From: an uncultured Pseudomonadota bacterium
GTDB lineage: Bacteria > Pseudomonadota > Gammaproteobacteria > Steroidobacterales > Steroidobacteraceae
DNA length: 64,000 nucleotides
Assembly (NCBI GenBank): GCA_903868595.1
Contig: CAIPVV010000042.1
Coordinates: 1 to 64,000 of the forward strand
Direction of reading: 5' to 3'
In this document: piece after piece, positions 1-64,000 of the stretch
How the letters are laid out: each line of letters begins with the position of its first letter
How positions within the stretch are numbered: position 1 is the first letter of the stretch
Made by a program: the position numbers and the translations under genes
Notes under the pieces: model-generated
Database searches by the model: none
What the model was told of the DNA's origin: nothing
The model's input: the letters and a program-made list of their open reading frames with translations, nothing else

Positions 1-2
1 CA

Positions 3-27
3 CCCCCCCCCCCCCCCCCCCCCCCCC
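3..27. repeat. 25-base C homopolymer at window edge
   Basis: An uninterrupted run of C lies at the extreme left edge, downstream of the minus-strand YebC-family gene. It does not lie in a coding sequence that I can see. It may be a true tract or a contig-end or sequencing artefact. Confidence 0.9.
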
Positions 28-63
28 AGTCTTGAACAGCCCGTCACGTCCCGTGGGGGACGG

Positions 64-786
64 TTATGCGAGCGTGTGGTAGACCTTTTGAACGTCCTCG
101 TCCTGCTCCATCTTGTCCAGCAGCGTCATGACTTCGGCGGCCTGCTCCTCCGGCAGCTCCGTGGGCGTGAGGCAAACATACTCGTGCTCGGCGGAGATCG
201 GCGTGATGCCGCGCTCCTCCAGCGCCTTCTGCAGGTGGCCAAACTCCTCGAACGCGCAGCGGATCACGATCTGCGGCTCACCCTTCTCGCCAGTGCTCTC
301 GCCCATCTCGTCCAGGCCGTGGTCCATGAGGTACAGCTCCAGGTCGTCCTGGTTGATGCCCTCCGGGGCCAGGCGAAAGACGCCCATCTTCTTGAACAGG
401 AAGCTGACGCTGCCGGTGCTGGCGAGATTGCCGCCGCCCTTGGAGAAGATGTTGCGTACGCCCGCCACGGTTCGCGTCGGATTATCGGTGGCAGCCTCCA
501 CCAGGACTGCAACGCCATGCGGCGCGTAGCCCTCGTAGATGATCTCCGTGTAGTCGGCGGCATCGCGGCCCGAGGCGCGCTTGATCGCGGACTCGACCTT
601 GTCCTTGGGCATGTTGATCGAGCGCGCGTTCTGGATGACGCGGCGCAGGGACGGGTTGCTGGCGGGGTCGCTGCCGCCGGCCTTCACCGCTATGGTGATG
701 TCCTTGCCGATCCGCGCGAACTGCTTCGCCATGCGATTCCAGCGCGCGAACATCGTATGCTTTCGTACTTCGAATATGCGGCCCAT
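64..786 (-). CDS. YebC/PmpR (TACO1) family regulatory protein
   Basis: A 240-residue member of the YebC/PmpR/TACO1 family, whose members act as DNA-binding regulators or as translation factors that relieve ribosome stalling. The start is placed at [10 protein letters not shown], where family similarity begins; the frame stays open far upstream with unrelated sequence. The core shows [56 protein letters not shown] and the terminal EDVQKVYH motif. The N-terminus (IFEVRK...[15 protein letters not shown]) belongs to the divergent subgroup rather than the classical AGHSKWANI type. The gene stands alone, divergent from the SMP-30 gene, and not beside ruvC as yebC often is. Confidence 0.93.
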
Positions 787-909
787 GGGCACTCGTCCGT
801 CGACCAATAGATGGCACCAATCATAGCGCGTCGCTCGATTTGCGAGGGGCGCTGCGATAGGCTCGGGCACGAGCCGCGACAGAAAAATGCAAATAACGGG
901 GTGGAATCG

Positions 910-1971
910 ATGACGCGCAACAAGGTGGAAGCCGCCCTGCCGGTGGCACAGGAGGCGGGCGTGGGCCCGTCCCGCCGCGGTTTCCTGGCACTGGCCGCCG
1001 GTACCGCAGCAACCGCCTTGTTCACGGCGAGCGACGCCGTGCTCGCGGCGTCGCCCGGGCCGCAGCTGGTGGCCGAGGGGCTGCAGTTTCCGGAAGGACC
1101 CATCGCGATGGCCGATGGCTCGGTCGTGCTGGTGGAAATCCGCGCGCGGACCTTGAGCCGCATCGCTCCGACGGGTCGCCGCAGCGTGATTGCCGAGCTC
1201 GGCGGCGGGCCCAATGGCGCCGCGGTCGGGCCCGATGGGGCGGTGTACGTCTGCAACAACGGCGGTGCCTGGGGCTGGGCCGAGGGGGAGGCCAACATGC
1301 CCGGCCCTCCGCCGGCCGTGTACACCGGCGGCTCGATCCAGCGCGTGGACCTGCGCACGGGCAAGTTCACGACGCTCTACGACCACTGCGACGGCAAGCC
1401 CCTCAACAGCCCGAACGACCTGGTATTCGACGGGCAGGGCGGCTTCTGGTTTACCTGCTACGGGCAGTCGGACGGCGAGGTCCGGCGCCTGGGTGGGCTG
1501 TACTACGCCCGGGTCGACGGCTCGAAGATCATCCGATGGCGCAGCGCACAAATCTCGCCCAACGGCGTGGGCCTCTCGCCGGATAGGCGCGTCGTCTACA
1601 TGAACGACTGCATGATGGGCCGGCTCTATGCGTTTGACCTGCTGCGGCCCGGCGTCATGGCGCCGGAGGAGCCCAATTCTCCGGCGCCCCCGGGACGCGT
1701 CATCGCGACCCTGCCAGGCTACCAGTGGCTGGACAGCCTGAAGGTGGAGGCCGGTGGCCGGATCTGCGCGGCGACCCTGTTTAACGGGGGCATCACCACG
1801 TTCGAGCCCAATGGCCGCTACACGCACCTGCCGATGCCCGACGCCGTCACCACCAACCTGTGTTTCGGGGGCGCGGACATGCGGGACGTCTGGGTGACCG
1901 GCTCCAGCAGCGGCAAGCTCTACCGCCTGCGCTGGCCGCGCCCGGGCCTGAAACTGGCCTATTCGGCCTGA
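910..1971 (+). CDS. SMP-30/gluconolactonase-like protein, Tat-exported
   Basis: A 353-residue beta-propeller protein of the SMP-30/gluconolactonase/LRE family, which usually hydrolyses lactones or related esters using a bound divalent metal. The N-terminus carries a twin-arginine signal ([11 protein letters not shown], near residues 21-31) and an Ala-rich stretch ending near AVLAA, so the mature protein is probably periplasmic. Family signatures include [49 protein letters not shown] and [10 protein letters not shown]. The start at 910 follows a G-rich Shine-Dalgarno-like stretch; an in-frame GTG at 901 and an ATG at 811 are less likely. The true substrate cannot be read from the sequence. 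Confidence 0.85.
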
Positions 1972-2108
1972 GGCTGGCCGCTTCCCCCCGCCCCGCGGGG
2001 GGAATCCCGGCATCGGGGTCCGGAACTGGGCTGCAAGACTGGCGCTAGCGGGTGCCTTGGGACATGATTGCGCCCCCTCCCAAGTATCAACAAAACAGGG
2101 ATTTTCCA

Positions 2109-3782
2109 ATGCCGTTGAGTGATATCGAGATCGCGCGTAAGGCGACGATGCAGCCGATTGAAAACGTTGCCGCCAAGATCGGCATTTCCCGCGACCAGCT
2201 GCTGCAGTACGGCCCGCACAAGGCCAAGCTGTCCCTGGACGCCGTGAAGGCCCTTCAGGGTCGCAAGACCGGCAAGCTGGTCCTCGTGACCGCGATCACG
2301 CCGACTCCGGCAGGCGAAGGCAAGACCACCACGACCGTGGGTCTGGGCGATGGCCTGAACGCCATCGGCAAGAAGGCGGTCATCTGCCTGCGCGAGCCGT
2401 CCCTGGGTCCCTGCTTCGGCATGAAGGGTGGCGCGGCCGGTGGCGGCTACGCCCAGGTCGTGCCGATGGAAGACATCAACCTGCACTTCACGGGTGACTT
2501 CCACGCCATTGCCGCCGCCAACAACCTGCTGGCCGCGATGGTAGACAACCACATCTACTGGGGCAACGAGCTGGGCATCGACACGCGTCGCGTCAGCTGG
2601 AAGCGCGTCGTCGACATGAACGACCGCGCCCTGCGCCAGATCACCTCCTCGCTGGGCGGCCCGGGCAACGGGTTCCCGCGCGAAGACGGCTTCGACATCG
2701 TCGTCGCCTCCGAAGTCATGGCGATCTTCTGCCTGGCCACGGACCTGGAGGACCTCACCCGCCGCCTGGGCAACATCATCGTCGCCCGCACGCGCGACAA
2801 GAAGCCGATCCGCGCCAGGGAACTGCATGCCGATGGCGCCATGGCGGTACTGCTGCGTGACGCGCTCATGCCGAACCTCGTGCAGACGCTGGAAGGTAAC
2901 CCGGCCTTCGTGCACGGCGGCCCGTTCGCCAATATCGCGCACGGTTGCAACTCCGTGATGGCCACCCAGACCGCGCTGCGCCTGGGCGACTACGTGGTGA
3001 CCGAGGCCGGCTTCGGTGCCGACCTGGGCGCCGAGAAGTTCTTCGACATCAAGTGCCGCAAGGCGGGCCTGAAGCCCGACGCCGCGGTCATCGTCGCCAC
3101 GGTGCGGGCGCTCAAGATGCACGGCGGCGTGGCCAAGGACCAGCTGGGTAAGGAAGACCTGGTTGCCCTGAAGAAGGGCTTCGAGAACCTGGCCCGCCAC
3201 GTGGGCAACGTCGCCAAGTTCGGCGTGCCGGCAGTGGTCGCGATCAACAAGTTCATCGCCGATACGGCGGCCGAGCATGAGCTGATCGCCAAGCTGTGCG
3301 CCGAGATCGGCGTGGAGGCCATCCTCTGCTCGCACTGGGCCGACGGCAGCAAGGGCACGGAGAAGCTGGCCCACGCCGTGGTCAAGCTGGCCGAGAGCGG
3401 CAAGGCCGCCTACAAGCCCCTGTACAACGACGAGATGTCGCTGCTGGACAAGGTTCGTACCATCGCCACGCAGACCTATGGCGCGAGCGAGGTCACGGCC
3501 GACCAGAAGGTTCGCGACCTGCTGAAGGACTTCACCGAGGGCGGTTTCGGCCACTACCCGGTCTGCATCGCGAAGACGCAGTACAGCTTCTCGACCGATC
3601 CTTCGCTGAAGGGCGCGCCGACGGGCCACGTGCTGAATATCCGCGACGTGCGCCTGTCGGCCGGTGCGGAGTTCATCGTGGTCATCTGCGGAGAGATCAT
3701 GACGATGCCGGGCCTGCCGCGCGTGCCGGCGGCCAACACGATCCGCATCAACGAGCAGGGCCAGATCGACGGTCTGTTCTAA
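2109..3782 (+). CDS. fhs: formate-tetrahydrofolate ligase
   Basis: A 557-residue formyltetrahydrofolate synthetase that joins formate to tetrahydrofolate using ATP, giving 10-formyl-THF for one-carbon metabolism. The P-loop-like [14 protein letters not shown] lies near residues 60-73. The family blocks [23 protein letters not shown] (split by position about 95-117), [10 protein letters not shown] and [12 protein letters not shown] follow, and the terminal part contains [12 protein letters not shown]. The start was set at [12 protein letters not shown], behind an AGGG at 2097-2100; an earlier in-frame ATG at 2052 lacks family similarity. Length matches the usual 555-560. The gene is monocistronic, followed by a strong hairpin. 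Confidence 0.97.
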
Positions 3783-3812
3783 GCCCTGGCGGATCCTTCG
3801 CTGATGAAGCGG

Positions 3813-3841
3813 TCGATGCCCGGGAGATCCCCGGGCATCGA
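3813..3841 (+). terminator. hairpin after fhs
   Basis: A perfect 12-bp stem (arms 3813-3824 and 3830-3841, core CGATGCCCGGG) with a 5-base loop lies 31 bases after the fhs stop. There is no clear T-run behind it, so it is a candidate terminator or transcript-end stabiliser. Confidence 0.6.
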
Positions 3842-4071
3842 TACGCCATGCGATCTTGCGGCGCTCCTCGTGGTACTCCCCCACCTGCGGCAAAGATCGC
3901 CGATCCCAAGCCGCGCACTGGGCGCTGGATTTCCCATCTGATCCCTACCGCAGCGGTTGCCGTGCGGCCACCGGTCTCGTGCTCGTCGACGTCGTGGCCC
4001 TGGGGCTTGCGGCTTACGGGCCTGCCGTCGCGTACCCCCGGGTATCAGGGATGACCGGTCGGCGCTGGCGA

Positions 4072-4302
4072 GAGGGACCCGGCCAGGGGACTTGGCTCGG
4101 GCTCGTGGGGCCGGAGGAAGCGCTGCACCGTAGCGCAGAAATCGCCCACGGCGCTGGCCTTGAAGACCAGTTCGCGAACGCCCGCCGCAGCCGCCTCGCT
4201 GCGCAACTGCTCGTCGATGAAGCCTGAGGCGATCAACACCGGCAAGTCCGGCCGGACAAGGCGCACTTCGCGCGCCACGTCCAGGCCCGATAGGCCCCGC
4301 AT
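4072..4302 (-). pseudogene. response-regulator receiver domain, C-terminal remnant
   Basis: Minus-strand coding here reads MRGLSGLDVAREVRLVRPDLPVLIASGF followed by EAAAAGVRELVFKAS and ends in VQRFLRP. This matches the second half of a receiver domain of the kind found at the end of hybrid histidine kinases. The phospho-acceptor Asp strand and everything before it are missing; the residues upstream (FTARGSSN) do not match the usual VVTD-NMPG region. The conserved Lys near the end is kept (FKAS). It is most likely the tail of a deleted hybrid kinase stranded at the left edge of the accessory island. The rest of 3842-4523 holds nothing else I can recognise. Confidence 0.6.
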
Positions 4303-4523
4303 GTTCGAGCTGCCCCTGGCAGTGAACATCGCGGTGAAGAAGATCCGCGAAGGCGCCTGGACCCGGCCCAACCGCATGCCACCCAACTGGGCACGCCTGG
4401 CCGCAGTCCCCGAGACCTGCAGCGCTGCATAACGAATAGAGGGTCTATCTTCGGAAAATATTCAAAACCTAAGAACACAGAGCCTAGCGGCCCGTGAATT
4501 GACTTTGAGAGACCTCGAACCCC

Positions 4524-4537
4524 GGAGTTGGCCAAGC
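4524..4537 (+). repeat. 14-bp direct repeat, left copy flanking mazEF
   Basis: GGAGTTGGCCAAGC occurs here and again at 5178-5191, bracketing the mazEF module. The core TTGGCCAA is itself a palindrome. The pair may be a leftover of insertion by recombination, or two copies of a binding site. Confidence 0.75.
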
Positions 4538-4551
4538 AGCAAGGTCCGTGG

Positions 4552-4566
4552 TACAACATTGTTGTA
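4552..4566 (+). promoter_or_regulatory. palindromic operator candidate upstream of mazE
   Basis: TACAACA-T-TGTTGTA is a perfect 7-bp inverted repeat with one central base, 26 bases before the mazE start. AbrB-fold antitoxins commonly bind palindromes of this kind to repress their own operon, so this is the likely MazE or MazEF operator. That role is inferred. Confidence 0.65.
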
Positions 4567-4592
4567 ACGACCACTTGGAATCGGAGAACGAG

Positions 4593-4844
4593 ATGCGAAC
4601 CGTTGTGCGCAAACTGGGAAATTCCCGCGGGATCCTGATCCCGAAGCCCATGCTCGCGCAGGTGGGCCTTGAGACTGGCGAAGCGGAGATCCGCGTGGAG
4701 GGCAATACGATCACGCTGCGGCCGGTGGCGAAGCAGGTTCGCGTCGGCTGGGCCGAGGCTAGTCAGAAGCTCGCCGCTGAGAAGCAGGGCGCTCTGGAAT
4801 GGCCAGAGTTCGCCAACGCTAATGACGCCGAGCTCAAGTGGTGA
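4593..4844 (+). CDS. mazE: MazE-like AbrB-fold antitoxin
   Basis: An 83-residue antitoxin with an N-terminal SpoVT/AbrB swapped-hairpin DNA-binding domain (RTVVRKLGNSRGILIPK, residues 2-18, then a G-E-IRVEGNTITLRP strand pair). A charged C-terminal tail follows, the part that usually wraps around the toxin. The start is chosen at MRTVVRK, 6 bases after GGAG (4583-4586); an upstream in-frame ATG at 4548 would add a Cys-rich segment that overlaps the operator palindrome. Its stop overlaps the toxin start (GTGA), the usual arrangement for co-translated antitoxin-toxin pairs. Autoregulation through 4552-4566 is likely. Confidence 0.9.
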   Translation: MRTVVRKLGNSRGILIPKPMLAQVGLETGEAEIRVEGNTITLRPVAKQVRVGWAEASQKLAAEKQGALEWPEFANANDAELKW

Positions 4845-5158
4845 AACGCGGCGAGGTGTGGCTGGTTGCGCTGGATCCTACCGTCGGCAGCGAGATTCAG
4901 AAGACGCGCCCCGCACTCGTGATTTCGCCGCCGGAGCTGCACGACTTCCTGCGCACGGTAATCGTGGCACCGATGACAACGGCCGGCTTTAGCGCCCCGT
5001 ATCGCGTGCCGGTTGGGTTTCAGGGCAAGAGAGGATTGATACTTCTCGACCAGATCCGCACGGTGGATCAGCAGCGCCTGGTCAAGAAGCTCGGCCGAGT
5101 TCAAGCCAAGACGCTGTCAGCGGCGCTGAAAGTGCTGCAGGAACTGTTCGCCGAGTGA
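4841..5158 (+). CDS. mazF: MazF/PemK-type mRNA interferase toxin
   Basis: A 105-residue ribosome-independent endoribonuclease toxin of the MazF/PemK (CcdB-fold) family. The diagnostic start KRGEVWLVALDPTVGSE is followed by KTRPALVISP, the strand TVIVAPMTTA, and GLILLDQIRTVDQQRLVKKLG, with Arg and Thr positions typical of the RNA-binding cleft. The start is the GTG at 4841, overlapping the mazE stop; a tandem GTG at 4838 is possible. No frameshift or loss of key residues is visible, so the pair looks functional. It sits in a compositionally distinct island between direct repeats, which suggests acquisition. Confidence 0.93.
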   Translation: MKRGEVWLVALDPTVGSEIQKTRPALVISPPELHDFLRTVIVAPMTTAGFSAPYRVPVGFQGKRGLILLDQIRTVDQQRLVKKLGRVQAKTLSAALKVLQELFAE

Positions 5159-5177
5159 AGGCTAGGTAACAGGGCAG

Positions 5178-5191
5178 GGAGTTGGCCAAGC
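5178..5191 (+). repeat. 14-bp direct repeat, right copy flanking mazEF
   Basis: Second exact copy of GGAGTTGGCCAAGC, 654 bases from the first and just after the mazF stop. See 4524-4537. Confidence 0.75.
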
Positions 5192-5235
5192 TTCTAGGGG
5201 AACGAAAGTCCCTAAGAAAAGCGGACAAATAGTCT

Positions 5236-5243
5236 GGTATATT
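5236..5243 (+). promoter_or_regulatory. extended -10 promoter, possibly leaderless
   Basis: TGG followed by TATATT (5238-5243) reads as an extended -10 element. The expected start of transcription, six to seven bases on, falls at about the A of the ATG at 5250, so the transcript would have little or no leader. No clear -35 is present. Confidence 0.45.
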
Positions 5244-5249
5244 TGGAGC

Positions 5250-5783
5250 ATGACGAGCTCCCAGTTCACAGAAACCCTTGAGATCCTCAACCTGAATCAA
5301 ACCGACGCTGCTGCGCTGCTACGCGTGACGCCTCGCGCCGTTCGCCGCTGGCAAAGCGGCGAACAGGCTATACCTGGCACCGTCGTTGAACTACTGGCCG
5401 TCTGGCGTCAGTTGAACGCTGCGAAACTCCCGTGGGGAGCAGATCTGGAATCAGTCTGGTATGGCGACGATGAGCAGATTCGCCTCCACCAGGAGCACGA
5501 CAAGGCGTTGGCAGCACTTCTGCGGCGCGTAAATAAGCGTGGCGGCGGGCGGCCCGAGCTGTGGCGCGTAAACCTGAAGAAGCACGCCGCAGCGCTTGGC
5601 AACATGACGGTGAGTTTCTACAGACTTCGAAGCGGAAGTTTCAGTCTGGCGCACTACCGGTGCGGCGCGGGAGGGCCAGATCCACGTCGAGATCAGACGC
5701 TAATCGAAGACGCAGTTGCCGCATTTGCTGCTGCGGTCAGTAGGGCCGTGTCGTCTCGACCGGATAAGGACTGGGATAAATAG
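5250..5783 (+). CDS. HTH-domain protein of unknown function
   Basis: A 177-residue protein. Residues 8-50 (EILNLNQTDAAALLRVTPRAVRRWQSGEQAIPG) form a clear helix-turn-helix of the Xre/Cro or YdaS type, with the recognition helix near TPRAVRRWQ. Residues 60-177 are not a family I recognise. They include a basic stretch (RRVNKRGGGRPELWRVNLKKHA) and an Ala-rich C-terminal helix ending in acidic and basic residues. It may be a phage- or island-type regulator. GGAG lies only two bases from the ATG, so translation may be leaderless. It follows mazF on the same strand with 91 bases between. Confidence 0.7.
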   Translation: MTSSQFTETLEILNLNQTDAAALLRVTPRAVRRWQSGEQAIPGTVVELLAVWRQLNAAKLPWGADLESVWYGDDEQIRLHQEHDKALAALLRRVNKRGGGRPELWRVNLKKHAAALGNMTVSFYRLRSGSFSLAHYRCGAGGPDPRRDQTLIEDAVAAFAAAVSRAVSSRPDKDWDK

Positions 5784-5884
5784 ACGGTTGAGACAGGTTG
5801 CGGGCCGCGAACGTGACTACGTCAACAACGTAGCGGATGTGGCACAACTTTGTTTACAGCTGAGCAGATCAGGAGCGCCAACGC

Positions 5885-6091
5885 ATGGAAAATAAGCAGA
5901 AGCGCACCAAACTTACGCAAGCGCATTTGCGTTCCGAACTGACGGCCGCTCGCCAAGCCGTCAGTGATGCCGCAAACCGCGGAGAACCGGCGGAGACGAT
6001 GCTTTGGCTGAGGACTCGCGCCCTGCATCTATGGCAGAGGCTCGAAACATCGAACCGCAACGGTAACAAGATCGCAGAAGCGGTCGCTTGA
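5885..6091 (+). CDS. small hypothetical protein
   Basis: A 68-residue product with no recognisable family. It is rich in Lys, Arg and Ala, has no membrane segment, and its heptad-like Ala/Leu pattern (LRSELTAARQAVSDAANR) suggests helices. Support for coding comes from AGGAG at 5871-5875, nine bases before the ATG, and from a complete frame in otherwise short-frame DNA. A short inverted repeat (CTACGT-CAACA-ACGTAG, 5817-5833) lies upstream. The function is unknown and the call is moderate. Confidence 0.45.
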   Translation: MENKQKRTKLTQAHLRSELTAARQAVSDAANRGEPAETMLWLRTRALHLWQRLETSNRNGNKIAEAVA

Positions 6092-6246
6092 AACTGATGA
6101 GGTGCGCCTACTTGGATCCGATTCATCCTGCATACGGCCGAATCGGCCAGCATCTCAAACAGTGTGGCTTCGGAGGCTGTCGTGGTCGCGTCGAGGTTGA
6201 CGATCGAGAGTTACATCCTGATCGCGAAACACCGAGGTCTAAGCTC

Positions 6247-7160
6247 ATGAAGGCGCAGCTCGTTTTGCTTCTGTACTCATTCATTTCGGCAACAGCGTAC
6301 GGTGCATCCAGCTACATAGGTATAGATGGCAAGGAGCATGCGTACGCAATACAACCGCAGTTCAAGCGGGCATACCCATTTAGCGAAGGCCTTGCGGTTG
6401 TCGGCGTGTCCCAATCCGCGGACTGGCGGGAATACAAGTTCGGCTTTATCAATCACGTCGGGCAATGGGTTATTCAACCGCAATTTGATGAAGCGTCAAA
6501 ATTTTCCGGTGGGCTTGCAAGAGTTGGCTTCTGCGGCGGCTACAACAAAACAAACACGAACGACATTTCACGCGACTGCAAGTACGGGTACATAGATAAG
6601 GCTGGTCGATTCGTGATCAACCCGCAGTTCGATTACGCTGAATCGTTCCATCTGGGTCTTGCAACAGTCGAGAATAAGGCCTCGGATGGAAGCTGGCTGC
6701 CCAGCACTTACATCGATGCCAGTTGAAAGGAGATGAAAGAGGATCCTCGGCCGAAAATTTTTGCAGAAGGGCTCGAGCCATTTGCGTCGGGAGATTTTCC
6801 GAATTGGAAATACGGGTACCGGGATGGTTCTGGTTCGGTGGTGATAAATCCTCAGTTTGAATATGCATCTAAATTTTCCGAAGGCTTGGCGTCAGTTCGC
6901 ATCTCCGCTGGCCGCGAAGGGTATATAGACAAACGAGGATCGCTCGTTATTAGTCCTACGTTTGCTGCTGCTTGGGACTTTCGGGGGGGTTGGCCGCCGC
7001 AGCTAGAGCGTCACAGTCAGGAGGGGATCCAAAGTGGGGTTTCATCGATAAGCGGGGATCGTTTGTGATCCCACCGCAGTTCGATGACACAAATAGCTTC
7101 TATGATGGATTGGCGTTGGTAAAGGTTGGCGACTTCTACGGGTACATTCGTAAGGAGTAG
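6247..7160 (+). pseudogene. WG-repeat secreted protein, broken by a stop and a frameshift
   Basis: The product begins with a signal peptide (MKAQLVLLLYSFISATAYGAS) and then shows about six WG-type repeats, each of the form KYGYIDKAGRFVINPQFDYAESF-GLA. These are predicted beta-rich repeats of poorly known binding function. An in-frame TGA at 6724-6726 interrupts repeat three. A one-base deletion near 6982, just before seven Gs (6983-6989), moves the last repeats (KWGFIDKRGSFVIPPQFDD) into another frame that ends at 7160. Both lesions sit inside uniformly conserved repeats, so the gene was recently intact. Base composition is clearly more AT-rich than the flanks, which suggests horizontal origin. 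Confidence 0.8.
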
Positions 7161-7164
7161 GAAA

Positions 7165-7743
7165 CTACAGACCGAACAGTCTCCTATCATCCTGCCGGGT
7201 CAGCGCCTCATCCAGCATCGCCCGCAGCTTCTTCTCGTCGAACTTTCCCTGTTCGATCCTGGCCAGGATGACCGCGCCGATCAGGATCTTGCGCCGCGTG
7301 TCCTCCCGCCGCGCGAGCTTGGACTCCACGAACCGCTGACGATTCTCGATCCGGACCTCGCGGGCCTTGAGCTGCTCGAGCTTGAGCCGCGTCGCCTCGA
7401 TCTTGGCTTCGAGCGGCGGCTTACCTGAGCGGGCAGGGCCCTGGGGCCGGGTGATCAGCACATCCTCCGGCCCCCAGTGGGCAGACGCCTGCACCGGGCC
7501 GCCGCCCTGGTGGGCGGCCCACAGGGAACCGGCCGGGTGGCCGGACTGCAGCAGACGGGTCGCCGGGTGCAGTTCGAAGCGTGCTCGCAGCAGCTGCTCG
7601 GGGCTGGAATGCGCGAGGTCGGTTGTGGCCACGGGATCGGCATCGGCCGCGGCCCAGGCCGCGCTCCAGGCGATCTCCACGCGCGCCACATCCGGCAGGT
7701 AGGGCAGGGTGGCGGGCCTGACCGCCGGCGCTGTCGCCGCCAC
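7165..7743 (-). CDS. chimeric ORF: HvfC C-terminal fragment fused to mobilization-protein tail
   Basis: A 192-codon open frame made of unrelated pieces. Residues 1-12 are antisense to the NrsF remnant. Residues 13 to about 95 (LPYLPDVARVEIAW...ATDLAHSSPEQLLRARFELHPATRLL...SLWAAHQGG...EDVLITRPQ) match the C-terminal domain of HvfC/DUF2063 proteins. From about residue 103 (EAKIEATRLKLEQLKARE...DTRRKILIGAVILARIE...LRAMLDEALTRQDDRRLFGL) it matches the C-terminus of small plasmid mobilization proteins. Each donor is truncated, and the in-frame join is probably accidental. Whether it is translated is unknown. It marks the right boundary of the accessory island. Confidence 0.6.
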   Translation of the reverse strand: MAATAPAVRPATLPYLPDVARVEIAWSAAWAAADADPVATTDLAHSSPEQLLRARFELHPATRLLQSGHPAGSLWAAHQGGGPVQASAHWGPEDVLITRPQGPARSGKPPLEAKIEATRLKLEQLKAREVRIENRQRFVESKLARREDTRRKILIGAVILARIEQGKFDEKKLRAMLDEALTRQDDRRLFGL

Positions 7744-7864
7744 GTTCTATGCCCTGCATTGCACGGACGATAGCCCGCGGTTCGTCGGCCTCTGGTACGT
7801 GCTGGCGCGGGCGATCGTGACCTTGGCCGGCGCTCTGGGCGGATCCCGGCTGCTGCGCTGGTAG
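7706..7864 (+). pseudogene. NrsF (DUF1109) anti-sigma factor, C-terminal remnant
   Basis: Read on the plus strand, the frame gives VAGLTAGAVAATFYALHC, then RFVGLWYVLARAIVTLAGALGGSRLLRW and a stop at 7862-7864. This is the last transmembrane segments of NrsF/DUF1109 membrane anti-sigma factors, including the ALHC and LLRW signatures. All earlier membrane segments are missing. It directly abuts the HvfC fragment on the opposite strand, which fits one deletion that removed a divergent hvf/sigma-factor locus and left the two gene tails. Confidence 0.65.
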
Positions 7865-7875
7865 ACTCCGGGGCC

Positions 7876-9093
7876 ATGAAAAGCGCCCCTTCCGATACCT
7901 CGCCCCTGGGCCTGAGCGCCGCCGAGGCGACGGCCCTGCCGGTCCTGCTGGCCCTGAGCTTCTCGCACTTTCTCAACGACATGCTGCAGTCGTTGCTGCC
8001 GGCGCTCTACCCCATGCTGAAGACGCAGTTCAGCCTGAATTTCAGCCAGATCGGCTTGCTGACGCTCACCTTCCAGCTCACCGCCTCGATCCTCCAGCCG
8101 ATCGTTGGCATCTATACGGACCGCAAGGCACGGCCCTATTCGCTGGCGGTGGGCATGGCGTGCACGGGCAGCGGCTTGCTGCTGCTCTCCTGGGCGCACA
8201 GCTTCCCGGTGCTGCTCCTGGCCGCTTCGCTGATCGGCACGGGTTCCTCCATCTTCCATCCAGAGTCCTCGCGGGTTGCGCGCCTGGCTTCCGGTGGGCG
8301 GCATGGCTTCGCGCAGTCGGTCTTCCAGGTTGGCGGCAACATCGGTTCCTCCATCGGCCCCTTGCTCGCCGCCTTCATCGTGTTGCCGCGGGGCCAGGGC
8401 AGCATCGCCTGGTTCTGCATGGCGGCGATCCTGGCGATGATCGTGCTGACGCGCGTGGGCGCCTGGTACGGGGCGCGGGTGAAGGCACGCGCAGCCCGCC
8501 GGCAGGTGCAGGCCGGCACGCTGCCGCGGCGGCAGGTCGCGGGGATCATCGCCGTACTCCTGCTGTTGATCTTCTCCAAGTATTTCTACCTGGCGAGTCT
8601 CTCCAGCTACTACACGTTCTACCTGATCAGCCAATTCGGCGTGAGCGTGCGCACCGCGCAGCTGCTGCTGTTCGTGTTCCTGGGATCCGTGGCGGCCGGC
8701 ACGCTGCTGGGCGGGCACATCGGCGATCGCGTCGGCCGCAAATACGTGATCTGGGGCTCCATCCTGGGCGTGCTGCCCTTCACGCTGCTGCTGCCGCACG
8801 CGAGCCTGGTATGGACCGCTGTGCTGACGGTGCCGATCGGCATGATCCTGGCCTCGGCTTTCGCCGCCATCGTCGTCTATGCGCAGGAGTTGATGCCGGG
8901 CCGCGTCGGAACCGTGGCGGGGCTGTTCTTCGGCTTTGCCTTCGGCATGGGTGGCATCGGTGCCGCGGTACTGGGCCAGCTCGCCGATCGCACGAGCATC
9001 CAGTTTGTCTATCAGCTCTGCGCCTACTTGCCGCTGTTGGGGCTTGCTGCAGCCTGGCTGCCCGACTTGAGAAAGCAGCCGTCGCGCGTGTAA
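7876..9093 (+). CDS. Fsr-like MFS exporter (fosmidomycin resistance family)
   Basis: A 405-residue, 12-helix major facilitator protein resembling Fsr. Signatures include SFSHFLNDMLQSLLPALYP in helix 1, QIGLLTLTFQLTASILQP, VGIYTDRKARPYSLAVGM (the helix 2-3 loop motif), GTGSSIFHPESSRVARLASGGRHGFAQS and GGNIGSSIGPLLAA. The second half carries GGHIGDRVGRKYVIWGS. It most likely exports small drugs or metabolites by proton antiport across the inner membrane. The start lies 11 bases after the NrsF remnant's stop, so it may depend on that locus's former transcript or on its own promoter. Confidence 0.88.
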   Translation: MKSAPSDTSPLGLSAAEATALPVLLALSFSHFLNDMLQSLLPALYPMLKTQFSLNFSQIGLLTLTFQLTASILQPIVGIYTDRKARPYSLAVGMACTGSGLLLLSWAHSFPVLLLAASLIGTGSSIFHPESSRVARLASGGRHGFAQSVFQVGGNIGSSIGPLLAAFIVLPRGQGSIAWFCMAAILAMIVLTRVGAWYGARVKARAARRQVQAGTLPRRQVAGIIAVLLLLIFSKYFYLASLSSYYTFYLISQFGVSVRTAQLLLFVFLGSVAAGTLLGGHIGDRVGRKYVIWGSILGVLPFTLLLPHASLVWTAVLTVPIGMILASAFAAIVVYAQELMPGRVGTVAGLFFGFAFGMGGIGAAVLGQLADRTSIQFVYQLCAYLPLLGLAAAWLPDLRKQPSRV

Positions 9094-9099
9094 CAGGAC

Positions 9100-9134
9100 A
9101 CTGGCGCCGGCGTCGCGGTAGCCACAGCGCCAGT
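9100..9134 (+). terminator. hairpin after the Fsr-like gene
   Basis: ACTGGCGC (9100-9107) pairs with GCGCCAGT (9127-9134) across a 19-base loop, starting 7 bases past the stop. There is no T-run. It is a weak terminator candidate. Confidence 0.4.
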
Positions 9135-9681
9135 TGAGGGGCCTGTGGCCTGGGCCAGGTCCGGGGGGCGCCCAGCCAACCGCACGGTTTGGTTTAACCC
9201 GCGGGTCGCATCGGGCGCCCGGATCCGCAGTCCGTGATCTCTTGCCCGCCCTATCCGTCGGCGGGCTGCTGCCAGCGGGTGCGCGCGGGCACTGCCCTGC
9301 GCGCCGGAAGGGCCTCTCGCAAAATCCATCCGACGTAGCGCGCCGGCGTGGGCAGGACCGCGCGAGAGTTCCGTGACTTGCTTCACGATACCGGCGCGCC
9401 GCCCACCGTTACCATCGCCGCACTGGTCTTGAATGCTTGGTGCGTTTGGGGCATCGGATCCGGCCCGTCGCGTCTCACTATTACCCAGACGGGCAGGCAG
9501 GGCCTTCCTGTGGCGTCCCGGCTGTCGACTCCATGCGTGTGGGGTATCGGCGTTTTTTGCTTGGCAACCCAGAAATTCCGATGCCCCGTCAACCGACTCG
9601 CCGCGTAACAGTTCAAGCCGGTGATTTCGATAAGAACTGCCGTCTTCGTGCAGCGCCTCACGACTCTGAAGGGAGCCTGGA
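9135..9681. other. intergenic stretch, no gene recognised
   Basis: All six frames are short or lack any recognisable motif. The tail (9437-9681) can be read as an 82-residue frame with no family match. No promoter, tRNA or repeat stands out. It is probably degraded DNA continuous with the broken gene that follows. Confidence 0.5.
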
Positions 9682-10198
9682 ATGAGCCTACTCAAGAACC
9701 TCGGGATAACGGTGTTGCTGGCTGTCACTAGCGCCCTGCTGCTGGCGGCCACCACCACCTTCGCGCTCGCGTAAACCCCTGCGGCTGATCCGGCCCTTGC
9801 GGCCGGTAGGGCAGCAGGTGCGGCGGATAAGGCCGCTGTCGTCGCCGACGTCGCGGCCCGCAAGGCCGACAAGGCGTGCGTGACGGCCCAGGGCTCGACG
9901 CCGCACAGGTACTCGGGCGCTCTTAAGCGTCGGTCACCCTGGCACAGGCCTGTGCCCCGGGGTGCCCGACCTGGACGTCAACGGCGATCCCAACCTGATA
10001 CCGGGGCCTGGCGCGGCCAGCGGCACCAACCCCAAGAACCGGGGCCCTGCGCCGGCGAAGGGCTCCAGCCCCGACCTGGACGATGGCGCTGCCGCAGTCC
10101 GCGGGGACATCTCGGCGAACGCAGCGGCGCCGTTGGGGTTCGAGCTTGCAGCGAAGGCGCAATTCGGCACAGGCGACAAGAACCCGGGGCCGCGGTGA
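9682..10198 (+). pseudogene. possible broken small secreted protein
   Basis: An ATG at 9682 with GGGAG upstream opens a 30-residue signal-peptide-like sequence (LLKNLGITVLLAVTSALLLAATTTFALA). A TAA at 9772-9774 follows exactly at the expected cleavage region. The same frame continues after the stop with an Ala-rich run (DPALAAGRAAGAADKAAVVADVAARKADKAC). A different frame from about 9962 reads DLDVNGDPNLIPGPGAASGTNP. Together these look like one secreted, low-complexity protein with a stop and a frameshift. No family is recognised, and chance in GC-rich DNA is possible. Confidence 0.35.
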
Positions 10199-10548
10199 CG
10201 GCGCCGACCACGGCGCGGTGAAGATCGGCGCGCACCGGCCGCGCTGGGGCTGACGCTGGGGGGCGACGGGGTCCCTGCGGCCCGGGCCGCGGCCGCTGCA
10301 TCCCGCTCAACAGGAACACTGTGGACTCTTTGCCAGGCGGACCCTGCGGGTGAGCGACGTCTGCTCGGGTCGGCAGTGCGGACGGCCAAGGCCGCCGTCA
10401 CGCGGGAGGTGTCTGCCTGTTTGACCGGACCGCTGGGGAAGGCTGTGCGGGTGCAGGTCCAGGGGCTGAAGCGCCTGGCTTACGCAAGCCCAGGCCTGGG
10501 TGGCGGGGCGATGGTTAAATCCTTGTTCCTGCGGGGTGCCGGAACGGC

Positions 10549-10570
10549 GGCCCGGCCATCTGGCCGGGCC
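10549..10570. terminator. perfect GC hairpin, first of a tandem pair
   Basis: GGCCCGGCC (10549-10557) and GGCCGGGCC (10562-10570) form a perfect 9-bp stem with an ATCT loop. It lies 66 bases beyond the stop of the minus-strand DUF1993 gene. It probably helps end that operon's transcript. The preceding stretch 10199-10548 holds nothing recognisable. Confidence 0.55.
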
Positions 10571-10582
10571 AGTTTGCCCGGC

Positions 10583-10614
10583 CCGCTCTGGCAGCCGCTA
10601 GGCCGCCAGAGCGG
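10583..10614. terminator. second hairpin of the tandem pair
   Basis: CCGCTCTGGC (10583-10592) pairs perfectly with GCCAGAGCGG (10605-10614) over a 12-base loop, 21 bases from the DUF1993 stop. It is the likelier primary terminator of the long minus-strand operon, although no T-run is seen. Confidence 0.6.
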
Positions 10615-10635
10615 ACGTAGGCGGGTCGTCCGCAA

Positions 10636-11148
10636 CTAGCCGATGTAGTCGCGCTTGCCAATTTCCAGGCCATTGTGGCGCAGCAGCGCGTAGACCATCG
10701 AGTAGTGGAAGTAGACGTTCGGCGTGCCGAAGCCCTGCAGGTAGTCCAGACCCACGAATTCCACGACATGCTGGTTACCCGGCGGGCCCAGCTTCAGGGT
10801 GATCTGGCGCGTCTCGGCGCCATTGAACTGCTCGGCTTTTAACGTGGCCAGGTAGTCCCGGGTCTTGATGACGCGGGCGCGAAGCTCCGCGAAGGTCGCC
10901 TCGTTGTCCTCGAACTTCGGGGGCTCAACGCCCGCCAGGCGGGCAGCCGAGCCCTTGGCCATGTCGGTGGTGATCTGCACCTGGCGGATCAGGTGGAACA
11001 TGTCGGGCGACAGGCGCGCCAGCAGCAGCGCGTTGTGGTCGAGCTTCTTCTCGTCGGCCCAGGCCACGGCCTTGCCGAGGATCGTGTCGAGGTTCGTCAG
11101 GACGCGGGTGTAGACAGGCACGCAAGCGGTGTACATCGAAAGGCTCAT
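10636..11148 (-). CDS. DUF1993 family protein
   Basis: A 170-residue protein of the DUF1993 family, a mostly helical, DinB-like fold of unknown role. It starts MSLSMYTACVPVYTRVLTNLDTIL and contains RLSPDMFHLIRQVQITTDMAKGSAARLAG and FYFHYSMVYALLRHNGLEIGKRDYIG-like C-terminal blocks (here VYFHYSMVYALLRHNG) that are typical of the family. GAGGAAA lies just before the ATG. It follows apaH on the same strand with 50 bases between and is probably the last gene of the lptD-surA-to-apaH series. Confidence 0.88.
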   Translation of the reverse strand: MSLSMYTACVPVYTRVLTNLDTILGKAVAWADEKKLDHNALLLARLSPDMFHLIRQVQITTDMAKGSAARLAGVEPPKFEDNEATFAELRARVIKTRDYLATLKAEQFNGAETRQITLKLGPPGNQHVVEFVGLDYLQGFGTPNVYFHYSMVYALLRHNGLEIGKRDYIG

Positions 11149-11198
11149 GCCGTTTCCTCGTGAGGGTGACAGGGGACGCGATAATAAGCCCTAACGGC

Positions 11199-12035
11199 TC
11201 AGTCCGTGCCCACCTCCTGATAGGCCCGGCAGGCAATGCGTACCGGGGCAGCCTGCGGGTCGTCCAGGTCCAGCGCCGTCAGGGCCCCGCCCCAGACGCA
11301 GCCCGTATCCAGGCACAGCAGCTTGGCGGTGCGGTAGTAGCCCAGGGTCGACCAGTGCCCGAAGATCACCCGCGTGTCCTGGGTCTGGCGCCCTGGGTGC
11401 CGGAACCAGGGGGCAAAGGGCGCGGGCGCCGCATCGGGGCCGGCCTTGAGCTTCAGGTCCACCCGGCCTTCGGCCGTGCAGAAGCGCAGCCGGGTCAGCA
11501 TGTTCACCGTGAATCGCAGGCGTTCCGGGCGCGCCAGGTCGTCGCGCCAGCGGCTGGGCTCGTTGCCGTACATGCGGCCGAGGAACCCGGCCGGGTCCGT
11601 ACGCAGGGCGAGGGAGGCCTCCGCCCCGGCCGCGGCGGCCTCGACGGCGCTCCACTGCGGCACCACGCCCGCGTGGACCAGCAGCTCCCCCCGGCGGGCG
11701 TCGTGTACCGCCAGCGGCTGCTCGATCAGCCAGGCGGCCAGGCGCTCGCAATCCGGCGCTTCCAGCACCTGCTGCAACGTGTCGCCGCGGCGCAGCGGCC
11801 GCGCGGGATCAAAACAATGGGCGAGCAGGTGCAGGTCGTGGTTGCCCAGCACGGTGACGGCGTTGGCGCCCAGCGCGCGCACCAGGCGCAGCACCTTGAG
11901 CGACTCGGGGCCGCGGTTGACCAGGTCGCCCGTGAAGATCAGCTGGTCGCGATCGGAGGAGAACGCCAGCAGCGCCAGCAGTTCCCGCAGTTCATCGTAG
12001 CAGCCCTGCAGGTCGCCGATGGCATAGCGGGCCAC
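11199..12035 (-). CDS. apaH: symmetrical diadenosine tetraphosphatase
   Basis: A 278-residue Ap4A hydrolase of the PPP metallophosphatase superfamily. It cleaves Ap4A symmetrically to two ADP, and decapping of Np4-capped RNA is known for the family. Metal-binding motifs are in order: GDLQGCYDEL (residues 7-16), GDLVNRGPES (36-45), LGNHDLHLL (63-71), LLVHAGVVPQW and FGHWSTLGY. The C-terminal CLDTGCVWGGALTAL is diagnostic. It lies immediately downstream of apaG (8 bases), the classical gammaproteobacterial order rsmA-apaG-apaH, here with usp inserted before apaG. Confidence 0.97.
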   Translation of the reverse strand: MARYAIGDLQGCYDELRELLALLAFSSDRDQLIFTGDLVNRGPESLKVLRLVRALGANAVTVLGNHDLHLLAHCFDPARPLRRGDTLQQVLEAPDCERLAAWLIEQPLAVHDARRGELLVHAGVVPQWSAVEAAAAGAEASLALRTDPAGFLGRMYGNEPSRWRDDLARPERLRFTVNMLTRLRFCTAEGRVDLKLKAGPDAAPAPFAPWFRHPGRQTQDTRVIFGHWSTLGYYRTAKLLCLDTGCVWGGALTALDLDDPQAAPVRIACRAYQEVGTD

Positions 12036-12043
12036 GGTCTAGT

Positions 12044-12442
12044 TCAGTGCAGCAGGCCGGGCATGGCGAGGCGAAACGGCGCGATGGGCGCGTCGAAATG
12101 CTCACCGTCGTCCGCGACCATCTGGTAGCTGCCTTGCATCGCGCCAACCGGCGTCTCCAGGACCGCGCCGCTGGAATAGCGAAAGCCCTGGCCGGGTTTC
12201 AGGTGCGGCTGCTCGCCCACCACGCCTTCGCCGCGCACTTCCTGCGTCTTGCCGTTGGCGTCGGTGATCACCCAGTGCCGCGTCAGCAGCTTGGCCGGCC
12301 ACCGGCCCTCGTTGCGGATCGTGATGGTGTAGGCGAACACGTAGCGCTGCTCGGCCGGGTCCGACTGCTCGGACACGTAGGCCGTCTCCACGTCGACGCG
12401 GATGCTGTGGGGCTGCGAGGCGGGATCCTGGCCGGCTTTCAT
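12044..12442 (-). CDS. apaG: ApaG protein
   Basis: A 132-residue ApaG with a fibronectin-III-like beta-sandwich; it is linked genetically to Co2+/Mg2+ handling but its biochemistry is unclear. Family blocks: [75 protein letters not shown], and the proline-bearing [13 protein letters not shown] end. Its start overlaps the upstream usp stop as TGATG, and it is followed after 8 bases by apaH, so the three are surely co-transcribed. Confidence 0.97.
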
Positions 12443-12891
12443 CAGCTGTGCTTAAGGGGGGTCAGGCGCACCGCCAGCACGTCGCAGGGCGCGGCGTGCA
12501 GCACGGTGTCCTCGGTGAGATTCACCAGGATCGAGAGGCCATGGCGCTCGCGGCTGCCGATGACGATCAGGTCCGCCTGCAGCTCGCGCGCCACCCGCAT
12601 GATCTCCGCCTTCACGTTGCCGGCTTCCACGCGCCAGAGTGGCGGCTCGAGGTTCAGGCTCGCGGCCAGCTGCGCGAGGCGCTGACGCGCACGCTCCAGC
12701 AGTTCCGATTCGATCTGCACCGCCGGCATGAGCGAGTCGCTCAGGGGTTCCACCGGCACGTACTCCACCACATGCAGCAGCTCCAGCCGGGAGTTGCCGC
12801 AGGCGCGTGCGATGGCCAGCGCACGGGTGGCGACCTCGTTGCTGTCTTCGGTGAGGTCGACGACGGCCAGTATGCGGCGATAGATCGACAT
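12442..12891 (-). CDS. universal stress protein family protein
   Basis: A 149-residue single UspA domain. It opens [22 protein letters not shown], contains LELLHVVEY, and ends with [37 protein letters not shown]. The classical ATP-binding loop G-xx-G-x9-G-(S/T) is imperfect (GSRERHGLS with NLTED where G-S/T is expected), so nucleotide binding is uncertain. It sits between rsmA and apaG, an insertion into an otherwise conserved gene order. A 44-base gap separates it from rsmA. Confidence 0.93.
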
Positions 12892-12935
12892 CTGTACTTC
12901 TCTTTGTCCGGAAACAGGCTGCCCTGCGATGGACG

Positions 12936-13718
12936 CTAGGGAATCACAGCCTGCGGGGGCGGTGCAAGGGCGGCAAGGGCCGCGAATTGCGCCGGCGAGA
13001 GCGTCTCCGGGCGTGCGCCCGGATCGATGCCGCAGGCGCTGAAGGCTTCCTCCGGCACGAGGCCCTTGATCGCGTTGCGCAGCGTCTTGCGGCGCGCCGA
13101 GAAGGCTGCCGTAACCAGCGGGGCGAAGGCCGGCGTGACCTGGAAGCGGGGCTCCGGCAGCACGGTCAGGCGCGCCACGGCGCTCCAGACCCGCGGCGGG
13201 GGCTTGAAGGCGCCGGGGCCGACATCGAAGAGCTTCTCGATGTGCAGGTGGGGCGCGAGCATCACCGTCAGCCGGCCGTAGGCCTCGGTGCCAGGCGCGG
13301 CGGCCATGCGATCGATGACCTCCCGCTGCAGCATCACGTGCAGGTCCTGGATGTACGGGATGAACTGCAGCAATCGGAAGAGCAGCGGCGTGGAGATGTT
13401 GTACGGCAGGTTGCCGATCACGCGCAGCTTGCCGCCGCGCTCGCGCGCCAGCGCGCCGTAGTCGAAGCTGAGCGCATCGCCCTCGTGCAGGAGGAGCTGC
13501 GTCGGGTAGCGTCGGCGCAGCGCCGCGGCCAGGTCGCGGTCGATCTCGATGGCGTCCAGTGCCTCGGCCCGCTGCACCAGCAGCTGCGTGAGCGCACCGG
13601 CGCCGGGGCCGATCTCCAGCAGGTGCTCGCCGGGCTGGGCGTTGACCGCCTGTGCGATATGCGCCAGCACCGTGGGATCGTGCAGGAAATGCTGCCCGAA
13701 TCGCTTGCGGGTGCGCAT
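12936..13718 (-). CDS. rsmA: 16S rRNA dimethyladenosine transferase
   Basis: A 260-residue KsgA/RsmA that dimethylates A1518 and A1519 of 16S rRNA late in small-subunit assembly. It shows RKRFGQHFLHD at the start, the SAM-binding LEIGPGAGALTQLL (residues 34-47), the acidic loop IEIDRDL, the catalytic NLPYNIS motif and a C-terminal helical domain with FSARRKTLRNAIKG. Its ATG overlaps the pdxA stop (TGATG), the conserved surA-pdxA-rsmA order. Confidence 0.98.
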   Translation of the reverse strand: MRTRKRFGQHFLHDPTVLAHIAQAVNAQPGEHLLEIGPGAGALTQLLVQRAEALDAIEIDRDLAAALRRRYPTQLLLHEGDALSFDYGALARERGGKLRVIGNLPYNISTPLLFRLLQFIPYIQDLHVMLQREVIDRMAAAPGTEAYGRLTVMLAPHLHIEKLFDVGPGAFKPPPRVWSAVARLTVLPEPRFQVTPAFAPLVTAAFSARRKTLRNAIKGLVPEEAFSACGIDPGARPETLSPAQFAALAALAPPPQAVIP

Positions 13719-14689
13719 CAGACGGCCGCCATGGAGCCGGCCAGGCGGGCGGCCAGGCGTGTCGCCGCGATGAGGCTCCCCGGGTCCGCGCGGCCGCTGC
13801 CGGCCAGGTCCAGCGCCGTGCCGTGGTCCACGCTGGTGCGCAGCAGCGGCAGGCCGAGCGTCACGTTCACGGCGCTGCCAAAGCCCGAGTACTTGAGCGT
13901 GGGCAGCCCCTGATCGTGGTACATCGCCAGCACCACGTCATGGGCCTGCAACTGCCGGGGCACGAAGATCGTGTCCGCGGGCCAGGGCCCGGTGGCCTCG
14001 ATGCCCGCGGCGCGGGCGCGGGCGATGGCAGGCGCGATCACCTCGATCTCCTCCCGCCCGAGGTGGCCGCCCTCGCCGGCGTGCGGGTTCAGGCCGCACA
14101 CCGCGATGCGCGGTCGGGCGATGCGCCAGAGGCGCCGCAGGTCGGCATCGACAATGCGCAGCGTCTCATCCAGCAGCGCCGGCGTCAGCGCGCGGCTGAC
14201 CGCACTCAGCGGCAGGTGGGTCGTGGCCAGCGCGACCTTGAGCCCGTCGCTGGCCAGCAGCATGACCGGATGCGCGTCGCCGCAGGCCTGCGCCAGGTAT
14301 TCCGTGTGGCCGGTAAAGGCGATACCCGCATCGTTGATGATGCTCTTCTGCACCGGCGCGGTGACCAGGCCGGCGAACTCACCGCAGCGGCAACCTTGCA
14401 GCGCAAGGTCCAGCAGCGTGAGCACGTAGCGCGCGTTGCGCACGTCCAGCTGGCCGGCCACCACCGGCGCAGCCGTCGCCACCGGTTCGATGCGAAAGGC
14501 ATCGCTCTCCCGGAGCGGCAGGCCCAGCTGCCGGGCGCGCGCCTGCAGCAGCGCGCGGTCGGCCAGGCAGGTGATATCGGCACCGATGTCCTGCGCGGCC
14601 AGCGCCTGCGCGAGCCGCACGCACAGGTCAGGACCAATGCCCGCCGGCTCGCCGGAGGTCAGTGCCAGGCGCGGACGCACATCGGGCAC
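13718..14689 (-). CDS. pdxA: 4-hydroxythreonine-4-phosphate dehydrogenase
   Basis: A 323-residue PdxA acting in pyridoxal-5-phosphate synthesis: it oxidises 4-phosphohydroxy-L-threonine with NAD. Motifs: LTSGEPAGIGPDL near the N-terminus, VTAPVQKSIIN, FTGHTEYLAQACG, LPLSAVSRALT, CGLNPHAGEGGHLGREE (metal site) and AMYHDQGLPTLKYSGFG. The start is set at a GTG (14689) just inside the family similarity; the frame is open upstream but unrelated. A second GTG at 14680 is possible. Only 7 bases separate the surA stop from this start. Confidence 0.96.
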   Translation of the reverse strand: MPDVRPRLALTSGEPAGIGPDLCVRLAQALAAQDIGADITCLADRALLQARARQLGLPLRESDAFRIEPVATAAPVVAGQLDVRNARYVLTLLDLALQGCRCGEFAGLVTAPVQKSIINDAGIAFTGHTEYLAQACGDAHPVMLLASDGLKVALATTHLPLSAVSRALTPALLDETLRIVDADLRRLWRIARPRIAVCGLNPHAGEGGHLGREEIEVIAPAIARARAAGIEATGPWPADTIFVPRQLQAHDVVLAMYHDQGLPTLKYSGFGSAVNVTLGLPLLRTSVDHGTALDLAGSGRADPGSLIAATRLAARLAGSMAAV

Positions 14690-14696
14690 GGCCGGG

Positions 14697-15995
14697 TCAG
14701 ATGCTCGTGTCGACGAAGGCCTCATCACGCAGACGGCGCAGCCACAGCTCCGTCTCCTCGTCAGCCTTGCTCTCGCGCAGCTGCATGAAGGCGCGCTGGC
14801 GCTGCGACTCCTCGGTCGTATCGAAGCTGCGATGGCCCAGCAGCTGCACGATGTGCCAGCCGAACTGCGTGCGGAAGGGCTCGCTGATCTCGTTGTCCTG
14901 GAGCTTGGCCAGTACGGCGTCGAACTCCGACACGAAGGTGCCGGGGCTCGTCCAGCCCAGGTCGCCGCCACTGACGGAGGAGCCGGTGTCCTCGGACATG
15001 CTGGTGGCGAAGGCGGCGAATTCCTCGCCCTTCAGGATGCGCTCGCGGATGGCGCCAAGCTTCTGGCGCACGGTGGCGTCGTCCTGCAGGTCGTTGGGCT
15101 TGATCAGGATATGGCGTGCATGGGTCTGCTCCACCATCATGCTGCCCTCGGTGCTGCGCACCTCGTTCAGCTTGATCAGGTGAAAGCCGCTGGGCGTGCG
15201 GATCGGCGCGCTGAGCTGGCCGGGCTTGAGCTTGACGATTTCCTCGGCGAAGAACGTCGGCAGCTCCGGGCCCTTGCGCCAACCGAGCTTGCCGCCTTCC
15301 AGTGCCGTCTGGCTGTTGGAGTAGGCGACCGCCAGGCGGCTGAAGTCCTCGGTGCCGCGGGCGCGCTCGTAGATGTCCTGGGCGCGCTTGGAGAGTTCAT
15401 CGACCTGGGCCTGCGTGGCGTCCTGCGGCACGGCGATGAGGATGTGGGAGACGTTGTATTCGCTCGTCTCCGACGGCAGCTTCTTCTGGCGCTCGATGAA
15501 CTGCTCCAGTTCCCGCGGCGTCACGTTGATCTTGGCGATCACGTCGCGCTGGCGCAGGCCGGAGAGCGCGATTTCCTTGCGCAGGTTCTCGCGATAGGCG
15601 CTGTACTCGATGCCCTGGGAGGCCAGCGCCCTGGGCAGGTCGGCAAAGGCGATCTTGTTGCGCTGGGCGACGTCGTTGACGGCGGCGTTCAGCTGCTCAT
15701 CGGACACCTTCAGGCCCACGCGGGCGGCGCGCTGCAGCTGTACTTCCTGCACGATCAGGCGATCCAGCACCTGCTTGCGCAGCACGTCGGCCGGCGGCAG
15801 CTGCGTCTTCTGCTCCCGCAGGCGCTCGGTGATCATGGCGACCTGTTCGTCCAGTTCGCTGTTGGTCACGACGCTGTCGTTGACGATCGCGGCGACCTTG
15901 TCCAGCAACACCCCGTGGGTGCTCAATTCGGCCGCCCCGGCGCCGCCGGCTGCGGAAAGCGTCAACGCCATCAGGATCAGCATCGGCCGGGTCAT
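14697..15995 (-). CDS. surA: periplasmic chaperone/peptidyl-prolyl isomerase SurA
   Basis: A 432-residue SurA that escorts outer-membrane proteins through the periplasm. It has a signal peptide (MTRPMLILMALTLSAAGGAGA), an N-terminal chaperone domain (VLLDKVAAIVNDSVVTNSELDEQV; LIVQEVQLQRAARVG), and two parvulin domains at about residues 165-265 (YNVSHILIAVP...GGKLGWRKGPELP) and 275-375 (THARHILIKPND...GGDLGWTSPGTFV). The start at 15995 sits five bases after AAAGGAA; ATGs at 16013 and 16016 are weaker. It lies right after lptD, whose folding it assists. Confidence 0.97.
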   Translation of the reverse strand: MTRPMLILMALTLSAAGGAGAAELSTHGVLLDKVAAIVNDSVVTNSELDEQVAMITERLREQKTQLPPADVLRKQVLDRLIVQEVQLQRAARVGLKVSDEQLNAAVNDVAQRNKIAFADLPRALASQGIEYSAYRENLRKEIALSGLRQRDVIAKINVTPRELEQFIERQKKLPSETSEYNVSHILIAVPQDATQAQVDELSKRAQDIYERARGTEDFSRLAVAYSNSQTALEGGKLGWRKGPELPTFFAEEIVKLKPGQLSAPIRTPSGFHLIKLNEVRSTEGSMMVEQTHARHILIKPNDLQDDATVRQKLGAIRERILKGEEFAAFATSMSEDTGSSVSGGDLGWTSPGTFVSEFDAVLAKLQDNEISEPFRTQFGWHIVQLLGHRSFDTTEESQRQRAFMQLRESKADEETELWLRRLRDEAFVDTSI

Positions 15996-16025
15996 TCGAT
16001 TTCCTTTGAACATCATGCGCTTGCG

Positions 16026-18266
16026 TCAGTGCTTCTGGGTGGTGGGCGAGTATCCGCGAATCGCACGCTCGAGGAAAGCGTCGGCAGCAGTTCCGACATT
16101 GGAAAGGCCCTTGAGTTCCAGCTGCAGGTAGATGCCCGTGTCCTGCTGGCCGGTGCGGGTGCTGAGGTAATGCCGCGCCACGACCCGCACCCCCCAGCAG
16201 CAGCTGCTGTACTCCAGGCCGGCAAATTGGTCGATCGCACTGCGATCCCGCAGGGAATAGAGCATCCGGCCGTAGAGATTCCAGTTCTTGGCCACGGGCC
16301 AGGCGGCCGAGACGTCGGCCTGCTCCAGCTGGTCCCGCTGGAAGCGGTAGCCCAGGTTCACCACGCTGCGGTCCTGCGGGCGATATTGCACCCGCACCTC
16401 GGATTTTTCTGCCTGGGACTGCTGGCGGTTCCACTGCACGCCCAGATCCACGCTCCAGTTCTGGAACGCCTTGAGCTCCATCTGGGCGATGAGGTCCGAG
16501 GAGCGGGCGCCCGGCGCCGGCTCGTCCGGCAGCAGCACCCGCGGCTGGGTGAAGTAGAAGGTCTGGCCCAGGGTCGCCGACAGGTAGCGCATCCCGCTGT
16601 CGCTGGCGAACAGGCGGGTGGTGAGGCCCGCGGAGAGCTGGTTGGCGTCGCCGACCCGATCCGCGCCGACGTAGCGGTTGGTGCGGAACAGCTCCACCCA
16701 GTTCAGGTCCGGCAGTCCCGTGTCGAACACCGGCAGGCCGTCCTGCCGGCGGTAGGGCACGTACAGGTACAGCAGGCGCGGCTCCAGCGTGATGCGCTGC
16801 TGGCCGCGCGCCCCGATTTCCCGCTCGAACACCAGCCCGGTGTCTAGGCTCGCCACCGGGAGGCTGCGGTTGGGGGCGCTGGCCTGGCCGGGCGCCACGT
16901 CCCGCAGCTGGTAGCTGGTGGTGCGAAAGCCCACGGCGGGCTGCAGGAAGTAGCCTGCGCCCTCGTAGCGCAGCTGGGCCCGCGGCTGCAGGTCCAGTCG
17001 CCAGCCCTGGACGCCGGCGCTGCGCAGGAAGTCCACCGCCTCGCCGTCCACTCCGTACTCCAGCGGCAAGCCGCCGCCCAGCATCCACCAGCCGCTGGCG
17101 TACAGCCGCGGCAGTTCCGTGTACGGCCGATCGATGCTCGCCAGCCCCGTGTCGATGGTCTGGAAGTTGCGCAGCACCGCGCCGCTGCGCCAGTGCTCGT
17201 CGCGGTAGGTGAGCTCCACCAGGCGCGGCAGGAACGCGATGCTGGTGCCATCGGCGCCCTGCGCGAAGTCCTCGAAATAGAACGCGTCGCTGACGTTCGC
17301 CGCATCCACATGCAGTCGCCAGTCCCCCGGCAACTGCGTCGTGCTGTTCAGGTGCAGGCGGCTGCGATCGGTATGCGTCTCCTGGTCGCCGGGCAGGAAA
17401 TCCGCATCGAGGCTGCCGTGCGTGCGCTCGGTCAGGAAGCGAAAGTCGCCGTTCAGGTCCAGGCCGCGCCGCGTGTACAGCGTGGGCTGCAGCAGCAGGT
17501 CGTAGTTCGGGGCGAGGTTCAAGTAGTAGGGCGCGGAGAACTGCAGGCCGCCGCGCGAGGAGCTGCCGATGCTGGGGAAGAGAAAGCCGCTCTGGCGCGC
17601 CGGGCCTACCGGGAAGGAGATCCACGGCAGGTACAGGAGCGGCACGCCCATGAAATCGATGCGCGCGTCGCGCGCGACGCCGGACTGGTGCGCGGAGTCC
17701 AGCTCCACCGAGCTTGCGGTGATCAGCCAGTCGGTGCTGTCGGGCGGACAGGTGGTGTAGGTGACGTCCTCCAGCCGCAGCACGCCCTGCTTGTCCAGGG
17801 AGAGCCGCGCGGCCTTGCCGCGCGAGGGCTGCTGGCGCAGCTGAAACTGCGCCGCCTGGAACTGCGCGGCACCGTCCTCGTAGCGCCCCGCGAGGCCCTG
17901 GACCTGGATTTCCGGATCCTCGTAGTCGACGTGGCCAGTGACGTCCACACCGTTGCGCGCCTTGTCGATGTGCGCCTGGTCGGCGCTGATCGTGCGGTCG
18001 CCCTGCCGCACGATGACCTTGCCGCCCACCTGGGCATCGCCCGCGATATCGACGCTGACGTTGTCGCTGTTGACGTCGATCGCCTGGTCGGTCCTGATCG
18101 GGGCGCGCCGGGCCTTGCCGGACGGCGGCGACACCGACGCCTCCGGGCAGAGCGGCAGCGGGCGCGGTGCCGCAGCCTCCGCCCCGCGGGTCACGGGGGG
18201 GTGCAGGCAGGCCGCGAGCACGACGGCCAGGGCCGCGGCGCTGAGGAAGGGACGAGAGAAGGGCAT
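16026..18266 (-). CDS. lptD: LPS-assembly protein LptD
   Basis: A 746-residue outer-membrane beta-barrel that, with LptE, inserts lipopolysaccharide into the outer leaflet. After a signal sequence (SAAALAVVLAACLHPPVT) comes the LptA-like jellyroll (VNSDNVSVDIAGDAQVGGKVIVRQGDRTISAD in part, residues about 65-200, with YTTCPP and the WLITAS strand). The barrel then begins with FMGVPLLYLPWISFPVG and GFLFPSIGSSSRGG. The CC pair in the C-terminal YSSCCWGVRV together with C40 and the Cys in YTTCPP are the usual disulphide set. It heads the surA-pdxA-rsmA series. Confidence 0.97.
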   Translation of the reverse strand: MPFSRPFLSAAALAVVLAACLHPPVTRGAEAAAPRPLPLCPEASVSPPSGKARRAPIRTDQAIDVNSDNVSVDIAGDAQVGGKVIVRQGDRTISADQAHIDKARNGVDVTGHVDYEDPEIQVQGLAGRYEDGAAQFQAAQFQLRQQPSRGKAARLSLDKQGVLRLEDVTYTTCPPDSTDWLITASSVELDSAHQSGVARDARIDFMGVPLLYLPWISFPVGPARQSGFLFPSIGSSSRGGLQFSAPYYLNLAPNYDLLLQPTLYTRRGLDLNGDFRFLTERTHGSLDADFLPGDQETHTDRSRLHLNSTTQLPGDWRLHVDAANVSDAFYFEDFAQGADGTSIAFLPRLVELTYRDEHWRSGAVLRNFQTIDTGLASIDRPYTELPRLYASGWWMLGGGLPLEYGVDGEAVDFLRSAGVQGWRLDLQPRAQLRYEGAGYFLQPAVGFRTTSYQLRDVAPGQASAPNRSLPVASLDTGLVFEREIGARGQQRITLEPRLLYLYVPYRRQDGLPVFDTGLPDLNWVELFRTNRYVGADRVGDANQLSAGLTTRLFASDSGMRYLSATLGQTFYFTQPRVLLPDEPAPGARSSDLIAQMELKAFQNWSVDLGVQWNRQQSQAEKSEVRVQYRPQDRSVVNLGYRFQRDQLEQADVSAAWPVAKNWNLYGRMLYSLRDRSAIDQFAGLEYSSCCWGVRVVARHYLSTRTGQQDTGIYLQLELKGLSNVGTAADAFLERAIRGYSPTTQKH

Positions 18267-18276
18267 GAGCTACCCC

Positions 18277-18284
18277 ATTATAAT
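18277..18284. promoter_or_regulatory. overlapping bidirectional -10 (lptD/amgK)
   Basis: ATTATAAT contains TATAAT on the plus strand (18279-18284) and TATAAT on the minus strand (18277-18282). The gap between the divergent lptD and amgK starts is only 44 bases. The plus-strand box would give amgK a leader of about 20 bases; the minus one would leave lptD almost no leader. No good -35 is seen on either side. Confidence 0.55.
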
Positions 18285-18310
18285 GTCTGCCGGCTCACCA
18301 CGTGGCTTCC

Positions 18311-19357
18311 ATGCAACCTGACTCCCGCCTGACCTTGATCCAGGATTGGCTCACCGACGAGCTCGCCCTAGGCTCCCCGACCCTGCAAAGTGCCTCGGCG
18401 GACGCCAGTTTCCGCCGCTATTTCCGCATCCAGGCCGGCGGGCAGAGCCTCATCGTGATGGATGCGCCCCCGGACAAGGAGGACATCGTCCCCTACCTGA
18501 AGGTGTCGGCCTTGCTGGCGGACTGCGAGGTGCATGTGCCCAAGGTGCACGCCGTGGACCTGGCGAGGGGCCTGATCCTGCTGGAGGACCTGGGATCCAC
18601 CCACGTGCTGACGCGGCTGGAGGCGGGCGCCGCCCCCGGGCCGCTCTATAGCGAGGCGCTGGCGGCGCTGGCCCAGATCCAGCTGCGCGGCGCCGCAGCC
18701 GCGGCGCAACTGGCGCCCTACGATGCGGCGGTGCTGGAGCGGGAGATGCGGTTGATGCCGGAGTGGTTCTGCGGCCGGCACCTTGAGCTTCAGCTCTCGG
18801 TCGAGGAGCAGGCCGTGATCCAGGCCGCCGAGCAGTTCCTGATCCGCGAGGCACTTGCGCAGCCGCAGGTGTTCGTCCACCGCGACTACCACTCGCGCAA
18901 CCTCATGGTCACGCCCGAGCGCTCGCCGGGCGTCATCGATTTCCAGGACGCGCTGCGAGGCCCGGCCGGCTACGACCTCGTTTCGATCCTCAAGGACTGC
19001 TACGTCGCCTGGCCGCGGGATCGCGTGGAAGCCTGGGTGGAGGAGTACCGCGGCATCCTGCGCGCGCGCGCCGGTTCTGCCGGCGGGCTCATCGGTGCCA
19101 GTCTTCGGGAATACCTGCGCTGGTTTGATCTGATCGGCCTGCAGCGGCACATCAAGGTGCTGGGGATCTTTGCGCGCCTGTGCTGGCGCGATGGCAAGCC
19201 CGGCTACCTCAACGACCTGCCGCGCACGCTGGAGTACGTGCGGGAGACCGCGTCTCGATTCCCGGAGCTTGCGGACTTCAGCGGCTTTGTGACGGGGCGC
19301 CTCGTGCCTGCCCTGCCGGCGGCCACTGCGCGCGCGCGCCAGGCGCGTGCCACGTGA
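18311..19357 (+). CDS. amgK: N-acetylmuramate/N-acetylglucosamine kinase AmgK
   Basis: A 348-residue kinase of the aminoglycoside-phosphotransferase fold. AmgK phosphorylates the anomeric carbon of MurNAc or GlcNAc in the MurU muropeptide-recycling route, which bypasses de novo (fosfomycin-sensitive) UDP-MurNAc synthesis. Motifs: [12 protein letters not shown] near residue 30, [12 protein letters not shown], the catalytic [10 protein letters not shown] (about residues 194-203) and [11 protein letters not shown] (about 208-218). The ATG at 18311 is favoured over a GTG at 18302. Its stop overlaps the murU GTG, so the two are translationally coupled. Confidence 0.94.
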
Positions 19358-20043
19358 AGGTGATGCTGCTGGCGGCCGGCCGCGGCGAGCGCCTGCGTCC
19401 GCTGACCGATGCCGTACCCAAGCCGCTGCTGGAGGTGCGCGGCAAGCCGCTGATCGTCTGGCACCTGGAGCGCCTGGCCGCCGGGGGCTTTCGGGAGGTC
19501 GTCATCAACACGAGCTGGCTGGGCGAGCAGATACCGGCGGCGCTGGGCAACGGGAGCTGCTGGGGGCTGCGCATCACCTACAGCGCGGAGCCGTGGCCGG
19601 CGCTGGAGACCGGCGGCGGGCTGCTGCAGGCGCTGCCGCTGCTGGGCCCGGAGCCGTTCCTGCTGGTCAACGGCGATGTGTACACGGACGCGGACTTCAG
19701 CTTGCTCCGCCTGCCACGGGGCACCCTGGCCCAGCTGCTGCTCGTGCCCAATCCGCCGCACCACCTGGAGGGTGATTTCCGGTTGGATGGCGGCAATATC
19801 GTCGAAGATCGTGGCGAAAAACTCACCTATTCTGGAATCGGGGTAATTGACCCGGAGCTCTTCGAGGGCTGCCGGCCGGGCCGCTTCCCGCTCGCGCCGC
19901 TGCTGTTCAAGGCCCGCGCCGCCGGTCGCCTGGGCGGCCAGAAGCACGCGGGCTACTGGCTGGACGTGGGCAGCGCGCAGCGCCTGGCCGAACTCGACGC
20001 TCACCTTGCGCTGTGCGACCATTCCAGCGAGGGAGATGCTTAA
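19354..20043 (+). CDS. murU: N-acetylmuramate alpha-1-phosphate uridylyltransferase MurU
   Basis: A 229-residue sugar-phosphate nucleotidyltransferase that makes UDP-MurNAc from MurNAc-1-phosphate in cell-wall recycling. It begins [18 protein letters not shown], with [22 protein letters not shown], an [14 protein letters not shown] motif, [13 protein letters not shown] (metal-binding) and a terminal [14 protein letters not shown]. Translation starts at the GTG that overlaps the amgK stop (GTGA), the same pairing seen in Pseudomonas. It is followed by lipA after four bases. Confidence 0.94.
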
Positions 20044-20047
20044 TTAA

Positions 20048-21091
20048 ATGACTGATTTGAAAGGAATTGATATCGTCGTGGAGCCGGTCGCGCCCTTCGG
20101 GACGCCGGCACGCAGCGGCGAGAAGTACGTGACGCCGCAGGGCTTCACGGCGATTCGCGACGGCCAGAAGCCGCGCGACCCGGTCGCGCGGGGCACGGGC
20201 GTGAACAGCAGTTCCGGCAAGCCGCGCTGGCTCAAGGCGTTGCCGGCCAGTGGCGAGCGCTATGACTTCGTCCGCCGCACGGTGCACGAGCATCGGCTGG
20301 CGACGGTCTGCGAGGAGGCCAAGTGCCCCAACATCGGGGAGTGCTGGAACGCCGGGACGGCCACCGTGATGCTGATGGGTGCCGTCTGCACGCGTGCCTG
20401 TCGCTTCTGCTCGGTGGACACGGGCAACCCGCGTGGCTGGCTGGATGATGCTGAGCCGCAGAACGTGGCCGACAGCGTCGCGCTGATGAAGCTCTCCTAC
20501 ATCGTGCTGACCTCCGTGAATCGCGACGACCTGGCCGATGGCGGCGCCGCGCATTACGCCGAGTGCATCCGCGCGATCAAGCGCAAGAGCCCGCAGACCG
20601 CTGTGGAGGCGCTGACGCCGGACTTCCAGGGCGTGCTGGGGGACGTGGAGGTCGTGGTGGATTCGGGGCTGGAGGTGTTCGCGCAGAACATCGAAACCGT
20701 CCGGCGACTCACCCACCCGGTGCGCGACCCGCGTGCCGGCTACGAGCAGACGCTGGCGGTGCTCGCGCACGCCAAGGCGCATCGCGGCGAGGTACTGACC
20801 AAGTCCAGCCTGATGCTGGGGCTGGGCGAGACGCCGCCGGAAATCCTCGCCTGCATGGATGACTTGCGCGCTGCGCGGGTCGATATCCTGACGCTGGGCC
20901 AGTACCTGCGCCCGACGCCCCATCATCTGCCGGTCGCGCGCTTCATCCCGCCGGAGGAGTTCGAGCATTACCGCGAGGAGGCCTTGAAGCGCGGCTTTCG
21001 CGAATGCGTTTCCGGCCCGATGGTGCGCTCCAGCTACCGTGCCGAGCAGGCGCTGGCCGGCAACAATGTCGGCCTCTCCAACCGCGTGTGA
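20048..21091 (+). CDS. lipA: lipoyl synthase
   Basis: A 347-residue radical-SAM enzyme that inserts sulphur into protein-bound octanoyl groups to form lipoyl cofactor. The auxiliary cluster cysteines are C88, C93 and C99 ([12 protein letters not shown]); the radical-SAM cysteines are C114, C118 and C121 (CTRACRFC). Also present are [26 protein letters not shown] and the C-terminal [12 protein letters not shown] with the conserved RSSY. A GAGGGAGA stretch lies upstream. It overlaps lipB by four bases, with the order lipA-lipB reversed relative to E. coli. Confidence 0.98.
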
Positions 21092-21723
21092 GTACCCCGT
21101 CCGCGGTGATCCTGCGCTGGCTGGGCCGGGTCGAGTACGAGCCGACCTGGCGGGCGATGCAGCGCTTCACGGAGGAGCGCACTGCCGATACGCCGGATGA
21201 GATCTGGCTGCTGGAACACCCGCCGGTCTTCACCCTGGGCATGGCCGCGGATCCCTCGCATGTGCTGGCGCCCGGGGATATTCCAGTCATCCAGATCGAC
21301 CGGGGCGGGCAGGTGACGTACCACGGCCCGGGGCAGCTGGTGGCCTACCCGCTGGTGGATCTGCGCCGCTCGCCGCTGAGCGTTCGGGGGCTGGTGGTTG
21401 CGCTGGAGCAGGCGGTGATCCACTACGTGGCCGAGTTCGGCATTCGGGCCGAGGCTCGCCGCGATGCGCCCGGCGTCTACGTGGCCGGCGCCAAGCTGGC
21501 AGCGCTGGGGCTGCGGATCCGGCGCGGCGCCAGTTACCACGGCCTGGCGCTCAACGTCGACATGGACCTGGAGCCCTTCGGGCGCATCAATCCCTGCGGC
21601 ATGGCGGGCCTGAAGGTCACCCAGCTCAAGGCGCTGGGCGGGCCTGCAGACGTGAAGTCGGTGGCCGATGCGCTGGGGCCGCGCATCGCGGCGACGCTCA
21701 GGCAGGCCGCGGCGGCGGCCTGA
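21088..21723 (+). CDS. lipB: octanoyl-[ACP]:protein octanoyltransferase
   Basis: A 211-residue LipB that transfers octanoyl groups from ACP to lipoyl-dependent enzymes. Motifs: [48 protein letters not shown] with the conserved Lys, and [17 protein letters not shown] with the catalytic C170. Start is the GTG at 21088 overlapping the lipA stop; no ATG fits. Coupled translation with lipA follows their joint pathway. Confidence 0.97.
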
Positions 21724-21748
21724 GGCGATGGGCGCGGGATCCTAGATC

Positions 21749-22009
21749 CTAGATCACCATCACCACGCCGTCGCTCTTCTGCAGGTCGACGTGCACGGCG
21801 CCCAGCTGGTCCACGTGCGTGACGAGCATCGTGTAGGTGTAGGAGATGAAGTTGGCCTGCGCCGATTCGCGCGCGGCCACGCGATGGGGCTCGAACGGGC
21901 CGAAATGCTGCGCAAAGATCCCATCCAGCCGGTCGCGCAGGTCCGTGCTGGCGCGCGCCACTACCTTGATCGGGTAGTCGCAGGGAAAAGTGATCTTCTC
22001 AGGCTCCAT
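21749..22009 (-). CDS. ybeD: YbeD-type DUF493 protein
   Basis: An 86-residue DUF493 protein with an ACT-like ferredoxin fold; the family is thought to be regulatory and usually sits beside lipB, as here (convergent, 25 bases away). It begins EPEKITFPCDYPIKVVAR and ends in VHVDLQKSDGVVMVI. Its start overlaps the end of mltF by 11 bases. Biochemical role unknown. Confidence 0.93.
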   Translation of the reverse strand: MEPEKITFPCDYPIKVVARASTDLRDRLDGIFAQHFGPFEPHRVAARESAQANFISYTYTMLVTHVDQLGAVHVDLQKSDGVVMVI

Positions 22010-23381
22010 TGCTCTTCTCCGTTGCCGGCGAACTGACCGGCGCCAGCGCCTCGCCCTGCCATTCCAGCAGCTTCAGGAACAGCTGCACCTTGTCCACCAT
22101 CTGCACCGGCTCCCAGCCGCGTGCGAAGCCGTGCTTTAAGTCCACGTAGTACTCATCCATCGCCAGCAGCGGCAAGGTCTTGCGCACATCGGCCCAGACG
22201 TCGGGGTTCTTGCCCTTGGACTGGGTGAGTTTGCGCGCGTCCTCCAGATGCCCGTAGCCCATGTTGTAGGCGGCGAGCGTGAACCAGGTGCGGTCCGGCT
22301 CCTGGATCCGCTCCGGTATCTGCTCGCGCACGTGCACGAAGTAGCGCGCGCCCGCGAGGATGTTCTGCCGCGCGTCGCTGCGATTGGTCACGCCCAGCGA
22401 GGCGGCGGTCTCGCTGGTCAGCATCATCACGCCCTGCGCGCCGTCGGCCGAGGCCGCCAGTGTTTGCCACTTGGATTCCACGTACCCCAGGGCGGCCAGC
22501 AGGCGCCAATCGACGCCGGTTTCGCGCGACGCTTCCTCGAAATGGGGGCGCAGCGCAGGTAATTCCAGGGCGATGTCCTTCTGCAGGCGCTGGGAGATCT
22601 GCAGCTCGAAGTCCGGGCTCTCCGGCGTGGCTGCCGCCAGCAGGATCTCCAGGCTGTTGTCGCTGCGCAGCTCATCGAAGAAGGCATTGATGCGCGAGCG
22701 CAGCGTGCCGGCGCGCTTGGGCACGATCCAGTGCGCCGCGCGCGGGTCGGGCAGGGTGAAGGCCACCGCGACACCGGGATACAGGTGCTGGGCGTAGGCG
22801 AATTCATTGGCGTCCACGACGGCATAGTCGGCCTTGCCGTCCTCCACCAGCGCCAGTGGCTCCCCGGTCGCATGGGTCACGACGTCCCACTGCAGGTAGG
22901 CGGCACCGCGCGCCCGCAGGTCGTCCAGGATCTGCAGCTGCGGGCTGCCTTTCTCGATCACCAGGTGCTTGCCGGCCAGGGCGGCGATGTTGCGCACGCG
23001 GGGCTTGCCGCGCTGTGCCACGACCAGCTGCTCGATCCGCTGGTATTCGGCGCTGGCCTTGCCGGTCTCGTTCCATTCGCGGTCGGGGGTCACCCCGGCG
23101 GCCACGATATCGGCCCGGCCGGACTGGAGCTCCTCCCGCAGGGCGGCGACGTCCGGTACCGTGTAAAGGTGCAGTTCCACGCCCAGGTTAGCGGCAAAGG
23201 CCGTGGCCAGTTGGAATTCAGCGCCCTGGGGCCCGTGGGCCCCCTGGTAATAAGTCGTGGGGCTGTTGACCGTGGCCACGTTGAGCGTGCCCCGCGAGAG
23301 GATTGTCTCCAGCGGGGTGGGCCCACGGGCGCAGGCGCCCAGCAGGGTCAAGGCCAGCACGGCCAGAATCCGGCCTCGCAT
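21999..23381 (-). CDS. mltF: membrane-bound lytic murein transglycosylase F
   Basis: A 460-residue outer-membrane lipoprotein. The lipobox LLGAC places the lipidated Cys at residue 17. Residues about 25-260 form a periplasmic binding protein-like (SBP3) regulatory domain (LNVATVNSPTTYYQG, GRADIVAAGVTPD, DYAVVDANEFAYAQ). Residues about 285-440 form the lysozyme-like SLT domain, with catalytic Glu in LAALGYVESKWQ, then GAQGVMMLTSETAASLGV and LAAYNMGYGHLEDARKL. It cleaves peptidoglycan to 1,6-anhydro products, which fits the nearby amgK-murU recycling pair. Confidence 0.96.
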   Translation of the reverse strand: MRGRILAVLALTLLGACARGPTPLETILSRGTLNVATVNSPTTYYQGAHGPQGAEFQLATAFAANLGVELHLYTVPDVAALREELQSGRADIVAAGVTPDREWNETGKASAEYQRIEQLVVAQRGKPRVRNIAALAGKHLVIEKGSPQLQILDDLRARGAAYLQWDVVTHATGEPLALVEDGKADYAVVDANEFAYAQHLYPGVAVAFTLPDPRAAHWIVPKRAGTLRSRINAFFDELRSDNSLEILLAAATPESPDFELQISQRLQKDIALELPALRPHFEEASRETGVDWRLLAALGYVESKWQTLAASADGAQGVMMLTSETAASLGVTNRSDARQNILAGARYFVHVREQIPERIQEPDRTWFTLAAYNMGYGHLEDARKLTQSKGKNPDVWADVRKTLPLLAMDEYYVDLKHGFARGWEPVQMVDKVQLFLKLLEWQGEALAPVSSPATEKSNGA

Positions 23382-23522
23382 CCTCTTACCCCCTGCGGCA
23401 GTTGAACCACCCCCTGGCGGGGGCCCAGCTTGAAAGGATAGCAGGCCAAGTTGACCCCACCCTGAACGGGGCCTTTTCGGCCGTGTGCATCTGTTTCGGA
23501 GGTGTGTAAAATGCCGGCCGCC

Positions 23523-23612
<90 letters not shown>

Positions 23613-23846
23613 TGAAGTGTCACGGGGTGGCCGTCTTTGGTCGGCTGCCCCGTTTTCGCGGGGAAAATGCGGCTTTTCTGACGCCGCGAGCGATGCAAAG
23701 ACGCCTCTGGCGGCCAGAAATCTGGGCCTTCCAACCCGACTTTCTCTGTTTCCAAAGATCCGGTTAGGTTCGCCCATTTGGTCCAGTTCTGATGCACTCC
23801 GGAACCGAACTGCCCGTTCGAGTCACCTAGGCTCTCAGGCAACCAA

Positions 23847-24002
23847 GTGACGCGTTACGGGCTGATGATCGACACCGCGCGTGCAGAGCCAGTGCTCATC
23901 GAAAAGTACGGGCGCGGCGTGGTGGTCGTCTCGGTAGAAGACTATGAACGGCTTTCCGTACTATCTGGCCGCACGGACAAGGGTATATATTCAAGCGTCT
24001 AG
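23847..24002 (+). pseudogene. Phd/YefM-type antitoxin remnant
   Basis: A 51-codon frame reads TRYGLMIDTARAEPVLIEKYGRGVVVVSVEDYERLSVL in part. This is the characteristic core of Phd/YefM antitoxins (LIDTA-EPV-IEKHGR-VAVVVS-EEYERL). The N-terminal DNA-binding strand (the usual SAREAKN part) is missing, and no toxin gene follows before the stop. It lies in an AT-richer patch downstream of tRNA-Ser, a common integration site. A short translated product from the GTG at 23847 cannot be excluded. The rest of 23613-24121 has no recognisable gene. Confidence 0.6.
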
Positions 24003-24121
24003 CGATCAATAAAAGCGACTGCCTAAATTGAGGCGTGGCCGGCCAGGTTCTCTTAATTGATCGGAATTTCAATAAGATAAAATTCCACCGTTTTATCAGC
24101 TGTGGCGCGCCACTTCTTCGG

Positions 24122-25255
24122 CTAATCCCCCAGCTTCAGCTCTCCGGCCGTCACGCCGTTCACGTTGCCCTCGCGCAACCAGTCGAGCGAAGCCTTGAAC
24201 AGCAGGGCCCGGTTCTTCTCCCACATGGCGTTGTGCGATGAGCAGGCCAGCTCGATGAATACCTTCTGCTTGGAGCCCAGGTCGACATACAGTTCGTGCG
24301 CGCGCTCGGGCAAGACCTGCTTGTCGTGGCTGCCCACGATTATGAGGAATGGGGTCTGCAGCCGGGCGACGACGGCTTGGTTGAATCCCCACGTGGGCAC
24401 CTGCGGGGCGCGTCGCACCCCGCTGCCCCAGGTCGCGCCCACCGGGTCCGACTCCCGGAAGTCCGTCCACAGGGCGTGAACGGCGTCGGGATCGTATTGC
24501 CCGGGGCAGCCCACCTGCCGGTCCCAGTTGGCCTTGAACTCAGCCTGCGTCTGCACGCTCATCGGGCCATCGTTCATCGGTAGGGGATTGGGGGCCTGCT
24601 GCGGCCCGGCGCGGTTGTAGGCGGGAGCGAGCACCACCAGTTTTGCAACCTTGCCGGGGTTGCGCGCCGTGTAGCCCACGGTGCGCGGCCCACCCTGCGA
24701 CCAGCCGAGCAGCGACACCTGGTCGACTCGGCGCAGCGCGCGCAGGTAATCGACCGCCGCCCCGATGTCGTGCCAGTCGGATTCCATGGTGGTGAGGGCC
24801 TGCAGGCGCGACGGAGTGCAGTTGGCGGCGATGAGCTGCGGAACGAACTGCGCGCGGGACTCCTTCGCGCTATTGCAGGCATCGTTCATGGCCAAGGGGC
24901 GCGTCGAGCGGCCATAGCCCGTCATGTCCACGGAGAAGACATCGAACCCTGCGCGGGCCAGGTACGCCATCCAGCTGTAGCTGCTCAGGGAAGGGTCGAA
25001 GGCGACCTCCGCCGGCGTACCCGCGCCGTGTACGAACAGCAGCACGCCCTGCGGATCGGGCCTCCTCAGCGCGGCGCCCGCCACGACCACTTCGCGCAGG
25101 TAGAGCTGCGTGACCTGGCCGGACAGGGAGGGCGCGGTCGATATAACCGGCAGGTAGTGATCAATCCGCAGCAGGCGATCGCCGTCATCGGCGCTCGCCA
25201 GACGGGATGCAAGTCCCAGAAGGACAACACAGAAGAAGACGTGCTTGCGGCGCAT
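24122..25255 (-). CDS. secreted alpha/beta hydrolase
   Basis: A 377-residue alpha/beta-hydrolase with a signal peptide (VFFCVVLLGLASRLASA). The oxyanion region LLFVHGAGTPAEVAF, the nucleophile elbow LLGWSQGGPRT, the acid in IIVGSHDKQVLPERA and the His in ACSSHNAMWEKNR make a complete catalytic triad. It is similar to esterase/lipase-type hydrolases of unknown substrate and probably acts in the periplasm or outside the cell. No operon partner is seen; the gene is convergent with the tRNA side and divergent from the ABC operon. Confidence 0.85.
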   Translation of the reverse strand: MRRKHVFFCVVLLGLASRLASADDGDRLLRIDHYLPVISTAPSLSGQVTQLYLREVVVAGAALRRPDPQGVLLFVHGAGTPAEVAFDPSLSSYSWMAYLARAGFDVFSVDMTGYGRSTRPLAMNDACNSAKESRAQFVPQLIAANCTPSRLQALTTMESDWHDIGAAVDYLRALRRVDQVSLLGWSQGGPRTVGYTARNPGKVAKLVVLAPAYNRAGPQQAPNPLPMNDGPMSVQTQAEFKANWDRQVGCPGQYDPDAVHALWTDFRESDPVGATWGSGVRRAPQVPTWGFNQAVVARLQTPFLIIVGSHDKQVLPERAHELYVDLGSKQKVFIELACSSHNAMWEKNRALLFKASLDWLREGNVNGVTAGELKLGD

Positions 25256-26015
25256 GCGCCCCCCTTTTCACGACCGTTGCTTCACAGATGTATACAGGTG
25301 CGAGGGAAAAAGCCAGCCGTGCGAACCCACGGGCAGTGGAATCCAGGACGATATCGACCGGCCTTGACGCAGGGGTAGGACGCCCGCTCAGCTCTGCGCT
25401 CATCGCAGCGGTTGTCGTAATCGCACTGCTGCTGCCAATCCCGCACGCAGCAGCTGCACCCGGCAAGACGCCCGACCTGTTCAGAGTCTGGCCGGGGATC
25501 AGCAGCAACAGCACGAATGTCGATCCGCAGTGGGGGAACAAGCCCTATGCCCTAGCGCCTGCATTCACGGCCTGGGGCGCGAAACAGTCTCGGCAGCAGG
25601 GGCGGCGGCATTCGGGTCAATGGACCCGACCCACGCACTGCGCACCTCTCTTGCTGACCGGAACGCCGCAACATTACCGGGAGAACCGGCCACTTGAGAT
25701 CCCGGTAGGGATACCGTCGGCCAGCCGACGGGCGACACCCCCCGGCGACGACGGCCGCCTTGCACGCGTTCTTCAATTATCTCCAATCTGGACCGATAGT
25801 TGGAAAAACTCGCCGCCATTGCCGCCAGACTCCTGATTCTGCGTCGCAGCTTGCCTGCCTCCGGGTCAAGGGGTCTGGCCCCGGCCTCAACGGCGGGGAC
25901 GCGTGAGGACCTGTCATGCCAATACCCTTGCCGGAGCGGTTTTGAACCCCGAGTCCCCGAAGATCACCAGCCTACCGGTGCTCCACAACCACCTGCCCAT
26001 GACGAGGCCTCTGCC
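25256..26015. other. 760-base intergenic stretch
   Basis: A plus-strand frame here contains a signal-like hydrophobic run (LIAAVVVIALLLPIPHAAAAPG) from an ATG at 25288 or later, then low-complexity sequence without a family match. It may be a decayed secreted protein. Otherwise it is the leader region of the ABC operon that starts at 26016. No clear promoter is seen. Confidence 0.35.
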
Positions 26016-27080
26016 ATGAAGCGCTTGCTTGCCGAACTGCGGCCCTTCCTGGCGGCTATCGCGCTGATCATCGCGATAGCCGCCGTGCTGGTCTATTCCG
26101 ACGGCGCTGGCCGACGCACGGACACGCCGACCCAGCGGCTGCCTCACGTTGCCATCATCCAGCATGCCTCGCAGGCCGCGCTGGATGATGGTGTCGCTGG
26201 GATCATCGCGGGACTGGCGGCCCACGGTTACGTCGATGGGCAATCCGTCGTGCTGCAGAAGTTCAATGCACAGGGCGATCTGGCCACGGCCAATGACATC
26301 GCCCATCAGGCCACGGATGGCAGCTTCGACCTGGTGATCACCGCAAGCACCGTTTCGATGCAGAGCGTGGCAAACGTCAACCAGCAGAGCAAGGTCCGGC
26401 ATATCTTCGGCGTCGTGACCGACGCCGCCCGGACTGGTGTTGGCGTCGGCCCGGGACCTCTCGACCACCCCGCCTACATGGCGGGTTACAACGCCCTCGT
26501 GCCGGTCGACAGGGCGATCAAGCTCGCCTTGCGCATGAACCCGGCACTCAAGCGCCTGGGACTGGTTTGGCATACCGCAGAGGCCAACTCGAAGATCTAT
26601 GCGGACGCCACGCGCGCGGCCTGCGCCGCGCTCGGACTGACCCTGCTGGAGGCCAATGCAGACGGCGCCTCCGCGGTGGGCGAGGCGGCCGCCTCGCTGG
26701 CGGCGCGCGGCGTAGATGCGTTCCTGGTAACGGGCGATGTGGTGGTGCTGGTGGGCGTTGATGCGCTGATCCGCGTGGCCGATCGCGCCGGCGTGCCGGT
26801 GTTCTCCGTCGTGCCACCCAATTCCAAAAAGGGCGCCATCTTTGACATCGGCGCAGATTACCGCTCCATCGGCATGGACGTGGGCAACCTGGCGGCCGAA
26901 GTGCTTGGCGGTCGCGACCTGGCAACCGTGGCGATCGAGAACCGGGTGCCGCCGATGTTTGTCCTCAACGAGCTTGCCTTGGCTCGATTCGCACCGAAGT
27001 GGCGATTGCCCGCGGACCTGCGCGAACAGGCCGACGTGGTCATCGACAAGGATGGCGAACACCATCCTAAAACGCCTTGA
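26016..27080 (+). CDS. ABC transporter substrate-binding protein (TrpX-like, PF04392 type)
   Basis: A 354-residue binding protein of the TrpX/ABC_sub_bind family. It has one N-terminal membrane anchor (FLAAIALIIAIAAVLVYS, residues about 10-27) and no lipobox. Family features: HVAIIQHASQAALDDGVAGIIAGL, FDLVITASTVSMQSVAN, GVVTDAARTGVG and IFDIGADYRSIGMDVGNLAAEVL. Relatives bind amino acids or small organic ligands; the ligand here is unknown. It begins a four-gene operon with a STAS gene, permease and ATPase. The next gene starts 16 bases after its stop. Confidence 0.9.
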   Translation: MKRLLAELRPFLAAIALIIAIAAVLVYSDGAGRRTDTPTQRLPHVAIIQHASQAALDDGVAGIIAGLAAHGYVDGQSVVLQKFNAQGDLATANDIAHQATDGSFDLVITASTVSMQSVANVNQQSKVRHIFGVVTDAARTGVGVGPGPLDHPAYMAGYNALVPVDRAIKLALRMNPALKRLGLVWHTAEANSKIYADATRAACAALGLTLLEANADGASAVGEAAASLAARGVDAFLVTGDVVVLVGVDALIRVADRAGVPVFSVVPPNSKKGAIFDIGADYRSIGMDVGNLAAEVLGGRDLATVAIENRVPPMFVLNELALARFAPKWRLPADLREQADVVIDKDGEHHPKTP

Positions 27081-27096
27081 TCGCGGGAGTCGAAAA

Positions 27097-28356
27097 TTGG
27101 AAATCACGACACAGCTGGCTGGCGATCTAACCGAGGTGCTGGCCGTCGGTCGCCTGGACGGCTACTGGGCCGACCACCTGACCCGCACGCTCGATGAACT
27201 GATGCGCGGGGGCGCGGATCGGGTCTGCCTGCGCATGGAACGCATTGATTACGTCAGCTCGCTCGGAATCCGGGTGCTGGTGAGTGCCTACAAGAAGTTC
27301 AAGGCCGTCAACGGCAGCTTCGTCATTGCCGGACCGACCGGCAATGTGCTGCAGGTACTGGAACTGGCTGGCATTGTCTCCCTGCTGACGAACGCTCCGG
27401 CGCCCGCGCAGCCGCAGGCGAGGCAGGCGGCCGACCCTGGCGCGCCACGGGAGCTATCGCGCGGGGCCGCCCGCTACGAAATCCATGCCCTGCCCGGGCG
27501 TGGCATGAGCTGCAGCGCCTTCGGACGACCGCTGGGTTCCGACGCCCAGGCCTACCAGGCAGCCGATTCCAGGCGTCTTTCCGTCGCAGCCGACGCGGTT
27601 AGCGTGGGCCTGGGGGCCTTTGGCGGCAGCTTTGAGGAATGCGGTGGCCGGTTCGGCGAGTTCCTCGCCATCCAGGGGGCTGCTGCCTGCCTTCCGGCGG
27701 ATGGCTCCAACAGCTGTGACAGCCTGCTGAGCCAGGGCAACTACGTGCCGGACATGCAGGTGCTCTATGGGCTCACGTGCCAGGGGGAGTTTACGCAATT
27801 GGCGCGCTTCGAGCCCCAGGCAGACGGCAAGGGGATCTCCCTTACCGAACTGGCGGATGCGGCGTTGGAGCTGGCGGGCGCACCGGCGGCCTGCATCGTC
27901 ATCGCCGCAGAGTCCGCGGGACTTATCGGCGCGAGCCTGCGCCGCTCGCCAGCCTCCGCCTCCTCCGGCACGGATCCCTTCGCATTCCCGGACGTGCGTA
28001 CCTGGCTGTCCTTCACCACCGAACCCACGCACACCCGCATGCTGGCTGTGGCGGCGGGAGTGATTGCCCGCGCGCCGGATGCCGGGGGACGCCTGACACC
28101 CTACCTGCGGCCGCTAGGAAAGACGGATGAACTGCTGGGTCATGTGCATGCAGCCGCTTTCCGTTTCCGCCCCCTGCAGCGCGGCCTGATGCAGGTGTCC
28201 GATGCGGTCCGCCCCTGCTTTGAGCGGGATACGCCGGAATCGGTGCTTCACCTGCTGGCCGATGACCGAGAGTCGGGCGTGCCGCTGGAGAGCCGGTTCC
28301 TGCGCGGTGCCCTGTGGATTGCACCGCTGCACACCATCACGGGAGAGACACCATGA
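27097..28356 (+). CDS. STAS-domain protein with an uncharacterised C-terminal region
   Basis: A 419-residue protein starting at TTG 27097, seven bases after GGGAG. Residues 1-100 are a STAS (anti-anti-sigma) domain: EVLAVGRLDGYWADHLTRTLDEL, ERIDYVSSLGIRVLVSAYKKF (the Ser of YVSSLG is the usual phospho-site) and VLQVLELAGI. Residues about 120-419 are not a domain I can name. Recognisable points are [45 protein letters not shown] and FRFRPLQRG. Its position between the binding-protein and permease genes suggests it senses or gates transport rather than a sigma factor; that is inference. Its stop overlaps the permease start. Confidence 0.8.
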   Translation: MEITTQLAGDLTEVLAVGRLDGYWADHLTRTLDELMRGGADRVCLRMERIDYVSSLGIRVLVSAYKKFKAVNGSFVIAGPTGNVLQVLELAGIVSLLTNAPAPAQPQARQAADPGAPRELSRGAARYEIHALPGRGMSCSAFGRPLGSDAQAYQAADSRRLSVAADAVSVGLGAFGGSFEECGGRFGEFLAIQGAAACLPADGSNSCDSLLSQGNYVPDMQVLYGLTCQGEFTQLARFEPQADGKGISLTELADAALELAGAPAACIVIAAESAGLIGASLRRSPASASSGTDPFAFPDVRTWLSFTTEPTHTRMLAVAAGVIARAPDAGGRLTPYLRPLGKTDELLGHVHAAAFRFRPLQRGLMQVSDAVRPCFERDTPESVLHLLADDRESGVPLESRFLRGALWIAPLHTITGETP

Positions 28357-29291
28357 GCCTGGTCCTGGGTGCCCTGACCATCGGCTGCATCCTGGCCCTG
28401 CTGGCGCTCGGGGTGTTTGTCAGTTTCCGGATCTTTGCCTTTCCCGACCTGACCGCAGAGGGCACCGTGACTCTGGGCGCAGCGGTATCAGCCTCGCTCA
28501 TTGTCCATGGGTTCGACCCGGCCACGGCAACCGCCATGGCCGTGCTTGCCGGGGCGGCTGCCGGCATGGTGACAGGCATCCTGCACACGCGATTCAAGAT
28601 AAACGGCCTGCTGGCCGGCATCCTGGTGATGACCGCCCTGTACTCGGTCAACCTGCACATCATGGGGCGAAGCAATATTCCCTTGATGGGCTCGGCCACC
28701 TTCACGACCTGGGCGGGGAAGCTGGCAGCGGCAGGGCACCTGGGCGAAACGGTGAGACTGCTTGGCCGCGACGTCGCGGTCGTTGACCTGACGGTACTGG
28801 GAGTTGCACTCCTGTTCGTCGTCTTGGTCGCCATCGCACTGCACGCGTTCTTCCGCACCCACCTGGGAACGGCCATGCGGGCCACAGGCGACAACCCGCA
28901 GATGATCAGGGCGCTGGGGGCCAGCGACGACAACATGATCACGGCCGGGCTGGCTTTATCCAACGGACTCGTCGCCATGGCGGGCGCACTCCTGGCGCAG
29001 TACCAAGGCTTCGCGGACGTGCAGATGGGAATTGGCATGCTGGTCTGGGGCCTGGCGAGCGTCATCATCGGCGAGGCCCTGATCGGCACCGGCAAGCTGG
29101 GGCACCTGTTCGCCGGCGCCGTATTCGGCTCCGTCATATTCCGCCTGCTTGTCGCAGTGGCATTGCGCTGGGGGCTGGACCCGAACGACCTGAAGTTCAT
29201 AACGGCCGCGTTTGTGTTCCTGGCACTGGTGTCGCCGGGCCTCTTGGCCAAACTGCGTGGTCCTGCTGGCGCGGAGAACGTGAATGCTTGA
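28353..29291 (+). CDS. ABC transporter permease (TrpY-like)
   Basis: A 312-residue inner-membrane permease of the BPD_transp_2/branched-chain type with about eight to nine hydrophobic helices. It opens LVLGALTIGCILALLALGVFVSFRIFAFPDLTAEG and contains the signature LRATGDNPQMIRALG-like loop (here MRATGDNPQMIRALGASDDN), which couples to the ATPase, and LVWGLASVIIGEAL. Start ATG overlaps the preceding stop (ATGA); the end overlaps the ATPase by eight bases. It forms one transporter with its neighbours. Confidence 0.93.
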   Translation: MSLVLGALTIGCILALLALGVFVSFRIFAFPDLTAEGTVTLGAAVSASLIVHGFDPATATAMAVLAGAAAGMVTGILHTRFKINGLLAGILVMTALYSVNLHIMGRSNIPLMGSATFTTWAGKLAAAGHLGETVRLLGRDVAVVDLTVLGVALLFVVLVAIALHAFFRTHLGTAMRATGDNPQMIRALGASDDNMITAGLALSNGLVAMAGALLAQYQGFADVQMGIGMLVWGLASVIIGEALIGTGKLGHLFAGAVFGSVIFRLLVAVALRWGLDPNDLKFITAAFVFLALVSPGLLAKLRGPAGAENVNA

Positions 29292-30096
29292 AATCAGCAA
29301 TGTCCGCAAGACGTTCAATGCCGGCACGGCCAATGAGGTCCGCTCGCTGCAGGGCATCAGCCTTGCGATCGAGGAGGGCTCTTTCGTGGTTGTCATCGGC
29401 AGCAACGGCTCAGGCAAATCCACGCTGCTCAACGCGGTTGCGGGCGCGTTCACAGTGGATGAGGGAAGCCTCTCGGTTGACGGCCACGACGTGACCCGGT
29501 GGCCGGAATACAAGCGTGCCAGTCTGATAGGCAGGGTCTTTCAGAACCCGTTCAGTGGTTCCGCACCGCACCTCTCGATTGCAGAAAATCTCGCGCTCGC
29601 CTCGCGCCGGGGCAAAACCCGCGGCCTGGGCTGGGCCCAGGGAGGGGACCTGCGTCCGCGCATGCTGGAGACCGTCAAGGGCCTGGGCATGGGACTTGAG
29701 ATGCGGCTGGATAACGCCATCGGCAGCCTCTCCGGCGGCCAGCGACAGGCGCTGACGCTGCTGATGGCGACGTGGCTGAAACCGAAGGTACTGCTGCTGG
29801 ATGAGCATACGGCTGCGCTGGACCCTCGAAGTGCCGAGCAGATCATCCGCATCACCAACAGCATCGTGGCGCGCGATGGGCTCACGACGATGATGGTGAC
29901 GCACTCCATGCAGCAGGCGGTGACCTACGGCGACCGGCTGGTCATGCTGCATCGTGGCAAGGTCATCCAGGACTTCAGTGGGTCGGAAAAGAGCCGCCTG
30001 CGCCCGGAGGACCTGCTGGCCCGCTTCGAGGAAGTGCGCCGTGCCGACCTGCTCGACTCCACGGCCGCGCAGCTGCTGAGGCGTCGCTACATCTGA
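29284..30096 (+). CDS. ABC transporter ATP-binding protein
   Basis: A 270-residue nucleotide-binding subunit. Walker A is IGSNGSGKSTLLN (residues about 39-51), the Q-loop is near VFQNPFSG, the signature is SLSGGQRQALTLL, Walker B is VLLLDEHTAALDP and the switch His is in MVTHSMQQAV. It is the last gene of the operon; the stop is followed by 27 bases and then the tail of an IS256 remnant. No separate regulator gene is present. Confidence 0.95.
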   Translation: MLEISNVRKTFNAGTANEVRSLQGISLAIEEGSFVVVIGSNGSGKSTLLNAVAGAFTVDEGSLSVDGHDVTRWPEYKRASLIGRVFQNPFSGSAPHLSIAENLALASRRGKTRGLGWAQGGDLRPRMLETVKGLGMGLEMRLDNAIGSLSGGQRQALTLLMATWLKPKVLLLDEHTAALDPRSAEQIIRITNSIVARDGLTTMMVTHSMQQAVTYGDRLVMLHRGKVIQDFSGSEKSRLRPEDLLARFEEVRRADLLDSTAAQLLRRRYI

Positions 30097-30123
30097 AGCT
30101 TCCGGCTGGCGCCGTCGTATCCA

Positions 30124-30726
30124 TCACGGCTGCGAGCTGGGGGAACTGGGCTCTGAGCGGGTCGGCCACTTCACGCCCCGCAGGCCGCAGCGGGTGAGCA
30201 AGCGCAGCAACTCTGTCCAGAACGGTTCTTTTTCAGACGGGCCCGCCGCCATGCCGAGCCCCTCGCGCACTCCGTCGGTGTTGACCGCTGCGGCGACTAT
30301 TACCGCCTTGGAGACGATTCGCCCGGCCTCCGGCGTCTCCCTGTACCGGGCATCGATCCACCGGTAGGGCCAGTCCCCTTCGATGGGGCCCGCCAGGTAC
30401 GCGTGAACGCGCCCAGCGATCTCCCCGCTGAGCCGGCTGGCCGGGCTCCCGCAGATCCCGGTCCTGCCCATGGCCTTCACCAGCGCATCCCCCGAGCGGG
30501 TGGAGAGGTCTTGGCTGTAGGCCTCCGGGATCACGGCAGCCAGGGCTTTCCCGCCGTTGCGGCTGGTGGTCCGGTCCGGACTGCGCTCCTCGTAGGCCGC
30601 GGGGCAGATCCCCTCGGCGTTCCTCTGCATCATCCGCTGGGCGACGTGCTGGACCATCTGCCTCAGCAGATCCGCATACGCCCCCTTCTCGAGCAGCTCA
30701 GGCAGTGCAATGCTGGGCTGGGTCAT
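30124..30726 (-). mobile_element. IS256-family (Mutator-type) transposase remnant
   Basis: A 200-codon frame keeps the IS256 transposase start (TQPSIALPELLEKGAYADLLRQMVQHVAQRMMQ, then EGICPAAYEERSPDRTTSRNG). After residue 58 it jumps directly to KALAAVIPEAYSQDLSTRSGDALVKAMG, so roughly 35-40 residues of the normal protein are missing. The first catalytic Asp survives in YRWIDARY, but similarity stops at CGLRGVK, before the second Asp and the Glu. With about half the usual 400 residues and two of three catalytic positions gone, it cannot transpose itself. I do not see clean terminal repeats. Confidence 0.8.
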
Positions 30727-31075
30727 CGTGGTGTTTGCTAGTTGGAGGACAGGTCGGGTAACCCAACCTTCAACCAGGACCCACGATGGCTGCCTCCCGT
30801 CGCCTGCGGAGACGGCGGCGCTACCGGTACCGGCTAAGTGCCGGATCCGAATGGAGATATCCCTCGTACACCCCGAGCGGGGACGTCAGCTGACTTCACG
30901 TCGCGAAGTCCAAATTTACTCCGGGGCTGGTCCGATTGCAGGAGGTTGCCGGTCCGCCGCCGTGACGTTGCCGGACGCCTGGGAGTGCCGTCCCGGAAAA
31001 CCTTAAACGGTCATAAAACCGTGGTTTGCTTTATAAATTAGCCGTGTCTATCCCCTGTTAAGCGAGTGCCCCACC
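30727..31075. other. intergenic stretch between the IS remnant and the permease
   Basis: No gene is seen. The right part (31001-31040) is AT-rich, with TATAAA at 31032-31037 as a possible -10 for the permease-eut operon but no clear -35. The left part probably includes the remaining flank of the IS256 element. Confidence 0.4.
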
Positions 31076-31111
31076 ATTACTAAAGATGACGACCTCAAGA
31101 TCCTGCACAGC

Positions 31112-32578
31112 ATGGGCTATGCACAGGAACTGTCCCGCAGCATGACGGGGTTCCAGAACTTCGCCATTTCCTTTTCGATCATCTGCATCCTTTCCGGTGG
31201 CATCAATTCCCTGGGGCAGGGAATCAGTGCAGTGGGCGGTGCGGCAATCGGTATCGGCTGGCTCGTGGGCTGCGCGGTCTGCCTGGTATTTGCCCTGGGC
31301 ATGGCGCAGATCAGCTCCGCGTACCCCACGGCGGGTGGCCTGTACCACTGGGGGTCGCTGCTGGGTGGGCGCGCCGTGGGCTGGCTGACGGCCTGGCTCA
31401 ATCTCATCGGACTGGTGACGGTGCTGGGCGCGATCAACGTGGGTACCTACAACTTCCTCATCGGCGCCTTCGGGCCGGTCTTGGGGTTGACGTCCAGCTA
31501 CGGGCTGCAGGCGGCCTGCGTCACCGGCATCACGCTTTTACAGGCAATCGTCAATCACCGGGGCATCAGGGCGACGGCGCGCCTGATCGATCTTTCGGGC
31601 TACCTGATCTTCGCGGTGGCCGCCTGCTTGACTGTGGCGCTGCTGGCTTATGCGCGGCATTGGGACTTCACGCGGCTGGTCACCTTTCATAACTACAGTG
31701 GTCCCGCCGGTGGAGAGGTGTGGCCAGCCAGCGGTAGTCCGCTCCAGCTGTTCGGGCTGGGCCTCCTGTTGCCGATCTATACGATCACGGGTTTCGACGC
31801 ATCGGCCCATACTGCGGAGGAAACGCAGGATGCTTCGCGCGTGGTACCCAGAGGGATCCTGCGGTCTGTGCTGTGGGCGGCGCTGGTCGGCTGGCTGATG
31901 CTCAGTGCCTTCGTGCTGGCGCTGCCGGATATGGACGCAGCCGCCGCCAGCGGCTGGAACGTCTATTTCACGACCCTGGACTCGATTTTCCCGGCACCGC
32001 TTAAGCTGGGCCTGGATCTGCTGATCTTGTTCTGTCAGTGGCTCTGCGGCCTAGCCACGGTGACCTCGGCCTCGCGCATGATATTTGCTTTTGCGCGGGA
32101 CAACGGCCTGCCTGCCTCACAGCTGCTCAGGCGCGTACATCCCCGGTTCCACACGCCAGTGCCTGCGATCTGGACTGCAGTCGCAATCGCCCTGCTCTTC
32201 ACGCTCTACACGCCGGCCTACACCACCATCGTGTCGGTCACCGTGATCTTCCTCTTCCTGTCCTATGGCTTGCCTGTGATTGCCGGGCTATTTGCCTACC
32301 GCAGGAGCTGGACGCAGATGGGTCCGTGGGACATGGGTCCGGCCTACCGGGTAGTCGCAGTGCTGGTGATCGGCGCGCTCGTGCTCATATTCTACCTGGG
32401 TATCCAGCCGCCAAACGACGCGGCACTGTGGATCACCGCGTGGTTCTTCGCCATCACCGCGGCGGTATGGTTTGGTTTTGAGCGGGGTCGTTTTCGCGGG
32501 CCGCCAGTCGGCGAGGACTTGGCCCGCCGCGCCGCCGCGTTGACGGGTGCTGCACCCCCGCCTCCAGGCTCAGCCTGA
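31112..32578 (+). CDS. APC-family amino acid/amine permease
   Basis: A 12-helix amino acid-polyamine-organocation permease of at least 488 residues. It reads MGYAQELSRSMTGFQNFAISFSIICILSGGI, then YPTAGGLYHWGSLLGG and TGFDASAHTAEETQDA, typical of GABA/amine permeases. Family members continue the N-terminus upstream with DDDLKILH, which is encoded here in frame from about 31085, but no ATG or GTG is in frame before 31112. An ATT at 31076 is the only near-fit. It is 10 bases before eutB, so it may import ethanolamine or a related amine. Confidence 0.9.
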   Translation: MGYAQELSRSMTGFQNFAISFSIICILSGGINSLGQGISAVGGAAIGIGWLVGCAVCLVFALGMAQISSAYPTAGGLYHWGSLLGGRAVGWLTAWLNLIGLVTVLGAINVGTYNFLIGAFGPVLGLTSSYGLQAACVTGITLLQAIVNHRGIRATARLIDLSGYLIFAVAACLTVALLAYARHWDFTRLVTFHNYSGPAGGEVWPASGSPLQLFGLGLLLPIYTITGFDASAHTAEETQDASRVVPRGILRSVLWAALVGWLMLSAFVLALPDMDAAAASGWNVYFTTLDSIFPAPLKLGLDLLILFCQWLCGLATVTSASRMIFAFARDNGLPASQLLRRVHPRFHTPVPAIWTAVAIALLFTLYTPAYTTIVSVTVIFLFLSYGLPVIAGLFAYRRSWTQMGPWDMGPAYRVVAVLVIGALVLIFYLGIQPPNDAALWITAWFFAITAAVWFGFERGRFRGPPVGEDLARRAAALTGAAPPPPGSA

Positions 32579-32588
32579 GCTGGTAGGC

Positions 32589-34001
32589 GTGGCGTACGGC
32601 TATACAATCGGTGTGCGCCGGTATCGCTTTGCGGATCTGCGCACGCTGCTGGCGCGGGCGACACCTCTGCGCTCCGGCGACTGCCTGGCCGGCGTCGCCG
32701 CGACCGACGCCCAGGAGCGGGTTGCCGCGCAGCTGGCGCTGGCCGACGTGCCTCTGGTTGCATTCCTGGCAGAAGCGGTCGTTCCCTATGAGCAGGATGC
32801 GGTCACGCGCCTGATTATCGATACTCATGATGCGCTGGCCTTTGCGCCGGTTTCGCACTTCACCGTCGGGGAATTCCGTAACTGGCTGCTCTCCGATGCC
32901 GCCGACACTGCCGTGCTGACTGCGATCGCCCCCGGGCTTACGCCAGAAATCGTGGCCGCAGTAAGCAAAATATGCCGGCTCCAGGACCTGGTGCTGATCG
33001 CACGCAAATGCAAAGTGGTGACGCGTTTTCGAGGCACCATCGGATTGCCGGGGCGGATGGCTACGCGCCTGCAGCCCAACCACCCGACTGACGCAGCCAG
33101 TGGCATAGCGGCCAGTTTGATAGACGGTCTGCTGCAGGGCTGCGGCGACGCCGTTATCGGCATCAATCCGGCTACCGACAACCTACCCCAGGTCCTGCGC
33201 ATCCTGCGGATGCTGGACGACGTCATACAGGGCTACGCGATCCCGACCCAATCCTGCGTGCTGACGCATGTCACCACGACGCTGCAGGCCATCGAGCGCG
33301 GCGCCCCGGTAGACCTTGTTTTCCAGTCGATCGGCGGTACCGAGGCAACTAACCTTAGCTTCGGTTTTGATCCGGGAATGCTTGCCGAGGCGCGTGAGGC
33401 AGCACTCTCGCTTCGTCGCGGAACAGTATTTGATGACGGGCAACGCGGAGAGCACGTCATGTATTTTGAAACCGGCCAGGGCAGTGCGCTCTCCGCCGGC
33501 GCGCATCACGGCTGCGATCAGCAAACGCTGGAGGCCCGCGCCTACGCCGTGGCTCGACATTACAAGCCGCTGCTGGTCAACAGTGTGGTGGGATTTATCG
33601 GGCCGGAGTACCTGTACGACGGCAAGCAGATAACCCGCGCTGGCCTGGAAGACCATTTCTGCGGCAAGCTGCTGGGCCTCCCGATGGGCTGCGACGTCTG
33701 CTACACCAATCATGCGCAAGCAGACGGCGATGACATGGATGCCCTGATGACGATGCTGGGCATCGCCGGGTGCAGCTTCATCATGGGCGTTCCGGGCGCC
33801 GACGACATCATGCTCAATTACCAGAGCACATCGTTTCACGACGCGCTGGTGCTGCGCCAGTTGCTGGGATTGCGTCCTGCGCCGGAGTTCGAGGCCTGGC
33901 TGCAGGGCATGGGGATCTTCGAGTCCGGCGAGCAATCGCGACTACTGGATGCCTTGCCGGAAGCCCTTGCGCCGGCGCTGGCCCGTCTGGACTCTGAATG
34001 A
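32589..34001 (+). CDS. eutB: ethanolamine ammonia-lyase large subunit
   Basis: A 470-residue EutB. With EutC it forms the adenosylcobalamin-dependent lyase that converts ethanolamine to acetaldehyde and ammonia. Blocks: YRFADLRTLLARATPLRSGD, GTIGLPGRMATRLQPNHPTD, GCGDAVIGINPATDN, THVTTTLQAIERGAPVDLVFQSIGGTE, YFETGQGSALSAGAHHG, GPEYLYDGKQI, LPMGCDVCYTNHA and IMGVPGADDIMLNYQSTSFHD. Start is taken as the GTG at 32589 (VAYGYTIG), 10 bases past the permease stop. It overlaps eutC by four bases. No microcompartment or reactivase gene is nearby. Confidence 0.97.
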   Translation: MAYGYTIGVRRYRFADLRTLLARATPLRSGDCLAGVAATDAQERVAAQLALADVPLVAFLAEAVVPYEQDAVTRLIIDTHDALAFAPVSHFTVGEFRNWLLSDAADTAVLTAIAPGLTPEIVAAVSKICRLQDLVLIARKCKVVTRFRGTIGLPGRMATRLQPNHPTDAASGIAASLIDGLLQGCGDAVIGINPATDNLPQVLRILRMLDDVIQGYAIPTQSCVLTHVTTTLQAIERGAPVDLVFQSIGGTEATNLSFGFDPGMLAEAREAALSLRRGTVFDDGQRGEHVMYFETGQGSALSAGAHHGCDQQTLEARAYAVARHYKPLLVNSVVGFIGPEYLYDGKQITRAGLEDHFCGKLLGLPMGCDVCYTNHAQADGDDMDALMTMLGIAGCSFIMGVPGADDIMLNYQSTSFHDALVLRQLLGLRPAPEFEAWLQGMGIFESGEQSRLLDALPEALAPALARLDSE

Positions 34002-34828
34002 AATATCCGGCGAAGCAGCCCGTTGCCGTAATTTCCGCCCGTTGGGAGGCGCTGCGCCGACACACTGATGCGCGCGTCGCGCTAGGCCGAGCCGGACATA
34101 GCCTGCCCACTGCGCCACATCTGGCATTCCAGTTGGCTCATGCGCAGGCTCGTGACGCCGTGCATCAGCCGTTCGATGCAGCAGGAATTGCCGCAAGTCT
34201 GCAGGCAATGGATCTTCAAGTGCTGTCCCTACACAGCGCTGCAGCGGGCCGTGCGACGTATCTGCAGCGCCCGGACCTCGGACGCGTGCTGGATGCGCAG
34301 TCGCGCGAGCAGTTGCGGCAGTGGCGCGCAGCGCGCGTTTGCGCTTCCGAAGAGGCGGAATTTGACCTGGCTTTTGTCGTTGCCGATGGCCTCTCGGCCC
34401 AGGCGGCCCAGGCACAGGCCGTCCCGCTAATCACCGCGACGTTGCGACTGCTCAAGGCGGATCGCAGTCAGCCGTGGCACATTGCCCCGATCACCGTGGT
34501 AGGTCAGGGCCGAGTTGCCGTGGGCGACGAGATTGGGGCTGGCCTTAAGGCATGCTGCGTGGCGGTGCTGATCGGCGAGCGCCCGGGGCTGAGCTCGCCC
34601 GACAGCCTGGGGATCTATCTGACCTGGGGTCCCCGGCCAGGTCTGGTGGATGCCGACCGCAACTGTATCTCCAACGTGCGGCCCGCAGGACTTTCCGTTG
34701 ATGCCGCGGCAGTCAAGCTAGTCCAGTTGCTGAGCGCAGCGCGCATGCGGCAGCTGAGCGGCGTTGGGCTGAAGGACGAGAGCGACGAGCAGGCCCTGCT
34801 TGATGTCCCGATTACCCCGCAGGCCTGA
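33998..34828 (+). CDS. eutC: ethanolamine ammonia-lyase small subunit
   Basis: A 276-residue EutC, partner of EutB, forming the B12-binding base of the enzyme. Diagnostic parts: TDARVALGRAGHSLPTAPHLAFQLAHAQARDAVH, DLAFVVADGLSAQAAQ, VGQGRVAVGDEIG and VLIGERPGLSSPDSLGIYLTWGPRPG, then DRNCISNVRPAGLS. The ATG overlaps the eutB stop (ATGA). The operon ends here; neither eutA nor an aldehyde dehydrogenase is next to it. Confidence 0.97.
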   Translation: MKYPAKQPVAVISARWEALRRHTDARVALGRAGHSLPTAPHLAFQLAHAQARDAVHQPFDAAGIAASLQAMDLQVLSLHSAAAGRATYLQRPDLGRVLDAQSREQLRQWRAARVCASEEAEFDLAFVVADGLSAQAAQAQAVPLITATLRLLKADRSQPWHIAPITVVGQGRVAVGDEIGAGLKACCVAVLIGERPGLSSPDSLGIYLTWGPRPGLVDADRNCISNVRPAGLSVDAAAVKLVQLLSAARMRQLSGVGLKDESDEQALLDVPITPQA

Positions 34829-35277
34829 GCTTGGGGCGGTGCATACCGTCTCCGTTAGGTACTCCGGAGTAATCGTGGCCAGCAACCCCGTGAACCTCTT
34901 CCTCGCGCAGCGGGTTCGCGAGGCCTGCGAGTTTGCAACGCGAATCGGGCAAGCGCTGGGCACGAAGAGGGCAGCGGCCCGGTGAGCTGAGTGGCCTGGC
35001 TGCAGTGCGCGCCGCTAAGGGATGTCGTGACTGCCTGGCGTTCGGTCCGCATGGTCTCGCGATCTACCTTCGGCTCCAGACCGATTCGCTCCGCCACACC
35101 GGACGCCGGGCCAGCAATTGAACCCACTTGGCCCAATCAGCCCTGGTAACGATATGTGGCCGACCAGCTGCCGCCGACATCCCTCCCGGATAGACCAGAA
35201 CACCTTTGCGCTGCGCCCTGGACATCGGGTTGCGCTCTGCGCCAGTCTGTGTCCGTTGCTCAGGGAGTATTCGCCAG
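34829..35277. other. 450-base gap, no recognised gene
   Basis: Short frames exist on both strands (for example a plus-strand frame ending at 34985 and a minus-strand frame at 35064-35288), but none shows a family motif or convincing ribosome site. It is probably decayed coding sequence. The final bases hold GGGAG (35263-35267) ahead of the oxygenase-like gene. Confidence 0.4.
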
Positions 35278-36738
35278 ATGAATGACAAGATCGCGTTCGG
35301 TGCGACGTACGCTCCGATGGGAGCGGAGGTCGCGGTTCATGACTGTCCGGCGGACGGCGCGGTTCCAAGGGATCTCGATGGCGGGTTCTTCTCGGTCGGC
35401 GCGGACCTGCAGTATCCGCTGTCGCCGGGGAACATCGCCTTCGACGGGGAAGGGCATGTGCGCGTCTTCCGTTTCCAACAGGGCCGGGTGGACTACCGGT
35501 CGCGCTTCGTGCGGACGCAGCGGTACGTAGCCCAGGACGCGGCACGCCGACTGCTGATGCCCATGTACCGCAATCCGCTCTGCGACGATCCGAGCGTCGC
35601 GGGATTGAGTCGCAGCACGGCAAACACCCATGTCATCCACCACCGTGGGCGCCTGCTCGCCTTGAAGGAGGATAGCCTACCCGTGGCGCTGGACCTGGAA
35701 TCGCTCGAGACGATCGATCCGGTCTACGATTTCGGTGGGCAATTGCCGCACGGGACGCCCTTTACTGCCCATCCGAAGATCTGTTCACACACCGGCAACA
35801 TCGTCGCTTTCGGCGGCGAAGCCGGTGGACCGGGCAGTGATGCCATCGCGCTGTTCGAGATCGACAGGCAGGGAAGGAAGGTCTGGGAGGCGCAGATCAG
35901 AGCCCCCTATGCCGGCATGATCCATGACTTCGCCGTCACGGAACACTACATTGCCTTCTTCGTAGTGCCGTTGCTCTTTGACGGCGAGCGGATGCAGCGT
36001 GGCCTCGTGCCGTATTCCTGGGACGGCTCTCGAAAGAGCTACCTGGGGGTTCTGCGCCGCCACGGGGATGGCAAGGATATTCGCTGGATCGCCACGCCTA
36101 CCTGCGGAGGCAGCCATACACTGGGATCGTTTGACGATGGCGGTAGGCTTTACTTCGACCGGGAAATCTCCCCGTCCAATCCCTATGTCGTGATCCCCAA
36201 CCGGGATGGCTCCGCCTACGACGCGGCGGGAGGGACGAGTTATTTGTACCGCATCAGCCTCGATCTCAAAAACTCCGCCGCGGTCGTTGAGTTCGAGCAA
36301 CTGTATCCCCTGATTGCGCCGCTGCCGCGTCAAGACGATCGCTACCAGACCGTCCCGTACCGGTACGGCTACATGGGCTGTCCGGCTCCGGATGATCCTG
36401 TGCGGTGGAAGCCCGTCTGTTATGCGCGCATCGACCATCAGACGCGGCACTACGTGCTGTGGAAAGCGCCAGCGGATGTCTCGCTGGGCGAGCCGCTCTT
36501 CGTTCCAAAGCACAGCGCGGCCCGAGAAGGGGAGGGATACCTGCTGGGTGTCGGCTGGCATCACAGCGATGGTCTTCGGTCGGACCTCTATATTTTTGAC
36601 GCCGAGCATGTGGGAGAAGGGCCGCTGGCCACCGTCCATCTGCCCGTGCAGGCGGCCCCGCAGATTCACAGTTGGTGGGTCGGAGGACAGGAGTACCCGC
36701 AGCGCAGCGCCGTCGCGCAAGTCGACGCCAAGGCTTAG
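35278..36738 (+). CDS. carotenoid/lignostilbene oxygenase-like protein
   Basis: A 486-residue member of the carotenoid cleavage dioxygenase family, seven-bladed propeller enzymes with a His4-bound iron that split carbon-carbon double bonds in carotenoids, stilbenes or lignin dimers. Candidate iron ligands are H165 (TAHPKICSH), H216 (MIHDFAVTEHY), H280 (CGGSHTLGSF) and H464 near the C-terminus (PQIHSWWVG). The N-terminal PRDLDGGFFSVGADLQYPL and FDGEGHVRVFRF are family-like. The third site lacks the common NAYE-type second-shell sequence, so the substrate may be unusual. The start at MNDKIAFG follows GGGAG by 10 bases. Confidence 0.88.
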   Translation: MNDKIAFGATYAPMGAEVAVHDCPADGAVPRDLDGGFFSVGADLQYPLSPGNIAFDGEGHVRVFRFQQGRVDYRSRFVRTQRYVAQDAARRLLMPMYRNPLCDDPSVAGLSRSTANTHVIHHRGRLLALKEDSLPVALDLESLETIDPVYDFGGQLPHGTPFTAHPKICSHTGNIVAFGGEAGGPGSDAIALFEIDRQGRKVWEAQIRAPYAGMIHDFAVTEHYIAFFVVPLLFDGERMQRGLVPYSWDGSRKSYLGVLRRHGDGKDIRWIATPTCGGSHTLGSFDDGGRLYFDREISPSNPYVVIPNRDGSAYDAAGGTSYLYRISLDLKNSAAVVEFEQLYPLIAPLPRQDDRYQTVPYRYGYMGCPAPDDPVRWKPVCYARIDHQTRHYVLWKAPADVSLGEPLFVPKHSAAREGEGYLLGVGWHHSDGLRSDLYIFDAEHVGEGPLATVHLPVQAAPQIHSWWVGGQEYPQRSAVAQVDAKA

Positions 36739-36851
36739 GGACCCCTCCTCGCGCCGCCGAGCCCGAACCAGCGGAGCCTGCCGGAACGCAACCTGAAACC
36801 GGCGGAGCGCATTGCCGACGCTGGGTGGCGCCGAACGCGTTGCATTCTTCC

Positions 36852-36870
36852 CGCAGCCCACGGGGCTGCG
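36852..36870 (+). terminator. hairpin after the oxygenase-like gene
   Basis: CGCAGCCC (36852-36859) pairs with GGGCTGCG (36863-36870) over a three-base loop, about 110 bases past the stop. No T-run. The remainder of 36739-37112 contains no gene that I recognise. Confidence 0.45.
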
Positions 36871-37112
36871 AATCCTACGGCGTGCTAGCCAGCCGAGGAC
36901 GCCGCGGACTCGCGGGGCGAGCGTGTGCGAGACAGGCGGGACCCCACGGAGCTTTGTAGAGCCGTCCCGGTTGCCTGCGATGAATGCGGAAACGGCTTGG
37001 AGGCGTTATCGTAGGATTTCAGGAGCCATCGACGGGGAATCTCGCGATGGCTCACCACACAAGAAGACCGGCTCCCGGGACAGTAGAGTCGGCGAGAGGG
37101 GAAACGATAGCC

Positions 37113-38093
37113 ATGAGAATCACACTGCCTGCGGCCCTGATTGTGTCCGTCATCGCGTTGCAGGTACCGCACGCGAGGGCTGCCGGCTGTGACCGGGCGT
37201 GTCTGGAATCCATCGCCGCGGACTATCGCAGCGCCTACCGGATGCACGACGTGAAGCTGGCGCCCTTTGCGCCCCACGTCCGGTTCACCGAAAACAACGT
37301 GGCCATGGCATTTCCGGATGGTACCTGGGACACCGTGAGCGCCGAACTGGACGCCCCGCTGGTGCTGGCGGATCCGTCCACGGGACAGGTGGGTATCTAC
37401 ACGAGCATCCTGCAGCGCCAAGCGCAGGGCTTTCTGGCCGTCCGCCTGCGGGTGCGCGACCGGCGAATCACCGAGGTCGAGCAGGTCGTGGCGACGCGCC
37501 GCAATCTCAGCGGGCCGCCCACCCCGATGGGCGACGCCCTGCAGTACCACCGCGCACCGGCGTTGAACGATGTCATACCCGTGGCGGATCGGCTTTCGCG
37601 GGCGGAACTGCAGCGGTTGGCAGACGGGTATTTCTCAACCCTGCAGTACAATACCGGCGAGATCCGCGGCACCCGCTTTGCCACCGGTGCAGTGCGCAAT
37701 GAAAACGGGCTGCTCTCGACGGACATCGAGATGGGCTTTCGCTCCGGGCAGTATCGCTACAACAACCGCGTGCGCGATCGAGAATGCTTCCTGGCGGATG
37801 AGGAGCGTGGCTTTGTCATGTGCCGGGGCTTCATCGACCACAAGGGTGTGCTGGATGCGTACATGCTGACCGACGGGACGCCGGCCCGCTCGAATTACCA
37901 GGAGCCGCAGTCCTGGGGCTTTCTGGAATCCTTCAAGGCGAGCAAGGCGGGGATCCTGGCCGTGGAGGCGACCTTCTCCGCGGTCCCGTACTTCCTGCGC
38001 TCGCCCTGGACGCAAAGACCCGATCCCGTGTACGACGCCTCGCTGTCGGCGGCTAGGCGCGCCGCGCCCGCGACAGCGCCAGCATCGAAATAG
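37113..38093 (+). CDS. secreted protein of unknown function (SnoaL/DUF8021-like)
   Basis: A 326-residue exported protein with a signal peptide (RITLPAALIVSVIALQVPHARA) and a following CDRACLESIAADYRSAYRMHD, where two Cys could pair. The first half (PFAPHVRFTENNVAMAFPDGTWDTV) has the SnoaL-like cone fold pattern seen in proteins described as DUF8021. AGGGGA lies before the ATG. The last 41 bases overlap the end of the convergent transporter gene. The function is unknown; its position next to an oxygenase and two transporters suggests a part in aromatic or terpenoid metabolism. Confidence 0.72.
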   Translation: MRITLPAALIVSVIALQVPHARAAGCDRACLESIAADYRSAYRMHDVKLAPFAPHVRFTENNVAMAFPDGTWDTVSAELDAPLVLADPSTGQVGIYTSILQRQAQGFLAVRLRVRDRRITEVEQVVATRRNLSGPPTPMGDALQYHRAPALNDVIPVADRLSRAELQRLADGYFSTLQYNTGEIRGTRFATGAVRNENGLLSTDIEMGFRSGQYRYNNRVRDRECFLADEERGFVMCRGFIDHKGVLDAYMLTDGTPARSNYQEPQSWGFLESFKASKAGILAVEATFSAVPYFLRSPWTQRPDPVYDASLSAARRAAPATAPASK

Positions 38094-39408
38094 CGCAGAT
38101 CACCGCCGGACCTGCGAGCCCCGCGATCACCTGCGTGGGGTTGACGCCGGCTGCGATGAGGGCGCCGCCGACCAGCGGGCTGGCGACGGCGCCGATCCGC
38201 GCCACCGCGGAGGCCCAGCCGCTGCCGGTGGCCAGGATGCTGGAGGGATACAGCGTGGCGGCCAGGGAGACGATCGCAAACTGCGCGCCGCCGGTCCCCG
38301 CGCCAATGACCAGCAGCAGCGCGCCCCAGGATAGAAAGCCGGACGGGACCACGAGGAACAGGGCCAGCGCCGCAGCGTTGACCATGAAACTGCTCGCCAG
38401 GGTCCGTTCCGGTCCGAACCGATCCATCATCCAACCCAGCGAGACGCCCCCAATCATGCCGCCCAGCTGGTTGAAGGACATCGCGCGAATGGCCTGGCTG
38501 GCGGACCAGCCGGCGCCCGTCAGCAGCGTGGGCAGCCAACTGACCAGCAGGTAGAGGTTGAAGGAGTTCATCGCAAAGCCGGTCCACATGAGGAGCGTGG
38601 GAGTCCTGAACCCTGTTGCGAACAGGTCGCGAACCGAACCGGCCAAGGCCTTCGCATGGGGCGCGAGGTAGACCGTATCCACCGCCACCCGGGGTGCAAG
38701 CCTGGCGAGCACCTGGGCGATGGCACTGCTGCCGGGACGTCGATGCAGCAGGAATTTGATCGATTCCGGGGCCGTGGTGACCAGCGCGACGCTCAGCAGC
38801 AAGGGCAGCGCGCCGCCGATGACAAAGGCGGCTTGCCAGCCTCCATGGGCGATGGCGTAGGGCGCGATCAGCCCGGCGACAAGCGCACCGGTCGCGGTAT
38901 TGCAGTACGTCAGCGTGATGAGGCCCGCCCGCCTGCGGCGCGGCATGAAGTCAGCCGCCAGCGCGTAGGCGTTGGCAAGGCCCGCGCCCAGCGCCGCGCC
39001 GGTGAACAGACGGCACAGCGCCAGTTGCCAAATCGTGCCCGCGAGGGCCGAGGCGAGGGAGGAGAACCCCACGATCACGAGGGTGAGCGCCAGTACGGTG
39101 CGACGCCCGTAACGGTCACCCAGGGGTCCCATGAAGGCGGCGCCAAGCCCCATGCCCAGCAGCGACGCCGACAGCGCAGTGCCAAAACTGGACGGCGAGA
39201 GCGACCACGCGTGGGAGAGGGCGGGTACGGTCAACGCCATGACCTGCAGGTCGTAGCCATCGAACAGCACGGCCAGCGCGCACAGGACCATCACGTATTT
39301 CTGCACGCCGCACAGCGGCAACGAGTCAATGAGATCGTCGATCTCTACCGTACCGGCGGCGGGCCTGCTGGAGTCCGGCTCCGAGTGGATGACGTCGCGA
39401 CGATCCAT
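38053..39408 (-). CDS. MFS transporter, AAHS (aromatic acid:H+ symporter) type
   Basis: A 451-residue, 12-helix transporter. Family signs: VLFDGYDLQVMALTVPAL (the helix 1 DGYD motif of AAHS carriers), GPLGDRYGRRTVLALTL (loop 2-3), FNQLGGMIGGVSLGWMMDRFGP and YPSSILATGSGWASAVARIG. It probably imports an aromatic carboxylate with protons. The start is at MDRRDVIHS (39408), with GGGAAC upstream. Its 3-prime end overlaps that of the convergent secreted-protein gene. Confidence 0.9.
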   Translation of the reverse strand: MDRRDVIHSEPDSSRPAAGTVEIDDLIDSLPLCGVQKYVMVLCALAVLFDGYDLQVMALTVPALSHAWSLSPSSFGTALSASLLGMGLGAAFMGPLGDRYGRRTVLALTLVIVGFSSLASALAGTIWQLALCRLFTGAALGAGLANAYALAADFMPRRRRAGLITLTYCNTATGALVAGLIAPYAIAHGGWQAAFVIGGALPLLLSVALVTTAPESIKFLLHRRPGSSAIAQVLARLAPRVAVDTVYLAPHAKALAGSVRDLFATGFRTPTLLMWTGFAMNSFNLYLLVSWLPTLLTGAGWSASQAIRAMSFNQLGGMIGGVSLGWMMDRFGPERTLASSFMVNAAALALFLVVPSGFLSWGALLLVIGAGTGGAQFAIVSLAATLYPSSILATGSGWASAVARIGAVASPLVGGALIAAGVNPTQVIAGLAGPAVICAISMLALSRARRA

Positions 39409-39578
39409 AGATAAGTTCCCGCCCAGCGGTAGCTGCCGCGCTGTTTTTTTGATTCTGCGGTCCGGCCGCGCCGAACCCCGTCGGCACCGGGATGGGCCCG
39501 AAGCATACAGAGGAAGATACCCCTTCCGGCGGTCTCTGTCGTAGGGCCGGGAAGGGAAGTGGCCGTACCGGGTGTGCA

Positions 39579-39797
39579 TCCGGCGGCGCATCGCGGGCAA
39601 ATGCCGATCGTCACGCACGCCGTGGACCGCCGCGCACCCCGCGCCTCCGGCGCGCGAGGCACCTCGCGGCACCGGCAGTCAGGGCCCGCTGCGGTCCGGC
39701 CGAGCAGCGCACAGGCGTTGGCACCACCGCAGGCCGGGCAGGTTTGCTCTGGCGTGCCCGAAGACTGCCGCTTGGCCTTCGCATCCCATTCGACCAT
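39579..39797 (-). pseudogene. cysteine-rich CWC-like fragment
   Basis: In minus strand, MVEWDAKAKRQSSG is followed by QTCPACGGANACALLGRTAAGPDCRC and later ICPRCA. This CPACG-ANAC...C-C...C-RC pattern resembles small cysteine-rich CWC proteins of unknown (possibly zinc-binding) function, though the canonical CWC triplet reads CRC here. The frame runs on without a stop into the neighbouring transporter, unlike the compact family, so it is probably frameshifted. It continues directly from the broken cupin gene in the same frame. Confidence 0.35.
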
Positions 39798-39809
39798 CGG
39801 GATACCCGT

Positions 39810-40279
39810 GAGCAGAACGATATTCAGTGCGTGGTTGGTGCCGCGCTGCACGACGACGTCGCTTGGCTTGAGGATGACCTCGCTGTCGTCCAGTGCCAGG
39901 ACGAGTTCTGCCTCGATGACGACGACCTAGTCGAGTGTCTAGGTCCGGTGCATCACGGTGCGCCTGCCATCGGCCTGGGGCGGATCGATATGGATGAGGC
40001 GCAGCCCGTGCCCCAGGCGGGCATGATCGGGAAGGCGCGCTCGTTGGGTTCCCGCGCTTCCTGCGCCGTGAGCGCCGGTGCCGGGCGGTACTTGCTCCAG
40101 ACTTCAAAGAAGTCCAGGCCCACATCCGGGCCACTCATCGGGTAGTGCTGGGGCGCCGTGCCAGCCGAGAGAATGATGGATTCCCCGTGGGTATCAGGAT
40201 CGGTCGTTACGCGGCGTGGGGGCGTGTTCATTCCGTTGACCGGGGTTCTCCCTGCTGCCGTTCCCTGCAAATAACGCAT
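39810..40279 (-). pseudogene. cupin-domain protein, disrupted
   Basis: The N-terminal part (RRVTTDPDTHGESIILSAG...DFFEVWSKYRPAP) and C-terminal part (VVVIEAELVLALDDSEVILKPSDVVVQRGTNHA) are those of a single-domain cupin related to gentisate- or quercetinase-like proteins. A frameshift near 40000-40010 shifts the reading frame, and two TAG codons (39927-39929 and 39939-39941) replace residues within HRT-TLD-VVVIE. The metal-binding His in MHRT and NHA remain visible in the remnant. It was probably part of the nearby aromatic-type cluster. Confidence 0.7.
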
Positions 40280-40417
40280 CCCCTCGTGGCAATTGCGGTC
40301 CGGTCCCTGCTACGGTTGGGGTCATTCGCGGCTCGGCGGAGCCCGTATTGCAAGAGCAGTCAGCGGCGACCGGCCCGGTGGTTCAACGGTCCTTGCCCAG
40401 CTGCCTAGAGGTCGCCC

Positions 40418-41671
40418 GTGTCAGATGCCAAGTCGTTAGCGGATCAGGGGAGGGGCGTGCTCACGGCCGCCCAATGGGGGGCGATCGTGCTGTGCGGGCT
40501 GGCCGTTGTGCTGGACGGCTACGATGCCCAGATGCTGGCGATGGCCATTCCGTCGATGGCCGCCGAGTTCCACGTCGCCCCGACGGCTTTCGCCGCGGCC
40601 GCCTCCGGCTCCCTGGCCGGAATGGCGCTGGGAGCCATGGGCCTGAGTCCGCTCGCCGACAAGTTCGGTCGTCGGCCGATGCTGATCGTGAGCCTGCTGC
40701 TGTTTGGCCTGGCGACGCTGGCCGGCATGCAGTCGGGCGGTCCCCTGGAGACAGCCGTCTGGCGGGTGGTGGCCGGCTGCGGGCTGGGTGCGACGGTTCC
40801 CATAACGATTGCGATCACCGCGGACCTTGCGCCGGCCGGCCGGCGCGTCCGGCTGGTGACCATCATGGCGAGCGGCTTTGCGATCGGCGCGGCCTCCTCC
40901 GGGCAGATCGCACCCTTCCTGTCGGCATGGTGGGGCTGGCGGGGGCTGTTCGGCTACGGCGGCATCCTGCCCCTGGTGCTGGCGGTGGTCTGCTTCTGGG
41001 GGATCCCGGAATCGCGGCCCGGTCGGGCGGACCCACGCGAAACGCCGCAGGTGGCGGCGCGCGTCTCGGCGCTCTTCGCCCCCGGCTATCGCTACCGCAC
41101 CCTGTTCATGTGGTGCCTGACCTCCATCAACCTCTTCGCCAACTACGGGTTGGCGAGCTGGCTCCCGACGCTACTGGTCCAGAACGGTTGGTCGCTCGCT
41201 GCGGCTTCGCGGGTGACCAGCTTGCTGGCGATAGGCGGGCTTACGGGCTGCTACCTGGTCTCGGGCCTGGCGGATCGCGGCCGCACGGTCGTGGCGCTGA
41301 TGGCGGTCTACTTCACCACGGCGGTCGGCTTGGCGGTGTGCGCAACCAATCCGCCCAGCATGTGGGTCTGGGTCGTGCTGATGGTGCTGATTGGGTTCGG
41401 CACGATCGGCGCGAGCCTGACGCTGGCGCCGCTCGCCTCCACCTACTATCCGCCGGAACTGCGATCCACCGGCGTCGGCTGGGCCAATGGCGTGGGGCGC
41501 GCCGGTTCATTCTTCGGGCCGCTGGCCCTGGCCTGGCTCATGCACCAGTCCCTGACGCCCACGCGAGTGCTGGGGGCGCTGGTGGTTCCCATCGTGCTGT
41601 GCCTGTTGTTCGTGACCTTGCTGCCGGCCGCGTTGCGTGCCGGTAGTGGCAGCCGCGAGGTCCAGGCCTAG
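40418..41671 (+). CDS. MFS transporter, AAHS-type
   Basis: A 417-residue, 12-helix permease starting at GTG 40418 behind AGAGG. AAHS features include VVLDGYDAQMLAMAIPSM, LSPLADKFGRRPMLIVSL, GLGATVPITIAITADLAP and YYPPELRSTGVGWANGVGRAGSFFGP. It is a second, clearly distinct paralogue of the transporter at 38053-39408 and faces away from it across the broken cupin gene. The likely cargo is an aromatic or short organic acid; the exact substrate is unknown. Confidence 0.9.
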   Translation: MSDAKSLADQGRGVLTAAQWGAIVLCGLAVVLDGYDAQMLAMAIPSMAAEFHVAPTAFAAAASGSLAGMALGAMGLSPLADKFGRRPMLIVSLLLFGLATLAGMQSGGPLETAVWRVVAGCGLGATVPITIAITADLAPAGRRVRLVTIMASGFAIGAASSGQIAPFLSAWWGWRGLFGYGGILPLVLAVVCFWGIPESRPGRADPRETPQVAARVSALFAPGYRYRTLFMWCLTSINLFANYGLASWLPTLLVQNGWSLAAASRVTSLLAIGGLTGCYLVSGLADRGRTVVALMAVYFTTAVGLAVCATNPPSMWVWVVLMVLIGFGTIGASLTLAPLASTYYPPELRSTGVGWANGVGRAGSFFGPLALAWLMHQSLTPTRVLGALVVPIVLCLLFVTLLPAALRAGSGSREVQA

Positions 41672-41720
41672 CCGACACGGGCGACTTGGCCAGCTGTGGC
41701 GGTCTCGTCAGGCCGCCCGG

Positions 41721-43148
41721 CTAGTACTGCAGGTGCAACCGGACGGCGCCAAGGGAAACGGGGCCGCGATCACGGTTGTAGGCCGGGTTGGCGACGTACT
41801 GGTAATCCACCGTCAGGTCCAGTCCCTTGACCAGGGTGATGCGGTAGTAGGCTTCGACAAGGCGCTCTGCGCCAGCATGCGGGAGCCGGCCATCGCCCGT
41901 CAGCACGCCCAGGCCGCCGGCGGCTAGGTAGCGAAGACGCAGTGCCGAGGCCTGGTTGCGCACACCTGCCAGGCCGATGCTGTCATGGGGGCGATCCCAG
42001 GCCTTGCCGTCCAGGGCGAGGCCCGCAGCGATCGTCCGGTCGATGTCCGTGAAGTCGTAGGTCTCGACATTGCCGCCCGAGCGGCCCGCTCGCAGGAAGG
42101 CGTCAACGGAGGCAGAGAGCTCCTGCTCGAGGTTGAGCGCCACGCCGTATCGCTCCCGAGGGGAGCGCACCAGCGCCGGATCCGGCGGCATACCGGCACT
42201 GTTCCCGCTACGCAAGGCGTCGCCCAGCAGGGCCATGCGGGCGTGTGTCATGAAGCTGGTCAGGGCGATCTTGCCCCCTCTCTCGCCGATCCCATAGCGG
42301 CGTTCAAACTCCGCGATGAGCTGGAACTCATCGGTACCGCGCTCCAAGAGCGGGCTGTTGGGCACGGTGGAGGCATCGAAGACACCGGTGCGAAGGGTCC
42401 ACGGGCCGTGGTACCACTCCGCGGCCGCTCCGAACGTATAGCCCCAGGCGTCGGCAGCGTAGTCGAAGCTGCCGGTATCGATGACGGACCAGTTGAGGAA
42501 GTCCGCTCGCGGGTCATGCGCATAGCGGTTGGCGTCAAAGAGGTCGCCCACGGAAAACTTGCCCAGCCAGAGGACTATGCGGTCCTCGGTAAGCGATGCG
42601 GCGAACTGATTCGCGGCCGGCTCGACCGGGGACTGCGCTCCACCTAGATTCCACGTTTGCCGCAGGAAGGCCCGTTGCCAGCGCAGGTAGGGATGGGCGC
42701 TGCCGACCTTGTACGCTTCCCCGCTGCCGAAGCCTGCCAGTCCCGTCGTATTCCCTAGGCCAAACCCCTGGTCCAGCTCCGGATCCAGCCACAGCTCCGC
42801 CCCCTGCCACAGCCGTGCGCCCACATAGAGCGTGAAGTCCAGCGTTTCCCGACCCTGGGCGCTCGGCAAGCTGTTGACACCCTGGTAGGGCGAGCGAAAG
42901 CGGTCACTCTGCTGTTCGACGTAGGTCGCCTGCAGGTGCCAGTCGAAGCGATCGCCGGCTCCTGGCAAGACGCCCGTCTCGGCGAGGAGCGGATGGCTGG
43001 GCGCGGCGGGCGGCGGCAAGGTGCTCTCATCCGTCGCCGCGGCAACACTGGCGCACAACAGGCCGGCCATGAGCCACGCCAACCCGACGGAATTTGGAAG
43101 GGAATCTGGAGGCCGGGCGTTGCGCGGCTTCTGTCCGGTCCACACCAT
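41721..43148 (-). CDS. carbohydrate-selective porin (OprB family)
   Basis: A 475-residue outer-membrane porin of the OprB type. After a signal segment (LAWLMAGLLCASVAAA) come FDWHLQATYVEQQ, ETLDFTLYVGARLWQGAELWLDPELDQGFGLGNTTGLAGFGSGEAYKVG and RAFLRQTWNLGG, then strands that end in the barrel-closing DYQYVANPAYNRDRGPVSLGAVRLHLQY with terminal aromatic residue. Family members pass sugars or other small hydrophilic compounds. A small lipoprotein-like gene precedes it by two bases on the same strand. Confidence 0.9.
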   Translation of the reverse strand: MVWTGQKPRNARPPDSLPNSVGLAWLMAGLLCASVAAATDESTLPPPAAPSHPLLAETGVLPGAGDRFDWHLQATYVEQQSDRFRSPYQGVNSLPSAQGRETLDFTLYVGARLWQGAELWLDPELDQGFGLGNTTGLAGFGSGEAYKVGSAHPYLRWQRAFLRQTWNLGGAQSPVEPAANQFAASLTEDRIVLWLGKFSVGDLFDANRYAHDPRADFLNWSVIDTGSFDYAADAWGYTFGAAAEWYHGPWTLRTGVFDASTVPNSPLLERGTDEFQLIAEFERRYGIGERGGKIALTSFMTHARMALLGDALRSGNSAGMPPDPALVRSPRERYGVALNLEQELSASVDAFLRAGRSGGNVETYDFTDIDRTIAAGLALDGKAWDRPHDSIGLAGVRNQASALRLRYLAAGGLGVLTGDGRLPHAGAERLVEAYYRITLVKGLDLTVDYQYVANPAYNRDRGPVSLGAVRLHLQY

Positions 43149-43150
43149 GC

Positions 43151-43483
43151 CTATGCTCCCGATATAAGCCTACAGCTCCCCGGCTGCATAGTAGCTTTTC
43201 CGCCGAGGGTTATCTCCGGGCTCCCGCCCCGAGGCAGTGCCAGGTAGTGTGGCTTGCGGGACACCTTGTAACGGACTACCGCGACATCCGTATTACGGCT
43301 GACGTCCTGCGCGGAGAGGCAGTGTTTGTCGATGCCGGCGGCCAAGTCGCCGGCACGCCAGAAGCACCGGACGGTTGCCGTCGGCCACTGGTTCCACGGC
43401 AGGCCGGGATCCGCGCAGGCGCTCAAGCCCAGGGCGATAAGCAGGGCCAGTACGATTGTGCGCGAAGGGCGAAGGTCGACCAC
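43151..43483 (-). CDS. small putative lipoprotein
   Basis: A 110-residue frame starting at GTG with an N-terminal hydrophobic stretch and lipobox (VLALLIALGLSAC, Cys near residue 23). The mature part (DPGLPWNQWPTATVRCFW...VVRYKVSRKPHYLALPRGGSPEITLGG) is not a family I know. No good ribosome site precedes it. Support comes from the signal sequence and its tight spacing to the OprB gene. Confidence 0.5.
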   Translation of the reverse strand: MVDLRPSRTIVLALLIALGLSACADPGLPWNQWPTATVRCFWRAGDLAAGIDKHCLSAQDVSRNTDVAVVRYKVSRKPHYLALPRGGSPEITLGGKATMQPGSCRLISGA

Positions 43484-43747
43484 TGTGCGCCGCTGGAACC
43501 GCTGCTACTGCCGCGCCACCGCAGGCGGCCAGTTGCAGTGCTGCGCCACCGGTAAGCCGATAGCGGTCCAGGGCCGAAGTGCTGATCATGGCTGTCAGTC
43601 CCATCCTGGATAAGTGACGGGAATACGTCGCTAATTTGACAAGACACAGCCAAGAGTCCCCATGCGGCGACAGCCTATCTAATCGGGCGCGCCTCGCAGC
43701 GCCTGCGGGGCCGCCAGCGCTCCTCGCGGGAGCCGTGCGGCGTGCGC

Positions 43748-44353
43748 TCAGAGCTGGTTGACGATCTTGGCCTTCAGCGTCTCGTACTCGCTGTCTGAGA
43801 TCAGGCCCTGGGCCAGCATGGTCTTGGCCTGCTGGAGACGCTGGGTGGCGTCGCCGGTCGCGCCCCCTGACGCGGCACCTGTCAGGTTGCCGACCTGAAT
43901 GCCGCCGGCGCGCGCCCGCAGTTCCTCCAGGTCGCGGATGCGGCGCTTCTCGCGCCAGGCCTGGTCATGCCCCTGCGCGATGCGATACAGGGTCTGTGCT
44001 TGTGTCTTGTCGAGCCCTTCGTAGACCAGTGTCTTGGTCTGGCCGGAGGCGGATGCCAGGTCCGGGCTGGCAAAGGCCGCCAGGGCCAGGCGCGCGCCCA
44101 GCATGCCGACTTCGATGGTGACTTCCTTGAGGTCCTGCCAGCGAATATCGGTCAAGCCAAAGCCACCGAGGAGCTTGCGCTCCAGCGCGAGGAACCGGCC
44201 GCTGGTCGCCGCCAGCACCAGTCGGCGATGGGTGAGGGCGAAGGGCCTGCGCTGTATCGCCCAGGCCTCCAGCGTCTCGTTAGCCGTGAGTACGGAATTC
44301 AGATGTTCTAGCGCCCTGCGCGCGCCGTGATCCGGTTCCAGCGTCGTGTCCAT
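43748..44353 (-). CDS. PH-like/SHOCT-domain protein
   Basis: A 201-residue cytoplasmic protein. Residues about 15-115 look like a bacterial PH domain (TLEAWAIQRRPFALTHRRLVLAATSGRFLALERKLLGGFGLTDIRWQDLKEVTIE). The C-terminal 30 residues (TQRLQQAKTMLAQGLISDSEYETLKAKIV) form a SHOCT motif, a short oligomerisation element. GGGAGAG lies before the ATG. Function unknown; divergent from the next gene. Confidence 0.8.
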   Translation of the reverse strand: MDTTLEPDHGARRALEHLNSVLTANETLEAWAIQRRPFALTHRRLVLAATSGRFLALERKLLGGFGLTDIRWQDLKEVTIEVGMLGARLALAAFASPDLASASGQTKTLVYEGLDKTQAQTLYRIAQGHDQAWREKRRIRDLEELRARAGGIQVGNLTGAASGGATGDATQRLQQAKTMLAQGLISDSEYETLKAKIVNQL

Positions 44354-44596
44354 GGCGTTCTCTCCCGCGTGGTCGATGCGTCGTGCGTGGTCCCGGCGGC
44401 TCCGGCGAGCTCTCGGGGACGCACGTTGTACTAAGGTGCCACAGCCGCGGGGACTGCGCGATGAGGGAGTTAGGGGGGAGTTGCTCGGGACCCCGATCGC
44501 GTATTGCGGCACAATGCCCTGCGGCCGCGCCTGGTTCGGCCGGGGCCCGCTCGCCGCCCTGCGCCGCAGCCATGCCCAGTGAAGGAGTACCGAGTG

Positions 44597-45085
44597 ATGG
44601 AAGAACAGGAACACACCTCGGCGCCGGTTCGCCTGTTGCATGAGGCGGCAGTCTGCGACGCCGACGACGGCCGGTTCGGAATCCTGGTGACGCTGAATTC
44701 GGCAGCTGCCCACGGTCGCATCCTCGATCTGTGGTTTTCCTCCGTGTCCACCTTCTCGTGGTTCCTGGTTGATGCATTCCCGGAGCTCTTCTGCGAGGAG
44801 CAAGAGACGGAGGAACTGCAGGAGAACCTGAGTCAGTTGATGCCCGTCCTGCGCGAGGAGGGGCTGACGGAGGCCATCCTGCAGGAGCTCAACGAATACA
44901 TCGGCGCCTGGGCAACGATGCAATGGCTGGGCACCTTCGATGATGCCTGCGCAGGCGATACGGAGCCCACGAAGTTGCTCGTGGAGCTATTCCGCGCGGA
45001 TCGCAGGCAGGACGGCGATGAGCCAGTCGACGTCGAGGAACGGGAAGATTTCGCGGAGTTCCTAACCGCCGTCAACGATCTCTAA
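44597..45085 (+). CDS. hypothetical acidic protein
   Basis: A 162-residue, strongly acidic protein with no family that I recognise. It starts MEEQEHTSAPVRLLHEAAV and contains EELQENLSQLMPVLREEGL and a tail rich in Glu/Asp (DGDEPVDVEEREDFAEF). No membrane segment or signal. AAGGAGT sits nine bases before the ATG. A strong bidirectional terminator follows. Codon use matches the host. Confidence 0.7.
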   Translation: MEEQEHTSAPVRLLHEAAVCDADDGRFGILVTLNSAAAHGRILDLWFSSVSTFSWFLVDAFPELFCEEQETEELQENLSQLMPVLREEGLTEAILQELNEYIGAWATMQWLGTFDDACAGDTEPTKLLVELFRADRRQDGDEPVDVEEREDFAEFLTAVNDL

Positions 45086-45164
45086 GCAGCCACAGGGCGG
45101 CGGGTTGGCCGCGGCGTCTTATCATGCCTGCGGGTGGCGCTGCGCCGTCTTGACGCCCTCAATG

Positions 45165-45196
45165 AATCGGGGCCTGGCTGACGCCAGGCCCCGATT
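45165..45196. terminator. bidirectional terminator between convergent genes
   Basis: AATCGGGGCCTGGC (45165-45178) pairs perfectly with GCCAGGCCCCGATT (45183-45196): a 14-bp stem with TGAC loop, AT ends acting in both directions. It sits between the stop at 45085 and the convergent gene ending at 45217. Confidence 0.85.
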
Positions 45197-45216
45197 GCTA
45201 TTCAGACCGCACTGTT

Positions 45217-45708
45217 CTACTGACAGGCCTTGCCGTGGTCAGGGTGATTGCCCTTGGCCTTGGCATCCGCCTCGCTCATGTACTCACCCTGCTTGGTCTT
45301 GCCATACCACTTGTCCGACGGGCAGTGGTAGACCTTGCTGGTGCCGTTCACCCAGACCATGCCGGCGCCGCCACCGGGAGCCGCCGTCGCCGGCGGCGTG
45401 AACTTCGGGGCCGCCGCAGCCGCAGGTGCCGCAGCTGCCGGCGCCGCCGGGCGTGCCGCGGGAGCCGCCGGAGCCGCGGGAGCTGCCGGTGCGGCCGGTG
45501 CAGCCGCGGCTGCAGCCGCTGCCGGTCCCCACCAGTCCTTTACGCCCTGATGTCCGCGGCACGCGCCCTTCTTCACGGCGCCCGTGTAGTAGCTGCCGTC
45601 CTTGCACTGGCCCGTCGAGTCGGCCGGTGCACCGGTCGGTGCAGCAAAGGCGCTCGCCGCCAGGAACAGACCAAACCCAATGCCCAAGAGTGTCTTTGTC
45701 CGCTGCAT
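45217..45708 (-). CDS. secreted DUF3761-like protein with Ala/Pro-rich linker
   Basis: A 163-residue exported protein. The signal peptide (TKTLLGIGFGLFLAASAFA) precedes GQCKDGSYYTGAVKKGACRGHQGVKDWWG, a DUF3761-like block. A run of AAP/APAA repeats follows (residues about 70-110). The C-terminal part (MVWVNGTSKVYHCPSDKWYGKTKQGEYMSEADAKAKGNHPDHGKAC) is a second recurring module of secreted proteins. The start at 45708 is chosen for the GGAGA just upstream. The role is unknown. Confidence 0.8.
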   Translation of the reverse strand: MQRTKTLLGIGFGLFLAASAFAAPTGAPADSTGQCKDGSYYTGAVKKGACRGHQGVKDWWGPAAAAAAAAPAAPAAPAAPAAPAARPAAPAAAAPAAAAAPKFTPPATAAPGGGAGMVWVNGTSKVYHCPSDKWYGKTKQGEYMSEADAKAKGNHPDHGKACQ

Positions 45709-46142
45709 ATCGGTCTCCATGAGTTAGCCTTCAACGTCTGTCAACGACCCCTCCACAGGGTTCTAAACCGCTGGTCTCTTGGGGAGTCGATGCATGAACT
45801 TGCGAGAATCCGGTGATGCTATTGGTCAGCACGCCGGGAGCCGGCCACGCACCTCATGTCTCATCCCCCCGATGCACTCGTTTCCTGAGCCGACGGGCCT
45901 GCGCGCCTTTGGCAGCGCTTCCCCTTCTCGCCGCTGGCGGTCGGGGTGGCATACGTTCTGCACCTCCCCGACGCCTCACTCTGCAGATCCATATACTCGC
46001 TTACCGATGCCCGGACAAATTACGGGACATCCGTAGCTGCGTCGCCCGCGTAGGGTTGCCCCGGTCGAGCGGCGATCCGACCTTTCTGGGCGGCAGTGTG
46101 CCGCGACCTGTCTGTACGGAACCTGAATGTCCGCGTGTGCCG
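45709..46142. other. 434-base gap, no recognised gene
   Basis: This stretch lies between the DUF3761-like start and the end of the SDR remnant. Frames are short and without motifs. I see no tRNA or strong hairpin. Confidence 0.4.
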
Positions 46143-46616
46143 TCAGCCGCCGTGGCTGAAGTCCGGGTAGATCAGCATGCCGCCATCGACAGCGATCGTC
46201 GTGCCGGTGATGTAGCTGGCCAAGTCGCTCATCAGGAAGGCGGCCACGCGGCCGACCTCCTGCGGATCGCCGGGGCGTGCCATGGCGATCTTCTGGTCCA
46301 GGTCCCTCAGGCTCTCCGGGTTGCCCCACACGTCGGCATTGATCGGGGTGCGGATCGCACGGGGCGCGATCGCCAGCACGCGCACACCCTGCGTGGTCAC
46401 TTCCTGCGCAGCGGTCTTGGTGAACATGGAAAGTGCGGCCTTGGCACTGGTGTAGGCGCTATAGCCTGCCCACGGAATGATTTCATGTACCGACGTGATT
46501 TGCAGGATTACGCCGCGCTGCTGGACCAGCATCCGCTTCAAGGCCTGTTGGGTGCAGCAGGACGGGGCCTGCAGGTCTACGTCCAGGACCTTTCGCCAGC
46601 GCGCCAGTGAACTGTC
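46143..46616 (-). pseudogene. short-chain dehydrogenase, N-terminally truncated
   Basis: The minus-strand frame matches the last two thirds of an SDR of the glucose 1-dehydrogenase group: ARWRKVLDVDLQAP, ITSVHEIIPWAGYSAYTSAKAALSMFTKTAAQEV (with the Ser, Tyr and Lys triad), LAIAPRAIRTPINADVWGNPESL, GDPQEVGRVAAFLMSDLASYITGTTIAVDGGMLIYPDF. The first 80 or so residues, with the nucleotide-binding TGxxxGIG, are absent; sequence upstream is unrelated. Without the cofactor-binding half it cannot work. The APRAIRT motif also departs from the usual PG. Confidence 0.75.
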
Positions 46617-47018
46617 CACACACATCTCGCGAGCGCCATCAGGGAAGCTGTTGCTGCACCTGGAGCACCGGGCACAGGCGACGATCCCGGCCGTGCGGCG
46701 CTCGTTGCGGGCCGAGAGGGCGTTGATTCTCGTCGTGCTCTGGGCCAAGGCCCTGCTTACGGCGCTCTTCTCGCCGGCAGCGTAGCCGCCGCGGCCAGTG
46801 CTACCGAGAAGAGGGGGCGGCGCGAGTCCTTGCTGGCACTCAATAGCCACGGGGAGGCGCCGCATCCCAGTCTGTGATGTATTCGGTAGGTGGGCCGGCA
46901 GGCCGCGGCGGCCAACACCCAGCCCTTTGCGCCGCTGCCGCTGACAAGTGGCGTCGGCCCGGTTGCCGGGTCGCCACCTGCGAAGCCACTGCCCGGAACC
47001 TCCAGGAGCGCAGCGCTA

Positions 47019-47047
47019 CCTGACAAGACTTAGGAAACCCTGACAAG
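47019..47047. repeat. CCTGACAAG direct repeats upstream of the TonB receptor
   Basis: CCTGACAAG occurs at 47019-47027 and 47039-47047, exactly 20 bases apart (about two helical turns). CTGACAAG occurs again at 46941-46948. The array may be a regulator-binding site for the receptor gene 236 bases downstream. The rest of 46617-47282 shows an AT-richer leader but no gene. Confidence 0.4.
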
Positions 47048-47282
47048 TCACGGGTTCGTCACAAATACCGACGAGTATTCCTCCCACTCCAGCACTCAAG
47101 GCTCGTGCAATCGCTGCGTGGCGCAGCTTTCAGATGACAAACTCAAGACTGTAAAAATACTGAAACATCCTGATCCCACACTAGAAGACACATTCGGGCT
47201 GAGCGTCTGACCGCGCAGCTCAAACCGGGTGCAGCTCTCATCTTGGAGCGCACACCTCTACGTCTAGTGGGAGCCCCAACTC

Positions 47283-49955
47283 GTGAACGGATATCGACCG
47301 CGTCATTCTGCTGCACTGATCAGTGCTTTTGTTTCGGCCATCCTCGCAGCGAGCGCTGCGCGGGCCGCCACGCCGGATGCACCGGATGCAGGCAATACCG
47401 AAGTCACCGGCGCAAGCCACTTCGCCGGCAATGCGCTTGAAGAAATCGTCATCCAGGCCCAGCGCTCTACCCGCGAACTGGCCCGGGCCGCGCAGTTGCA
47501 GGCGCTCAACCTGATCAATCTGACGACTGCCGAGGAGATTTCCCACCTTCCGGACGTCAATACGGGCGAAGCCGTGCGCCGTATCCCGGGTATCTCGCTG
47601 GAAACCGATACTGGCGAGGGTCGTTACATCAACATCCGCGGCCTTGATGCGGACCTGAACAGCACGACGTTTGGCGGGCTGCGCCTGCCCCCGACAAACA
47701 ACAGCTCGCCCTCTGGCGCCGGCCGTGCGGTCGCCTTTGACTCGATCCCGATCGGTTTCGTCGGAGCCATCAAGGTCACCAAGAGCAACCTCCCGGAACA
47801 GGATGCGGAAGCCATCGGTGGCACCATCGACATCACGCCGAAGACCGCGCCGACAGATGGTCGTCCTTTTGCGGAGATCAAGGTCGGCACGGGCCGGGAG
47901 TCGCAACGCGGCACCGGCATCGTGGACCTGGGCGTCACCGCCGGGACGCGTTTTGGCGGCCAAGGGGGTTTAGACCCGTTCAGCATCCTGTTCACCGGAT
48001 CGATGTACAACGACGGTCGCGGCATTAATGATGCCGAGGCGGCGTTCGTCGACAACCAGCCGGCGATTGCCGACAAGGCCATGGCCGGCTTTGAACAGCG
48101 CTTCTACCAGTACCACCGCAAGCGTCACGGCTATGGCGTGGATCTCGGCTACCAGCCGGACGAGTCCAATACGTTCTTTGCGCGCTTTTACGATGCCGGC
48201 TACAACGAGACGGTGATCCGCAACCGTCTCGAGTGGAATTTCAATGGACCTTCGCTCGTCAATCCGGCCAACCCGAACGGATTCATCGACACGGTTGGCT
48301 TTACAAAGACGCTGCGTGACGAGAAAGAGTACCTGGACTCCAAGGTATTCGAGATCGGCGGCAAGAACGCCCTCGGCAAGAACACCCTCGACTACCACGT
48401 CGGCTACACCAAGGGAACGTATTACAAGCCCTACGACTACAACTCGAATTTCGACAATCCGGGAACTGCGAACGTAGCCTACGACAACACCACCAACCCG
48501 AACTGGCCGGTCTTCCAGGTTACACCGGCGACGCCGGGCGCCAACGGCACGGTGCTGATCAATCCGGCCGATACGAGCGGTTATACGCTTACGAAGATCA
48601 CCAACCAGGTCACCCACTCGGACGACCACGAGTGGGGAATCGGCGTGAACTTCGCAATGCCGACGAGTTTCACCGACCACGCGGACGAACAGGTGAAGGT
48701 CGGCCTGAACGCGCGCTTGCGGGGTAAGACGGGCGACCAGTCCAGCTACAAGCTGAAGGCGTTCCCGTTGGTGACGCTTGCGCAGGCTTCCAGCGGGGAC
48801 AGCGTTGCTTTCTATGATGGCCACTACCAGAACGGCCCAAATATCAGCCCGGGCTTCATCGAGGCGCTGTACGCAAACAACCTCTCCGGCGTCACGACCG
48901 ACCCGGTGGCCAATTCCCTGAACAGCGTTGACGACAAGGAAAACGTCTACGCCGCCTACGGCCAGTACCAGTTCGGGTTCGGCGCGCTGGGCATTGTTGC
49001 GGGTGCCCGTGTCGAGAGCACGCGGGCTACCTATGGCGGCTACCAGGACGACACCTCCGGCGAGACGCCGGTTGTCTCCTTTGTGTCCAACCATCGCAAC
49101 TACACGAACTTCTTCCCAACGGCACAGCTTCGCTATGAGTTCTCGCCCGACCTGATCGCGCGGTTCGCCGTCTCCTCCACGATCGCGCGGCCGGGCTTCC
49201 AGCAGATTACCGCCACGACCACGATCGACAGCGGTGGCAATGTCACGACGGGAAATCCGGATCTCAAGCCGACCACGGCAACCGGTGTCGACTTCGCCGT
49301 CGAGCAGTACCTGCCGCATGCCGGTATCGTCTCCTTCGGCGTGTTCGCTAAACAGATACAGGACTACATCGTCAAGAACGTGGCCCAGGTCCCCGGGGGA
49401 GCCCACTCAACTGCTGGCAACCTGGGCATCATCCAGCTGATCAGCTACAAGAACGCGCCGACCGCCAGCCTCTACGGTGTCGAGGTGAACTACGTGCAGC
49501 GCTTCAAGGACATCCTCCCGGGCGTGTTCTCGGGGCTGGGCGTATCGGCCAACTGGACGTGGGTTGACGCCCGGTACAAGGTGCCGGTCGCCGACCAGAA
49601 CGGTAACACCACGCTGGCGCGTGATTCGCTCCTGCCGTCTACGTCGCGCAACACGGGCAACGCGGAAGTGCTCTACGAGATGAACGGATTGAACCTCTCG
49701 CTGGGCGCCTACTACACGAGCCGCGACATCTTCGGCGTAGGCAATAGCGCGGCGCTGGATGTCTGGGCGCAGGACAGGGTGTCTGTCGACTTCGGCAGCC
49801 AGTACCAGGTCTCCCAGCCGCTGTCGGTCTACTTCAATATCAAGAACCTGACCAATACGCCCCTCAAGTTCACCGAGGGGATGGCGGAGAACCGGGTCAT
49901 CCAGCGCGAGTACTACGACACCACCTTCCAGGTCGGCGGCGTCTACAAGTTCTAA
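47283..49955 (+). CDS. TonB-dependent receptor (Xanthomonas/Caulobacter type)
   Basis: An 890-residue outer-membrane receptor with GTG start. After the signal peptide (SAALISAFVSAILAASAARA) and a short N-terminal segment, the plug domain shows LEEIVIQAQRSTRE, ISHLPDVNTGEAVRRIPGISLETDTGEGRYINIRGLDADLNSTTFGG, FDSIPIGFVGAIKVTKSNLPEQDAEAIGGTIDITPKT. This is typical of the TonB-Xanth-Caul subfamily, often for sugars or siderophores. The barrel closes with QREYYDTTFQVGGVYKF. No anti-sigma partner or ECF gene lies next to it. A YncE-like propeller follows after 208 bases. Confidence 0.93.
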   Translation: MNGYRPRHSAALISAFVSAILAASAARAATPDAPDAGNTEVTGASHFAGNALEEIVIQAQRSTRELARAAQLQALNLINLTTAEEISHLPDVNTGEAVRRIPGISLETDTGEGRYINIRGLDADLNSTTFGGLRLPPTNNSSPSGAGRAVAFDSIPIGFVGAIKVTKSNLPEQDAEAIGGTIDITPKTAPTDGRPFAEIKVGTGRESQRGTGIVDLGVTAGTRFGGQGGLDPFSILFTGSMYNDGRGINDAEAAFVDNQPAIADKAMAGFEQRFYQYHRKRHGYGVDLGYQPDESNTFFARFYDAGYNETVIRNRLEWNFNGPSLVNPANPNGFIDTVGFTKTLRDEKEYLDSKVFEIGGKNALGKNTLDYHVGYTKGTYYKPYDYNSNFDNPGTANVAYDNTTNPNWPVFQVTPATPGANGTVLINPADTSGYTLTKITNQVTHSDDHEWGIGVNFAMPTSFTDHADEQVKVGLNARLRGKTGDQSSYKLKAFPLVTLAQASSGDSVAFYDGHYQNGPNISPGFIEALYANNLSGVTTDPVANSLNSVDDKENVYAAYGQYQFGFGALGIVAGARVESTRATYGGYQDDTSGETPVVSFVSNHRNYTNFFPTAQLRYEFSPDLIARFAVSSTIARPGFQQITATTTIDSGGNVTTGNPDLKPTTATGVDFAVEQYLPHAGIVSFGVFAKQIQDYIVKNVAQVPGGAHSTAGNLGIIQLISYKNAPTASLYGVEVNYVQRFKDILPGVFSGLGVSANWTWVDARYKVPVADQNGNTTLARDSLLPSTSRNTGNAEVLYEMNGLNLSLGAYYTSRDIFGVGNSAALDVWAQDRVSVDFGSQYQVSQPLSVYFNIKNLTNTPLKFTEGMAENRVIQREYYDTTFQVGGVYKF

Positions 49956-49976
49956 CGCTCGATGCTCTTCCCCTTG

Positions 49977-50004
49977 GCTGGCCCAGCCCGATTGGTGGGC
50001 CAGC
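49977..50004 (+). terminator. hairpin after the TonB receptor
   Basis: GCTGGCCCA (49977-49985) pairs with TGGGCCAGC (49996-50004), a 9-bp stem with 10-base loop, 22 bases past the stop. No T-run. Confidence 0.6.
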
Positions 50005-50163
50005 TCTCGGCACCTTGCTCCCCGGGTATGCGCGCCAGCCATACATGGGATGTCACCTCGAATTCGCTCTGTAGCGGGGTGCGCCGCTGGCGCGCCTGCT
50101 TTCGGTTCCACGCGCTATAGAATCGCGCGGAGCCTCTACCACTCACCAGGAGTTTTACGCACC

Positions 50164-51204
50164 ATGAAGATGCTTCCTTTGGCCATGGTCGTTGCACTGT
50201 GCGGCAGTGCTGCGTCAGTTGTTACCTGCCCGGCCCTTGCGCAGTCGCCCTCGGCGTACACGTTGACCAGGAGCGTTGCATTGGGCGCCCCGGATCGGTG
50301 GGACTACGTCTCGTTCGAGGTTCGGAGCGGGCGGGTGTTTGTTGCACATGGCGATCGGCTGACTGTCGTGGACGGACAGAGCGGCGCGATCCTCGGGGAG
50401 GTCACCGGCTTTCCGGGCGGGACGCACGGGATTGCTTTTTCCCCCTCGGGTGGCAAGGGCTACACGGATGACGGCGCCTCGGGCACGATCGGCATATTCG
50501 ACCTGAAGTCGCTCAAGACGCTAAAGAGAATCAAGGGCGTTGAGGACGCGGACGGCATCGCGACGGATCCGGTCACCGGTAAGGTGTTCGTGGTCAACGG
50601 CGACTCCAAGAACGTCTCGGTCGTTGACCCGGCCACGGAGGCCGTCGTTGCGACCATCGAGCTCGGCGGAAAATTGGAGTTTGCGGTGGCCGATGGCGCC
50701 GGGAAGCTGTTCGTGAACGGTGCCGAGAGGAGCGAGCTCGCGCGCATCGATACGGCCACCAATGCCGTGGATGCGCGCTGGTCCATCGCCAGTTGCACCA
50801 GTCCGCACGGCCTTGGCATGGATACGCAGAGCCGCCGGCTGTTCGTCAGCTGCACGAACAACCTCCTGTTGGTGGTCAATGCCGACAGCGGGGCGGTCGT
50901 TGCCAGCCTGCCGATCGGCGCAGGCTCGGACGCGGTGGCATTCGACCCCGTCCGCAAGCGCATCTTCAGCTCCAACGGGCGGGATGGGACGATCTCGGTA
51001 TACGAGGAGCGTTCGGCTGATCATTACGTGGCCCTGCCGACCATCAGGACGACCGTGTCGGCCAAGACGATGGCGCTGGATCCGCGATCAGGCCGCCTGT
51101 ATGTGGCAGCAGGCGAGCAAGAGGCTCAGGCTCCCGGTGCCAAGGGCAAGGCGAAGATTGTACCTGGCTCTTTCAAGCTGCTCTTTATCGACCCCGCGCC
51201 GTGA
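50164..51204 (+). CDS. YncE-like periplasmic beta-propeller protein
   Basis: A 346-residue secreted propeller. The signal peptide (LPLAMVVALCGSAASVVTCPALA) precedes repeats of the YncE/40-residue YVTN type: RVFVAHGDRLTVVDGQSGAILGEV, GKVFVVNGDSKNVSVVDPATEAVVATI, RLFVSCTNNLLLVVNADSGAVVASL. E. coli yncE sits next to the TonB receptor yncD, and here too a receptor is the upstream neighbour. Ligand unknown. Confidence 0.85.
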   Translation: MKMLPLAMVVALCGSAASVVTCPALAQSPSAYTLTRSVALGAPDRWDYVSFEVRSGRVFVAHGDRLTVVDGQSGAILGEVTGFPGGTHGIAFSPSGGKGYTDDGASGTIGIFDLKSLKTLKRIKGVEDADGIATDPVTGKVFVVNGDSKNVSVVDPATEAVVATIELGGKLEFAVADGAGKLFVNGAERSELARIDTATNAVDARWSIASCTSPHGLGMDTQSRRLFVSCTNNLLLVVNADSGAVVASLPIGAGSDAVAFDPVRKRIFSSNGRDGTISVYEERSADHYVALPTIRTTVSAKTMALDPRSGRLYVAAGEQEAQAPGAKGKAKIVPGSFKLLFIDPAP

Positions 51205-51273
51205 TCAACAGGCTGGGACGGCACCAGGTCGGCCCAGCCCCCGTTGGCGATGCGCCAGGCGTGCGCAAATGAA

Positions 51274-51309
51274 AACGGCCCGACGACTTTGGAGAGTCGC
51301 CGGGCCGTT
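51274..51309. terminator. bidirectional terminator (YncE-like/fusA)
   Basis: AACGGCCCG (51274-51282) pairs with CGGGCCGTT (51301-51309), then ACGACT/AGTCGC extends the stem with one mismatch over a TTGGAG loop. GTTTT follows on the plus strand. It lies between convergent genes ending at 51204 and 51336. Confidence 0.8.
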
Positions 51310-51335
51310 CCCGTTTTACCGATAAAACGCGAGCT

Positions 51336-53480
51336 TTAGGCGGCCGGCTTCTTGGCCGCCTCGATCACGGCGTCCGCCACGTTGCGCGGTACCGGGTCGT
51401 AGTGCGAGAACTCCATCGTGTACGAGGCGCGACCACTGGTCATCGCGCGCAGGTGCCCGATGTAGCCGAACATCTCCGACAGCGGCACGGCAGCTACCAC
51501 GGCGATGTTGGTGCCACGCTCCAGCTGGTCCTGGATCTGGCCGCGGCGACGGTTGATGTCGCCGATGACGTCGCCCAGGTAGTCGCCAGGGGTGACGGCT
51601 TCGACCTTCATGACGGGCTCCAGCAGGATCGGCGTGGCCTTCCGCATGGCTTCGCGGAACGCGGCCTTTGCCGCGATCTCGAACGTCAGCGCGTTGGAGT
51701 CGACGTCATGGTAGCTGCCGTCCACCAGCGTGGCGCGGAAGTCCACGGTCGGGTAGCGGGCGAGCACGCCGTCTTCCTTCTGGATACGCAGGCCCTTCTC
51801 GACGGCCGGGACGTATTCGCGTGGCACCGAGCCGCCAACCGTCTTGTCGACGAACTCAAAGCCCGCGCTGCGCTCCAACGGCTCAAAGTCGATCCACACT
51901 TCGGCGAACTGGCCCGAACCGCCGGTCTGCTTCTTGTGGGTGTACTGCTCGCGAACGGCCTTGGTGATCGTCTCGCGGTAGGCGACCTGAGGCTCGCCCA
52001 TGATGCCCTCGACGTTGAACTCCGTGCGCATGCGGTCCAGCGTCACCTCCAGGTGCAGCTCGCCCATGCCGCGCAGGATCGTCTGGCCGGTCTCGCGATC
52101 CGTTTCCAGATGCAGCGAGGGATCGGCGCGAACCATCTTGCCCAGGGCGGCGTTGAACTTCTCCTGCTCACCCTTGGTCTTGGCCTGCACCGAGACGCTG
52201 ATAACCGGGTCCGGGAAGCGCATGCGCTCCAGCACCACCTGGTTGGCCGAGTCGCACAGGGTGTCACCCGTGTCGGTCTCCGCCAGGGAGACCAGGGCGA
52301 CGATGTCGCCGGCGCGGGCTTCCTCGATCGGGTTGGCGTCCTTGGCGAACATCTCCACCATGCGGCCGATCTTCTCGCGCTTGCCGCGCGTGGAGTTCAG
52401 CACCGACGCGCCCTTGGTCAGCACGCCCGAATACACGCGGATGAAGGTCAGCGCGCCGTAGGCGTCGTTGATCACCTTGAAAGCCAGGGCCGAGAACGGC
52501 TCCTCGTCGGAGCAGTTGCGCTCCCCGATCGGGTTGCCGTCGGCATCGACGGTCTTGATCGAGGCGACGTCGGTCGGGGCCGGCAGGTAGTCCACGACGG
52601 CGTCGAGAACCTGCTGCACGCCCTTGTTCTTGTACGAGGAGCCGCAAAGCACCGGGTTGAAGGCACCCGTCAGCGTGCCCTTGCGCAGGCACTTCATCAG
52701 CGTCTCGGTCGACGGAACCTTGCCGTCCATGAGCATCGCTTCCATGGCCTCGTCGTCCATCTCCAGGCAGGTGTCGACCAGTTCGGTGCGGTACTGCTCG
52801 ACCTTGCCCAGCAGCTGAACGTCGCTCGGCACGGTGATGCCGCACTTGGCGGCCAGGTCCGGCGTGACGTCGAAGGTCTGCCACTCGGCATCCTTGTCGT
52901 CGGAATCCCAGACCAGTGCCTTCATGGTGACCAGGTCAACCATGCCCTTGAAGTTGTCTTCCGAGCCGATCGGAATCTGGATCGGCAGGGGGCGGGCGCC
53001 CAGGCGCGTCTTGATCATGTCCACGCAGCGCGTGAACGAGGCACCGCTGCGGTCCATCTTGTTGACGTAGCAGATACGCGGCACGTCGTAGTTGTCGGCC
53101 AGGCGCCAGTTCGTCTCCGACTGGGGCTCAACGCCCGCCACGCCGTCGAACACGACGACCGCGCCGTCCAGCACGCGCAGGGACCGGTTCACTTCGATCG
53201 TGAAGTCCACGTGCCCCGGGGTGTCGATAACGTTGATCTTCTTGCCGCGCCAGAACGCCGAAACCGCGGCGCTCTGAATCGTGATGCCGCGCTTCTGCTC
53301 CTGCTCCAGGTAGTCGGTCGTCGTCGACGTCTTCAGATCCTTGGTATCGTGAATGTCGATGATCGTGTGCTTGCGCCCCGTGTAGTAGAGGATGCGCTCG
53401 GTCGTCGTGGTCTTGCCGGCGTCGACGTGGGCAATGATCCCGATGTTGCGGACATCGGCTAGGGCAGTTGTGCGGGGCAT
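51336..53480 (-). CDS. fusA: elongation factor G, stand-alone copy
   Basis: A 714-residue translational GTPase. G1 is [12 protein letters not shown] (residues 18-29), G3 is DTPGHVDF, G4 is NKMDRSG. The later domains II-V are complete ([21 protein letters not shown]-like [56 protein letters not shown]). Between G1 and G3 (residues about 37-60) the region [26 protein letters not shown] is four or five residues longer than in standard EF-G. It is not next to rpsL, rpsG or tuf, so it may be a second, specialised EF-G. Confidence 0.95.
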
Positions 53481-53776
53481 AGCAAAAATTCCGTGACAGG
53501 TTTAGGTTGGGTCAAGGCCATGGGAAGTACCGTCCCCGCGCAGTAGCCTGGCGCCGGGGCATAGCCAATTACGTATTTTGACACGGCATCGACCCGGAGA
53601 CAAAAAAACCGGGTTTTTGGCAACCAAAACGGCTGCTTGCCTGTCATTTTTTCGTCACGGGTGGCGGATCGCGTGCTGTCCCGTCGATCGGGCGAACCGG
53701 GGCCCCCGAAGGGGCCCGGTGGCGACAGGGGCAGGCCCCCCGGCCCTTGGCGGGCCGAAGGGCAGCCATTGAGGGC

Positions 53777-54397
53777 CTAGAAGGGGATGCCCGCCCAGTC
53801 GAAGAGCTCTTTGTGCAGGGCGGCAGCCGACTCCGGCCGATCATCACCCGGCAGGTCGGGGTTCACGGTGAACCCCTGCGAGGCCAGGAGATAGGACAGC
53901 ATCCGGTAGGACGGGCGGAAAGGCGCCAGCTCAGCGTCCGAGATGGGCAACACCCGTCCCGGTACTGCTGTCGTGAACTCATCCCGCTGGTAGATCGCGT
54001 CAAATCCCTTCAGGCGCCACTGGTCGAAATGCCGCTGTGCACGGAACAGGAATCGGGCGTGGCTGGAGAGCTGCACGGCGACGCCGTGGACCTCGGCCGG
54101 GATGTCGATGATGCCGGAGAGGCTGGCGACGGCACGATCGCCGCCCAGACGCACGAGCACCGGGCCCAGCCGGTGCTTGGCCAGGACCTTGCGCCGTGCC
54201 ATGTCCTGGGAGCCGGCGACGAAATCGGCGCCGTTGCCGGTGAACCAGCTGATGCGAACCAGCGAGTCCTCCTGGAAACAATTGCGCATCGCCTCCCAGC
54301 GACCCAGGTCCCGGCTCTCCCGTTCGGTGAGTACGAGCTGCGTCACGGCGGAGATGTCCGCGGCGTCCCGTACGGACTGGGGAATTGCGATGCTCAT
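53777..54397 (-). CDS. SnoaL-like (NTF2-fold) protein
   Basis: A 206-residue protein with the NTF2/SnoaL cone fold (DISAVTQLVLTERESRDLGRWEAMRNCFQEDSLVRISWF, DMARRKVLAKHRLGPVLVRLGGDRAVASLSGII, RHFDQWRLKGFDAIYQRDEFTTAVPG). Proteins of this kind act as small isomerases, cyclases or dehydratases, or bind small ligands. The closest pattern is of aromatic- or steroid-associated proteins. The 296 bases upstream (to the fusA start) hold no gene that I see. Confidence 0.75.
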   Translation of the reverse strand: MSIAIPQSVRDAADISAVTQLVLTERESRDLGRWEAMRNCFQEDSLVRISWFTGNGADFVAGSQDMARRKVLAKHRLGPVLVRLGGDRAVASLSGIIDIPAEVHGVAVQLSSHARFLFRAQRHFDQWRLKGFDAIYQRDEFTTAVPGRVLPISDAELAPFRPSYRMLSYLLASQGFTVNPDLPGDDRPESAAALHKELFDWAGIPF

Positions 54398-54530
54398 GTC
54401 ATTCTCCCTGGCTGTTCCCTGGCGACGCCGGGTCCTGCGCGCATCGCCCGTGCCGGCTGGGATTCGCCCAGCCCCCTTGGTTTAGGTTGGCGACCCCACC
54501 GTACCGGCCGGGGGTCTGCTTCGTCCTGCG

Positions 54531-55532
54531 TCAGCGCGCGAGTACCTCGAACGTGTCGCGCACGGCAAACGCTCGGGGTACCGGCGCTTCCGGGTCCTCT
54601 ACCCGCACCATTTCCCCCTTGAGCCGCTTGCCGGTCAGCGTAAAGCGCAGGTAGTGGTAATTGATCTCATCCTTGCCACGGTAGAGGTCTTCCGGCCCCC
54701 GTTCCACCGCGTAGGGCGAGGCACCGCCGCCGCCGGAGACGAGGTACACGACTGCGTTCTTCTCGAAGCGCTCGTAGTTGTGCGTGTGCCCGGCCACCAC
54801 GATGAACCGGGCGCGCGACGTGCTGGCTACGCTGCCCAGGTAGTCCGCGAGGGCTATTTCATTGGGGCGAGGGTTGTGACTCGCCAGGGAACCGGTGGCC
54901 AAGTCCGCGACCGGCGGGTGGTGCAGGGAGATCATCACGAATCGCACCGACTTGGGCAGGAGCGAGATCTCCCGCTCCAGCCACTGGCGCTGTGGCGAGC
55001 CGGTTTGCAGCGAGGTGTCGCTGTCTAGCGCGATGGCCAGGACCTGGCTACCCAGCCCGGCGGAGTACCAGCGGTGACCGCGAAGGGCGGGAAACGCGGA
55101 CCACCAGTTCTCCAGGCACTGCTCCTCGGCACACTGGGCGAACTCGTGGTTACCCAGGGCCGGATAGACGCGCAGGCCCTGCTCTGACCACGCGCGGGTC
55201 TCCCCGGTAAACACGGCATAGTCCGCCGCCTGTCCGCCGTGGTACGGCAGGTCGCCGCTCAGCAGGAGCGCTGCGGGCTTCTCCTGGGCGATACGGGCGA
55301 CCAGCGCCTGCCGGACGGTGGGGGAGCTCGCTCGCGTCTCGGTCGTGGGCGTGAAGCGCATGTCGCCGTAGGCAATGAAGGTCAGGGGCTGCGGCAAGTC
55401 CCGATCCGCCACGGTGATGAGCGGCGCCTGACCCTGCCGTGCGGTGTGGCTGAGCGGTGCACAGGCGCTGACGAGGAGGGCGGCCAGCACGCCCGCGAGG
55501 GTGAGGGAGACCAGGCGAGTCGAGGTATGCAT
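54531..55532 (-). CDS. metallophosphoesterase lipoprotein
   Basis: A 333-residue calcineurin-like phosphoesterase. The lipobox is VLAALLVSAC. Metal-binding motifs are in order: YGDMRF, SGDLPYHGG, LGNHEF, SLHHPPV and VVAGHTHNYERF, the purple acid phosphatase-like layout. The full set of motifs indicates an active two-metal centre. The lipid anchor suggests a periplasmic location at a membrane. It stands alone, divergent from the two-component genes. Confidence 0.9.
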   Translation of the reverse strand: MHTSTRLVSLTLAGVLAALLVSACAPLSHTARQGQAPLITVADRDLPQPLTFIAYGDMRFTPTTETRASSPTVRQALVARIAQEKPAALLLSGDLPYHGGQAADYAVFTGETRAWSEQGLRVYPALGNHEFAQCAEEQCLENWWSAFPALRGHRWYSAGLGSQVLAIALDSDTSLQTGSPQRQWLEREISLLPKSVRFVMISLHHPPVADLATGSLASHNPRPNEIALADYLGSVASTSRARFIVVAGHTHNYERFEKNAVVYLVSGGGGASPYAVERGPEDLYRGKDEINYHYLRFTLTGKRLKGEMVRVEDPEAPVPRAFAVRDTFEVLAR

Positions 55533-55704
55533 AAAGGAGTGGCTCTCGGGAATGGGGGACGGGCCGTCCGCAGGCTGCGACCGTCATTCCAGCATACTAA
55601 AGTATTGTGACAGGATCCCGCCGCGCCGGCGGCCCGGCGCCGGGTGGCGGGCGCAGGGGCTTCTGTAAGTCTGTTCTAAGTGTTCGGGGCTTACACTCAG
55701 CGCC

Positions 55705-56373
55705 ATGCGCATCCTGCTGGTCGAAGACGACGCGATGATTGGACAGAGCCTGGTGCGCGCCCTGGGTGACGAGGGCTATGTCGTCGACTGGGTTCAGGAC
55801 GGGGCGGCGGCCCTGGAAGCCCTGGCCAGTTCAGTCGCCGATTATGTCCTGGCACTGCTGGACTGGAACCTGCCACGCCGCAGCGGGCTGGAGGTGCTGC
55901 AGCAGCTGCGCGCCGGCGGCCGGGCGCTACCGGTGCTGATGCTGACGGCGCGCGACGATACGCAGGACGTGGTGGCCGGCTTGGACGCCGGCGCCGATGA
56001 CTACCTGGTCAAGCCTTTTGAACTTTCGGAGCTCAAGGCCCGGATCCGAAGCCTTGCCCGCCGGGGCCAGGGCCGTGCCAGTAACGTCACCCGCCATGGC
56101 GAACTCGAAGTAGATGCGTCCAAACACAGCGTGTTGCGCGCGGGAGAGCCAGTCGCGCTGACCGCGCGGGAGTTCGCGCTCCTGTGCGTCCTGCTCGAGC
56201 AGCCGCAGACGGTGCGCTCGCGCCGACAACTGGAGGAACACCTCTATGGCTGGGCGCACCCGGTGGAGAGTAACGCGGTAGAGGTACTTATCCACGCGCT
56301 GCGCCGCAAGCTCGGTCCGCTGAGCATCGAGAATGTACGTGGCGTCGGCTGGCGATTGCGAGAGACCGCGTGA
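55705..56373 (+). CDS. OmpR/PhoB-type response regulator
   Basis: A 222-residue regulator of the QseB/PmrA kind. Acidic pocket D8 and D9, phospho-acceptor D53 (LALLDWNLP), T81 and K103 (DDYLVKPFE) are all in place. A winged-helix C-terminal domain follows (LTAREFALLCVLLEQPQTVRSRRQLEEHLYGW and NAVEVLIHALRRKLG). Its stop overlaps the kinase GTG start by four bases. It presumably controls the pump operon downstream. Confidence 0.95.
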   Translation: MRILLVEDDAMIGQSLVRALGDEGYVVDWVQDGAAALEALASSVADYVLALLDWNLPRRSGLEVLQQLRAGGRALPVLMLTARDDTQDVVAGLDAGADDYLVKPFELSELKARIRSLARRGQGRASNVTRHGELEVDASKHSVLRAGEPVALTAREFALLCVLLEQPQTVRSRRQLEEHLYGWAHPVESNAVEVLIHALRRKLGPLSIENVRGVGWRLRETA

Positions 56374-57692
56374 GCTCGCTGCGAGGCCGGTTGCTCAAGG
56401 TCACCTGGACCGCCGTGCTGCTGGTGGGCGCGGTGTCGGCGGTTGTGACGTTCTTGATCGCCCGACACGAAACGGAGATTCTTCTCGACGGGCAGATGCA
56501 GCGCGTGGCGCTGCTTGCCGCATCAAGCCATCCGGCCAGCACCGGTGGGGAGGCGGTGGTCGTCGCGCCACCACCGGGTTACGAGGCGGAGGACGATCTG
56601 GTCGTGGCGATCCGCGATGTGGACGGGCGGTTGAGGTTCGGCTCCCACCCGCAGATCGCGCTGCCCACGACTTGCGTGGCGGGATTCACGGATCTGGTCG
56701 TGGCCAGTACGGCCTACCGGGCCTTCTGCCTGCCGTTGCCAGGGCGCACGGTCCTCGTCGCGCAGTCCACCATCGTGCGCCGCGAGAGCGCGCTGGGCGC
56801 CGCGATGGGTGCGCTGTTGCCCGTCGTTCTCATCATTCCTGCGCTGGGCCTGGTTATCACCTGGGCCGTGCGTCGACAGCTGCGGGCCGTGACGCGGGCC
56901 GCCAGGACGCTGGCCGATCGTCCACCGCTGTCCCTGGATCCGCTGTCCTCGGACACCCTGCCGCTGGAGGTGTTGCCGCTGGTGGAGGAGTTCAATGTGC
57001 TGCTGCAGCGGGTTCGCCTCGCCATGGCCCGCGAGCAGCATTTCGTTTCCGACGCTGCCCACGCACTTCGCACGCCGCTCACCGCGCTGCAGTTGCAAGC
57101 GCAGGTGCTGGATGGTTCCGCCGATGCAGAGGAGCGTGCACGCCGCCTGCAGGAGCTGCTGGCCGGAATCCGGCGCGTCGTGCGGCTCTCCACGCAATTG
57201 CTGGATCTGGCGCGCTACGACACGGCCGCGAACGGGTCGCCTCAGGCCAGCGATGCGCAGCAGGTGCTCGAGCAGGTGGCGGAGCTGTATTCCCCGATCG
57301 CGCAGGAGCGCGCCGTGCAGCTGGTCATGGCCGGCATGCCCGGCCTGCGTCTTCCTGGCTCGGCGCCGCAGCTGATGCTGGTACTGGGGAATTTGCTGGA
57401 CAATGCCTTGCGGTTTTCACCGGCCGGAGGCTGTATACAGGTGGTGCTTACCCCGGCGGCCAAACAGGTGGAGATCCAGGTGCGCGATGAGGGTCCGGGC
57501 ATGCCTGCCGCGAGCCTGCCGCGGGCATTCGAGCGCTTCTACCGCGTACCGGGCGATACCACGCCCGGCAATGGCCTGGGACTGGCAACCGTGTCGGCGG
57601 TCGTACAGCAACTGGGCGGCACCGTGGTCCTTGAAAACCGGACAGATCGATCAGGCCTCGTCGCCATCGTGAGACTGATAAACCATGACTGA
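56370..57692 (+). CDS. sensor histidine kinase
   Basis: A 440-residue inner-membrane kinase, GTG start inside the upstream gene's end. TM1 is residues about 10-30, then a periplasmic sensor region (EAEDDLVVAIRDVDGRLRFG...CLPLPGRTVLVAQ), TM2 about 150-172, a HAMP-like linker, the H-box SDAAHALRTPLTAL (phospho-His near residue 230), N-box GNLLDNALRFSP, G1 DEGPGMP and G2 GNGLGLATV. Type QseC/PmrB. It overlaps the TolC-type gene by eight bases. Confidence 0.95.
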   Translation: MSSLRGRLLKVTWTAVLLVGAVSAVVTFLIARHETEILLDGQMQRVALLAASSHPASTGGEAVVVAPPPGYEAEDDLVVAIRDVDGRLRFGSHPQIALPTTCVAGFTDLVVASTAYRAFCLPLPGRTVLVAQSTIVRRESALGAAMGALLPVVLIIPALGLVITWAVRRQLRAVTRAARTLADRPPLSLDPLSSDTLPLEVLPLVEEFNVLLQRVRLAMAREQHFVSDAAHALRTPLTALQLQAQVLDGSADAEERARRLQELLAGIRRVVRLSTQLLDLARYDTAANGSPQASDAQQVLEQVAELYSPIAQERAVQLVMAGMPGLRLPGSAPQLMLVLGNLLDNALRFSPAGGCIQVVLTPAAKQVEIQVRDEGPGMPAASLPRAFERFYRVPGDTTPGNGLGLATVSAVVQQLGGTVVLENRTDRSGLVAIVRLINHD

Positions 57693-59055
57693 ATTCCCGC
57701 GAATGGTCTGTCGGCTGGCGGTCGCCGGCTGCCTGCTGGCGCTTGCGGCCTGTGCGAGCGGCTCGGCCCGGCCGCTGGTGGGACCCGAGCAGGCTGCGAT
57801 TCTGGAGGATCCGGCGCCGCAGGCGCTGCAGCGCCGGGCCGCGAGCCTGCGGCATGAACTGATCCGGCCGGTGACGCTGGATTTCACGCAGCCCCTCTCT
57901 CTGGATGAGCTGAGCGTCATCGCAGTCGTCGCCAACCCGGATCTCTACGCGCTGCGAGCCCAGCAGCAGGTGGCGCAGGCGCAGGTGTTTGCCAGCGGAC
58001 TGTTCCCAGACCCGCAGCTCTCCGCCAGCCTGGATCGCGTGCTCTCCCCGACCGGCCAAGGCCTGGTGTCCGCCTACGCCGGCGGGCTCTCGCTGGACGT
58101 GCTCGGCACGCTGTTCACGCGCCGCGCCGACCAGGCGGTTGCCCGCCACGCCGCCGACCAGTTGCGCCTGGACATTGCCTGGGCGGAGTGGAATACGGCG
58201 GGCCAAGCCCGCCTGCTGGCCGAGCGGCTGCACTACCAGACGGAGGCGGGGAAGCTGGCCAGGGAGTCCGCGGCCGCGGCGCAGCGCCTCCTGGGGGCGG
58301 TGCGTGAGGCGGCGCAGCGCGGTGACCTCAAGGGTGACGACCTGCAGGCCCAGCGCGCGGCCGGCGTCGATGCCACGGTCCGCGCGGAGGCGTTGCGCAA
58401 GGACATCGACACGACCCGGCTGGAACTCAACCGCGTGCTGGGGCTCCAGCCCAGCACGCCGCTCGCGTTGGCGGCGCTGCCCTCCCAGGCACCCACCCCC
58501 ACGGCGTCGGTGGAGGACCTGTTCGCCGCGGCGCGTCGCCAGCGATTGGACCTGAAGGCGCTGGAGGAGGGCTACGCCAGCCAGCAAGCGAGCCTGCGCC
58601 GCGCGGTGCTCGGCCAGTACCCCAGGGTGGCTGTCACCCTTAACCGCGCGCGGGACACCAGCGCCGTGCATACCTGGGGTCCGGCGGTGAACCTGGATTT
58701 GCCGCTCTGGAACCGCAACCGCGGCGAGATCGCGCTGGCCACTGCGGAGCGCGAGGTGCTGCGGGCGGAGTTCGCCGCGCGCCTGCACCAGACGCGAGCC
58801 GACCTGGCCGCCTTGCTCGCGGCGCTGCAAAGCGATGAGCGCGCGCTGGAGCAGTCGCGTGGTGAAGCCCAGGCGCTCGCGGCGCTCGCGCTGCAATACG
58901 AGGCGGCGGCGCAGCGCGGCGACCTTGCCCGCAGCGCCGTGGATGTGATGCGACTGACCGCCATCGACAAGCAGATCACCGTCCTTGGACTCGAGCAGTC
59001 CTGTGGCGAACAACGCATCGCCCTGTCGTTGCTGACCGGAGACCCGTTCCCATGA
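57685..59055 (+). CDS. TolC-family outer-membrane efflux lipoprotein
   Basis: A 456-residue outer-membrane efflux protein with lipobox LALAACAS. The typical alternating helices of OEP domains are visible (SVIAVVANPDLYALRAQQQVAQAQVFASGLFPDPQLS; GYASQQASLRRAVLGQYPRVAVTLNRARDTS; LPLWNRNRGEIALATAEREVLRAEF). It provides the outer-membrane channel for the pump. It overlaps the kinase gene by 8 bases and the adaptor gene by 4 (ATGA). Confidence 0.92.
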   Translation: MTEFPRMVCRLAVAGCLLALAACASGSARPLVGPEQAAILEDPAPQALQRRAASLRHELIRPVTLDFTQPLSLDELSVIAVVANPDLYALRAQQQVAQAQVFASGLFPDPQLSASLDRVLSPTGQGLVSAYAGGLSLDVLGTLFTRRADQAVARHAADQLRLDIAWAEWNTAGQARLLAERLHYQTEAGKLARESAAAAQRLLGAVREAAQRGDLKGDDLQAQRAAGVDATVRAEALRKDIDTTRLELNRVLGLQPSTPLALAALPSQAPTPTASVEDLFAAARRQRLDLKALEEGYASQQASLRRAVLGQYPRVAVTLNRARDTSAVHTWGPAVNLDLPLWNRNRGEIALATAEREVLRAEFAARLHQTRADLAALLAALQSDERALEQSRGEAQALAALALQYEAAAQRGDLARSAVDVMRLTAIDKQITVLGLEQSCGEQRIALSLLTGDPFP

Positions 59056-60170
59056 GTAATTCCCCAGGTCCGCTGCGCGTACCTCCCCCGTTGATCTGCC
59101 TTGGACTGCTGTCGGTGCTGCTCGGCGGGTGTGGCAAGCCGGCCGAGGAGGCCGACATCAAGCCCACCGCGCAGGTGCAGTTGGAGCCAGCGGCAGCACG
59201 TAGCCTGGAGGATGCGGTGCTGGCCTATGGCGTGGTGGAAGCCGACGCAGGGCAGGGCCAGGCCCTCAGTGCCCAGGTGGAATCCCAAGTGGCCGAGGTG
59301 TTCGTGCGCAACGGTGAGCTCGTGCATCGGGGGCAGCGCCTGCTGCGGCTGCTGCCCAGCCCCGCCACGGCGCTCGAGGCGGGCCGGGCGCAGCGAGATG
59401 CGCTGGCAGCGCACGTGGAGTGGCAGCGGGTACTGCGCCTGCGCGAGCAGGGACTGGCGACGGAATCAGAACTGCAGGCCGCACGCGCCGCCTCCGAGTC
59501 GGCCGATGCCTTGCAGGCGAGCCTTGCGGCCCGGGTGGGCGCGAGCACAGGCCTGACGGTGGTGGCGCCCGCCGAGGGCATCGTCGATGCCTTGGCGGCG
59601 CGTGCCGGTGAGGTGATCGCGCCGGGTGCGGTGCTCGCGCGCATCGAGCAGTCCAACTCCCGCCTGGTTCGGGCGGGCGTTGAGGCCGATGTCCTGGCTG
59701 GTCTCGTGTCTGGCCAGGCCGTTCGCCTGGTGGATTTGGCGGGCGACGCACGGGGGGCGGGGCGTGTGCTCAGCGTGGATCGACGCCTGGATCCCCAGTC
59801 CGGACTCGCCACGGTGCTGATCCAGACCGACGGTGTGCCGGCCGCGACGGGCATGCGGGTCCGGGCCCGCATCATTCGGTCCACCCATGCCGGTGCAGTC
59901 GCCGTGCCACGCAGCGCGGTCCTCTACGAGGGCGATGAGACTTACCTCTACGTCGCAGCAGGCGGCAAGGCCGAGCGTCGCGTGGTGCAGGTGGGTCTCA
60001 AGGATGGCGAGCTGGTGGAGGTGGTGGGGGGCTTGAAGGTCGGGGAACAGGTCGTCACGGTCGGCAACAACGAGCTCTCCGATGCGATGGCGATCCAGGT
60101 TGCCAAGGCCGCCGGGAAGGCCGGCAACACCGAGACGACGGACGAGACCGACAAGGCCGACTCGCCGTGA
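59052..60170 (+). CDS. RND efflux periplasmic adaptor (MFP) lipoprotein
   Basis: A 372-residue membrane-fusion lipoprotein (lipobox SVLLGGCGK). It links pump and channel. The barrel/lipoyl parts (QALSAQVESQVAEVFVRNGELVHRGQRLLRL; VVAPAEGIVDALAARAGEVIAPGAVLARIEQ) flank a short helical hairpin. The C-terminal membrane-proximal part is VVQVGLKDGELVEVVGGLKVGEQVVTVGNNEL. The overlap with the RND gene (GTGA) couples their translation. Confidence 0.93.
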   Translation: MSNSPGPLRVPPPLICLGLLSVLLGGCGKPAEEADIKPTAQVQLEPAAARSLEDAVLAYGVVEADAGQGQALSAQVESQVAEVFVRNGELVHRGQRLLRLLPSPATALEAGRAQRDALAAHVEWQRVLRLREQGLATESELQAARAASESADALQASLAARVGASTGLTVVAPAEGIVDALAARAGEVIAPGAVLARIEQSNSRLVRAGVEADVLAGLVSGQAVRLVDLAGDARGAGRVLSVDRRLDPQSGLATVLIQTDGVPAATGMRVRARIIRSTHAGAVAVPRSAVLYEGDETYLYVAAGGKAERRVVQVGLKDGELVEVVGGLKVGEQVVTVGNNELSDAMAIQVAKAAGKAGNTETTDETDKADSP

Positions 60171-63100
60171 CGAACTGGCTGTATGAGCACCGCCGCTCGG
60201 TGTTGTTTCTGCTGGTGACGGCGGCACTTCTGGGCGCCGCCGCCGCGTGGCGCCTGCCGGTCGGCCTGTTCCCGGTCATCGACTTCCCGCGCATCGTGGT
60301 TAGCGTGGACGCCGGCGATCGGCCGGTGGAGCGCATGGTGTCGGAGGTCACGCGCCCGCTGGAGGAGTCTCTGCGGGCGGTGCCCGGCGTGCAGAGCCTG
60401 CGCTCCACGAGCTCGCGCGGTGCCGCCGAGATCTCGATGAACTTCTCCTGGGGCGCCGGCATGACGATCGCGGAGCTGCAGGTGCAGTCGGCGGTCAATC
60501 GCACGCTGGCCGGCCTGCCTGCGGGAACGGACTTCTCCGTGCGACGCATGGATCCCACTGTCTTCCCGGTGCTGGGTCTGTCGCTGACCTCCTCCTCCAG
60601 GGACCTTGTGGCACTGCGCGACCTTGCCACCTATACGCTGCGGCCGTTGCTGGCTTCACTGCCGGACGTGGCACAGGTGGAGATCCTCGGTGGCCAGACC
60701 GCCGAGTACGAGGTTCAAGTCGACCCGCAGCGTCTGGCCGCGGCCGGGCTTGCCTTGAGCGATGTCGCCCAGGCGCTGCTCGCCAACAACGTGTTTTCCG
60801 CGGCCGGGCGAGTCGAGGATCGTTACCGCCTGTTCCTGACGCTGACCGATGGCCGGGTCGGCACGCTGGAGGAGCTGCGCGCGCTGGTGCTGAAGGCGGG
60901 GCCGCGAGGGGTCGTCACGCTGGGCGCCGTGGCGCGAATCGGCACCGGGGTGGAGCCCGCCTGGACGCGCGTCACGGCCGACGGGCGCGACGCCGTCCTC
61001 ATCAATATCCGTCAGTCGCGGGGTGCCAATGCGGTCTCCCTGGTGAAGTCCGTGCGGTCAGCGCTTGCGGCGCATCGGGATGAGCTGCCGGCCGACGTCA
61101 AGGTGGGTACCTTCTACGACCAGTCGGAGCTGGTGCAGTCGGCGGTGGGCAGCGTGGCGGAGGCGATCATCATCGGTACCGTGCTGGCGGGGCTCGTCGT
61201 GCTGCTGTTCCTGCGCAACGGACGGCTGACGCTGCTCGTGGCCATCGTGTTGCCGGTGGTGCTGGCGATCACCAGCCTCGTGCTCATGGCGTTCGGCATG
61301 AGCTTCAACATCATGACCTTGGGCGGCGTGGCGGCCGCCGTCGGGTTGATCGTGGATGACACGGTGGTGATGGTTGAACACTTGGTGCGCCGCTTGCAGG
61401 AGGCGCGCGACCCGGATCGGCAGGTGTTGTTGACGGCCACCCGCGAGATGCTGCGCCCGATGCTGGGTTCAACCCTGGCCACGGTGGTGGTGTTCCTGCC
61501 GCTGGCCTTGCTGACCGGGGTTACCGGCGGGTTCTTCCGCGCGCTCGCCCTTACCATGTCCGCGGCGCTGCTCGTCTCCCTGGCTATCGCACTGCTGGCC
61601 GTGCCCCTGATCACCTTGCACTTGGCATCGGGTCCGAACTCCCTGCAGACCCCTGAAAGCGGATCCTGGGTCGAACGCCTGCGCGAGTCCTATGCGCGAT
61701 TTGCGGCGCGACTGCTGCAGGTGCCCGGCCGCGTTCTGGCGGTCGTCGCCGTGCTGGTGCTCTGCGGCGCGTTGGCGTTCTGGAAGCTTCCCAGCGGGTT
61801 CATGCCCCAGATGGACGAGGGCGGCTTCATCCTGGACTACCGGGCGGCGCCTGGAACTTCACTGACCGAGACGGATCGGATCCTGCGAGAGGTGGAACGC
61901 CTTATTCGCAAGCTGCCGGAGGTGGATACCTACTCGCGGCGCACTGGCGTGCAGCTGGGTGGCGGACTGACGGAGGCCAACGAGGGCGACTACTTCATCA
62001 AGCTGCAGCACGGTTCGCGCCGGGACATCGAGGAGGTCATGGCTGACCTGCGCGCGCAGGTCGCGGCGCGGGTTCCCGGTCTGAACATCGAGACGGCGCA
62101 GCTCATGGAGGATCTGATCGGCGACCTCACGGCGGTGCCGCAGCCGGTGGAGGTCAAGCTCTTTGGCCCAGACCTTGAGGCCCTGCGTGCGCAGGGCCGG
62201 GCCGTTGCCAAGCGGCTGGCTAAGGTGCCTGGAGCGGTTGAGATCCGTGACGGCGTGGTGATCGCGGGCGACGCGCTCGAGATACACCTGGATCCGGTGC
62301 GCGTGGCGCAGGAGGGCCTGACGGCGGAAGCCGTCGCGGCGCAGCTGGAGTCGCTCGTCGGCGGTTCGCTGGCCGGGAAGATCCTGGTAGGGGAGAAGCT
62401 GGTCGGCATCCGCCTGCACACGCCGGGCGCGCTGCGGGATCGCGTGGAGGCGCTGGGTGATCTGCAACTGCGCGCCCCGGACGGCCACCTGCTGGCCCTG
62501 CGCCGGGTTGCGACGATACGAACTGCTGCCGGTCAGGCGCAGGTCGTGCGCGAAGACCTGGCGCAGATGGTCGCCGTCACGGCGCGACTGGAGGGACGGG
62601 ACCTGGGCTCGGCGATGAGCGATGTCCAGCAGGCCGTGCGCGACATGCACCTGCCGTCGTCCATTCGCGTGGAGTATGGCGGGCTCTACCGGGAGCAGCA
62701 GGCTTCCTTCCGGGGTCTGGCCGTCGTGTTCGTGACTGCGCTGTTGCTGGTGACGGCGCTGCTGCTCTACCTGTACGAGCAATGGGCGATCGTGCTGTCC
62801 ATCCTTGCCACGATCGGTGCATCGGTCAGCGCGGTATTCATTGGTCTGTGGGTCACGGGGACGGAGCTGGATATCTCGGCGCTCATGGGCCTTACGATGG
62901 TCGTGGGCATCGTGGCGGAAGTGGCGATCTTCTTCTTCGCCGAGATCTCCACCGGCCAGCAGTCGGACGCGAGCCAGGTGATCCAGGCGGGCAGCCGGCG
63001 CCTGCGACCCATCTTGATGACCTCGCTCATCGCGGTCCTGGCGCTGCTGCCGCTCGCCCTGGGCCTGGGCAACGGCGCCTCGATGCAGACCCCGCTGGCC

Positions 63101-63190
63101 ATTGCCATCATCTCCGGGCTCGTGGCTGCCGTGCCGCTCGTGCTCCTGTTCATGCCATCGCTATACTGGCGGCTCAAGGATCACGGCTAG
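60167..63190 (+). CDS. RND multidrug/metal efflux transporter
   Basis: A 1007-residue resistance-nodulation-division pump with GTG start. Twelve transmembrane helices and two large periplasmic loops are laid out normally. The proton relay is in TM4 (GLIVDDTVVMVEHLVRR, Asp pair near residues 396-397). Other signs are PTVFPVLGLSLTSSS, GGQTAEYEVQVDPQRLAAAGL and the TM10-11 GLTMVVGIVAEVAIFFFAEI. Length is on the short side for AcrB-like pumps and closer to HAE/CusA relatives. The substrate is not evident from the sequence. Confidence 0.94.
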   Translation: MTNWLYEHRRSVLFLLVTAALLGAAAAWRLPVGLFPVIDFPRIVVSVDAGDRPVERMVSEVTRPLEESLRAVPGVQSLRSTSSRGAAEISMNFSWGAGMTIAELQVQSAVNRTLAGLPAGTDFSVRRMDPTVFPVLGLSLTSSSRDLVALRDLATYTLRPLLASLPDVAQVEILGGQTAEYEVQVDPQRLAAAGLALSDVAQALLANNVFSAAGRVEDRYRLFLTLTDGRVGTLEELRALVLKAGPRGVVTLGAVARIGTGVEPAWTRVTADGRDAVLINIRQSRGANAVSLVKSVRSALAAHRDELPADVKVGTFYDQSELVQSAVGSVAEAIIIGTVLAGLVVLLFLRNGRLTLLVAIVLPVVLAITSLVLMAFGMSFNIMTLGGVAAAVGLIVDDTVVMVEHLVRRLQEARDPDRQVLLTATREMLRPMLGSTLATVVVFLPLALLTGVTGGFFRALALTMSAALLVSLAIALLAVPLITLHLASGPNSLQTPESGSWVERLRESYARFAARLLQVPGRVLAVVAVLVLCGALAFWKLPSGFMPQMDEGGFILDYRAAPGTSLTETDRILREVERLIRKLPEVDTYSRRTGVQLGGGLTEANEGDYFIKLQHGSRRDIEEVMADLRAQVAARVPGLNIETAQLMEDLIGDLTAVPQPVEVKLFGPDLEALRAQGRAVAKRLAKVPGAVEIRDGVVIAGDALEIHLDPVRVAQEGLTAEAVAAQLESLVGGSLAGKILVGEKLVGIRLHTPGALRDRVEALGDLQLRAPDGHLLALRRVATIRTAAGQAQVVREDLAQMVAVTARLEGRDLGSAMSDVQQAVRDMHLPSSIRVEYGGLYREQQASFRGLAVVFVTALLLVTALLLYLYEQWAIVLSILATIGASVSAVFIGLWVTGTELDISALMGLTMVVGIVAEVAIFFFAEISTGQQSDASQVIQAGSRRLRPILMTSLIAVLALLPLALGLGNGASMQTPLAIAIISGLVAAVPLVLLFMPSLYWRLKDHG

Positions 63191-63205
63191 CCAGGGTGTC
63201 TGCCG

Positions 63206-63808
63206 ATGTCAGCGTATTGGGACGAGCGATATGGCCGCGAGGGCTACTACTACGGCACGCAGCCCAACGACTTTCTGGTGGCGCAGGCGGCGCGCATGGC
63301 CCCTGGCGGGCGGGTGCTCTGCCTGGGCGAGGGCGAGGGTCGCAATGCCGTGTGGCTGGCCGAGCAGGGCTATGCCGTGCTGGCCATCGACCAGTCGCAG
63401 GTCGGCTTGGCCAAGGCAGCAGCCTGGGCTGCCGAGCGGGGCGTCCGCCTGCCGGCGCAGTGTGCCGACCTCGCTGACTATCAGGTGACCCCGGGTCACT
63501 GGGACGCCATCGTCAGTATCTGGTGTCACCTGCCGGACGGCTTGCGCCGGGACGTACACCGACGTTGCGTGCGCGGCCTTGCCCCGGGCGGCGTGATCAT
63601 CCTGGAAGCCTACACGCCAGAGCAGTTGCGCCACCGGACCGGGGGGCCGACCAGCCTGGACCTGCTGCCGACGCTGGCGCTGCTGCGCGAGGATTTCCAA
63701 GGCCTGCAGATCCTGCACGGCGAGGAGTGCGAGCGCCACGTGGCCGAAGGGAGCCGGCACCTGGGCCTCAGTGCCGTCGTGCAGGTCGTGGCGCAGAGGG
63801 CGGTCTGA
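63206..63808 (+). CDS. SAM-dependent methyltransferase (TehB-like)
   Basis: A 200-residue class I methyltransferase. Residues 1-20 (SAYWDERYGREGYYYGTQPNDFL) are typical of the TehB/tellurite or thiopurine group. The SAM site is GGRVLCLGEGEGRNAVWLAEQGYAVLAID (positions about 32-60) and the later motif is WDAIVSIWCHLP. It lies 15 bases after the RND stop, so it may be read with the efflux operon; the link to its function is unclear. Confidence 0.88.
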   Translation: MSAYWDERYGREGYYYGTQPNDFLVAQAARMAPGGRVLCLGEGEGRNAVWLAEQGYAVLAIDQSQVGLAKAAAWAAERGVRLPAQCADLADYQVTPGHWDAIVSIWCHLPDGLRRDVHRRCVRGLAPGGVIILEAYTPEQLRHRTGGPTSLDLLPTLALLREDFQGLQILHGEECERHVAEGSRHLGLSAVVQVVAQRAV

Positions 63809-63881
63809 CCGCCAGGTCGTTATCGCCGGGCGGCGGCGATCCCCTGCCCTCCCGGCCGGCGTTCTTTACAGGAGACTGTCT

Positions 63882-64000
63882 ATGCTCTTGAACCGGAATC
63901 GGCTCACTGCCGCGCTGCTGCTCGCACTGGCGCTATGCAGTGGCGCCGCCCGCGCGCAGGCGGCGCCGGATCCGCTGCGGGAGGGGTTTGCCAATCCGCC
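63882..64000 (+). CDS. exported protein, 5-prime part only (glycoside hydrolase-like)
   Basis: The first 39 codons, cut by the window edge. AGGAGA sits before the ATG. A signal peptide (RLTAALLLALALCSGAARA) is followed by QAAPDPLREGFANP. This mature start is reminiscent of large secreted glycoside hydrolases of the rhamnosidase/GH106-like kind, but too little is present to be sure. Confidence 0.5.
   Translation, partial: MLLNRNRLTAALLLALALCSGAARAQAAPDPLREGFANP

Follow-up and report, generated by a model that had tools for sequence, protein, structure and literature searches.

How did pieces of an hvfC gene, an nrsF gene and a plasmid-type mobilization gene come to lie end to end between positions 7165 and 7864 of the window (the whole 64,000-nucleotide stretch of DNA that was analysed), and does the reading frame that runs through them have a function? 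The first-pass annotation, made from the sequence letters alone, read the locus as the scar of one deletion that recorded both the insertion of an island and the loss of a metal/chalkophore-type locus. Comparison with relatives keeps the loss and revises the rest, since the scar contains two deletion junctions, the second one lying between the hvfC piece and the mobilization gene (Table 1). The locus, which lies between two housekeeping genes, is made up of broken remains of a copper-buffering (bufferin) gene cluster and a mobile element that deletions have brought into contact. It is no new system but an ordinary scar of gene decay. Specifically, it is very probably a decaying and functionless trace of a divergent Buf1-type bufferin locus and of a mobilizable element, both lost by deletions in a variable slot of the chromosome.

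Table 1. Features of the scar and of its surroundings, in window positions.
Feature	Position	Strand	Description
Variable block holding the scar	3783..10635		Between fhs (2052-3782) and a DUF1993-like gene (10636-11148)
Broken WG-repeat gene	6088..7161	+	PF14903, E 4.4e-27 for the first piece; convergent with mob
Accessory mobilization gene, mob (MobC/MobS-like, weakly DUF3847)	7165..7431	-	Nearly whole, stop kept, own start codon missing
192-codon open frame	7165..7743	-	nrsF antisense, hvfC piece and mob
Junction 2	7425..7441		hvfC homology ends at TRPQ and mob homology starts; expected divergent relaxase missing
hvfC/bufC remnant	7441..7707	-	Internal codons 105-193 of about 253; 57% identical to G236 HvfC, gap-free
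Junction 1	7707..7709		hvfC homology gives way to nrsF homology within about 3 bp (codon-level comparison)
nrsF remnant	7709..7864	+	Last 51 codons and stop of an anti-sigma-F factor gene; PF06532
Intact MFS transporter gene	7876..9093	+	PF07690; begins 11 bp past the nrsF stop

Matched separately, the three segments each find the family first assigned to them, namely HvfC, NrsF and Mob. In the search of the window, the 89 hvfC codons (7707-7441, minus strand) give a gap-free alignment with the HvfC of the relative G236 (253 residues) over its residues 105-193 (57%, E 2.5e-21), and full-length, HvfC-sized frames that match the same piece occur in 16 of 60 relatives. The piece had been taken for the C-terminal tail of the protein and is instead internal: residues 1-104 are gone, and with them the DUF2063 domain (residues 7-96 of the intact HvfC), the homology stops at TRPQ (7441), and the 60 residues by which the G236 protein runs beyond this motif are missing together with doxX. 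No Pfam match to DUF2063 (PF09836) is found in the piece, which is homologous to the part that follows this domain in the G236 HvfC, whose gene adjoins those of an MNIO enzyme and a DUF2282 precursor; moreover, neither the 3' end of hvfC nor doxX has left a trace elsewhere in the window. The 89 codons are free of stops and indels, so that decay is either recent or weak.

On the opposite strand, positions 7709-7861, with the stop extending to 7864, match PF06532 over profile positions 154-204 of 204 (E 2.4e-19; 70.4 bits, above the curated cut-off of 26.8), with 63% identity to the nrsF of G236 and 57% to that of G008, and a genome search returned this piece as the sole NrsF match of the genome. 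Because only 51 residues are left of a membrane protein of ~210 residues, the piece is classed as a remnant. Both genes lack their fronts, as initially described, but the loss from NrsF amounts to three quarters of its length and not half. An apparent extension of the NrsF homology back to 7598 in the genome search was rejected: the alignment runs on past a TAG into the antisense of hvfC, and the true start is at about 7709. The abutment of minus-strand HvfC codons and plus-strand C-terminal NrsF codons is confirmed at the level of single codons: the codon of the first L of LPYLPDV in hvfC begins at 7707 and the VAGL of nrsF starts at 7709, with no filler before it.

Bufferins are described as copper-sequestering peptides. 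Their Buf1 clusters combine the genes of a DUF2282 precursor, an MNIO enzyme, its DUF2063 partner and DoxX with those of a sigma factor and NrsF, the last two of which are not found in Buf2 clusters (PMC12452194), and the studied example is the sigF-nrsF operon of Caulobacter with the sigF-dependent operon CC3254-CC3257 (DUF2282, DUF692, DUF2063 and DoxX; PMC3511200). The gene set of the Caulobacter crescentus Buf1 locus (CC3252-CC3257), with its DUF2282 precursor, DUF692/MNIO enzyme, DUF2063 partner, DoxX, sigma factor and NrsF, is shared by the loci of the relatives of the window genome, which have a divergent layout. Intact loci with hvfC-hvfB-hvfA on one strand and sigF-nrsF on the other are present in at least four relatives, G236, G024, G007 and G008, the last two being congeners of the window genome. 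On contig C334 of G236, doxX, hvfC, hvfB and hvfA occupy one strand and sigF and nrsF the other, and Pfam confirms DUF2063, MbnB_TglH_ChrH, DUF2282, sigma-70 regions 2 and 4 and NrsF; G024 and G007 have the same layout, and the G008 locus is split over two contigs, which share the first 39 codons of hvfC.

Alignment with the intact loci joins the two break points of the window through the missing genes, over 2,619 bp in G236, 2,658 bp in G024 and 2,643 bp in G007. Since the break points are about 2.62-2.66 kb apart in intact loci, one deletion explains junction 1, as the first-pass annotation had proposed, and such a deletion within a divergent hvfABC/sigF-nrsF locus is well supported by these alignments. 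Of the gene set of the Buf1 locus of Caulobacter crescentus, all that the window keeps is an internal stretch of the DUF2063 partner gene and the final quarter of nrsF. Two genes expected in a Buf1 locus, those of the DUF2282 precursor and of the PF05114 MNIO enzyme, occur together in G236 and not in the window genome: hvfA and hvfB have no match in the window, and HvfB (PF05114) has none in the rest of the assembly, which is 93.9% complete, so that its absence from the genome is not absolute. By comparison with its relatives, the lost locus has the gene content of the known Buf1 bufferin/sigF-NrsF type, a designation that is more exact than the close chalkophore type first suggested. Of the 9 genomes of the genus that were examined, 2 have HvfB (PF05114); the six remaining congeners also lack matches to NrsF and HvfC. 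The scar documents that one lineage has lost a copper-buffering RiPP locus, which two of the nine examined species keep.

At the left side of the scar, the Mob piece (7168 to about 7431, minus strand) has matches to small mobilization proteins of 398 plasmids, in most cases over at least 80% of the query, and is up to 68% identical to the proteins of relatives. Plasmid and chromosomal relatives match it over nearly their full length, and it is thus not merely the C-terminus that had been described, but nearly the whole gene with the start missing: its homology starts within about 6 codons of TRPQ and ends at its own stop at 7165, and the first in-frame start-type codon lies 38 codons in. The 88 residues correspond to nearly the whole of a MobC/MobS accessory protein, of the kind encoded beside a MobA/MobL relaxase. 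A relaxase was found in 10 of the 16 examined mob loci of relatives, divergent from mob in all ten, with a MobA_MobL Pfam match in each of the five tested. By this layout, the relaxase would begin to the right of mob, exactly at the hvfC piece; the MobA/MobL relaxases of relatives have no match in the window, where the accessory mob is present and the relaxase is missing. The window copy therefore differs from the known arrangement in lacking both its start codon and the relaxase and in being fused in frame to the hvfC piece. The homologue closest to this mob, in G068 (68%), seems to be a chromosomal gene standing alone, with no relaxase within the stretch examined.

The missing start and the missing divergent relaxase of mob indicate that the left junction also involves a deletion. 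The simplest explanation is a second deletion that extended into hvfC from the side of the relaxase and mob, although the junction may have formed by a rearrangement with more steps. A plain insertion of the mobile element into hvfC was rejected, and with it the island insertion of the first-pass annotation in its simple form, as the HvfC C-terminus and doxX are not found beyond the element genes. The ancestral slot would then have held doxX-hvfC-hvfB-hvfA on one strand and sigF-nrsF on the other, together with a mobilizable element. With one event per junction, one deletion of about 2.6 kb would have taken hvfB, hvfA and sigF entirely, with the first 104 codons of hvfC and the first ~160 of nrsF; another would have removed doxX, the relaxase, the final 60 codons of hvfC and the start codon of mob, leaving hvfC and mob in one frame by chance. 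The same scar is found in none of the relatives, and intermediate stages were not seen. The locus resembles other remains of genes that illegitimate deletion has left in variable genomic slots, in that truncated genes abut without an insert and the content of the slot differs between congeners; it differs from them only by the chance in-frame fusion.

The scar sits in a block of 6.9 kb between fhs and the DUF1993-like gene. In the congeners in which the slot was compared (G003, G001, G006, G002 and G008), these two genes lie next to each other, the second being followed by apaH, apaG and rsmA, and their matches are separated by 96 to about 2,070 bp. By translation, the slot holds an ATPase-like gene in G002, a dioxygenase-like gene in G001 and a peptidase-like gene in G008, and nothing convincing is shared with the 6.9 kb of the window beyond the gene ends. 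Judged from these comparisons, the whole block is variable within the genus; the scar documents a variable gene slot and opens no long-standing question. This variability has a bearing on where the deletions took place. The pieces may have been joined elsewhere and brought into the slot as an already truncated block by horizontal transfer or recombination, in line with a cargo that differs in each congener, with the position of the G008 bufferin locus outside the slot, and with the MFS gene, which has no close homologue in the congeners and shares 70-71% identity with copies from other genera of the family. However, nothing positively indicates arrival in a truncated state, and none of the 217 family genomes offers a donor with the same junctions, which makes this origin conceivable but rather unlikely. 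No nrsF or hvf genes lie near the other MFS loci examined, so that the adjacency of nrsF and MFS is probably recent, and the ancestral nrsF-MFS operon that the short gap between the two genes might suggest is unsupported.

A false join of pieces from different loci or organisms would also produce abrupt junctions, and two of them occur here within 300 bp of a draft assembly of 61 contigs. Such a chimera is judged improbable, since the missing halves (hvfB and the fronts of nrsF and hvfC), which a misjoin would leave elsewhere in the assembly, are not there; moreover, G+C and third-position G+C suit the surroundings, and the changes unique to the window copies suggest a period of relaxed constraint. 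Specifically, with G236 and G008 as intact references, the changes unique to the remnants number 16, 32 and 30 at codon positions 1, 2 and 3, and those unique to the two intact copies 33, 20 and 45. In this small sample, positions 2 and 3 differ (Fisher p 0.013), and positions 1+2 versus 3 do not differ significantly (p 0.20). The excess of second-position changes fits relaxed constraint after truncation of the genes, within the limits of a small test.

The 192-codon frame is open from a GTG at 7743 to 7165 and comprises 12 codons antisense to nrsF, 89 of HvfC and about 85-90 of Mob. HvfC does run in phase into Mob, as first described, and the frame is probably a chance fusion that would not be usefully expressed. 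It is very doubtful that it represents a new functional protein built from HvfC and Mob parts, even though it is open through all three parts and its mob portion still varies mostly at third positions with respect to G068: its first 12 codons read nrsF in antisense, a search of 7100-7900 gave no sigma-70-like promoter, the mob part lacks a start codon of its own, and open frames are common in GC-rich DNA, several unrelated overlapping frames of similar length being present here. A copy of the same frame conserved in relatives had been named at the outset as evidence against a scar, and the HvfC-Mob fusion is found in no other genome of the family. Apparent second cases in G104 and G105 (matches over query positions 61-191) proved to be Mob proteins with chance upstream similarity. 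That the fusion is expressed and now forms a small new protein, combining a fragment of a RiPP partner with a mobilization protein, is hardly credible, and annotators should mark the frame as a pseudogene fusion.

Other parts of the block were also inspected. The stretch at 9400-9620, past the MFS gene, is rich in palindromes; as a candidate genome-wide repeat it was discarded, being present in a single copy in this genome. Another gene tail, the C-terminal half of a response-regulator receiver domain without its front, lies at about 4126-4305 on the minus strand (PF00072, E 9.9e-06, profile positions 51-110), and the WG-repeat gene (6088-7161, plus strand) is interrupted by a TGA at 6724-6726 and then by a later change of frame. 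The block also holds a gene for an HTH protein and, at 4548-5158 on the plus strand, an apparently intact MazEF-type pair of overlapping genes for a MazE-like antitoxin and a PemK/MazF-like toxin.
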